Below the pieces are notes generated by a model that searched no databases, was not told the origin of the DNA, and was given only the letters and a program-made list of their open reading frames with translations. From Oligoflexales bacterium (GTDB lineage: Bacteria > Bdellovibrionota_B > Oligoflexia > Oligoflexales > JALZUQ01): a stretch of DNA of 35,453 bases. Both the position numbers and the translations under genes were made by a program. Location of the stretch: contig JALZUQ010000026.1 in the NCBI GenBank assembly GCA_023301465.1, forward strand, positions 1-35,453, in the 5' to 3' direction. This document shows positions 1-35,453 of the stretch, in pieces (positions within the stretch are counted from its first letter, which is position 1; each line of letters begins with the position of its first letter).

Positions 1-118
1 TAATGAACAAGCTCCTCATTCAGCTCTTGCTATGATGAGCCCAACACAGTACTACAAAAAGAACTTAACTGAGGTAGCCTAAAACGGGGGCCAATCCAAT
101 GGTCAATCCATAGGGTCA
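1..118 (+). mobile_element. Right end of a probable IS3-family insertion sequence (cut by window edge)
   Basis: The window opens inside a reading frame that reads like the C-terminus of an IS3-type transposase, followed by a short non-coding tail. IS3-family elements end in 5'-TG...CA-3'. A plausible right tip is the CA at 117-118: read from the outside it begins TGACCCTATGG. Two imperfect 12-base direct units (CCAATCCAATGG and TCAATCCATAGG) occupy 91-114. The exact end is inferred, because the left end and the target duplication lie outside the window. From 119 to the pilin stop at 199 I see nothing recognisable. Confidence 0.5.
2..82 (+). CDS. IS3-type transposase (OrfB/integrase core), C-terminal fragment
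   Basis: The open frame from the window edge encodes NEQAPHSALAMMSPTQYYKK followed by six more residues and a TAA stop at 80-82. The pattern N-E-x-x-P-H-S-A-L-x-x-x-S-P-x-x-Y/F is the signature tail of DDE integrase-core transposases of the IS3 family, just after the catalytic glutamate. Only 26 residues are visible, so whether the element is intact cannot be judged. The start lies outside the window. It points towards the prepilin gene, which is on the opposite strand 117 bases away. Confidence is good for the family and low for the subgroup. Confidence 0.7.
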   Translation, partial: NEQAPHSALAMMSPTQYYKKNLTEVA

Positions 119-198
119 TGTGCAGCTATTTGGTAGTAGAATTCATTAAGTGTCTTATATTTAAAAGGCTGATGAGATTTCATACCATTGTTACATAT

Positions 199-780
199 TT
201 ACAAACAATTTCTTTCATATTGAAATGTAAAGTTAGGTTCTATACTGGTCCAACCAGATGCTTGTGCATAAGTTGACTGCCAACGACCAACAACACTACA
301 GCCTTTGTTGATAGTATTTACCACAGCACCATTTTCATAGCCTTCAGGCCTAATATAGATTTCACCTGTTTTATTATTGGGTCGATAATATACGTGATAA
401 CTAAATCTTACCTTTGAACAGTCATTAAGTTTAAAGCCAATGCGATTGATCCCATTTGTTGCTGATGCTAATGCTGATGCTGACGCCGGTTGACTAACCC
501 AGTTACAATCACCACGAAACCCATTGTTAAAAGATCCAGTTCCCTGAGGAATAATATACCCTGGAGAGTTAAAACTCTGTTCATACACTTCATCAATACC
601 ACCAGCTGATGCCATTAAAGACTTTATATGATTAAAATTTTCCTTCATTTCAACACGGAAAGCATTTACTTTAAATTGCTGAAATCTAGTAAAACCCATA
701 GTAGTGAGGATTCCAATAATCGCCACAACAATCATTAATTCAATCAAGGATAAACCACTCTGCAAATCATTTTTTACCAT
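199..780 (-). CDS. Type IV pilin-like protein (prepilin)
   Basis: A 193-residue prepilin with a classical class III signal: a short charged leader, Gly9 as the cleavage site, then a hydrophobic helix LSLIELMIVVAIIGIL with Glu at mature position +5. The mature protein would begin with Leu instead of the usual methylated Phe. After the N-terminal helix (to about residue 55) comes a globular domain with four cysteines (near residues 92, 120, 160 and 192), likely forming disulfides as in pilins and pseudopilins. A strong GGAGG lies 7 bases before the ATG at 778-780. No assembly genes (pilB, pilC, pilD) are adjacent, so it is an orphan: a major pilin, minor pilin and type II secretion pseudopilin are all possible. 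Confidence 0.85.
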   Translation of the reverse strand: MVKNDLQSGLSLIELMIVVAIIGILTTMGFTRFQQFKVNAFRVEMKENFNHIKSLMASAGGIDEVYEQSFNSPGYIIPQGTGSFNNGFRGDCNWVSQPASASALASATNGINRIGFKLNDCSKVRFSYHVYYRPNNKTGEIYIRPEGYENGAVVNTINKGCSVVGRWQSTYAQASGWTSIEPNFTFQYERNCL

Positions 781-951
781 AAAGTAACCTCCACCACTAA
801 ACTACTTCTCATGATCTCTATATTTAGTTGAAATCGGAATCTATTTAAAAAAAATAAAGAAATACATAATCATAAAAGAAAACAGATACTTACAAACCAA
901 AAAAGTAGCCAAGATCACTATAGAAAATCATTAAAAATGTTTAGTTTTAGC

Positions 952-2643
952 TTAGTTTAAGAAAGAATGCCTCATAAGCTTACGCTTTTTAAGATCAATA
1001 ATGCCCGCTCCTACAAAAGTATGGTCTCTATTTAATAGCTCTACAACCAAAAATTTTTGATTGGGTGATTTGATGATTTTTCCAATAATAGTTTCTTTAG
1101 GAGCTCTCATAAAAAAATATTCATTCGTTTTTAGGTCCAATAAATAAATTCCACCCCAAGACTGGCTAATATAGCTGTTTTTACCATGAAGAATTAGTTT
1201 GTGATACTTCGACAAAGATATCATATTAATGTTTTTTAATTTTCTATTCTTAGGTGGTAGAATTTTCAATTCACGAGTTTTTTTAAAATTTGCATCGAGT
1301 CTAGAAATTAAAAATTTCTGACTATCAAAAACTTTATTCACAATAAAATAAACGTCGTCCTCATCAACTAAGACAGATTCATTTTCCAGAATATTATATT
1401 TTTTATCCACCCCCATCAAAGTCTCTTTGACTATCTTAGGTTTCTCCCCTAGCAGAAGATATGTAAGCTTTTTTTGATCATAATTCATACTCAACAAAAT
1501 TGAATTCTGTGCATTAAATTTAGTGATGATGTTTTTTTGTTTTGTATTTGCATCAACAAAGTAAATATATTTTTTTGTGGTCTCACCGTAGTACCCACTC
1601 TTTAAAAAAGGAGACACAGAAAAATCTGCTGAAACTTTGAAAGGTTTATCAATCTTGCTACCAAGCACAACACCTACCCCAGTTCCAGTGCCGCAAACTG
1701 CTTGTAAACCTGTTAAAGTATAGGCCGCTATTCCATGTTCACTTACATTCAAAATATTTTTTGGACCTAGATCTATAGCAAATACAGGTTTTATTTTATT
1801 TATATCCACGTCATATTCAAACAAAGTATACTTTGATTGAGTTTTTGTATTGTCGTCACTTGCTAAGAAATAATATTTAGATCCATAAGCACCACCCATT
1901 CTAGCATAATCTCGTTCTAATATATGGTGACACCTACGTTCTGTTTTTATTTTAACTAAACTTTGATTCTCTGAAATGAGAGAGTCTTCTGTTTTTTTTG
2001 CAGCCACATCATTTTCATCCATATTCTTTTGAGAATCACTTTTTTGTTGTAAAGGCTTTGCAAAGTTTTTTTTCAGTTGACTCGGAATCAAAAAAGATTT
2101 TTTTTCTGACTTAATTGCAAATGTACCCTCAGCATAACCTTTTAAGTTCGAGCCACTGGCATTGATATCAAATTCAAACGAAATCTCATCACCTCTATTT
2201 TCTGGAGAGTTGTAAAACTTGATCCAGCCTGTGCCAAAAATAATATGAGAAGTGAAGCCTGGATTGTAGACACCTGCGACCAGATCAATGCCATCAGGTA
2301 ATTCATCATCCACTTTTTTTCCTATAATGTAACGTTTGTTGAGTTCAATAGGCCTTTTAACATTAATAAAAAAACCATTTATTTTGCCTTGCTCTGGAGA
2401 GTTATGAACATGAATCACAACAGAAAGTTTTTCTATTCCAATATAAGACTTCCAACTTTCATCACCTTGCACTGCTCTCAAACAATTAATATTTGCATCC
2501 TGTTTGTTATCAATCAGAACAAAAGCTTTTCCACTACATGTTTTGTCATTTACTTCTAATCCTTTTCGGTTACAGCTAGTAAATGAAAAAAATATAATCA
2601 ACGATAAAACAAAAGACTTGAGAAACTTCATTAGATAGTTCAT
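952..2643 (-). CDS. Exported two-domain protein of unknown function, probable lipoprotein
   Basis: A 563-residue protein I do not recognise. The N-terminus has a charged start, a hydrophobic stretch and F-T-S-C at Cys24, an imperfect lipobox, so a lipoprotein or periplasmic protein is likely. Residues about 35-175 look like a beta-sandwich, with alternating hydrophobic strands and a G-Y-A-E-G-T-F motif. A polar, Lys/Asp/Ser-rich linker follows (about 180-225). Residues about 235-563 have repeated short strands with motifs such as YYFLASDD, IYFVDAN, VYFIVNK and IYLLDLK, suggesting a beta-propeller. A GGAG lies about 9 bases before the ATG at 2643; a second ATG four codons later is possible. 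It is divergent from the lipoprotein gene starting at 3095. Confidence 0.75.
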   Translation of the reverse strand: MNYLMKFLKSFVLSLIIFFSFTSCNRKGLEVNDKTCSGKAFVLIDNKQDANINCLRAVQGDESWKSYIGIEKLSVVIHVHNSPEQGKINGFFINVKRPIELNKRYIIGKKVDDELPDGIDLVAGVYNPGFTSHIIFGTGWIKFYNSPENRGDEISFEFDINASGSNLKGYAEGTFAIKSEKKSFLIPSQLKKNFAKPLQQKSDSQKNMDENDVAAKKTEDSLISENQSLVKIKTERRCHHILERDYARMGGAYGSKYYFLASDDNTKTQSKYTLFEYDVDINKIKPVFAIDLGPKNILNVSEHGIAAYTLTGLQAVCGTGTGVGVVLGSKIDKPFKVSADFSVSPFLKSGYYGETTKKYIYFVDANTKQKNIITKFNAQNSILLSMNYDQKKLTYLLLGEKPKIVKETLMGVDKKYNILENESVLVDEDDVYFIVNKVFDSQKFLISRLDANFKKTRELKILPPKNRKLKNINMISLSKYHKLILHGKNSYISQSWGGIYLLDLKTNEYFFMRAPKETIIGKIIKSPNQKFLVVELLNRDHTFVGAGIIDLKKRKLMRHSFLN

Positions 2644-3094
2644 TTTTATTTACTCCAATACTTATTACAAATAGTTCGCTTAGCATATATGAGATTTATT
2701 CTAAGTTATAAGATACCATAATTTCTAATCTCTTTGTATTCACAAAATCAGCCCTTCAAGGCCACGGCAGCAAGGTGGGCCAGGTAAAACAAATTAAATT
2801 TATTTGAATTTTCGACCCCAAACACACATGATAAACTTATTCGTAACTTATGAGGACGAGCTCCATTTGAGCTCGCAGACATAGATCTGCAATAGATGGT
2901 AGATATATGTAGCTCAAACCCATAAGACTAACCCATTATAGTCGCCCTATTTGCATAGTGTTTTCAAACTTCATTTTTTTTGTTCAAGCAAATGTTTTTT
3001 AAAAACAATTAAGAAAAAAGCAAGTAATAACAAACACATAACAAAGAATTTTATGATTTGGAGTAATTTTCCCGATCAGTGACCTGGAGGATCT
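2644..3094. other. Divergent intergenic region with GC-rich hairpins
   Basis: These 451 bases separate two divergent exported-protein genes and hold no convincing ORF. Three hairpins stand out against AT-rich surroundings. The first pairs GGCCAC (2760-2765) with GTGGGCC (2775-2781), with one bulged G and a 9-base loop. The second pairs CGAGCTC (2857-2863) with GAGCTCG (2869-2875) around a 5-base loop. The third pairs GCAGA (2875-2879) with TCTGC (2886-2890). The last two share a base and therefore abut. None is followed by a clear T-run on either strand. GCCC at 2751-2754 could compete by pairing with GGGC at 2777-2780. A leader RNA element or small RNA is possible; I match it to no known riboswitch. 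Confidence 0.45.
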
Positions 3095-4351
3095 ATGAAA
3101 TTTCAATCATCATTTTTTTTATTTATTTTGCTGACACTGCTTGCATGTGAAAGCAATGATTTTAAAGGCAGTCAACAAACCGAAATAAACCGACCATCTT
3201 CAAATAATTCTCCTACAATAGACATTAACCAAAATACTATCCCAGATGATTTTGAAGATCCAAATTTTATTGTAACAGAAGAAGATCTCAAGAACGAAAA
3301 AAACACTCCAGATTTAGGCAAGCTTTACGTACCAGATGGTAAAGGTGGCTTCGAAGAAGTATCTGCTATTTTTAAACCCACAACAGATGGCATTGAAAAA
3401 ATTGATGAGTTATTGAAAAAATCAGGTGAGGATTTTTTTCAAGTAGAAAATCCTAATAATTCAAATGAAAGTAATTTTCCATCCATGGTGTCATCTATTG
3501 ATGGAGCTATACCTGATGGGTTTAAAGAGGCCAATGAAGGTGTTTACATCAAAACAGAAGAAGGTGATTTTGTTAAAATTGATCAATTTTTTGAACCTAT
3601 TGTCAAAAACTCAAGTGGTGATTTCACTGACCCCGCAAACTTAAATGAAAATGGGGTCGTGGATATTCCTATTATTATCATCCCGGATTCAAACCCTAAC
3701 ACGACACTAGGTGACGAAGACCCTAATAAAACTATAGAGATAGGAACTGCAAAAGAAGAGTGTGAAGAATCATCTATTGATTTTGAAGATATGCTTGGAA
3801 GTTCTCCATTAACAGAGGTTTCTAACCAATACCAAAAGGATTTTGGTGTTAGTTTTCAATTAAGTGACGGTACAAGTCCATTACTGATCAATCACGGAGT
3901 ACACACACCTACATCATCAGAATTCGTTGGTTGGGTCTGTAATGCATGTACTGACGGACCTCCATCAACCATAAGTGGTACTTCAGGAACATTTAATTCC
4001 TTATTAGAAAACGACAAAGAAAAATTAGGTAAATTTTCTATTGGCGGACCAAATAGAAACAGATTTTTAATCATTGATTATTCAGATCCAGTAAATGAGG
4101 CTAGTGGCACATTGATTGATGTTGATGGAACTGAAAAATGGGATGTTATTGCTTACAATACAGATGGAAATATTGTTGGGAAAACAACTGTAGAAAGTGA
4201 TAACACAGGCGATGGTATTGGACTTGATTGGAAATTAAAAACTCTAAATAGTTTTGTGAAGTTAGAACTTAAGTTTTCTTTTAGCCCCGGCTCTATTGTC
4301 GGCGGAGGGCTTGCACTTGATTTATTTTCACCATCTAAAGCTTGTGAATAA
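3095..4351 (+). CDS. Lipoprotein with acidic linker and C-terminal beta-sandwich-like domain
   Basis: A 418-residue lipoprotein with a clear signal peptide and lipobox L-L-A-C at Cys18, preceded by a good GGAGG 5 bases before the ATG. Residues about 25-215 are low complexity and acidic, with two related modules: IPDDFEDPNF (about 48-57) and IPDGFKEANE (about 139-148), each followed by a G-x-F-x-x-x-x-x-F-x-P segment. Residues about 228-418 form a separate domain that starts S-I-D-F-E-D and continues V-S-N-Q-Y and F-G-V-S-F, a pattern common in exported beta-sandwich domains, with C-N-A-C near residue 282. No enzyme motif is visible. The long acidic linker would hold the C-terminal domain away from the membrane. 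A strong terminator follows at 4429. Confidence 0.8.
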   Translation: MKFQSSFFLFILLTLLACESNDFKGSQQTEINRPSSNNSPTIDINQNTIPDDFEDPNFIVTEEDLKNEKNTPDLGKLYVPDGKGGFEEVSAIFKPTTDGIEKIDELLKKSGEDFFQVENPNNSNESNFPSMVSSIDGAIPDGFKEANEGVYIKTEEGDFVKIDQFFEPIVKNSSGDFTDPANLNENGVVDIPIIIIPDSNPNTTLGDEDPNKTIEIGTAKEECEESSIDFEDMLGSSPLTEVSNQYQKDFGVSFQLSDGTSPLLINHGVHTPTSSEFVGWVCNACTDGPPSTISGTSGTFNSLLENDKEKLGKFSIGGPNRNRFLIIDYSDPVNEASGTLIDVDGTEKWDVIAYNTDGNIVGKTTVESDNTGDGIGLDWKLKTLNSFVKLELKFSFSPGSIVGGGLALDLFSPSKACE

Positions 4352-4428
4352 AATCAGCCTATTTGAGATACGAATGATTCTAACTTTGTTTTATCTAAAA
4401 GATCATTTGCTCTGACCCTACTACAAAG

Positions 4429-4456
4429 GTCAACCCCATACAGGTTGACTTTTTTT
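4429..4456 (+). terminator. Rho-independent terminator
   Basis: A perfect 7-bp stem, GTCAACC (4429-4435) with GGTTGAC (4443-4449), has a 7-base loop and is followed by seven T on the plus strand. It ends the lipoprotein transcript that stops at 4351. Just beyond it lies the truncated end of the opposing minus-strand remnant gene. Confidence 0.85.
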
Positions 4457-4481
4457 ATGGTTTTTTAAATGTTTTTTTCAT

Positions 4482-4574
4482 TTAAACCGCCAGCAAGACA
4501 CACTCTGCACCAGAATCTAACGCTAATTGTGCTTCTTCCACAGACGAAATGCAGCATACTTTTAGTTCTGGCAT
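4482..4574 (-). pseudogene. Truncated TrpF-like (phosphoribosylanthranilate isomerase family) remnant
   Basis: A 30-codon ORF whose ATG directly follows the TGA of the upstream lipoprotein gene (TGAATG), so it could be translationally coupled. The peptide begins MPELKVCCISSVEEAQLALD and ends SGAECVLLAV, then TAA. This matches the first beta-alpha-beta unit of phosphoribosylanthranilate isomerase (K-[VI]-C-[GC]-I-x-S/T-x-E-[ED]-A ... G-A-[DE]), including the cysteine that is catalytic in TrpF. Intact members have about 200 residues, so about 85% is missing. The sequence after the stop becomes AT-rich and runs into the opposing gene's terminator. It is best read as a deletion remnant; a functional micropeptide is less likely. 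The family call rests on a short stretch. Confidence 0.6.
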
Positions 4575-5648
4575 TCAAAAACTACCACGATCAAAAATAA
4601 GCAATGAACTTTGATTATCTTTGCCACCCATTTGCAGACCAACCTTTGATAATGGAAGTTTATTGTTATCAACAGCAATAAAAATACGTTTATCACTCAT
4701 CACTAAGCCTTCAGCCAAACCAAATGGGTATGGATCAATATATAGAGTACGTAACGCAGAAAAAAATGAACGACGTGTGATTACTTTTTGATTCATAAGA
4801 TCATATTTTACAATCGTGTGATTAGGTCTATTCAACACATAAAGATAAGGCCACTGTAAATAAAGACCCGAGTAATTATCACCAACATGTAGCATGCTTT
4901 GACCTTGGTTCACCATACTAATGACGACTTGCTTACTTCTCCAAGAGCCGGGCAGTAGGATCTGAGACTCCGTGTTTTGATCAAGGTTTTTATAAATAAA
5001 AATTCTTTGAGGTTCTCTTTCTTTAGCAAGAATAGTTATATTTCTTGAACAATCTACCGCAACCCCTTCAATACCAGCGTTTCTCACGCCTTGCCTCATG
5101 ACTTCGTTGTCATAATGTTTATAACTAAAGGTTTTTGTTGCCATATCAAAAACCATTAAATGCCTCATAACTTCATTTGCAACATAATATTTTTGGTTAC
5201 AAAAACTGACACCTTCAGGGTCCACTACTTTTTTAACTTTAGGTTGTTGCTTTCTAAGTTTGTACGCGTATTCTTTATACCCGGCAAAGTCTATAAACTT
5301 AGCAACCTCTACTGGGGTAAAACCTTTTCTATTTATTCTAAGCTGATAAATTGATTGCTCATGATCCGCCACTGCAAGTAACATAGCACCATGAAGTGTT
5401 AAACCACTCCACTGATGATTACCTGACAAATTAAATAATATAGTCTGTAGCTCTAGCTCTTCAATTTTTTCAATAGGTTTGGGACTCGTTGTACCTTCTG
5501 GTGTTGCTGGTGATACACAACCAGCAACAACAAAAAGAGTCAGGAGAAAAGGTATTAACCCAACATTAAAAGAGGGTTTTCTATATAGCTTACTAATAGT
5601 TGAAGAAACTTTGCACCAACGGCTCCATCGACTACTCTGTGATCGCAA
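4575..5648 (-). CDS. Lipoprotein, esterase-like-phytase / SdiA-regulated-type beta-propeller; start uncertain
   Basis: The mature part has a clear lipobox (VVAGC) after a hydrophobic stretch, then a Ser/Thr/Pro linker, then a propeller-like domain. Motifs such as D-P-E-G-V-S-F and N-A-G-I-E-G-V-A-V-D, followed by I-L-A-K-E-R-E-P, resemble the esterase-like-phytase (PF13449-type) and SdiA-regulated families; this is inferred by eye. No ATG, GTG or TTG lies between the pdhC stop (5555) and the signal peptide. The nearest in-frame ordinary start is the TTG at 5646-5648, used here, giving 357 residues and a 94-base overlap with pdhC. An ATG at 5681 is further upstream, and a non-canonical ATT just before SKLYRKPSF would give a more normal signal peptide. 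It is the last complete gene of the fabF-pdh cluster. Confidence 0.7.
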   Translation of the reverse strand: MRSQSSRWSRWCKVSSTISKLYRKPSFNVGLIPFLLTLFVVAGCVSPATPEGTTSPKPIEKIEELELQTILFNLSGNHQWSGLTLHGAMLLAVADHEQSIYQLRINRKGFTPVEVAKFIDFAGYKEYAYKLRKQQPKVKKVVDPEGVSFCNQKYYVANEVMRHLMVFDMATKTFSYKHYDNEVMRQGVRNAGIEGVAVDCSRNITILAKEREPQRIFIYKNLDQNTESQILLPGSWRSKQVVISMVNQGQSMLHVGDNYSGLYLQWPYLYVLNRPNHTIVKYDLMNQKVITRRSFFSALRTLYIDPYPFGLAEGLVMSDKRIFIAVDNNKLPLSKVGLQMGGKDNQSSLLIFDRGSF

Positions 5649-6790
5649 GACATGGTCATTTTCATTCGTTTTTGCACACATAATCTTCCTTCTTCGTCGA
5701 CCCAAGGTTGTTGGATCGTTGCTCCAACAGCAAGAATCGCAGCTTGAGGTGGGTTAATGATTGCCGTGAACTCTTCCATTCCCAGCATCCCTAAATTTGA
5801 AATTGTAAATGTTCCACTAGTATAATCTACCTGTCCACCAGACTTTACCTGCCCAATCAGCTCTTTCGTTTGAACTGCGATTTGGTGCAACCCGATTTTA
5901 TCTGCATTTTTTACAACTGGTGTCACAAGACCATTATCAGTAGCAACCGCAACTGCGACATGCACACCACCACGTCTAATGATGTGGTCTCCTTGCCAAG
6001 AAGAGTTTACTTCTGGGAATCTTGCAAGAGTTTTAGCACAACAAAGGACCATCAGATCATTCACGCTTACTTTTTCTTCTGGCACTCGTAAATTTGCATT
6101 TAAAGATTTACGCCAATCAAATAGTTTTTCCATATTCGCTGAACGCGTTAGATAGAAGTGAGGTGCATCGTTTTTTGCACTTGTTAACCGCTTTGCAATA
6201 GTTGAACGCATCATTGATACGTTCACTTTTTGATCTTCTGCAGATGACATAAATGAAGCTGAGGCACTTGAGCTTACTGGAGCTGACTGAAGGTTGCCCA
6301 AGTCTTTCGCAATGATTCTTCCATTGGGACCAGACCCTTGCATTCCTGCTAAATCAATATTTTTATCTTTCGCTATTTTTTTTGCTAACGGACTAGCTTT
6401 TACTCGACCGTTCGAACTTGATGAAGGTGTTTCTACAGAAACAGCTGGAGCAGCACTTGTTTGTGCCGCTGGTGCAGCCGCTTCTTCTTCTTCTTTTGCA
6501 GCTGGAGAAGCTTTCTTTTTTGAAGATACAAGTAGTTCACTATAGTCTTCACCCTTTTCTCCAAGAACACAAATGACGTCGCCTAGTCCACACTTTTGGC
6601 CATCACCTACAATGATCTTAAGAAGAGTGCCTTCTTCTGGAGACTCGTATTCCATCGTTGCCTTGTCTGTTTCGATTTCGACAATTGTCTCACCTTCTTC
6701 GACAAACTCGCCTTCTTTTTTGAGCCAAGAAGCAATTGCTCCTTCTTCCATAGTGTCACTTAGTTTTGGCATCTCAATTACAACAGCCAC
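5555..6790 (-). CDS. pdhC: Pyruvate dehydrogenase E2, dihydrolipoyllysine acetyltransferase
   Basis: E2 core of the pyruvate dehydrogenase complex; it transfers the acetyl group from lipoamide to CoA. The 411 residues contain one lipoyl domain (about 1-78) with the lipoylated Lys43 in E-T-D-K-A, an Ala/Ser/Glu-rich linker, a peripheral-subunit-binding domain (about 130-165, KASPLAKKIAKD and GSGPNGRIIAKDL), a second linker and the acetyltransferase domain (about 195-411) with the catalytic H-R-x-x-D-G motif at His384-Asp388. The start is GTG with AGGAG 8 bases upstream. It lies 33 bases after pdhB. A single lipoyl domain with separate E1-alpha and E1-beta is the alphaproteobacterial/mitochondrial-like arrangement. 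The gene overlaps the following lipoprotein gene. Confidence 0.95.
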   Translation of the reverse strand: MAVVIEMPKLSDTMEEGAIASWLKKEGEFVEEGETIVEIETDKATMEYESPEEGTLLKIIVGDGQKCGLGDVICVLGEKGEDYSELLVSSKKKASPAAKEEEEAAAPAAQTSAAPAVSVETPSSSSNGRVKASPLAKKIAKDKNIDLAGMQGSGPNGRIIAKDLGNLQSAPVSSSASASFMSSAEDQKVNVSMMRSTIAKRLTSAKNDAPHFYLTRSANMEKLFDWRKSLNANLRVPEEKVSVNDLMVLCCAKTLARFPEVNSSWQGDHIIRRGGVHVAVAVATDNGLVTPVVKNADKIGLHQIAVQTKELIGQVKSGGQVDYTSGTFTISNLGMLGMEEFTAIINPPQAAILAVGATIQQPWVDEEGRLCVQKRMKMTMSCDHRVVDGAVGAKFLQLLVSYIENPLLMLG

Positions 6791-6823
6791 GATATCTCTC
6801 CTCTGAGTCTGTACTTTATGTTT

Positions 6824-7819
6824 TTATTTGTATGTTACTTTTTTGACTGCTGCGATGATCTTCTCTTCAGAGTACATTGCTTCATGCTCAAGGTGTTCTG
6901 CATATGGCATCGAAACAAATTCATTTGCTACTCGAAGCACTGGAGCATCCAGCTCATCAAAAATCTCATCACCCACACGTGCAGCAATATGACTACCGAC
7001 CGTTGCAAATGGCCATGCTTCTTCAACCACAACCACTCGGTGGGTTTTTGAAACACTTTTAAATATGGCCGCTTCATCCATAGGTTGAATTGTTCTTAAG
7101 TCAATAACTTCGCAGTCAATACCCTCTGCAGATAGTTTTTCTGCGGCTTGCAGCGTTGGCTTGACCGTTTTATTCCAAGCAATTAAAGTCACATCAGAAC
7201 CCGGACGTTTGATGTCTGCCTCGCCGATTGGGATCAAGTACTCTTCTTCTGGTACTTCACCTTTATCGCCGTACATCATTTCACTTTCTAAAAAGATCAC
7301 GGGGTTGTCATCACGAATAGCAGACTTTAAGAGACCTTTTGCATCATAAGGAGTCGCAATAGAAATCACCTTTAGTCCCGGAACCGTTGCGAGCATATGC
7401 TCTACAGATTGAGAATGCTGAGCACCAAGCATATGTGCTGCACCATTTGGACCTCTAAAAACCATGGGTACATTAAACTGACCACCAGACATATAAAGCA
7501 TTTTTGCAGCATGGTTGATAATCTGATCAAAACCCTGAATACCAAAGTTCCAAGTCATCATTTCAATGATTGGCCTTAAACCAGTCATAGCCGCACCAAC
7601 ACCAAGACCAGCAAAACCAGCCTCAGAAATCGGTGAGTCCCAAACACGCTTTGGACCAAACTCATCCAGCATACCTTTTGAAACTTTATAGGCTCCATTA
7701 TACTGAGCGACTTCTTCACCCATTAAAAATACGCGATCATCTCTTCTCATTTCCTCGGACATCGCTTCACCGAGGGCTTCTCTCATTGTAATGATTCTAG
7801 ACATTGTTTTTTCAGACAT
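6824..7819 (-). CDS. pdhB: Pyruvate dehydrogenase E1 component, beta subunit
   Basis: The beta half of the thiamine-diphosphate-dependent pyruvate decarboxylase. The sequence matches the family throughout: M-R-E-A-L-G-E-A-M near the start, V-F-L-M-G-E-E-V-A-Q-Y-N-G-A-Y-K-V-S-K-G, W-D-S-P-I-S-E-A-G-F-A-G, then E-V-I-D-L-R-T-I-Q-P-M-D and V-V-V-E-E-A-W-P near the C-terminus. The frame is open further upstream, but the ATG at 7819 is the best start: it overlaps the pdhA stop by 8 bases (ATGTCTGA) and gives a normal length of 331 residues. A second ATG five codons later (7804) is also possible. Overlap with pdhA implies translational coupling and equal production of the two E1 subunits. Confidence 0.95.
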   Translation of the reverse strand: MSEKTMSRIITMREALGEAMSEEMRRDDRVFLMGEEVAQYNGAYKVSKGMLDEFGPKRVWDSPISEAGFAGLGVGAAMTGLRPIIEMMTWNFGIQGFDQIINHAAKMLYMSGGQFNVPMVFRGPNGAAHMLGAQHSQSVEHMLATVPGLKVISIATPYDAKGLLKSAIRDDNPVIFLESEMMYGDKGEVPEEEYLIPIGEADIKRPGSDVTLIAWNKTVKPTLQAAEKLSAEGIDCEVIDLRTIQPMDEAAIFKSVSKTHRVVVVEEAWPFATVGSHIAARVGDEIFDELDAPVLRVANEFVSMPYAEHLEHEAMYSEEKIIAAVKKVTYK

Positions 7820-8819
7820 AGTTATGCATCCATGTTTCTTTGGCGTCAGAGAAAGGAGCCGCATCCGCTTTTGCTTCGATCTCTTTGACTTGTTCTTTGA
7901 TTTCTTTATCCCAGCTTTTTAATTCTTCTTCTGCAAATCCAAACTCATTCATTAAATAGTTTTTCATCTGAACCAATGGCCCACGACTTTGGTAGTCTTT
8001 GACTTCGTCTTTGGTTCGATATGTTGCAGGGTCAGAAACTGAGTGACCTCGGTAACGGTATGTTTTTGCTTCTAGTAGATAAGGACGTTTTTCTTTACGC
8101 ATAGAATCTACAATTGGTTTTACATGGTCGTGAACAGTAATGACATTCATTGCATCCACATCAGAATGATCCATATCAAAAGCAAGTGCTCGTTTATAAA
8201 GTCGGTCTACACTTGTAACGCGTGTAATATCAGTTCCCATTCCATACTTATTGTTTTCAATAACAAACAACACTGGAAGACTCCAAGTAGCAGCCATATT
8301 CAGTGCTTCAAAGAATTGTCCCTGATTAGATGCAGCGTCACCAAGGTAACAAACACAAATATCATCTTTATCGTTATAGCGAATCGTAAACCCTACCCCT
8401 GCAGCAAGAGGAACCTGCCCACCAACAATACCGTGCCCACCAAGAAAGCGATGTTCTTTTGAGAACATGTGCATAGATCCCCCCTTGCCGCGAGAGCACC
8501 CGTCTTCTTTTCCAAAAAGCTCGGCCATCACCGCGTAAGGAGAAATACCTTTGCCAAATGCTTGGGTGTGAGATCGGTAACCAGAAAGCATGTAGTCTTC
8601 GGGTTTTAAACAAGCCTGAACACCAACGCCCAAAGCTTCTTGCCCAATATATAAATGACAAAAACCAGAGAACTTACCTTTGGTATAAGCTTGATTCACT
8701 TTTTCCTCAAACCTTCGGGAAAAAACCATTTCCTTGTACAGCTTGATACAAAGGTTTTTATCAGCACCTGCTGATTTTCCGCCTTTTAAGTTAGTGTTTT
8801 TTGAAGATGATGCTGCCAT
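7812..8819 (-). CDS. pdhA: Pyruvate dehydrogenase E1 component, alpha subunit
   Basis: The alpha half of E1, carrying the thiamine diphosphate motif. Recognisable segments are M-V-F-S-R-R-F-E-E-K, Y-I-G-Q-E-A, Y-R-S-H-T-Q-A-F-G-K-G, R-G-K-G-G-S-M-H-M-F, the cofactor motif G-D-A-A-S-N-Q-G ... E-N-N-K-Y, and Y-R-Y-R-G-H-S-V-S-D-P in the loop that is phosphorylated in mitochondria. The third residue of the GDG-type motif is Ala here. GGAGG sits 6 bases before the ATG at 8819, fixing the start at 335 residues; an upstream in-frame ATG (8837) has no such site. The 5' end overlaps fabF by 29 bases, so fabF, pdhA, pdhB and pdhC form one operon. No lpd (E3) is present in this cluster. Confidence 0.95.
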   Translation of the reverse strand: MAASSSKNTNLKGGKSAGADKNLCIKLYKEMVFSRRFEEKVNQAYTKGKFSGFCHLYIGQEALGVGVQACLKPEDYMLSGYRSHTQAFGKGISPYAVMAELFGKEDGCSRGKGGSMHMFSKEHRFLGGHGIVGGQVPLAAGVGFTIRYNDKDDICVCYLGDAASNQGQFFEALNMAATWSLPVLFVIENNKYGMGTDITRVTSVDRLYKRALAFDMDHSDVDAMNVITVHDHVKPIVDSMRKEKRPYLLEAKTYRYRGHSVSDPATYRTKDEVKDYQSRGPLVQMKNYLMNEFGFAEEELKSWDKEIKEQVKEIEAKADAAPFSDAKETWMHNYV

Positions 8820-10044
8820 TAGTTCCTCCAAACCCAAATGAGTTCGACATTGCGTAGTTAATGTTTAATTTTTTACTTTTGTTGGGGACGTAGTCAAGAG
8901 TACAGTCCGGGTCTGGTGTTTCGTAGTTTGCAGTTGGGGGAACGACTTGATCACCAAGTGCTTTGACACAGAATACTGCCTCTACTCCGCCAGCAGCACC
9001 TAGGCAGTGACCTGTGACACCTTTTGTGGATGAAACTGCAAGTTTTTTTGCGTGGTCGCCAAATACAGCATTGATGGCTTTTGATTCATAAAGATCGTTT
9101 AATTTTGTAGAAGTACCGTGAGCGTTAATATAGTCAATTTGATTTGGTTTTAATCCAGCATCATCTAATGCACCCTGCATACAACGCTGTGCCCCCTCAC
9201 CTTCTGGTGCAGGTGAAGTAATATGATATCCATCACCAGACATTCCGTACCCTACAACTTCTGCGTATATTTTTGCACCTCTTGCGACTGCGTGTTCGTA
9301 GTCTTCAAGAACCAACGTTGCAGCACCTTCACCCATCACAAACCCCGAACGATTAAGGTCGAAAGGACGTGAAGCGGTCAAAGGGTTATCGTTATCTCTA
9401 GATAATGCCTTCATGACTGCAAAACCTGCAATACCAAGCTCACATATTGCAGACTCAGCACCACCAGCAACCATTGCTGTTGCACGACCTAGACGAATAT
9501 AATCAAACGCTTCACCAATCCCATGAGTTCCTGATGTACATGCCGTCGTTGGACAAATATTCGGTCCACCTAGCTTATGACGGATCGAAACCAATCCTGC
9601 AGCCATATTCGCAATCGTATAAGGAATAAAAAAAGGTGAAACAGCTCGGTAACCACGTTTATCTAGTGAAAGTGAGCTATTTTGCATACTAAGCAGTGAA
9701 CCAATACCTACACCAACACTTACACCAACTCGTTTTAGAAGTTTTTCGTCTGTAAGATCTAAGCCAGAGTCTTCTAGAGATTGTTGAGCAGCGACACAAC
9801 CAAACTTAATAAATTTTGTAAGGCGTCTTGCTTCTTTTGCTTCGAAGTATTTTGACTCATCGAAGTTTTTTACTTCGGCTGCAATTTTAACTGGATACTC
9901 TGTGGTATCAAACTGAGTGATAAGACCAACGCCTGATTTCGCGTTTACCACTGCATCCCAGTTTTCATCTACGGTGTTTCCGCACCCAGATATACAACCC
10001 ATTCCTGTGACTGCAACTCGTCTGTTGATGACCAACTCCTTCAT
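8791..10044 (-). CDS. fabF: 3-oxoacyl-[acyl-carrier-protein] synthase II (KAS II)
   Basis: Condensing enzyme of type II fatty acid synthesis; it extends acyl-ACP with malonyl-ACP. The catalytic triad is visible: Cys169 in T-A-C-T-S-G-T-H, His309 in N-A-H-G-T-S-T and His346 in T-G-H-C-L-G-A-A-G. FabF usually has A-C-x-[AS]-G with Ala after Cys; here it is Thr. The length from the ATG at 10044 is 417 residues, slightly more than usual. A TTG at 10056 is also in frame. The best ribosome site, AAGGAG, lies downstream of this ATG, 6 bases before an ATC codon that would give the usual N-R-R-V-A-V-T-G start, so the true start is unsettled. First gene of the pdh cluster. Its promoter region (10045-10203) shows no obvious consensus. 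Confidence 0.93.
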   Translation of the reverse strand: MKELVINRRVAVTGMGCISGCGNTVDENWDAVVNAKSGVGLITQFDTTEYPVKIAAEVKNFDESKYFEAKEARRLTKFIKFGCVAAQQSLEDSGLDLTDEKLLKRVGVSVGVGIGSLLSMQNSSLSLDKRGYRAVSPFFIPYTIANMAAGLVSIRHKLGGPNICPTTACTSGTHGIGEAFDYIRLGRATAMVAGGAESAICELGIAGFAVMKALSRDNDNPLTASRPFDLNRSGFVMGEGAATLVLEDYEHAVARGAKIYAEVVGYGMSGDGYHITSPAPEGEGAQRCMQGALDDAGLKPNQIDYINAHGTSTKLNDLYESKAINAVFGDHAKKLAVSSTKGVTGHCLGAAGGVEAVFCVKALGDQVVPPTANYETPDPDCTLDYVPNKSKKLNINYAMSNSFGFGGTNGSIIFKKH

Positions 10045-10203
10045 TTTATTGTTCAAAGTCTACTTTAACTCATCACGAGAGACAACTACCTAACCCAATT
10101 TTCCAAAGGGTTGAATCACTTTATTGAAATGAAGCAGCGAGTAGAAACCACCTAAAGAAGCTCATGAATCATAAGCAGTCTGAATTTTAACCACTGAATA
10201 GAA

Positions 10204-11427
10204 TCAACGTGTTACAGAATGCTGTAGCTGCCGTATTTTCCAAAAACCAAACAAAGTGATTATTATATTAGCAATCCAAACGGCTGTCCCAGCTTCGATG
10301 AGACCGGACTCAGCAAGCCACCTCATCGCCATGATTAAAAGATAAGCAAACAGAACTAAAACGATCACCTTTACAAACAAGAAAGACCGACCGCGAACAT
10401 TCTCACTCAAAACAAACCTGAGCCCCAACATAGAGAACCCAAATACAATAAATGAACCAGCAAACCTAAAATGCAAAAGATACTTTGATCCATAAGAGGA
10501 ACGCCTCAGACTTTTGAGGGTCTTAGGGTTAGGCTTTGGTTTTTGTTGCTCAAGGGCCAGAAGTGAGTTTTGCTTTTCGTAGTATGACTTAAGCTCTCCT
10601 GGAAAGTATGTAGTATAGGAGAGGTTTCCTTGCCTGCCGATGATTTCTGATTGAAAAATTTTGAGAAGATCGAGTTCCATGCTTTTTGCATGGGATGTTG
10701 ATAGTTTTTGATAACCTTGGCTATATGAGTATGTGTATGGGTTTTTAAGCATAAACTTTAAAGAGCCAGACTCTACCGAACCAGTAATCTGACCACTTGA
10801 CGCAAACAAAACAAAAGACGAAACCCCACTGTTTTTTGGAGTAATCACAAGATTTTTAAACTCTAAATTATCTCTGTCGATTTTTTCAGCGTAAAAAACA
10901 TGATTAATAAACTTATCCGTAAAAATCCCCGGTCTGAGTTGAACTTTGACTAAACTATCAATTTCGGTTTGAGATTTTTTAATGAAGAACTTACGAAACT
11001 CTTTTTGGCCCCAGGGGTCTAAATACAAACCGGTAACAGCACCAAAACCAAATAAGAAAATAGATATCACCATTAATGGCCTAACAAGCTGCATTGGTGA
11101 AATCCCTAACGCTTGAATTGCCGTTAATTCTCCGTTTTGTTGAGATTGATTCAAAACAATTACCAAAGCAAACAAAAATGCAAGTGGAATCGTGAGGGGC
11201 AAAAAAGTCACTACTAAAAAAATAAGAGGCAATAAAACATTTTCAATATTTAGACCAAATTGCGATAAAACCTCAATCAACCTAGTAAGCTGCGACGCTA
11301 AAGTCAGGCCGTTGATTCCTATCAATTGCACCAAAAATTGCTTTAAAACATCGGTTACTAAACTTTTAGAAAATCGGTTCACGGTCTTTGCAACCCAATC
11401 TGAAAACATGTTAAAATAAAGATACAA
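10204..11427 (-). CDS. LptF/LptG (YjgP/YjgQ) family lipopolysaccharide export permease
   Basis: Inner-membrane permease of the Lpt machine that extracts LPS from the inner membrane together with the LptB ATPase. The layout fits the family: an N-terminal helix, helices at about 60-100 (with L-P-L-T-I-P-L-A-F-L-F-A and the conserved G-E-L-T-A-I-Q-A-L-G-I-S-P) and 110-130, a periplasmic beta-jellyroll (about 140-310), and three C-terminal helices (about 325-400). LptF versus LptG cannot be separated by eye. The start taken is TTG at 11427 (407 residues); ATG at 11409 is equally possible, and neither has a strong ribosome site. It is divergent from the transpeptidase gene, with only 23-41 bases between start codons, so each promoter must lie partly in the other gene. 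Confidence 0.88.
   Translation of the reverse strand: MYLYFNMFSDWVAKTVNRFSKSLVTDVLKQFLVQLIGINGLTLASQLTRLIEVLSQFGLNIENVLLPLIFLVVTFLPLTIPLAFLFALVIVLNQSQQNGELTAIQALGISPMQLVRPLMVISIFLFGFGAVTGLYLDPWGQKEFRKFFIKKSQTEIDSLVKVQLRPGIFTDKFINHVFYAEKIDRDNLEFKNLVITPKNSGVSSFVLFASSGQITGSVESGSLKFMLKNPYTYSYSQGYQKLSTSHAKSMELDLLKIFQSEIIGRQGNLSYTTYFPGELKSYYEKQNSLLALEQQKPKPNPKTLKSLRRSSYGSKYLLHFRFAGSFIVFGFSMLGLRFVLSENVRGRSFLFVKVIVLVLFAYLLIMAMRWLAESGLIEAGTAVWIANIIITLFGFWKIRQLQHSVTR
11388..11417 (+). promoter_or_regulatory. Candidate sigma-70-type promoter for the transpeptidase gene
   Basis: TTGCAA (11388-11393) and TAAAAT (11412-11417, 5 of 6 consensus) are 18 bases apart, upstream of the ATG at 11451. It lies inside the 5' end of the opposing LptF-type gene. 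The transcript would begin near 11424 and has no clear ribosome site. Confidence 0.4.
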
Positions 11428-11450
11428 ACTTCCACTTCGGTCTTCATAAC

Positions 11451-12602
11451 ATGATTTATCTGAATAGATACAAACTTATTGTATTCCTATGTTGCTTACT
11501 CATCACCACAGTGTGGACAAGCATATCTTTTGCTATAAAAACACCAGATCCAGATTATCAAAAATATCTAAGAAACGTCAGCTTATCTTTTAAGAAAACC
11601 AACATAGATAAAACACTCCAAACCTACCTACAAAACAAGGTAAATGCTGCAAAATCACCGATTGCTGCTATCACGGTAGTGGACATTGAAGATGCGTCCA
11701 TTATTGCAATGGTTGAAGGCCGTTCAGCAGCAAGCTGGGATTACTCTGGCCACACTGCCACCTACTCTGGCTTTCCGGCTGCAAGTCTTTTCAAAACGGT
11801 GAGTGCCGTCGCACTCATTGATCATCATGGCAGAAAACACAGTGATTACTCAACCATGACTGGTGGTTGTCAGCATGTCACCGGCAAAGCCACTTGGTTA
11901 AAAGATGTAAAAAAAACAAAACACTCTCGCATATCTTTAAGGCGTGCTTACGGAGTTTCTTGCAATCGTTACTTTGCGAAAGAAGCAATTCAAACCATCG
12001 GTTTTCCCACTCTTCACAAATACATTAAAAAGCTTGGCTGGAATGTAAATACAAAAATTGCGGACATACCTGTTAATAACACTCAAATAAATATTCCAGA
12101 CCCTGATAAAGTTTCCACACAAAATTTAGGAAAATTTGCAGCTGGATTTGGAAAAGTAGGAATGTCTTCATTGCATGCTGCTTGGCAGATGATGACAATC
12201 ATGCAAGATGGCAAGCAAGCACCTTTAAGGTTTTACAATAAATCCCCCAGACCAATATGGAATGACCTTAAACCTACACTCAAGAAATCCACCAAAAAAG
12301 AATTTCTTAAAATACTAAATTATTCTATTCGAAGTGGAAGTGCAGACTATGTTGGTAGAAAAAGACGGTTTCGTTCTATCCGCAAAAACTTCGGGGGAAA
12401 AACGGGAACCCTCACCGGGATGCACCCGTTTGGGTTAGTGACTTGGTTTGCTGGGGTGTACCCACTTGATAAACCACGCTACGCAATTAGTTCAGTCGTT
12501 GTTCTCGACGATGACTTATGGTTTGCCAAAGGCCCCCAGCTTGCAGCAGAGGCGGCTATGGGCCTTCGTAAAAAACAACGCCTCGCTCTCAAAAAACGCT
12601 AA
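11451..12602 (+). CDS. Penicillin-binding protein, transpeptidase domain
   Basis: A 383-residue periplasmic serine acyltransferase that would cross-link or trim peptidoglycan. After a hydrophobic signal or anchor (about 8-28), all three motifs of the penicillin-binding fold are present in order and spacing: S-L-F-K at Ser112-Lys115, S-C-N at 170-172, and K-T-G-T at 317-320. It lacks a glycosyltransferase domain and a PBP dimerisation domain, so it is a small single-domain transpeptidase, unlike class A or B PBPs. A basic C-terminus (KKQRLALKKR) is unusual. No Shine-Dalgarno precedes the ATG. It is divergent from the LPS permease gene and followed by an oxygenase gene 123 bases downstream. Family confidence is high; the exact role is unknown. 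Confidence 0.85.
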   Translation: MIYLNRYKLIVFLCCLLITTVWTSISFAIKTPDPDYQKYLRNVSLSFKKTNIDKTLQTYLQNKVNAAKSPIAAITVVDIEDASIIAMVEGRSAASWDYSGHTATYSGFPAASLFKTVSAVALIDHHGRKHSDYSTMTGGCQHVTGKATWLKDVKKTKHSRISLRRAYGVSCNRYFAKEAIQTIGFPTLHKYIKKLGWNVNTKIADIPVNNTQINIPDPDKVSTQNLGKFAAGFGKVGMSSLHAAWQMMTIMQDGKQAPLRFYNKSPRPIWNDLKPTLKKSTKKEFLKILNYSIRSGSADYVGRKRRFRSIRKNFGGKTGTLTGMHPFGLVTWFAGVYPLDKPRYAISSVVVLDDDLWFAKGPQLAAEAAMGLRKKQRLALKKR

Positions 12603-12603
12603 A

Positions 12604-12622
12604 ATCCTTAAATCATAAGGAT
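12604..12622 (+). terminator. Possible weak terminator hairpin
   Basis: ATCCTTA (12604-12610) pairs with TAAGGAT (12616-12622) around a 5-base loop, right after the transpeptidase stop codon. The following bases (ATTTATCTC) are only partly T-rich, so termination would be weak. Confidence 0.35.
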
Positions 12623-12725
12623 ATTTATCTCAAAGCACCATCCAAGCCCAAGCTTGAAAAAATACTGCTTAATTGTTAATTATCTAACAGCTTTTATGCC
12701 AGTTTATTCATGAGGGGTTTTTTCG

Positions 12726-13685
12726 ATGTCCATTACTCAAAGTATTCCAGTAGCTAGTCTCAACGATTTTAAAAGTGGAGACACCGAGCGTAAACAAAAA
12801 TTCATTCAAACCGTCGGTGATGCACTCGTAGACATTGGTTTTTTTGCATTGAAAGACCACGGCATTGATATCTCTAAAATCAAAAATGCTTACGATATCA
12901 GTGAAACTTTTTTCAAAACAAGCGAACAACAAAAACTAAAATACCTTGATGAAGGCAATAAAGGCCAAAGAGGATACACAGCTTTTGGAACAGAACACGC
13001 AAAGGGCAATTCAAACCCTGACCTCAAAGAGTTTTGGCATGTAGGACGCGAGTTTGCTAGCAACCACAAACTCTACAACGAGTACCCAAAAAATATCTGG
13101 CCTGATGAACAAAACCTCCCTAGCTTCAAAAAGATATTTGATGATCTTTATAGCGGCTTAGATGAGTGTTCCTTAAAGCTTTTGGACGCTTGTAGCCTCT
13201 ATTTAAATAAGCCAGAGTCTTATTTTAGAGATATGGCAACCGATGGAAATACCATTTTAAGAATCATTCACTACCCACCCATTGGAGAAGACTCGCCACC
13301 GGCTAGCGTTCGAGCTGCCGCCCATGAAGATATTAATCTTATTACTATTTTATGTGAGGCAACAGCTGGCGGACTTCAACTAAAAGAACGTGACGGCACA
13401 TGGAGGTCTATTCACGCATTAGAAGGCCAACTTATTGTTGATGCGGGTGACATGCTTCAAAGCGTTACAAACGGCTTTTTTAAAAGCACGACTCACAGAG
13501 TTATTAACCCAGACAACTCCCGTGAGCGTCGTTTTTCTATGCCTTACTTTGTTCACCCTCGCTCAGAAGTAGACTTAACACCTTGTTCTGATACAATTTC
13601 TAAAACAACAGGCAAGCAAGATTTTCCGAATATTACTGCTGGTGATTATTTACAGCAAAGGTTGCGTGAGATTGGACTATCGTAA
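12726..13685 (+). CDS. 2OG-Fe(II) oxygenase, isopenicillin-N-synthase-like family
   Basis: A non-haem iron dioxygenase of 319 residues. The N-terminal DIOX_N-type region (about 5-120) includes F-F-A-L-K-D-H-G-I. The C-terminal double-stranded beta-helix core has the iron ligands His200 and Asp202 (A-A-H-E-D-I-N-L-I-T-I-L) and His257 (S-T-T-H-R-V), and R-F-S (Arg269, Ser271) for the 2-oxoglutarate carboxylate. The presence of the R-x-S pair favours a 2-oxoglutarate user; the substrate cannot be predicted. GAGGGG lies about 9 bases before the ATG. The upstream gap contains a small palindrome, TGTTA-N6-TAACA (12674-12689), that could be an operator. It is convergent with the next gene, 27 bases away. 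Confidence 0.9.
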   Translation: MSITQSIPVASLNDFKSGDTERKQKFIQTVGDALVDIGFFALKDHGIDISKIKNAYDISETFFKTSEQQKLKYLDEGNKGQRGYTAFGTEHAKGNSNPDLKEFWHVGREFASNHKLYNEYPKNIWPDEQNLPSFKKIFDDLYSGLDECSLKLLDACSLYLNKPESYFRDMATDGNTILRIIHYPPIGEDSPPASVRAAAHEDINLITILCEATAGGLQLKERDGTWRSIHALEGQLIVDAGDMLQSVTNGFFKSTTHRVINPDNSRERRFSMPYFVHPRSEVDLTPCSDTISKTTGKQDFPNITAGDYLQQRLREIGLS

Positions 13686-13712
13686 TATTTAAGTTTGTTT
13701 ATTCTGTCGGTC

Positions 13713-14672
13713 TTAATCTGTATTTTCGATAATATTAAAATGTTTTAGGCTAACTTTACCATCATAAAAAGAGGCAACAACAGTACGAGCTGGAACTCCA
13801 AGTATGTTATCGGATCTTTGATCAACTAATGTCCCCAAGCGACCTAACGCCGCCATTAAATACAGCTCGTCCATTACATCGGACTCACTTCTGGCCTTAA
13901 CTCCATCTAAACCTACCACAAAATAATAATGGCCCGATTCATCGCTATACCCTTTTTCTATTTGAGTAATTCTAGTAGGTTTTCTAACAAGCTGCTGATC
14001 ACCGATCAACACACCATCCTTTAAGTCGATAGTACCTAGAGCTATATTTTTCTCATTTGTTATTGGGTCAATGTCATTTGAGACATAAGCTAAAGTACTC
14101 TCATCAAGCTGTAAAACAGACTTAATAAGCTTAAAACCATCTAGTTTATGACGTATTAATGCACTATTTTGATAAACCAAAACCTCATCAAACAAATGTT
14201 GACCAAAAACAATGTTTATATGCGTATTAACAATTATCGCCTGCTCGTAGGGTGGGTTATAAATAAATAAATGGGATTTAAAGTACTCGATATCTGCCGT
14301 TATATAAAGGCGACTTATATAATTTAAATCTGAGTCTATAAGATGATAGACTCGGTCCGCTAGAGATACTAAAAGTTGAAAACCTCCTTCTAGCTGAATA
14401 GGCTCCTTTGTTGTGTCAAGTTGATCATTGCCTTTTAGAAAGACAATTTCACCTTTATTGTTTTTTAGTTCTATGTTTTTTGAGTAAGTGTATGAAACTT
14501 TGGAGCTAAGTCTATACCAACTTTTAACACGTGATATCTCGTTTGCTTTAAAGCTTGATGCACATTGGTCACCTACTTCGTTATTTTCATTAGCAATGAC
14601 CGAGTGAGTGAGTGAAAAAGACAAAAAACATGTCATCAAAATTTGTAAAATAAAAATCACATTGCTGCTCAT
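13713..14672 (-). CDS. Exported protein of unknown function
   Basis: A 319-residue protein with a signal peptide (hydrophobic about 5-25, cleavage probably after the Ala in V-I-A-N). I do not recognise the family. The mature part has many short beta-strands separated by polar turns, with pieces such as L-L-V-S-L-A-D-R-V-Y-H-L-I-D and Y-Y-F-V-V-G-L-D-G that are compatible with a beta-propeller or repeated beta-sheets. A single cysteine (about residue 37) sits near the mature N-terminus, but without a lipobox. AGGA lies about 8 bases before the ATG. The upstream TTGACA (14737-14742) suggests its own promoter, so it is probably monocistronic. Confidence 0.7.
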   Translation of the reverse strand: MSSNVIFILQILMTCFLSFSLTHSVIANENNEVGDQCASSFKANEISRVKSWYRLSSKVSYTYSKNIELKNNKGEIVFLKGNDQLDTTKEPIQLEGGFQLLVSLADRVYHLIDSDLNYISRLYITADIEYFKSHLFIYNPPYEQAIIVNTHINIVFGQHLFDEVLVYQNSALIRHKLDGFKLIKSVLQLDESTLAYVSNDIDPITNEKNIALGTIDLKDGVLIGDQQLVRKPTRITQIEKGYSDESGHYYFVVGLDGVKARSESDVMDELYLMAALGRLGTLVDQRSDNILGVPARTVVASFYDGKVSLKHFNIIENTD

Positions 14673-14713
14673 AAAGTCTGTCCTATTTTGAATACTTTAA
14701 AACTAATGAGATT

Positions 14714-14742
14714 TGATTACCAAATAAGCAAAGAGCTGTCAA
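14714..14742 (-). promoter_or_regulatory. Candidate sigma-70-type promoter (perfect -35, weak -10)
   Basis: On the minus strand TTGACA (14742-14737) is followed, 17 bases on, by TAATCA (14719-14714). The -35 is perfect and preceded by an A-run; the -10 matches poorly. The transcript would begin about 35 bases before the ATG at 14672. Confidence 0.4.
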
Positions 14743-14821
14743 TTTTTTAAGCACATAACTAAGCGTTGAAAAATACTACGTTTTTTAGAGCTAGTTTTGC
14801 TGGCCTAAACGAGGATTTCAT

Positions 14822-15925
14822 TTAACCCCTATTTCTCAGCAACTCTAGATACAAAGCCGCATTGCCATTTGCCATATGAATGGCACTAAAATTTCTTTTT
14901 ACATGGTCTATTGCAGGCTCAGCATACGGATGTTGTGATTCAGAAGACCTCTCCTCGCATACATCAGCCAATTGTTCCGGAGAATGAGGTTCAATTAACC
15001 AACCAGTTTTACCCGGAATGATAATCTCAGGAATACCTCCAACATTACTTGCCACAACCTTACAACCTGCACATATTCCATCAATGATCAAAGTTCCCAG
15101 ACCCTCATTTGCTGATGGCACAGCAAGAACATCAAAAGATTTTAAAACATCTTTGATATCGTTTCGGTAACCCAGAAAATATATCTGTTTTGATAAGCCA
15201 AGTTCTTTTACCAAGTTTTTACAACTTTCAATATCAGAACCATCTCCAGCAAAGACCCCAACAAAAGAAATATTACGGTCTTTCAAAATAGCTAATGACC
15301 GGATGAGTGTAGGGTAATCTTTTTGAGACGTAAAAGCAGAAGCATTGCCAATCACAAAAGTGTCTGTTGGCACTCCCAAGCTAGAGAGCAACTTTTCTTT
15401 GCATGATTTTTTTTCTTGTGCAGATGTTTCGTATAATTCAACCCCACTATGAATAGCGTGAATTTTTTTTGCGTCTACACCGTAATCAATCAAAATATTT
15501 TTGATCTTTTTAGAAATTGCAACATATGCATCTACATTTTTATGGAAATACTTTCTCTTTGTTCGCCATCTTTTTTGAATAACATTATCAACTCTTCGGT
15601 GTACTACTAACTTTAGAGACGGCATAAGCAGTTTTACTGCCAATGCGATAGAGTGCCCACCAGATGATTGAGCATCAAGGATTTGAATCTTATGCTTAGA
15701 GCAAAAACGAGTAATCTGTATTAGGTTGTTACCGTTTAATCGCCTGCCAAAAAAACCCAATATATCTTGGTAGCCTGTAAAACGCTTGAACCCTCGACTG
15801 CTTTTTGGATAAGCAATATAATGATCAATTTTATCAGATGAATGATCCATAAGAAGCTGAACTTGGTTTTCACCTCCTCGCCAATTAAGCTCATCACCTA
15901 TATGTAAAACGCGAATTTTATCCAC
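14822..15925 (-). CDS. Glycosyltransferase family 4 (GT-B) protein
   Basis: A GT-B glycosyltransferase of about 367 residues, probably acting in LPS or other surface-polysaccharide assembly at the cytoplasmic face. The N-terminal Rossmann half starts with V-L-H-I-G-D-E-L-N-W-R-G-G-E-N-Q; the C-terminal nucleotide-sugar half contains I-G-N-A-S-A-F-T-S-Q-K-D-Y, V-F-A-G-D-G and the E-x7-E-type segment P-S-A-N-E-G-L-G-T-L-I-I-D-G. A GTG at 15925 is chosen as start because GGAG lies 8 bases before it and the Rossmann strand follows at once. An in-frame ATG at 15973 would add 16 residues but has no ribosome site. Donor and acceptor cannot be predicted. Divergent from the GT2 gene. Confidence 0.88.
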   Translation of the reverse strand: MDKIRVLHIGDELNWRGGENQVQLLMDHSSDKIDHYIAYPKSSRGFKRFTGYQDILGFFGRRLNGNNLIQITRFCSKHKIQILDAQSSGGHSIALAVKLLMPSLKLVVHRRVDNVIQKRWRTKRKYFHKNVDAYVAISKKIKNILIDYGVDAKKIHAIHSGVELYETSAQEKKSCKEKLLSSLGVPTDTFVIGNASAFTSQKDYPTLIRSLAILKDRNISFVGVFAGDGSDIESCKNLVKELGLSKQIYFLGYRNDIKDVLKSFDVLAVPSANEGLGTLIIDGICAGCKVVASNVGGIPEIIIPGKTGWLIEPHSPEQLADVCEERSSESQHPYAEPAIDHVKRNFSAIHMANGNAALYLELLRNRG

Positions 15926-15949
15926 TAGAGAAACTCCAAAAAACCCTTC

Positions 15950-16002
15950 AAACCACTGCCTTAGATATGCCATATAAAATCAAGTTGTGCTATCAGTGGT
16001 TT
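15950..16002. promoter_or_regulatory. Perfect 9-bp inverted repeat between divergent glycosyltransferase genes
   Basis: AAACCACTG (15950-15958) and CAGTGGTTT (15994-16002) are exact inverted copies 35 bases apart. They flank the centre of the intergenic region between the GT4 and GT2 genes and could be paired operator half-sites. The left arm is non-coding only if the GT4 gene starts at the GTG. Confidence 0.45.
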
Positions 16003-16019
16003 AAAATTACAGTAATGCT

Positions 16020-16772
16020 ATGACTTTGATTTCAGCCACTATTATCTGCTTCAATGAAGAAAAAAAGATTCGAAAATGCATCGAATCCCTTCACCAGATA
16101 TGCGGTGAAATCATTGTAGTGGACTCTTATTCTACAGATAAAACGCTTGATATTTTATCAGAGTATTCAAAAGTTAAGGTTCATCAACAAAAATGGCTGG
16201 GCTTTTCAGCACAAAAGCAACTAGCTGTGGACCTTGCATCGAATGATTGGATCTTATCTCTTGACTCCGATGAGTATCTATCTCCAGAGCTATCTGAAGA
16301 AATCACAAGCCTCAAAAAAAGCCTCAACGAAAATACTTGCTACACAGTACCCAGACTAAACTATTATTGTGGAAAATGGATGAAGGGTGGAGGTCTATAC
16401 CCAGATCGCCAACTTAGGCTATTTCATAGAAAAAATGCTAAATGGTCGACATCTAAGGTACATGAAAAAATTATAGTAAACTCTAATACCAAAATTCAAA
16501 AACTCAAATCTGATTTAATGCATCACAGCATTGAGGATAAAGAGCAACACATCAAAGACATTGAACGCTACTCTAGCCTTGCCGCCATCGACTTATCCAA
16601 AAAGGACATCCGTTTTTATTTACTACACGGTTGTTTCCATGCTTTTTCAAGATTCACAGGAAAGTATATATTTAAACTAGGTTTTTTAGATGGGCTACAA
16701 GGGCTTCAGCACTGTTCACTATCTGCTTGGGCTGCTTACCTTAAATACATAAAAGCATCTAAAATCAAGTAA
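16020..16772 (+). CDS. Glycosyltransferase family 2, WaaE/KdtX-like
   Basis: A 250-residue GT-A enzyme. It opens with the family's S-A-T-I-I-C-F-N-E-E and continues with I-I-V-V-D-S-Y-S-T-D-K-T and the metal-binding D-S-D at 82-84 (L-S-L-D-S-D-E-Y-L). The region Y-P-D-R-Q-L-R-L-F-H-R and V-H-E-K-I is typical of the WaaE/KdtX group, which adds a sugar to the heptose region of the LPS inner core; that function is inference from the group. The C-terminus has a hydrophobic segment (about 205-245) that could associate with the membrane. No strong ribosome site precedes the ATG. It is convergent with the large secreted protein gene, with a terminator between. Confidence 0.88.
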   Translation: MTLISATIICFNEEKKIRKCIESLHQICGEIIVVDSYSTDKTLDILSEYSKVKVHQQKWLGFSAQKQLAVDLASNDWILSLDSDEYLSPELSEEITSLKKSLNENTCYTVPRLNYYCGKWMKGGGLYPDRQLRLFHRKNAKWSTSKVHEKIIVNSNTKIQKLKSDLMHHSIEDKEQHIKDIERYSSLAAIDLSKKDIRFYLLHGCFHAFSRFTGKYIFKLGFLDGLQGLQHCSLSAWAAYLKYIKASKIK

Positions 16773-16800
16773 CGATCACTCTTAAAAACCAATAATGAAA

Positions 16801-16836
16801 AACCCCTTCTCCAGGCATACAACCAAGGAAGGGGTT
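16801..16836 (-). terminator. Bidirectional terminator between convergent genes
   Basis: AACCCCTTCTCC (16801-16812) pairs with GGAAGGGGTT (16827-16836) with one bulge. On the minus strand the stem is followed by TTTTCATTATT, ending the large secreted-protein transcript. On the plus strand the tail (ATGATTAAAA) is poorer, so termination of the GT2 transcript is less certain. Confidence 0.7.
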
Positions 16837-16859
16837 ATGATTAAAATGAATATTAAAAA

Positions 16860-19800
16860 CTATTTCAATTTGACCCAGTAACCATGATTAGGAGCCACCA
16901 ATGTTAATGCTTTTGCATTCGCAGGAATACTACCAGCAGCACTGTAGACTACATACTTACCATCATGCCAACCCCAAATAGATTCTATATTATCAGAATA
17001 TTTTGCTTGTAGCTCGGCAACTGTTAACTCACTTCCGCCAAATCCAACAAAGTTCCAACCCTCTTTTAGCTCAGGAAAAAACTCTGCATCTTCATTGTTA
17101 GCGGAACCTAAGTCAGTTTTAGATGTCATCCAGTAAGCAACTCTTGGAGAAACCTCAGAGAAACTACCAACATCTGTCTTAAAGTGTTTCTTCCAGTCAT
17201 CTACAACAACTTGATCATTTGTCCAAGCAGACCATGCACCGTTTTCGTACTTCCAAAGTGATAGTGGCTCTGTCACGTTTGCAAATAATGCATTTGCATC
17301 TAATGCCTCAGGTAAATGACCAAAGTTCACTAAGTTTAGTTTTAATTTACTGTTTTCGAGTCTCATATTCCCAACTTCTATAGAGAAGCTTGAAGCTTTT
17401 TCATACAAGTTAAATGTCACCGCCACCAATTGAGAGAGCACAGCAGGATTACTTGCATCAATATTTTCTAAACTAGAAAGTGGAATTCTTAGTCTTTCGC
17501 CATTCGGATTCTTAGGAATCACAGTACACGCTACTTGAGCTGTCGCTTCTAAACAAAGTTTAACTTCTTGTGTTGATTTTAAGTCAAACACTAAATGACT
17601 ATAGTTTCTTGCATCTTCACGTGGGGTAGTTCTAAATACACCTACATGTTTATCAAGGTTACCAGTCATTTTTACACAACCTAGCATGTTTTGAGAAAAG
17701 GAATCTGACATTCCCTCAGCATAATCAGCACACTTCGCAGCAGAAAACTCTACTTGAGAAGAACCATTATCATAACCATCTGTAAAGAATGAATAAGAAC
17801 CTCTGTGATAGTAGATAACACTTTTAGCATCACTACTTGGTGTACTTAACTCAAAAAGACTATCAAAAATCTCTTCACCGGCAACAGGGGTATATGAAAT
17901 ATAGTTTAACCCCGGTTTAAGAGTCAGTGATTTCACTGCACCAGACTTCTTAGAATCTGTTTGGTCATTACGAATTTCACTTCCAGATAAAGTTGCTTGA
18001 GTTTGACCTTCAGAGTTAAGACTCATGATTTCAAGGTTAAGTGTACCTGACCTCATGTGATAAGACTTAATATACGCCTCAATTTTAGGTGCAACTGCAG
18101 ATTCAAAAACCAGATCTCCATCAGCATCAAACTTTTCTAAAATCGAGTTAACCATAGATCTTACATTCCAAGCCCTAGCACCAGTTACCTGAAAGTTATA
18201 GATATAATCTGCATCAAGGTGACCTTGGTATTGTTCTATCTTCCATTTTGAGTCTACATAGTACTTCATGACACCAGACTCTTCTTTTGCAAACACACTA
18301 AATATCGTTGCAACTTCATGGATGTTAAGTTTTGGATTCGTAACAGCAGCTGTATAAAAATAACCGTCTTTGATTCTCATAGACGTTAAGTTATCAAGAA
18401 TACCACCGTCCGCAAGTCCACAAACACCTTTAGAGTGATTATAAACTTCGTTTTTTGTTTCTGTTGCAAATACAACACTCTCAGCAACGTCACCATCATT
18501 CAACTTATACTCTACAGAAATTGCTTCTAATGCGTTTGATACAAAAGGAATATCTTCTGGAGTCTTTGAAAAACCATGAGTGCTCTCTGGTCCTGTTTGC
18601 GGAATAAAGTCCATTAGTTTTCCAGAAGTAGAGACACCTCCACTTAAGTTAAAACCACTTGATTTACTTTGAAATGCAGCAATACCATTTAAGCTAGAGT
18701 TATATCTGTTAACTGCTTTAGAAGAATCAGACAGTTTTACTGACTTGAAGTTCTTTGGAGCATTTGAAGTTAAACCAAAACTCTTACTAGATCTACTTAA
18801 TACATTTGTTTTACCAATTAATGTTCTAATTGCGTAAGCCTGTGATAGGTTTGTATGTGAACTAGATTCAAGGCCAACATCACCAGCATCTTGAGGTATA
18901 CCTGAGTTAATCGTATATAAGTCAGGGCGAATTTGTCTGCCATCAGAACACATCACATTACCAACAACTGCATCTGTATAGTTTTGGTCACCTTGCAAGA
19001 ATGTAGACGGGTTCAAAGCTGAGCCTTCTGTTGCAACCACAAGTCCGTTATTAGAGTCTAATAATAAAAAGTGATCCGTTAAACCTGATGCACGTTGCTC
19101 GTCACCTGCGGTAGCATAACCACCGTCGGAGTTAAATCTATTTTCTGTATAATAAAAGTTATTAGAACCTTCACCTTTGTTAAAGTAAAATCCAAAATAG
19201 TGATTTGCAGGAATGGCAACAGTCAGTTCAGCATCTTTTTTAAAATCAGCTGTTTCAAATAGCTGTTTAAATGTAACTTGATTATTATCCATGATTCTTA
19301 CAATAGTTCCACGTGGATAGTAATAAATACCAAAGTGTTGTACTGAGTGGCTTAAAGAGTTTACTAAACCAGTCATCTTGAGCTTCAAGTCTTCGACTGC
19401 TAAAAACCTTTGAATATTTGTCTGGTTACTCTCAGATGGGTCCTTCGTTTTACTAGTTATTTTACCCGTTTTATCAAGTTCAAAGTAAGTAGCACCAGAG
19501 TTGATAACTCCGTTATCACGAGTTAGGGTTGGTGGATCAATTTGCGATAATTTTGCACCAATTCGTTCTTCTTTTTCTAAGACCCACTCAAAATCTCTAT
19601 CACCTAGAGTGTCAGAAATTACAGGACAGTGGTCTGCGTCTATATTAATATTTGAAGTATAAAGGTTATTTTCTGAAGGCTGCATACAGTAGTCAGCTAA
19701 CTCTGCAACAATCAGACTGTTTCTTGGTTGATTACCAAGGTACATGTCATACTCTTTTACAAGAGAGCCATCAAACCTATTAATTTTTAACATCTTGTTT

Positions 19801-20492
19801 TGTAGTTGACCCACCACTAGATGGCCCATACTATTATTTGACCCAGCTAAAGCTGCAGAATGCAGTATCTCAGAACTTGCACTCTGAGCGTGCAAACCAT
19901 TACTACCTTCAATCACTTTATAAACACGTGATCTAGAAGTGTTTTCATGGTTTAAACCAATGACAAACATTTGACCATCAGCATCAAAGGTTAAATCACC
20001 ATTGTGCAAGTCAATATATTTTGTACTGGAACCTGGTTGTTTAATTTTCCCAAGGTTTGTAACGTTACCTGTAATTTGATCAATCACATAGACTGAGTCT
20101 GTTGCATAATACCCTGCATATACAGTTCCGTTTGGTGAAATGCTTGTCATATTAATGAAAGGAAGTTTTTGACTTAGGTTGACACTTGAACGCCTAATGA
20201 TTGTTGAACCAGACAACTCATAAGACTCCAAAGCATTGCCTAGCCTATCAATCGTCCAGAAAAAACCCGTTCTAGGATCACGGTCTAAGTTGCTACTAAA
20301 CTGTGTATTTGAAAGTCTTGTAAAGGTAGCACGATTTGCAATATCATCATATTGAACTGAATGCAGATAAAGAGCATTTGTACTTGTTCCTGCAATCGCA
20401 TAACCACCATTAGAACAATCAATACCGTATAGTGAACTTGAAAAAGCAAATCCACTCATTAAAAGCAAAGTTAGTTTTAAAATTTTTTTCAT
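16860..20492 (-). CDS. Large secreted multi-domain protein of unknown function
   Basis: A 1210-residue exported protein with a clean signal peptide (about 1-23). No family is certain. Residues about 24-270 have propeller-like strands (R-T-G-F-F-W-T-I-D, G-T-V-Y-A-G-Y-Y). Residues about 385-490 (F-G-F-Y-F-N-K-G-E-G ... D-H-F-L-L-L-D) recall DUF4114-type domains. A middle segment with I-P-L-S-S-L and strand-rich sequence (about 990-1075) looks like a carbohydrate-binding jelly-roll. The C-terminus has two tandem units, each with S-[LI]-W-x-[WY]-x-x-G and ending Y-W-[MV]; the last, 1142-1210, begins L-K-E-G-W-N-F-V-G and ends G-Y-W-V-K-L-K. A related L-K-P-G-L-N-Y-I-S occurs earlier. No protease or hydrolase motif is visible. 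GAGGGT precedes the ATG. It follows a small lipoprotein gene by 50 bases. Confidence 0.8.
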   Translation of the reverse strand: MKKILKLTLLLMSGFAFSSSLYGIDCSNGGYAIAGTSTNALYLHSVQYDDIANRATFTRLSNTQFSSNLDRDPRTGFFWTIDRLGNALESYELSGSTIIRRSSVNLSQKLPFINMTSISPNGTVYAGYYATDSVYVIDQITGNVTNLGKIKQPGSSTKYIDLHNGDLTFDADGQMFVIGLNHENTSRSRVYKVIEGSNGLHAQSASSEILHSAALAGSNNSMGHLVVGQLQNKMLKINRFDGSLVKEYDMYLGNQPRNSLIVAELADYCMQPSENNLYTSNINIDADHCPVISDTLGDRDFEWVLEKEERIGAKLSQIDPPTLTRDNGVINSGATYFELDKTGKITSKTKDPSESNQTNIQRFLAVEDLKLKMTGLVNSLSHSVQHFGIYYYPRGTIVRIMDNNQVTFKQLFETADFKKDAELTVAIPANHYFGFYFNKGEGSNNFYYTENRFNSDGGYATAGDEQRASGLTDHFLLLDSNNGLVVATEGSALNPSTFLQGDQNYTDAVVGNVMCSDGRQIRPDLYTINSGIPQDAGDVGLESSSHTNLSQAYAIRTLIGKTNVLSRSSKSFGLTSNAPKNFKSVKLSDSSKAVNRYNSSLNGIAAFQSKSSGFNLSGGVSTSGKLMDFIPQTGPESTHGFSKTPEDIPFVSNALEAISVEYKLNDGDVAESVVFATETKNEVYNHSKGVCGLADGGILDNLTSMRIKDGYFYTAAVTNPKLNIHEVATIFSVFAKEESGVMKYYVDSKWKIEQYQGHLDADYIYNFQVTGARAWNVRSMVNSILEKFDADGDLVFESAVAPKIEAYIKSYHMRSGTLNLEIMSLNSEGQTQATLSGSEIRNDQTDSKKSGAVKSLTLKPGLNYISYTPVAGEEIFDSLFELSTPSSDAKSVIYYHRGSYSFFTDGYDNGSSQVEFSAAKCADYAEGMSDSFSQNMLGCVKMTGNLDKHVGVFRTTPREDARNYSHLVFDLKSTQEVKLCLEATAQVACTVIPKNPNGERLRIPLSSLENIDASNPAVLSQLVAVTFNLYEKASSFSIEVGNMRLENSKLKLNLVNFGHLPEALDANALFANVTEPLSLWKYENGAWSAWTNDQVVVDDWKKHFKTDVGSFSEVSPRVAYWMTSKTDLGSANNEDAEFFPELKEGWNFVGFGGSELTVAELQAKYSDNIESIWGWHDGKYVVYSAAGSIPANAKALTLVAPNHGYWVKLK

Positions 20493-20542
20493 CCGTACCC
20501 TCGTTTAGACCTACACAAAAAACACTTTATTAAACTACAAAA

Positions 20543-20734
20543 TTAATTCTTGTTCTCTTCTTCAATGACCTGAATCAATGGGAAATCAGGAGGAGTTAAG
20601 CTAACCTGGTTTTCAGTAACACCGTCACTCGCACCAGAACCGCCGTCTCCATTCGAACCACATGCCATGGCTATCAATAAGCCTGCTGACAACAATAATA
20701 GCTTCATCATATCTTTAACTCGATTCTTGCTCAT
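20543..20734 (-). CDS. Small lipoprotein paired with the large secreted protein
   Basis: A 63-residue protein made of a basic n-region, a hydrophobic core and a lipobox-like I-A-M-A-C at about residue 25, then a Gly/Ser/Asp-rich, acidic tail of only 38 residues. GGGAG lies 8 bases before the ATG, supporting expression. It sits 50 bases upstream of the 1210-residue protein on the same strand, so the two are probably co-transcribed. After processing it would be a short acylated, unstructured peptide, perhaps an anchor or assembly factor for its neighbour; this is speculation. Alternative starts at the two Met codons at residues 9-10 would still leave a signal peptide. Confidence 0.75.
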   Translation of the reverse strand: MSKNRVKDMMKLLLLSAGLLIAMACGSNGDGGSGASDGVTENQVSLTPPDFPLIQVIEEENKN

Positions 20735-20868
20735 TTAGGTTTCTCCCATCCAAACTGAACCTCTACGACATTCGGACTAGATAACACCCTAAGGACTCTC
20801 CATGTATTCTCTACGGTGAGCAGCAAGAAAGCTTAAAGAAAAGACAATAAATTTTATAGAAGTCAATA

Positions 20869-20897
20869 ATTACAAGCTGATAGAGAGTGATTTTCAA
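20869..20897 (-). promoter_or_regulatory. Candidate sigma-70-type promoter for the small lipoprotein and large secreted protein
   Basis: On the minus strand TTGAAA (20897-20892) and TGTAAT (20874-20869) are 17 bases apart; each matches 5 of 6 consensus bases, though the -10 mismatch falls at the important second position. The leader would be about 130 bases. The remaining spacer (20735-21034) has no ORF and no structure I can name. Confidence 0.4.
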
Positions 20898-21034
20898 GAT
20901 GAAATAGTTGGTTTTTAGAGGGTAGATAGCATCAAAATCGCAAAAAACACAATTTCGCTTTATTATGATTTAGGGCAACCTAAAGCAAAAGGTAGAAAAC
21001 ATATTAAAATATATTCACAATACACTACGAGAAA

Positions 21035-21880
21035 TTATGGCCTTCTTTTAGCAATTGCCTTCTTTCGAAGTAAACCCTCAACTTTTGGAAATGATTTTTT
21101 ATATTCCAAGCTAATAATATACTGAAGTTGCCTATGGTAAGTATCAAGCTGAGATAATAAAGACTTTTGAGAGTCTAGCTGTTCAGCCAATACTTTTAAA
21201 ACCCCAAACATTCTTTCAAAACTAGCATTAAAGTTTCTTACTTCATGTGAAAACTGACCAAACTTTGATTCTTGATGCATCTTTTGTTTATTAACACGGT
21301 CAAAAACATCTTCAATCTGAGTGCTGTACTTTTTAAAGTCTTCTAAAAACTGGTCACGCCACTCACCTACTTGAGACTCAATGGAGTCCAAATGACTACG
21401 AAACTTCAAACCATGATAGTGAGAGTTTTGAAGACCAATTTCTTGTTTAGTAAGTTTTCCGTCTAGAGTTTCGAAGAAATCATGTACGTCATCTTTTAGA
21501 CTTTGTACGTCCATTCTTTCAGCAAGGTCACGTAGTTTATCTAAACCTTCTTCAAGGATTGATGAAGATTTTTTGGATGTTGCGGTAGGCCTTGTCCATG
21601 CTTTATAAGCTTCAACATCGACTTGTCTAAAAACTGGCCTTACATATCGTCCAATTCTTTTTTTACCAACACGTAACTCTTTTCCACTTATTTGGGTTAG
21701 TCTAGACCGACGGATTCCTATCATTTCCATTGCTTGGTCTGCACTTAAACTAAAGTCATCTGCATAATCTTCATCACCACGAATCCAAACTAACATCGGC
21801 AAATCAGATTCATTGAGTTTTTCGTCAGGAGTAACAGCTTCGAAACCTAGTTCTGTAGTTTTTGTAACTTCATGTTCCAT
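21035..21880 (-). CDS. Putative DNA-binding protein: winged-HTH plus long coiled coil
   Basis: A 281-residue protein. Residues about 44-95 (L-S-A-D-Q-A-M-E-M-I-G-I-R-R-S-R-L ... V-R-P-V-F-R-Q-V-D-V-E-A-Y) resemble a MerR/excisionase-type HTH: a helix pair, a basic wing (G-K-K-R-I-G-R), then a strand. Residues about 105-265 are charged and rich in helix formers with regular hydrophobics (L-D-K-L-R-D-L-A-E-R-M and following), a probable coiled coil, and the C-terminus is basic (L-L-R-K-K-A-I-A-K-R-R-P). No effector or membrane domain is seen. AGAGG lies 9 bases before the ATG, which is 34 bases inside the upstream exported-protein gene, so translation is likely coupled. Last gene of the accA operon. 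A chromosome-organisation or regulatory role is a guess. Confidence 0.7.
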   Translation of the reverse strand: MEHEVTKTTELGFEAVTPDEKLNESDLPMLVWIRGDEDYADDFSLSADQAMEMIGIRRSRLTQISGKELRVGKKRIGRYVRPVFRQVDVEAYKAWTRPTATSKKSSSILEEGLDKLRDLAERMDVQSLKDDVHDFFETLDGKLTKQEIGLQNSHYHGLKFRSHLDSIESQVGEWRDQFLEDFKKYSTQIEDVFDRVNKQKMHQESKFGQFSHEVRNFNASFERMFGVLKVLAEQLDSQKSLLSQLDTYHRQLQYIISLEYKKSFPKVEGLLRKKAIAKRRP

Positions 21881-23208
21881 TTGTCTAACCTCTTAAATGC
21901 TTTTAGTTTTTCTTCGCTATAATGGTTTTCAAAATAAAGTTTAAATGCCATTTTATGCTCACCTTCAGTAAACTTTGTCATATCGAAAAAGATCCCTAGG
22001 TTTACTGGTGACTCACCAAGTTCTAGAGTTTTATCAACATCAGAAAGCTTTAGTTGAGCACTGGACTTGTTATTGACATATAATTGCGGATAGTTTTTCA
22101 TTTGCTGAAGCTTTTCAGACTGTTTCACTTCAAAAAACATCATTTTGTCTTTTGCATGCAAAGAAGTCCAGTATTTCGGTAGTACTTTTGCAATACTGCC
22201 AAAACTAAAAAACTTATTCATGAATCCTTTTTTCTCGTAGTTAGGCATATTGGTGGTCAAGTTCAAATCTTTTGGGTTGTCATGAATCGCAAATCCATAA
22301 TAAAAACCGCTGCCTTCATTCAAACGTTTTGGGCCATCTACAGGGTTATACATCACAGCAGGCAATACAACCGTATTTGAGAAAAAAGACACTTCTGTAT
22401 ACATACCAAGTTCAAACTTAAGACTTAAAAACTTATAGAAAAAATTCACTCTTACTAAAACGCGAATTGGACCAGTTTTGTATGCTTCTAACTCGCTATC
22501 AATCGTTCGGTGATTAGCTGACACAGTAATAAAGTACTTTAAATCAGCTTTCATATAAAAGACCGAGTGAGCTAAAATGGAATGAAACTTTGGTTCTTCT
22601 GGATTTGATTGATCAATTTTATCAACGCCACGAACGACTAAATGATTTTTTTTGTCAAAATGATACCGAAATCTAGAAGTCAAAATATTTGAACGTGCGT
22701 AATCAAAGTTTACGTACTTGGTTGTTGACAGAGGCGGTGGATTTGAAAAATAGACTGCAATAAATACTGCACCTTTAGCTTCTTTTTGAGAAAAGGTAAG
22801 TTTATAAATAACATTAGGTTTTCTTCCACCGGGAAAAACTTTTGGTTCAATGTCTTCACCAACATTATCACCCATGATCGCTAGCTCATCATGAACATCA
22901 AAAATTCCATTTCCAGATTTTGTGTTCGGTCTTACTCCTTGATCAAGAACGTAATCACCCCATTTATTGAGCTCGTCAATCTGAAAAGGAATGATTTTTG
23001 CGACTCCACGTTTATTGACACTTAACACCCTGTATGTGCTTACAGGATAACGTGCAACAGAATAGATTTGCTTACCTTTAATAATAATTGGAGCACTATG
23101 GATTGAGTATGCATTAGAAGAATACAAACAGAAGTAAGATATAACTAGCCCACTCAAAATAATTTGATAGGTTTTTATACCCCGCAGAAACACTTTTAAC
23201 ATCGACAT
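21847..23208 (-). CDS. Exported protein of unknown function
   Basis: A 453-residue protein with an N-terminal signal (hydrophobic about 15-30, probable cleavage after N-A-Y-S). I do not recognise a named family. The mature region begins with strands, then two acidic signatures: I-P-F-Q-I-D-E-L near 73-80 and D-V-H-D-E-L-A-I-M-G-D-N near 104-115. I have the impression that this pair (PFQIDE followed by a DEL-x-x-M-x-D motif) recurs in uncharacterised exported proteins, but that is memory, not a search. The rest is beta-rich with aromatic residues (Y-F-S-N-P-P-P, S-R-F-R-Y-H-F). The nearest GGAG is about 14 bases before the ATG, a weak position. It lies 61 bases after cmk and overlaps the HTH gene by 34 bases. 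Confidence 0.75.
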   Translation of the reverse strand: MSMLKVFLRGIKTYQIILSGLVISYFCLYSSNAYSIHSAPIIIKGKQIYSVARYPVSTYRVLSVNKRGVAKIIPFQIDELNKWGDYVLDQGVRPNTKSGNGIFDVHDELAIMGDNVGEDIEPKVFPGGRKPNVIYKLTFSQKEAKGAVFIAVYFSNPPPLSTTKYVNFDYARSNILTSRFRYHFDKKNHLVVRGVDKIDQSNPEEPKFHSILAHSVFYMKADLKYFITVSANHRTIDSELEAYKTGPIRVLVRVNFFYKFLSLKFELGMYTEVSFFSNTVVLPAVMYNPVDGPKRLNEGSGFYYGFAIHDNPKDLNLTTNMPNYEKKGFMNKFFSFGSIAKVLPKYWTSLHAKDKMMFFEVKQSEKLQQMKNYPQLYVNNKSSAQLKLSDVDKTLELGESPVNLGIFFDMTKFTEGEHKMAFKLYFENHYSEEKLKAFKRLDKWNMKLQKLQN

Positions 23209-23269
23209 GTTAATCTTGTTCGCTCCTAATAAAAAAATGAATCACTAGGAACATTGTATATGCTTAGCT

Positions 23270-23965
23270 TTACAAAGGAAATATTTGTTTGATTTTATTC
23301 ACAAAAACATTAATTGCGTCTTCTTTAGACATTTCTGAAGTTTCAATAACAACCGCATCACTGGCTTTTACAAGAGGGGCAAGGCTTCTACCAGAATCTC
23401 TCTCATCTCTACTGACGATTCCATCATGGATTTCTTGATAAAGTGCATGAGTTTTAAGGGCTTTTTTTGAATGTTCTCCACCAATAATCTGCTGAACCCG
23501 CCTTATAGCTCGACACTCAACACTGGCTGTTAAAAATATTTTCAACTTTGCTTCAGGAAAAACAACGGTTCCAATATCCCTTCCATCAACGATCATTCCA
23601 GTCTTAGACTGATTTGCGATACTTCTTTGGAGATCCAAGAGCTGAGATCTCACCTGTGGGTCTTTTGCAACTTTGCTAGCCATGCTTGTAGTGGACTCAC
23701 TATAAAGCTCACTTTTCAAATCATAACCACTTAGGCTTAGAGTACCTTCTTGATAATTCCATTTGCCTTCATCACATACTCGTTTTGCAGCATCCGCTGG
23801 GTTAGGCAGGTTAGAGATGTTTTGTAACGCTGCTGTATAGCGATACAAGATTCCTGTACTAAAATAATTCCAACCCAACTCACCAGCTGCAACTTGGCAA
23901 ATAGTACTTTTGCCGGAACCAGCGTGTCCATCAACAGCAACAATTTTTAGGTTTTGGTTAGTCAA
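23270..23965 (-). CDS. cmk: (d)CMP kinase
   Basis: Phosphorylates CMP and dCMP with ATP in pyrimidine nucleotide metabolism. The P-loop G-H-A-G-S-G-K-S-T lies at 13-21, where most Cmk have G-P-[SA]-G-[SA]-G-K. The family markers Y-F-S-T-G-I-L-Y-R, D-G-R-D-I-G-T-V-V-F-P, and R-D-E-R-D-S-G-R-S-L-A-P-L-x-x-A-x-D-A near the C-terminus are all present. The 231-residue length is normal. The start is TTG, preceded by AGGTG, and overlaps the aroA stop by 8 bases (TTGACTAA), implying coupled translation. aroA-cmk adjacency is common in bacteria; here rpsA does not follow. Confidence 0.95.
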   Translation of the reverse strand: MTNQNLKIVAVDGHAGSGKSTICQVAAGELGWNYFSTGILYRYTAALQNISNLPNPADAAKRVCDEGKWNYQEGTLSLSGYDLKSELYSESTTSMASKVAKDPQVRSQLLDLQRSIANQSKTGMIVDGRDIGTVVFPEAKLKIFLTASVECRAIRRVQQIIGGEHSKKALKTHALYQEIHDGIVSRDERDSGRSLAPLVKASDAVVIETSEMSKEDAINVFVNKIKQIFPL

Positions 23966-25301
23966 TCGTTACACCTAGTTTTTTTAGTTCATTCAAGAAG
24001 TGAGGATAACTTACCTTATGGGCCCCTAAGGAATCTACCTTGTTTTTAGAGTTCGCCGCAAAGCAAAGCATGACATAGCTCATAACAAGTCGATGATCTC
24101 CTAAAGAGTGAAAAAAAGCATCGGAATTAATCAATTCCCTACCTTCGATTCGTAGCTCCTTATTCATGTATGAAGCCTTCGCTCCGAATAATCTTGCAAG
24201 CTCTATGGTCTTATCTAAGCGGTTCGATTCTTTTATTTTTAGCTCTTCAACGTTTCGAAAGATAAGAGTTTTTCCTGCAACTGTAGCTATTGCTGATAAT
24301 GCGGGAACTTCATCTATGCATTTTGTTCCATCGACTATTATTTCATCAACCAATTTGGAAGATATTTGGTTATGGTAAGTAACAAATAAATCACCCCTCG
24401 TTTCACCGTGCTTTTCATTTAGGTCTTTCCACTCAAAAGAAAATCCCAGCTGCTTTATAATTTGAAGATAATAAGTTCGAGTAGCATTTTTTAAGACACA
24501 CTTAAAACACATTTGAAGGGTTTCATTTAAAACCGGTAAGGCAATCAACCAAAAAATCATAGCCGAAGGATCTCTTGGCACATGATACTCACCCAAAGCA
24601 GTACATGGTTTTTCTAAAACTGCCGAAACAGTTTCTTGATCACTTTGAGATATATTTACTTGATACCCCAAAAATGGAAGAAGTTTTTCTGTATGGTCTC
24701 TAGAACCTGTAGCCAAGGTGATAGACTGCCTTGACCCAAAAGACGAGGCAAGCAATATTGCTGACTTCACCTGAGCCGACGCTCGGTAAAACAGATGTTC
24801 ACCTACTTTTAGTTTTTTACCCAAAACACTCACTGGCAAAAAACCTTCGTTCCCTAAATACTTTATGTCTGCACCAATATTTTGAAGCAGATCAACCACC
24901 CTATCCATGGGCCTAGCAGATAAACTCTCATCGCCTTTAATACTGGCCTGAAGACCAGGAATACACGACAGTAACCCTAATAGTAAACGAGCAGTAGTTC
25001 CACTGTTTCTTGCATCAAACTCATAAGGTTTACTTAAATCAAAACCTCTTAAACCTTTAGAGGTCACCAAAACAAACTCTGAATTTGAAGAGTCAAATTC
25101 GCAACCTAATGATTGAAAGATTTCTATTGTTGCAAGGCAGTCTTCGCCTTGTTGAAGTCCATAAATTTTTGTTTCACCATTTATAATACAAGCAGCTATG
25201 ATGCTACGGTGAGAAATAGATTTATCACCGGGTAGATCAATATACAGTTCTTTTGCTAAGTCGGTTTTTTGAATTTTAATAGTTGGAAAAATCAAACTCA
25301 T
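23958..25301 (-). CDS. aroA: 3-phosphoshikimate 1-carboxyvinyltransferase (EPSP synthase)
   Basis: Sixth step of the shikimate pathway: it joins phosphoenolpyruvate to shikimate-3-phosphate. Substrate-binding motifs are present: G-D-K-S-I-S-H-R at 25-32 (Lys27), N-S-G-T-T-A-R-L-L-L-G, the segment S-L-S-A-R-P-M-D-R-V (Arg-Pro pair), D-E-V-P-A-L-S-A-I-A, K-E-S-N-R-L and G-D-H-R-L-V-M-S near the C-terminus. The length of 447 residues is normal. It starts 20 bases after the accA stop; that spacer ends in a T-run with no Shine-Dalgarno, so initiation may depend on ribosomes arriving from accA. It overlaps cmk by 8 bases. Confidence 0.95.
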   Translation of the reverse strand: MSLIFPTIKIQKTDLAKELYIDLPGDKSISHRSIIAACIINGETKIYGLQQGEDCLATIEIFQSLGCEFDSSNSEFVLVTSKGLRGFDLSKPYEFDARNSGTTARLLLGLLSCIPGLQASIKGDESLSARPMDRVVDLLQNIGADIKYLGNEGFLPVSVLGKKLKVGEHLFYRASAQVKSAILLASSFGSRQSITLATGSRDHTEKLLPFLGYQVNISQSDQETVSAVLEKPCTALGEYHVPRDPSAMIFWLIALPVLNETLQMCFKCVLKNATRTYYLQIIKQLGFSFEWKDLNEKHGETRGDLFVTYHNQISSKLVDEIIVDGTKCIDEVPALSAIATVAGKTLIFRNVEELKIKESNRLDKTIELARLFGAKASYMNKELRIEGRELINSDAFFHSLGDHRLVMSYVMLCFAANSKNKVDSLGAHKVSYPHFLNELKKLGVTID

Positions 25302-25321
25302 AAAAAAATAGAAAAGCAGCT

Positions 25322-26272
25322 CTATTGAACTACTTTCCCCATTTCATTAAACTTATCAATACGGTGCCTCATCAACTCAGGACCGCTCATGTCAGAAAGT
25401 TCTTTAATGGATTTGATAATATGGCGTTTTAATGCAGCTGCTGTTTTTTCAATATTTCGATGTGCTCCACCTACTGGCTCTTTAATAATGGTATCAATGA
25501 TTTTGTTTGCTTTTGCATTTTGTGCCGTAAGCTTCAATGCATCTGCTGCTGCAGGAGCTTTACTTGCATCTTTCATTAAAATCGAAGCACAGCCTTCAGG
25601 CGAAATAACAGAGTAGATTGAATTTTCTAACATCAAAACTCGGTTCGCAACCGCCAATGCAAGTGCACCACCACTTCCACCTTCACCTACGATAATAGTA
25701 ATAATAGGAACCTTTAACTTAGACATCACCATAATGTTTTTTGCGATGGCTTCTGCTTGACCTCTTTGCTCAGCACCTATCCCCGGATAAGCACCCGGCG
25801 TATCCACAAATGTAATGATGGGCAAATTGAATCTCTCCGCCATGGACATGATACGAAGAGCTTTTCGGTAACCTTCCGGTTTTGGCATACCAAAGTTTCT
25901 ATAAATATTATCTTTTGTGCCTTTCCCTTTTTGATGGCCAATCAATACACATGACTGCTTACCAATCGTTCCGAGACCACCGACAATAGCAGGATCATCA
26001 AAAAAGTTTCGATCTCCATGAAGCTCAACAAAAAAAGAACAAATTTCACGCATCAAGTCTTTGAATCGTGGCCTACCGGGGTGTCTTGCAATTTGTGCAG
26101 TTTGGTAAGGACTTAAGTTAGAAAATAATTCATCTCTAACGCTATGACATCTCGTTTCTAATTTTTCAATTTCATGATCAAGATTGATAGCTTGTGCACT
26201 TGCTAGTCGCTTCAATTCTAAGATTTTATCTTCTAACTCTGCGATGGGTTTTTCTAATGGGATGTACTGCAC
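25322..26272 (-). CDS. accA: Acetyl-CoA carboxylase carboxyltransferase, alpha subunit
   Basis: Half of the carboxyltransferase that makes malonyl-CoA from acetyl-CoA and carboxybiotin; it partners with AccD, which is not in this window. The 316 residues follow the family end to end: an N-terminal coiled helix region, A-R-H-P-G-R-P, F-V-E-L-H-G-D-R, G-H-Q-K-G, F-G-M-P-K-P-E-G-Y-R-K-A, T-F-V-D-T-P-G-A-Y-P-G-I-G-A-E-Q-R-G-Q and G-E-G-G-S-G-G-A-L-A. The start is GTG with AAGGA 7 bases upstream. A near-consensus promoter lies about 40 bases ahead. First gene of the accA-aroA-cmk operon. Its metabolic link to fabF-pdh elsewhere in the window is the shared acetyl-CoA/malonyl-CoA supply. Confidence 0.96.
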   Translation of the reverse strand: MQYIPLEKPIAELEDKILELKRLASAQAINLDHEIEKLETRCHSVRDELFSNLSPYQTAQIARHPGRPRFKDLMREICSFFVELHGDRNFFDDPAIVGGLGTIGKQSCVLIGHQKGKGTKDNIYRNFGMPKPEGYRKALRIMSMAERFNLPIITFVDTPGAYPGIGAEQRGQAEAIAKNIMVMSKLKVPIITIIVGEGGSGGALALAVANRVLMLENSIYSVISPEGCASILMKDASKAPAAADALKLTAQNAKANKIIDTIIKEPVGGAHRNIEKTAAALKRHIIKSIKELSDMSGPELMRHRIDKFNEMGKVVQ

Positions 26273-26318
26273 AAGTTTTTCCTTTTTCGAGGGTCTCTAC
26301 TTTACTGGACACAAAATG

Positions 26319-26347
26319 GTTATAAAATAGTTGATAATAGATTTCAA
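26319..26347 (-). promoter_or_regulatory. sigma-70-type promoter of the accA operon
   Basis: On the minus strand TTGAAA (26347-26342) and TATAAC (26324-26319) are 17 bases apart; each matches 5 of 6 consensus bases. The predicted start near 26312 gives a 40-base leader to the GTG. It overlaps the opposing fmdB promoter. Confidence 0.75.
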
Positions 26348-26359
26348 TTGTCCTATATC
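26331..26359 (+). promoter_or_regulatory. Candidate promoter of the FmdB gene, possibly giving a leaderless mRNA
   Basis: TTGATA (26331-26336) and TATATC (26354-26359) are 17 bases apart. Transcription would begin at about 26365-26368, right at the ATG, which has no Shine-Dalgarno. It overlaps the accA promoter. Confidence 0.45.
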
Positions 26360-26367
26360 TTGTCATT

Positions 26368-26649
26368 ATGCCGATTTATGAATTCCAATGCAAAAAATGT
26401 AGTGAAGTCAGTGACTTCAACCTAAAAATGTCTGATCCTAACCCAGCAGAATGTCCTCATTGTGGTGGAAAAGAGCTTCAAAAACTCATAAGTAGCTCAA
26501 GTTTTGCCCTCAAAGGCGGCGGTTGGTACTCGGATCTCTATGGGTCTTCTGGTTCATCTTCTAGCAAAAAAGAGCCTGCACCCCAAACGAAGTCGAGCGA
26601 GACACCAAAGACCACAAAAAGCACCAGTAAGCCTGAGAGCAGTTCTTAA
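26368..26649 (+). CDS. FmdB-family zinc-ribbon protein
   Basis: A 93-residue protein of the FmdB/CxxC_CxxC_SSSS family of putative regulators. It starts with the diagnostic M-P-I-Y-E-F-Q-C-K-K-C, has a second pair in C-P-H-C-G-G, and then L-I-S-S-S-S-F-A-L-K-G-G-G-W. The four cysteines (residues 8, 11, about 29 and about 32) should bind zinc. The tail (about 60-93) is a disordered Ser/Thr/Lys/Pro stretch typical of the family. Function is not established. No ribosome site precedes the ATG, and the probable -10 is only 9 bases upstream, hence a leaderless transcript is proposed. Divergent from accA. Confidence 0.9.
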   Translation: MPIYEFQCKKCSEVSDFNLKMSDPNPAECPHCGGKELQKLISSSSFALKGGGWYSDLYGSSGSSSSKKEPAPQTKSSETPKTTKSTSKPESSS

Positions 26650-26659
26650 ACAAAACTAA

Positions 26660-26683
26660 TTTTAGAATGAGTTTTAGAATGAA
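26660..26683. repeat. Two-copy 12-bp tandem repeat
   Basis: TTTTAGAATGAG (26660-26671) is followed by TTTTAGAATGAA (26672-26683) and then TTTTA, giving about 2.4 copies. It lies between the convergent fmdB gene and the GLUG-like lipoprotein gene and touches the stop codon of the latter. It may be a small replication-slippage duplication. Confidence 0.8.
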
Positions 26684-26685
26684 TT

Positions 26686-28146
26686 TTACTGGATGCTAAA
26701 ACCAGCAGATTGATTATTGATCTCTTGCCTAGTTGAAGAACATGCACTTATTTTACCGCTTCGCTTTACAGTACTAGTTGATTGAATTACCGCTTTTCCT
26801 GAGACAAAAGAATTGTTGATGGTCACATTATCAGAGCGACATTCTCCAACTAGACCACCAGTATAGATTATTTTACCTTGATGCTTTATATCTAGTTGTT
26901 CATACTTTACTTGATCCAATTCGACATTGTTACCTGTAAAAGCTGTTCTAACTTCACCAACTAACCCACCAGCACCACCTGCAATACTATCAGGGGTATG
27001 AACATCTAACTTAAAGTTTTTTGATTGGACATTTTGGATATCTACTGGACCAGCTGTAGCCCCCGCAAATTCTCCGCCACTTCCAGCACCAATCACACTA
27101 TTATTCTCAAAAGCTATGTTTATTCCACGGATGGCATTTTTACCTGTTGAACCGCCGAGTGATTCTCGCCCAGTAATGGTCCCATACATGATACCAACGG
27201 AACCTTGCGTAGAGTCAACTTGAATATTTCTAAACTCAGAATCCCACGCCCCTTCGAAAGTACCAAAATTCAGACCAACATCACCACAGAGCCCAGCTAA
27301 ACGCAAAACATTATGCGAGCGATTTTTAAGTTTAATATTATTCATGACAACTTTTTCAATGGAGTTATTGATACAACTTGCTGCAACTGCACCAGCAAGA
27401 ACAATTGTTTCTACGGTATCTGGAATATTGATATCAAAGTTAGTCATAGAAACGTCGTAAAACCCAAGCCTAGACCTACGAAGTAACCCACCAAACCATG
27501 TATCTACTTTTTCTGGAGTGGTATGTACTTTTACTTGATCAATATTTAAGTGACAAAAAAATGCGGTCGATGTGTTAAAAAACAACGTACGATCCGATTG
27601 ATAGTTTTTTATAGTGTGATGATTTCCATAAATGAGAAGTTGTGGACTACTTGCAGCAGGAAGAGCTGTTACTCCTGTAAGGTCAATATCATTTGCAAGA
27701 ATCATGATCGCTTCACTTTGATATGCTTTTAAAAACTCTAAGGTATTACCAACAACAACCGGAGAAGCATTTCTAAAAAGAATATTTGCAAGATTATTAA
27801 AATTTTCAGAAGAGCAATTTGGAGGAAAGTCTGCAACAGACTGCGAATAGACAACTGTATTAAGATCAATACCTTCAAAATTTATTTGCTGACCATCTTC
27901 AATGACAGTTGGCGTTACAACTGGAGGGTTTACTTCACCTAAGCCGGTTGTTTCATCACCGTCAGTTTCTGGTAAAGGATTCTCAGTAATATCTATAATA
28001 TTATTGTCACTTGGTGGCGGAGTTTGACCATCACCAAAACCAATCACAAAATCATTGCTATTTTGAGAAGTCTGAACCGTTTGTTGTACTTCATTACAAG
28101 AAACTGCAAATATTATTAATGATATAAATATAATCTGAAGACGCAT
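26686..28146 (-). CDS. Lipoprotein with GLUG-like / beta-helix repeats
   Basis: Signal peptide and lipobox A-V-S-C are followed by a Pro/Asp/Glu/Thr-rich linker (to about residue 90) and a long strand-rich region. Repeats such as G-G-L-L-R-R-S, A-G-L-C-G-D, A-G-G-L-V-G-E and T-G-G-L-V-G-E-C-R-S-D-N-V-T-I-N-N-S resemble the GLUG motif (G-G-L-V-G, then N-N-S-x-V-x-G) found in surface beta-helices and adhesins. Several paired cysteines occur in the repeats. The ATG at 28146 is chosen because GGTGAG lies just upstream and it gives a compact signal peptide; an ATG five codons earlier (28161) lacks a site. It would be an envelope-anchored binding or adhesion protein by family resemblance. No neighbour clarifies the ligand. 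Confidence 0.75.
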   Translation of the reverse strand: MRLQIIFISLIIFAVSCNEVQQTVQTSQNSNDFVIGFGDGQTPPPSDNNIIDITENPLPETDGDETTGLGEVNPPVVTPTVIEDGQQINFEGIDLNTVVYSQSVADFPPNCSSENFNNLANILFRNASPVVVGNTLEFLKAYQSEAIMILANDIDLTGVTALPAASSPQLLIYGNHHTIKNYQSDRTLFFNTSTAFFCHLNIDQVKVHTTPEKVDTWFGGLLRRSRLGFYDVSMTNFDINIPDTVETIVLAGAVAASCINNSIEKVVMNNIKLKNRSHNVLRLAGLCGDVGLNFGTFEGAWDSEFRNIQVDSTQGSVGIMYGTITGRESLGGSTGKNAIRGINIAFENNSVIGAGSGGEFAGATAGPVDIQNVQSKNFKLDVHTPDSIAGGAGGLVGEVRTAFTGNNVELDQVKYEQLDIKHQGKIIYTGGLVGECRSDNVTINNSFVSGKAVIQSTSTVKRSGKISACSSTRQEINNQSAGFSIQ

Positions 28147-28259
28147 CTGTGCTCTCACCATAGTGTTTGTACATGTTTACTATCGGCAAGAACCCTTACG
28201 AGCATCACACTTCAACAAATTATTGTTTAAAAACAACTACTTAAGAGACTAATTAAGCA

Positions 28260-28706
28260 TCATATTTTCTCTTGAATCAAACGATCAAAGACATTTGCAA
28301 ACTTTTGAACATCTTTTTGGTTAAAGCCAGTTTGTCTTCCAGTAACAACTCCAGCGGAACGCATTTCGTTATTAAGGTTTCTCATCATCAACTGTTCCTT
28401 GATAGAACTAGCGTCAAACAACCTACCAAACGGGCTAACTGCAACCGCACCAGATGATACGATCAAGTCAGCTAATAGAACATCGTTAGTGATGACAATA
28501 TCTTTTGGGTCTACATGATCCACAATATACTGATCAGAAGCATCAAAATCACTACTGGAAACAATCATTTCAATCAAACCACCGGGAGGATTTGGTGCGT
28601 AGCGGTTTGCAACACACTTCACAAAAAATCTTTTTTGTTCACAGCGTTTAAAAACCATCTCGCGGATTTTTCTTGGACACCCATCATTGTCTATCCAAAC
28701 AATCAT
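28260..28706 (-). CDS. YaiI/YqxD family protein (UPF0178, DUF188)
   Basis: A 148-residue protein of the UPF0178 family, whose biochemical function is not established; the fold is thought to be PIN/NYN-nuclease-like. Family signatures are visible: I-V-W-I-D-N-D-G-C-P at the start (usually D-A-D-A-C-P), V-A-N-R, the S-D-F-D-A-S-D-Q-Y-I segment, D-I-V-I-T-N-D-V-L-L-A-D, S-P-F-G-R and R-x-L-N-N-E-M-R-S-A-G-V-V-T-G-R. Conserved acidic residues are kept, while D-A-D has become D-N-D. The ATG at 28706 has GAGG 5 bases upstream; a GTG two codons earlier is less likely. A strong terminator belonging to sodB ends 11 bases before this ATG. Confidence 0.88.
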   Translation of the reverse strand: MIVWIDNDGCPRKIREMVFKRCEQKRFFVKCVANRYAPNPPGGLIEMIVSSSDFDASDQYIVDHVDPKDIVITNDVLLADLIVSSGAVAVSPFGRLFDASSIKEQLMMRNLNNEMRSAGVVTGRQTGFNQKDVQKFANVFDRLIQEKI

Positions 28707-28717
28707 TCTCACCTCAT

Positions 28718-28748
28718 AAAAAAACGCCTCCTAAAAAGAGGCGTTTTT
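28718..28748 (-). terminator. Strong Rho-independent terminator after sodB
   Basis: CGCCTC (28725-28730) pairs with GAGGCG (28738-28743), extended by A-T pairs on both sides, around a 7-base loop. On the minus strand it is followed by seven T, ending the sodB transcript. It lies immediately upstream of the yaiI-like ribosome site. Confidence 0.88.
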
Positions 28749-28767
28749 AAAAAATAAGTTTAGTAAA

Positions 28768-29349
28768 TTAAGCAGAGTACTTGTCGTTAACCCAGTCCCA
28801 ATTCACTAGACTCCAAAATGCATCAATATATTTTGGTCGAGCGTTTCTATAATCAACATAATAAGCATGCTCCCAAACGTCGCACGTTAACAGTGGAGTG
28901 TATCCATCCGTTAAAGGACACCCAGCATTTGCCGTTTGAACAATCTCAAGTTTGCCTGAAGAGTTTTTTGCTAACCAAGCCCAACCTGAACCAAAAACAG
29001 TTGCAGCTTTCTTAGTGAATTCTTCTTTAAACTTATCAAAACTTCCAAAAGTATCATCAATTGCCTTTGCAATTTCACCTTTTGCAGCTCCGCCACCGTT
29101 TGGAGATAGGCAATGCCAATAAAAAGTATGGTTATAAACCTGAGCAGCGTTATTGAACATTCCGCCTTTAGATTTTTTGATGATGTCTTCTAGAGACATG
29201 GAAGCAAATTCTGTTCCGTCAATTGCTGCGTTTAGTTTTGTGACATATGCATTGTGATGCTTACCGTAATGGTAATCAATCGTCTCTGCAGAAATATGTG
29301 GTTGTAATGCGTCTTTCCCGTAAGGAAGATCTGGTAAAGTAAAAGCCAT
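28768..29349 (-). CDS. sodB: Superoxide dismutase, Fe type
   Basis: Removes superoxide by disproportionation to oxygen and hydrogen peroxide. The metal ligands fit the Fe/Mn family: His27, His74, Asp157 and His161 (D-V-W-E-H-A-Y-Y). The segment N-N-A-A-Q-V-Y-N-H-T-F-Y-W with Gln70 before His74 points to the iron form; MnSOD has the Gln elsewhere. The protein has 193 residues from the ATG at 29349, which has GGAG 6 bases upstream. An ATG-initiated extension of five codons is unlikely. A candidate promoter lies just ahead and a strong terminator follows, so it is probably monocistronic. No signal peptide, so cytoplasmic. Confidence 0.96.
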   Translation of the reverse strand: MAFTLPDLPYGKDALQPHISAETIDYHYGKHHNAYVTKLNAAIDGTEFASMSLEDIIKKSKGGMFNNAAQVYNHTFYWHCLSPNGGGAAKGEIAKAIDDTFGSFDKFKEEFTKKAATVFGSGWAWLAKNSSGKLEIVQTANAGCPLTDGYTPLLTCDVWEHAYYVDYRNARPKYIDAFWSLVNWDWVNDKYSA

Positions 29350-29378
29350 AATGGTCTCCAACAAAAAGTGATACCCGT

Positions 29379-29407
29379 ACTCTACGCAATTGACTTCAAA
29401 CTAGCAA
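29379..29407 (-). promoter_or_regulatory. Candidate sodB promoter
   Basis: On the minus strand TTGCTA (29407-29402) and TAGAGT (29384-29379) are 17 bases apart, each matching 4 of 6 consensus bases. The start near 29372 would give a leader of about 23 bases containing the GGAG site. Confidence 0.35.
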
Positions 29408-29466
29408 TCTGGCCTTTCCATAAAGCTGGCTAAATCGCTTGAAAATGCCTCAATGTTAAGCTGAAG

Positions 29467-30366
29467 CTAGAGAAGTAAAGCCTCTATCAATGCTGCACGT
29501 GTGTAAAAACCAACCTTTTCTTGTTTCCAGTAATACGCCCTACTATCTGTATCAAAAGGCTCAGGGATCTCTTTGCCTCTTGGAAGCGGGTGCAACACGA
29601 TTGCTTTTGGTTTTAAAAGAGAAACTTCTTTAGGACCCAGAGCATAGTCTTGATAATCAAATTCGGCATCACTGACCCCACCATACTCTGACTGCAGCCT
29701 TGTCATATAAATGATATCTGCCTCACCTAGAGCTTTACTCAAAGGCACCACAGGGTATTCAGAAGTTTTTGTGAGTGGTGCAGGTCCCACAACCTGAATG
29801 CTTCCCCAACCTAAGTTTTTATAAGCCATTGCAAATGACTTTGCTGCCCTACCTCGATCGTAATCACCCACAATGATCGCAGACATGGAACCTCTTAAGA
29901 GTTTATGGTTTTCTCTTTCACGCTCAAGAGTCACACAATCAAGAAGTGCCTGAGTAGGATGCTCTTTGCTTCCTTGCCCAGCATTAATAAGAGTTTTTTG
30001 GTGGGATTTTGCAACTACGTGAGCAACATCCAACACACTTTCATCAGAAGTACGAAGGATTACTATGTCATAATAAGTAAATAGTGTTTTAAATGTATCT
30101 TGAATGGATTCACCTTTTTCCATACTGCTACGGCGGGTGTCCCCAAAATCTGAGTAAGAGATTCCCAAAAACTGGAGTGCAGCAATAAATGAATGGCGAG
30201 TCCTTGTAGAGGGTTGATCAAAGTACAAACACGCACGGTAAGATCCAAAATTTAATTTTGGATCTTTTTTAGATTGATCTAAAACCTCAAAATGTTTGCT
30301 TCGTTGGTTCATTTGATCGACTAGTTCTTGAGTGATTTGAGAGGTTTCTAAAAAGCACTTAGACAT
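29467..30366 (-). CDS. pyrB: Aspartate carbamoyltransferase, catalytic subunit
   Basis: Second step of pyrimidine synthesis: aspartate plus carbamoyl phosphate gives carbamoyl-aspartate. Motifs in order: F-D-Q-P-S-T-R-T-R-H-S-F (carbamoyl phosphate), S-S-M-E-K-G-E-S-I-Q-D-T (mobile loop with the conserved Lys), G-S-K-E-H-P-T-Q-A-L-L-D, and H-P-L-P-R-G-K-E-I-P at the aspartate-binding end. The length is 299 residues. The ATG at 30366 overlaps the purM stop by 8 bases (ATGTCTAA). An upstream TTG is possible. No pyrI is adjacent. Coupling to purM links purine and pyrimidine synthesis in one transcript. Confidence 0.94.
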   Translation of the reverse strand: MSKCFLETSQITQELVDQMNQRSKHFEVLDQSKKDPKLNFGSYRACLYFDQPSTRTRHSFIAALQFLGISYSDFGDTRRSSMEKGESIQDTFKTLFTYYDIVILRTSDESVLDVAHVVAKSHQKTLINAGQGSKEHPTQALLDCVTLERERENHKLLRGSMSAIIVGDYDRGRAAKSFAMAYKNLGWGSIQVVGPAPLTKTSEYPVVPLSKALGEADIIYMTRLQSEYGGVSDAEFDYQDYALGPKEVSLLKPKAIVLHPLPRGKEIPEPFDTDSRAYYWKQEKVGFYTRAALIEALLL

Positions 30367-31396
30367 ACACAACGCTTTCTGAAGAAGTCTTTTTTTGAAT
30401 TACCTCACCTATTGAGTATGCTCCCCATGAAGAACACTCCTCAATGATTTGGCTTTCCGAACCTTCATCACATGCGATGACAACACCTACTCCCAGATTA
30501 AATACATTTGTCAGTTTTTGGACGTCGTAGCCAGTAATTTCAAAAATTTCAGACATTAACTTTGGTGTTTGTAAATGAGAAAGGTTAATTTTCGCAGATA
30601 AATCACTTTGCATTATCCTCGGAAGGTTTTCATCGAACCCACCACCGGTAATATGACTCACGCCATGAATCTCGTTGGAAAACTTCCCGATGAGATCTGG
30701 AAGAAAAGAATATATTTTTGTAGGTTCCATTAAAAAATCATGGAACTTAGAACTTTGAAGTGCTTTGTGTTCTGCTAACCACTTACGTAAAAGCGAGTAA
30801 CCATTACTATGAAAACCACTGCTGGGAATCGCAATGAGTTTATCACCTTCTTTTACATTTGAAATATCTGGTAAGTTTTGTTTGTCACAAACTCCCACCA
30901 CAAAACCGGCCATATCAAAATGACCTTTTTCGTATAGTCCCGGTAACTCAGCTGTCTCACCACCAACAAGAGAACAATTCACAGCATCTAAAACACCTTT
31001 TAAACCACCAACAACATCTTTAAACTGCTCATGGTCCAATGTGCCCGTTGCAAAGTAGTCCAAGAAGAACAGAGGTGTCGCTCCCATGGTATAAAGATCA
31101 TTAAGACACATCCCCGCCAAGTCTTGACCAAGACCAACTAACTTTCTAGTTTGAATCCCTAAAAGTAGCTTGGTGCCAATACCATCTGTGCATGAAACAA
31201 TAACTGGTTCTTTGAGGCTTGAAAAATCAGGCTGGAAACAAGCGGCAAAACCACCGAGTCCACCTAGTGGGCTTCCAAAGTTTTTGGGAGATATGGAGCT
31301 TCTTGGTTTGGGTGAAGAGCCCTTCAGCCAATCTACAAGCTTGCCAGCTCCTTCGGTATCTACTCCTGACTCACGGTAAGGATTTTTATCCGTCAA
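30359..31396 (-). CDS. purM: Phosphoribosylformylglycinamidine cyclo-ligase (AIR synthetase)
   Basis: Fifth step of purine synthesis: ATP-dependent ring closure to aminoimidazole ribonucleotide. The 345 residues carry the family's Y-R-E-S-G-V-D near the start, G-G-L-G-G-F-A, C-T-D-G-I-G-T-K-L, L-N-D-L-Y-T-M-G-A-T-P-L-F-F-L-D-Y, V-G-G-E-T-A-E-L-P-G-L-Y, S-S-G-F-H-S-N-G-Y-S-L-L-R and H-I-T-G-G-G-F-D-E-N-L-P. The start is TTG with GGAG 5-6 bases upstream; an ATG in that spacer is out of frame and stops after two codons. First gene of a purM-pyrB unit. It is divergent from mutM, with a long inverted repeat between. Confidence 0.95.
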   Translation of the reverse strand: MTDKNPYRESGVDTEGAGKLVDWLKGSSPKPRSSISPKNFGSPLGGLGGFAACFQPDFSSLKEPVIVSCTDGIGTKLLLGIQTRKLVGLGQDLAGMCLNDLYTMGATPLFFLDYFATGTLDHEQFKDVVGGLKGVLDAVNCSLVGGETAELPGLYEKGHFDMAGFVVGVCDKQNLPDISNVKEGDKLIAIPSSGFHSNGYSLLRKWLAEHKALQSSKFHDFLMEPTKIYSFLPDLIGKFSNEIHGVSHITGGGFDENLPRIMQSDLSAKINLSHLQTPKLMSEIFEITGYDVQKLTNVFNLGVGVVIACDEGSESQIIEECSSWGAYSIGEVIQKKTSSESVVYV

Positions 31397-31408
31397 ACCA
31401 TCTCCTAC

Positions 31409-31437
31409 TTGGAAAGTTTTTGATACCTATGTATACA
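31409..31437 (+). promoter_or_regulatory. Candidate mutM promoter
   Basis: TTGGAA (31409-31414) and TATACA (31432-31437) are 17 bases apart, each with 4 of 6 consensus bases. The -10 falls in the spacer of the inverted repeat at 31422-31453. The leader would be about 85 bases. Confidence 0.35.
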
Positions 31438-31453
31438 AGATTTCATAGGGATC
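31422..31453. promoter_or_regulatory. Inverted repeat between divergent purM and mutM
   Basis: GATACCTATG (31422-31431) and CATAGGGATC (31444-31453) are inverted copies with one mismatch in ten, separated by 12 bases. The position in a divergent promoter region and overlap with a likely -10 suggest an operator; a leader hairpin for either transcript is the alternative. Confidence 0.5.
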
Positions 31454-31527
31454 AGCCAGTAAACTACGAGGCTTTCACTAAGCAATATTTTTAAACAAAC
31501 CATGATAGCCATAAGGGTGCCTTCCAT

Positions 31528-32361
31528 ATGCCAGAACTACCAGAAGTTGAAGTCGTCAAGTTGGGCTTAGATAAAAAAATCCCCGGCAAAAAACTTCATT
31601 ACTCAAAGTTTTATAGAAAAGACCTACGCGATAAGATTCCTACTTTAAAAATAAACCGTTTATGCAAAGATCAGATTGTTCGCTCTGTAAGCAGACGAGG
31701 AAAGTACCTTATCTTGCATTTTGATGAGTCAGAGGTTCTTATTCATTTTGGCATGAGTGGAAAACTCATCACTTCAAAGTCCCAAGTGCCTAAAGCTCCA
31801 CACACCCACTGGGTATTCGGAGTTGGGACCTCAAAGAACACCACCTACTTTCATTTTATTTGCCCACGTCGTTTTGGCCGGATTGCACTTCATACAAACC
31901 TTAGTGCAATACACCCACTTTTAAAAAACCTAGGAACTGAGCCCCTGAGTCACCCAAAACTTGGGGATTATTTACACACGATGGCTTTAGGAAAGAAAAA
32001 ACCCATTAAGAACTTTGTAATGGATTCAAATATAGTTGTTGGTGTCGGAAATATCTATGCAAGTGAGTCCTTACACCAAACAGGAGTTCATCCTTGCACA
32101 CCAGCAGGTCAGGTAAGCCTAGACTTTTATAAGGCTCTTGCTAAAAACATCAAAACAACCTTAAAAAAAGCTATTCGTGCAGGCGGCACAACCCTCCAAG
32201 ATCACAGACAACTTAATGGGAATCCAGGATACTTTCGAGTAGAGCTTGCTGTATACGGCAGAGACTCTGAACCTTGCACAACCTGTAGCACCCCCATTGA
32301 GAACATTCGTATGGGAGGTAGAAGTAGTTACTTTTGCTCAGAATGTCAGCCTCTACCCTAG
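31528..32361 (+). CDS. mutM: Formamidopyrimidine-DNA glycosylase
   Basis: Base-excision repair enzyme that removes 8-oxoguanine and FaPy lesions and nicks the strand. It has the invariant start M-P-E-L-P-E-V-E, with Pro2 as nucleophile and Glu3 as catalytic acid, then H-F-G-M-S-G-K-L, P-R-R-F-G-R-I, the DNA-binding V-V-G-V-G-N-I-Y-A-S-E-S-L and G-G-T-T-L-Q-D-H, and a C-terminal zinc finger with Cys pairs C-T-T-C and C-S-E-C. The helix-two-turn-helix and Y-G-R-x-x-x-P-C context (here S-E-P-C) favour MutM over Nei. Length 277, normal. A weak AAGG site precedes the ATG by about 11 bases. Confidence 0.95.
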   Translation: MPELPEVEVVKLGLDKKIPGKKLHYSKFYRKDLRDKIPTLKINRLCKDQIVRSVSRRGKYLILHFDESEVLIHFGMSGKLITSKSQVPKAPHTHWVFGVGTSKNTTYFHFICPRRFGRIALHTNLSAIHPLLKNLGTEPLSHPKLGDYLHTMALGKKKPIKNFVMDSNIVVGVGNIYASESLHQTGVHPCTPAGQVSLDFYKALAKNIKTTLKKAIRAGGTTLQDHRQLNGNPGYFRVELAVYGRDSEPCTTCSTPIENIRMGGRSSYFCSECQPLP

Positions 32362-32397
32362 AAGATAAGCCATTTCGGTATACTTTAGGTTGAAAAC

Positions 32398-32416
32398 TGG
32401 TATGAAAATGTTACCA
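32398..32416. promoter_or_regulatory. Small palindrome upstream of the sigma-54-type promoter
   Basis: TGGTA (32398-32402) and TACCA (32412-32416) are inverted copies with a 9-base spacer, about 85 bases before the -12 element. That distance suits an enhancer-type activator site, but short arms like these arise often by chance. Confidence 0.25.
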
Positions 32417-32484
32417 TCTGAGAAGAAACAGCTTATATCGTTTTCTTATCCCCCTAAGATAGCTTAGTTTTATTTCTGTTATGC

Positions 32485-32502
32485 ATGGCATTTGAATTGC
32501 AA
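32485..32502 (+). promoter_or_regulatory. sigma-54 (RpoN) type promoter for the Fis-type HTH gene
   Basis: TGGCAT-TTGAA-TTGCA places GG at 32487-32488 and GC at 32499-32500 with exactly ten bases between, matching the -24/-12 consensus (TGGCAC-N5-TTGC) at all but one base. A start near 32512 would leave a 30-base leader containing the GGAGGAGG site. Confidence 0.7.
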
Positions 32503-32541
32503 TGTATTAAATAGGTAAGAGTAGAATTGGAGGAGGGAACC

Positions 32542-32769
32542 ATGTCTAATCTAGAACAACTAAACGGCGTTACTTTTGTACCGGGAATGTGTCTCAAAGA
32601 TGTTGAGCAAGAAGTGATTTTATCAACACTTCGCTACATGGGCTACAACCGCACAAGAACGGCAAAGATTCTTGGAATCGGAATTCGTACGCTTCAACGC
32701 AAACTAAAAAAATACCAATTAGAAGACCCAACAACTCAAACGAAACATAGCTTTCAAGTAGCTATGTAG
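32542..32769 (+). CDS. Stand-alone Fis/NtrC-type HTH DNA-binding protein
   Basis: A 75-residue protein that is little more than the HTH_8 domain found at the C-terminus of NtrC-type activators. Residues about 18-63 (M-C-L-K-D-V-E-Q-E-V-I-L-S-T-L ... N-R-T-R-T-A-K-I-L-G-I-G-I-R-T-L-Q-R-K-L-K-K-Y) fit that domain well, with the turn around L-G-I and the recognition helix R-T-L-Q-R-K-L. There is no AAA+ or receiver domain. The ATG is fixed by GGAGGAGGG just ahead; an upstream TTG in frame overlaps this site and is rejected. A sigma-54-type promoter lies upstream. Stand-alone versions can act as nucleoid-type regulators or as partners of full activators; which applies is unknown. The 3' end overlaps the convergent gene by 16 bases. 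Confidence 0.9.
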   Translation: MSNLEQLNGVTFVPGMCLKDVEQEVILSTLRYMGYNRTRTAKILGIGIRTLQRKLKKYQLEDPTTQTKHSFQVAM

Positions 32770-33062
32770 TGGGACCCAAAAAGTAATTCTTTTATTTTTT
32801 GGTAGTGCTCTAAGTTTGAAGAAATAAGCGTTAATCTTCCTTTTGAAGGAAAATCCGTTTCTTTTATTTTTGTTGCTAGGTTTTGAGTTTCAAGCAGAGA
32901 CGCTTGAGAGTCATCACTCATAAGAAGAGATACGTGACGGTATTTATGGAGTTGGTCTAAGACAAGGCCGGGGGAAGCTACTTTGATATCACAATCAAAC
33001 TGACTCCCATCTCCGACCCAGACGTCTATTTGAATATTTCCAATTCGACGAAGACCTAACAC
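32754..33062 (-). CDS. Small protein of unknown function after sucD
   Basis: A 102-residue ORF starting with GTG directly after the sucD stop (TAAGTG), so it would be translated by coupling with sucD; there is no separate ribosome site outside sucD. I recognise no family. The sequence looks protein-like: strands near the start (I-Q-I-D-V-W-V-G-D-G), then a helix (L-V-L-D-Q-L-H-K-Y), a strand (V-S-L-L-M-S-D-D), another helix and L-T-L-I-S-S-N, an alternating alpha/beta pattern. No signal peptide. Its end overlaps the convergent Fis-type gene by 16 bases. It could be spurious, but no other gene occupies the region. Confidence 0.55.
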   Translation of the reverse strand: MLGLRRIGNIQIDVWVGDGSQFDCDIKVASPGLVLDQLHKYRHVSLLMSDDSQASLLETQNLATKIKETDFPSKGRLTLISSNLEHYQKIKELLFGSHYIAT

Positions 33063-33929
33063 TTAGAGCATGCTTGCCATGGTTTCGCCGATTTTAGCTG
33101 GCGACTTTGACACCTTTGCACCAGCGGCTTCTAATGCTTCCATTTTTTCTGCCGCTGTTCCTTTTGCTCCAGAGATAATCGCACCGGCGTGACCCATGCG
33201 TTTTCCTTTTGGTGCAGTCTGTCCAGCAATAAAGGCTGCAACTGGTTTTTTGACTTCAGACTTGATGTACTCAGCAGCCTTGATCTCTGCATCGCCACCA
33301 ATTTCACCGATTAAGACAATACCTTCTGTCTCAGGATCTTTCTCAAAAAGCTCCAAAAGATCAATGTAGTTTGTACCAATAATCGGATCACCACCAATAC
33401 CCACACAAGTAGACTGACCCAAACCATTTGCAGTTGTTTGATGAACAGCTTCGTAAGTCAATGTCCCTGACTTTGAGATAATACCTATCTTACCCGGCTT
33501 ATGAATATAGCCTGGCATGATACCAATCTTACACTCTCCCGGAGTGATTACACCCGGACAGTTTGGACCTACAAGTCTTGAGTTTGATTGTTTTAGCTTT
33601 TTGTAGACTGGAATCATGTCCAAAACAGGGATGCCTTCAGTAATACAAACAATGAATTCAATTTCTGCATCAATCGCCTCTAAAATTGCATCAGCTGCAA
33701 ACGGAGGTGGAACAAAAATCATAGATGCATTTGCACCGGTTTTTTCTCTTGCTTCTTCTACCGTGTCAAAGACAGGCAAACCAATATGATCTTTGCCGCC
33801 TTTTCCCGGAGTAACTCCACCTACAAAACGAGGTGCATACTCATGAGATAACTTTGTATGGAACTCACCTGATTTACCAGTGATTCCCTGAGTGATAACT
33901 TTTGTATTTTTACCGATAAGAATCGACAT
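33063..33929 (-). CDS. sucD: Succinyl-CoA synthetase, alpha subunit
   Basis: CoA-binding, phosphohistidine-carrying subunit of the TCA-cycle enzyme that interconverts succinyl-CoA and succinate with nucleotide phosphorylation. Motifs: Q-G-I-T-G-K-S-G near the N-terminus (CoA binding), [33 protein letters not shown], and the phosphorylated His247 in G-H-A-G-A-I. The 288-residue length is normal. AAGGAG lies 6-8 bases before the ATG. It follows sucC by 32 bases on the same strand. Confidence 0.97.
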
Positions 33930-33961
33930 TCTTTTCTCCTTAGTCGTCTTGAGCTCTAAAC

Positions 33962-35125
33962 TTACTTAACTGACGCAACAACCTTTTGTGCACCGTCTTC
34001 CATGTCTTCTGCAGAAATTAAATCCAAACCTGATTTTTCTATGATTTCTTTTCCAAGTTTTACATTGGTTCCTTCAAGTCTAACAACCACCGGAATACTA
34101 ATTCCTAATTGCTTACTTGCTCCAACAATACCGTTTGCAATAATATCGCATTTCATAATACCACCAAAGATATTCACGAATATTGCTTTTACTTGTTTGT
34201 CACTCAAAAGAATTCTAAATGCGTTGGTAACTGCTTCTTCTGTTGCACCACCACCTACATCCAAAAAGTTTGCCGGCTCACCGCCGTAGCCTTTGATGAT
34301 GTCCATGGTAGACATGGCAAGACCTGCACCATTGACCATACAACCAATGTTACCTTCAAGCCCGATGTAGCTAAGACCAAACTTAGAAGCTTCGATTTCT
34401 CTTGAGTCTTCTTCTTTAAAGTCACGCATCGCTAAGATATCTTTGTTTCTATAAAGTGCATTGTCATCAAAATTCATTTTGCCGTCTAATGCCAACCAAG
34501 TGTTTTCTTTTGTTTTGACAAGCGGGTTAATCTCCAACAAAGAAAAATCTTTGTCTTTGAACATTTCAACTAAGTTTATCACTACTTTTTTAAAGGATCT
34601 TACTAAAGCCTTATCCGTTAACTTCAAGCCAAAACAAAGCTGACGTAATTGAAAACCTTGAACACCAATCGTCGGATCAACATGAACCGTCGTGATTTTT
34701 TCGGGGGTTTCATCCGCAACTTTTTCGATATCCATGCCACCTTCTGTAGATGCCATGATCGCAATACTAGCAGTCTCTCGGTCTACTAATAACGCCAAGT
34801 AGTATTCTTTATCAATATTACAAGCCGACTCAACATAGACATGATGAACGGTCTTACCTTCTGGACCAGTCTGATGAGTCACTAGATTCATTCCAAACAT
34901 ATCTGTTGCAATTTGCTTACACTCAGCCGGTGATTTTGCAAGTTTTACACCGCCACCTTTTCCCCGACCACCCGCGTGGATCTGTGCTTTTACTGCAACC
35001 AGTGGAGCTCCAAGATTTTGCATTGCAAACTCTGCTTCAATGGGTGTGTTAACGAGGTAACCGTTTGTGACGGGAATACCGTACTTTTTAAAAACCTGCT
35101 TGGCCTGATACTCATGTATGTTCAT
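33962..35125 (-). CDS. sucC: Succinyl-CoA synthetase, beta subunit
   Basis: ATP-grasp subunit that binds nucleotide and succinate. Starting at the ATG at 35125 gives M-N-I-H-E-Y-Q-A-K, the universal SucC start, and 387 residues, the usual length; the frame is open upstream but that extension is non-coding. AAGGAG lies about 10 bases ahead. Motifs: [51 protein letters not shown] and [12 protein letters not shown]. The nucleotide preference is not readable by eye. First gene of the sucCD unit, with a likely promoter at 35166-35194, divergent from tRNA-Ile. Confidence 0.97.
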
Positions 35126-35165
35126 CGAACCGATGCTCCTTATGGTGCTTCCAAAGATAGAACAT

Positions 35166-35194
35166 AGGTTAGATCCCTTTGAACACCTTGTCAA
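35166..35194 (-). promoter_or_regulatory. Candidate sucCD promoter (perfect -35)
   Basis: On the minus strand TTGACA (35194-35189) is followed 17 bases on by TAACCT (35171-35166), a weak -10. An A/T-rich tract with T-run lies directly upstream and could act as an UP element. The leader would be about 35 bases. Confidence 0.5.
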
Positions 35195-35248
35195 AAAAAT
35201 CACCTGATTTTTCAGCTGCTTACTTAATCAACTGTCGACCTAATGAAC

Positions 35249-35277
35249 TTGACAGAAAATAAACCCAGCCGTATAAC
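35249..35277 (+). promoter_or_regulatory. sigma-70-type promoter of tRNA-Ile
   Basis: TTGACA (35249-35254, perfect) and TATAAC (35272-35277, 5 of 6) are exactly 17 bases apart. Transcription from about 35284 would start 26 bases before the mature tRNA end. This is the best promoter match in the window. Confidence 0.85.
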
Positions 35278-35309
35278 TATCAATCTCAGAATGTGTTTTT
35301 TTTGAGCAT

Positions 35310-35386
<77 letters not shown>

Positions 35387-35453
35387 TGTTCAATTTAAGA
35401 TTACTTTCTGACTACTTCCAAGTTTGAATATCTTCCCCGGATAAATTGAGTCA

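Follow-up and report, generated by a model that had tools for sequence, protein, structure and literature searches.

Related systems

Transcription by the sigma-54 form of RNA polymerase needs AAA+ activators. Those of the NtrC family, such as FlbD, NtrC1 and NtrC4, have a C-terminal HTH_8 domain, with which the protein described here shares both its sequence family and its predicted fold. This 75-residue HTH protein, named SA in this report, is encoded at 32542–32769 of the window, that is, of the whole 35,453-nucleotide stretch of DNA that was analysed. Unlike the NtrC-family activators, SA has neither a receiver nor an AAA+ domain and is the product of a separate gene with a putative sigma-54 promoter of its own. 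Fis, like SA, is a small protein made of HTH_8 only and is found among the fold matches, but SA stays under the Fis family cut-off, and its match to the Fis model is confined to the C-terminal part of that model.

The layout of the SA locus is also that of the MrpC/MrpB system of Myxococcus xanthus, where a regulator gene is preceded by two sites for an enhancer-binding protein and by a putative sigma-54 promoter (PMC10701913). MrpC represses its own gene by competing with the enhancer-binding protein MrpB at overlapping upstream sites, according to the same paper. MrpC is a CRP/Fnr protein, whereas SA carries an activator-type HTH, and a similar competition is possible for SA. DNA-bound proteins are able to hinder enhancer looping, as stated in PMC4740811. 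A connection of sigma-54 with how bacteria control their exterior has been drawn (Francke 2011, PMC3162934), and the candidate genes that carry the SA enhancer likewise code mostly for exported proteins.

A literature search brought up no account of the 19-bp enhancer or of a regulon belonging to it for Oligoflexales and no published work on sigma-54 control or regulation in this order, and no stand-alone activator HTH appeared in the titles or abstract openings that it gave.

The SA gene and its product

The SA gene (32542..32769, forward strand) was characterized by family, translation and fold searches. Its start codon, the ATG at 32542, is directly preceded by GGAGG, and the ribosome-binding site GGAGGAGGG (32529..32537, forward strand) fits this ATG and not the TTG at 32527. 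The HTH_8 domain (PF02954; 32593..32715, forward strand) covers model positions 2–42 of 42 and scores 54.6 bits against a gathering cut-off of 22; SA consists of this domain and little else. The AAA+ domain with GAFTGA by which a bEBP is recognized is absent from the 75 residues, so that SA cannot remodel sigma-54. The description in the initial annotation of a protein made only of the DNA-binding domain of sigma-54 activators is thus confirmed. The top NCBIfam match is the end of FlbD, at 44 bits, far under the whole-protein cut-off.

An AlphaFold2 model based on a 20-sequence alignment has three helices (residues 18–32, 37–44 and 48–57) and a mean pLDDT of 75, and supersedes a single-sequence structure with a pLDDT of 52. 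The recognition stretch I46–K54 is invariant across the 20 aligned sequences. In the fold search the nearest solved structures were NtrC-type DNA-binding domains and Fis; there was no match at E ≤ 0.001, the best one, chain 4l5e of the NtrC1 DNA-binding domain, having an E of 0.014 and a probability of 1.00.

The presence of E. coli Fis among these matches would suit a Fis-type nucleoid or architectural protein, as would a match to the Fis model itself. However, SA reaches only 36.3 of 99 bits, far under the Fis cut-off (NF001659). A second small HTH_8 protein, encoded at C55:15270, is the better Fis candidate of the genome, with 72 bits that likewise fall short of 99, and the HTH tree described below keeps SA apart from this C55 protein. 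A Fis-type role is quite unlikely.

Sigma-54 promoter and its conservation

The −24/−12 element TGGCATTTGAATTGCA (32486..32501, forward strand), identified by pattern match, scoring and conservation in orthologues, has the TGGC and TTGC blocks at GG-N10-GC spacing, and 42 nt separate its GC from the ATG. The sigma-54 promoter consensus is TGGCACG-N4-TTGCW, with which it agrees at 10 of 12 named positions. A sigma-54 promoter upstream of the HTH gene had been proposed in the initial annotation with 15 of 16 consensus-like positions; the promoter stands, while that count, which varies with the consensus used, was not reproduced. The pattern TGGCA-N6-TTGCW has 30 matches in the genome of the window, versus eight for the reversed control pattern. 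The proposal also depended on rpoN, which is present in one copy (PF00309, 65.7 bits).

Stand-alone SA was found in 27 genomes, that of the window included, among 56 searched, all of them within the 43 genomes of the order. Orthologues in named genomes belong to MAGs that bear the labels Oligoflexales, Oligoflexus, Oligoflexaceae, Pseudobacteriovorax and, once, Bdellovibrio sp., or less precise names, which places the origin of the window in the Oligoflexales or near them. A gene was counted among the 27 if it lay in a short frame and matched at E ≤ 2e-10; less significant matches to short frames of G003 and G011 were of the FlbD type or Fis-like (G011 C134) and were not counted.

A −24/−12 element lies upstream of SA in 20 of the 27 orthologues, as the initial annotation expected of a genuine promoter, and all seven without it belong to one family, f5. 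At a promoter score of at least 17.35 within 130 bp, the element is detected in 19/20 orthologues outside f5 and in 0/7 in f5; in the twentieth, that of G001, the element begins too far out, at 122 nt, and is cut by the 130-bp limit. The same score was reached by 5 of 381 other ORF upstream regions and by 65 of 5400 first-order Markov resamples. Among the 41 genomes of the order that were searched for it, 39 have rpoN; within f5 the figure is six of seven. Control of SA by sigma-54 through a −24/−12 promoter is thereby supported at the level of sequence.

The family f5 keeps SA with the same recognition helix, while the enhancer and the −24/−12 element are absent at the gene. In their place, the f5 loci (L033–L036, L046–L048) have a conserved TTGACAT...GCTAATTTGTCGCAGCTAAGG block upstream of SA, in which TTGACAT and TAATTT blocks are seen by eye. 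It is probably a sigma-70 promoter of SA.

The domain of SA equals an activator C-terminus, as it would in a decaying fragment of an activator whose promoter is a relic. This origin has a negligible probability, given the occurrence of SA in 27 genomes, its invariant recognition stretch and the conservation of its start, promoter and enhancer.

Upstream enhancer

The palindrome TGGTATGAAAATGTTACCA (32398..32416, no strand assigned), a putative upstream activating sequence, is an exact match to TGGTA-N9-TACCA and was scored with a leave-one-family-out PWM. It belongs to a 19-bp site family, YGGTATNNNTTTGNTACCR, which is often doubled. A second, degenerate copy, CGGTATACTTTAGGTTGAA (32376..32394, forward strand), is located 22 bp upstream of it, with 11 matching positions and a PWM score of 14.4 from a matrix that itself includes CGGTATACTTTAGGTTGAA. 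Exact matches to TGGTA-N9-TACCA number four in the 2.77-Mb genome, TGGTATGAAAATGTTACCA being one of them. The palindromes at C58:452 and C7:59695 were put down to chance, as they have no −24/−12 element in range or lie inside a gene.

With PWMs from which the family being tested had been left out, SA has an enhancer score of at least 14 in 18 of the 19 testable orthologues outside f5, the single miss being G009 (8.0), and in 0/7 in f5; G040, where the contig ends 63 nt upstream, was left out. The share of 250-bp background stretches reaching each enhancer score was 0.003–0.009, in a background that includes true sites. The enhancer PWM, the cut-off of 13.5 and the signal rule used below were set after the data had been seen.

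Two enhancer sites are present in nine genomes, spaced by 21–22 bp (G000, G001, G018) or by 32–34 bp (G008, G042, G035, G020, G038, G041). Such spacings would set the sites two or three turns of the helix apart, which would suit the paired sites of an activator. The nearer copy ends about 53–108 bp upstream of the −24 element. The site is thus palindromic, conserved, within looping distance and recurrent at other putative sigma-54 promoters, as an enhancer should be, and the palindrome that had been noticed at enhancer distance proves to be a conserved 19-bp site.

Candidate regulon

One other combination of the palindrome with a perfect −24/−12 element exists in the genome of the window, at C5:17576-17689, before a 283-residue open frame with a lipoprotein-like start; its lipobox was read by eye, and the signal rule scored it negative. 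When the 43 genomes were searched by patterns and matrix, further genes behind an enhancer and a −24/−12 element were found as candidates in nine other genomes, namely G001 (three), G002, G004, G007 (two, divergent), G008 (two, one without an ORF), G009 (two), G014, G020 and G034, with G013 doubtful. The recurrence of the palindrome upstream of other −24/−12 promoters, suggested as a check in the initial annotation, is therefore found. The pattern searches also gave many matches of low enhancer score, which were taken as chance, and the reversed-pattern controls match too.

Judged by a crude rule, 10 of the 15 ORFs following enhancer promoters start with a signal-like N-terminus, versus 57 of 309 background ORFs (p 1e-4); the G008 promoter on C7, which has no ORF, was left out of this count. 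The enhancer together with the −24/−12 element thus marks a small putative sigma-54 regulon, composed mostly of genes for exported proteins.

Of the 20 genomes whose SA is sigma-54-driven, nine have an enhancer promoter at some gene besides SA; among the genomes lacking SA such promoters occur in 2 of 16 (p 0.04), and in f5 in 0/7. G013 and G034, in which SA was not detected, still have an enhancer-like site with a −24/−12 element, the one in G013 possibly being coding. The association of the enhancer with SA agrees with the negative feedback proposed in the initial annotation, in which SA binds the palindrome of the activator itself and shuts off its own promoter and the regulon. The activator kind of the SA domain, the MrpC/MrpB precedent and the motor-dead and motor-less FlbD-like proteins that also stand behind −24/−12 elements (see below) point the same way. 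On the other hand, the seven f5 genomes keep SA and its helix without an enhancer at the gene; therefore competition at its own enhancer cannot be the only job of SA there.

Resident activators

In the genome of the window (96% complete), nine proteins match PF00158 at E < 1e-20 and a GAFTGA-type loop is present in eight of the nine, so the NtrC-type activators that the initial annotation called for are present. All nine also carry an HTH_8 of their own. This disagrees with SA being the DNA-binding half of a split activator that tethers an AAA+ protein in trans, an arrangement that is very unlikely here, although activators lacking the HTH exist elsewhere (CtcC, FlgR and FleT; PMC3162934).

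Comparison of the 16-residue recognition stretch of SA with these nine AAA+ proteins gave 5–10 matching positions, the closest helix (10/16) being that of a receiver-type activator on C19. The helix of SA thus differs from those of all resident activators, and shared sites are therefore not expected from the sequence. This and the f5 genomes speak against negative feedback at the activator's own palindrome, which is considered rather less likely than not.

Activators were listed in four genomes in which the enhancer is present (G000, G001, G002, G008) and three in which both SA and the enhancer are absent (G003, G010, G015). C35b, a receiver-type activator (C35:59671-61094; PF00072, PF00158, PF02954), has orthologues 53–62% identical to that of the window's genome, and occurs in 4/4 enhancer-positive and 0/3 negative genomes. 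It is the only activator so distributed, and two other activator families occur in all seven genomes. The distribution is suggestive of C35b as the best candidate activator of the SA enhancer, with a p of 0.029 that is uncorrected and comes from seven genomes and about eight candidate families.

No copy of the enhancer was found at the C35b gene in the window's genome, G001 or G002. In G008:C7 (L225), an enhancer-like TGGTTGACATTTGATACCA (18.8) lies over a TTGACA box, about 70–90 nt upstream of the C35b orthologue, and could possibly serve in autorepression of this gene. It is the sole strong enhancer match at an activator start; it is absent from the other three orthologues and was therefore not used as proof, and assignment of the activator by adjacency was abandoned. 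The FlbD-like protein was rejected as the enhancer binder in the family of the window, since it lacks GAFTGA. An NtrX-like response regulator without the GAFTGA loop was also seen in G001:C29 (L230).

Origin and neighbourhood

In a tree of HTH domains, 26 of the 27 from SA fall together (SH-aLRT 87, on few columns). FlbD-like proteins (93) are close to this group, as are full activators from other phyla, and the other resident activators lie apart. The tree took 8 of the 13 loci that were read from outside the order; L189 (a close copy), L190, L193, L197 and L198 (short or cut) were left out, as were the activators L233 and L241. In long frames outside the order, the stretch IGIRTLQRK is found within full activators (Poribacteria, Desulfosarcina, Acidobacteria).

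Upstream of SA, mutM/fpg (31528..32361, forward strand; NF002211, TIGR00577) is kept in 16 of 21 loci compared. Downstream, the gene at 33063..33929 (reverse strand), which we take from its sequence to be sucD-like, is present in 7 of 21; sucC/sucD are on this other side of SA in 7–8 of 21. A 102-residue ORF at 32754–33062 (reverse strand) has no Pfam match; its start (MLGLRR) and its place are common to a macro-domain protein of G008 (PF01661, L080), and a shorter counterpart is seen in G041 (L086). SA and its enhancer are inverted together, as one unit, in G020 with respect to the genes around them.

In 12 of 21 loci a flagellin-like ORF adjoins SA, between SA and mutM; its identity was confirmed by family (PF00669/PF00700) at one locus, L080. 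The enhancer is situated 34–147 nt past the flagellin stop in 11 loci. This proximity, the top NCBIfam match to FlbD and the place of SA beside FlbD-like domains in the tree would agree with SA acting mainly on flagellar genes, where it would tune FlbD-like activation. Against this, no copy of the enhancer precedes flagellin at the loci compared, and the FlbD-like protein of the window's family is without GAFTGA. In the genome of the window, moreover, no flagellin (PF00669) match was found, yet SA is still there with its enhancer and promoter; the gene thus appears to have persisted after the flagellum was lost. A mainly flagellar role is considered unlikely.

Motor-less FlbD-like proteins

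FlbD-like proteins of about 330–360 residues with a degenerate AAA+ domain lacking GAFTGA are encoded in the window's genome (L057, 9321–10555 on C1; 360 residues) and in G001:C66 (L211). Having lost GAFTGA, the former should not activate sigma-54. A perfect −24/−12 element precedes the FlbD-like gene in both of these genomes, which form the family of the window.

In family f3 the FlbD-like gene is reduced to the HTH, with products of 96 residues in G003 (L290, 1814–2101, reverse strand) and 94 in G011 (L291, 121–402, reverse strand), each behind a perfect −24/−12 element and matching the FlbD C-terminus at 61–65 bits. They share 31 of 47 HTH residues with the FlbD-like protein of the window's genome, versus 17–18 with SA. 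The G003 gene is convergent to fabI, like the motor-dead FlbD-like gene of the window's genome. By these sequence comparisons, an FlbD-like activator became HTH-only behind a putative −24/−12 element in f3, separately from SA.

A good −24/−12 element was found upstream of four of the eight FlbD-like genes without GAFTGA versus none of the 15 with it (p 0.008 for the 23 genes, relatedness uncorrected; a single event may underlie f1 and f3). A −24/−12 match at 212 nt before the FlbD-like gene of G002, apparently inside an upstream ORF, was not counted. The SA enhancer was not found at the GAFTGA-less FlbD-like genes with a −24/−12 element. Motor-less, sigma-54-driven activator domains would thus be a recurrent design in the order.

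Proposed role of SA

The model favoured here builds on the conservation of the gene, its promoter and its enhancer, the reuse of the enhancer, and the presence of rpoN and activators. An NtrC-type activator, for which C35b is the best candidate, would bind the 19-bp site or pair, loop, and open the complex of RNA polymerase and sigma-54 at the SA promoter, and would also turn on the few other genes of the regulon, most of which code for exported proteins. SA, the HTH-only DNA-binding product of its own putative sigma-54 transcription unit, is expected to be a dimer. It would occupy activator-type sites, whereby activator-dependent transcription would most likely be limited or redirected. As a whole, the picture of SA as a DNA-binding regulator of the second tier, switched on along with the enhancer regulon and limiting or redirecting activator-dependent transcription, is judged reasonably probable.

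A broader and rather doubtful proposal is that the Oligoflexales have repeatedly turned sigma-54 activators into motor-less or motor-dead, sigma-54-driven brakes that end the response at activator sites, SA being the oldest of them and one that has outlived the flagellum.

The findings suggest a small feedback or relay circuit around SA. For a little-studied group they define an enhancer motif, name a candidate activator and list a few candidate target genes, and a conserved activator DNA-binding domain that stands alone under putative sigma-54 control would offer a simple test of a feedback-brake role.
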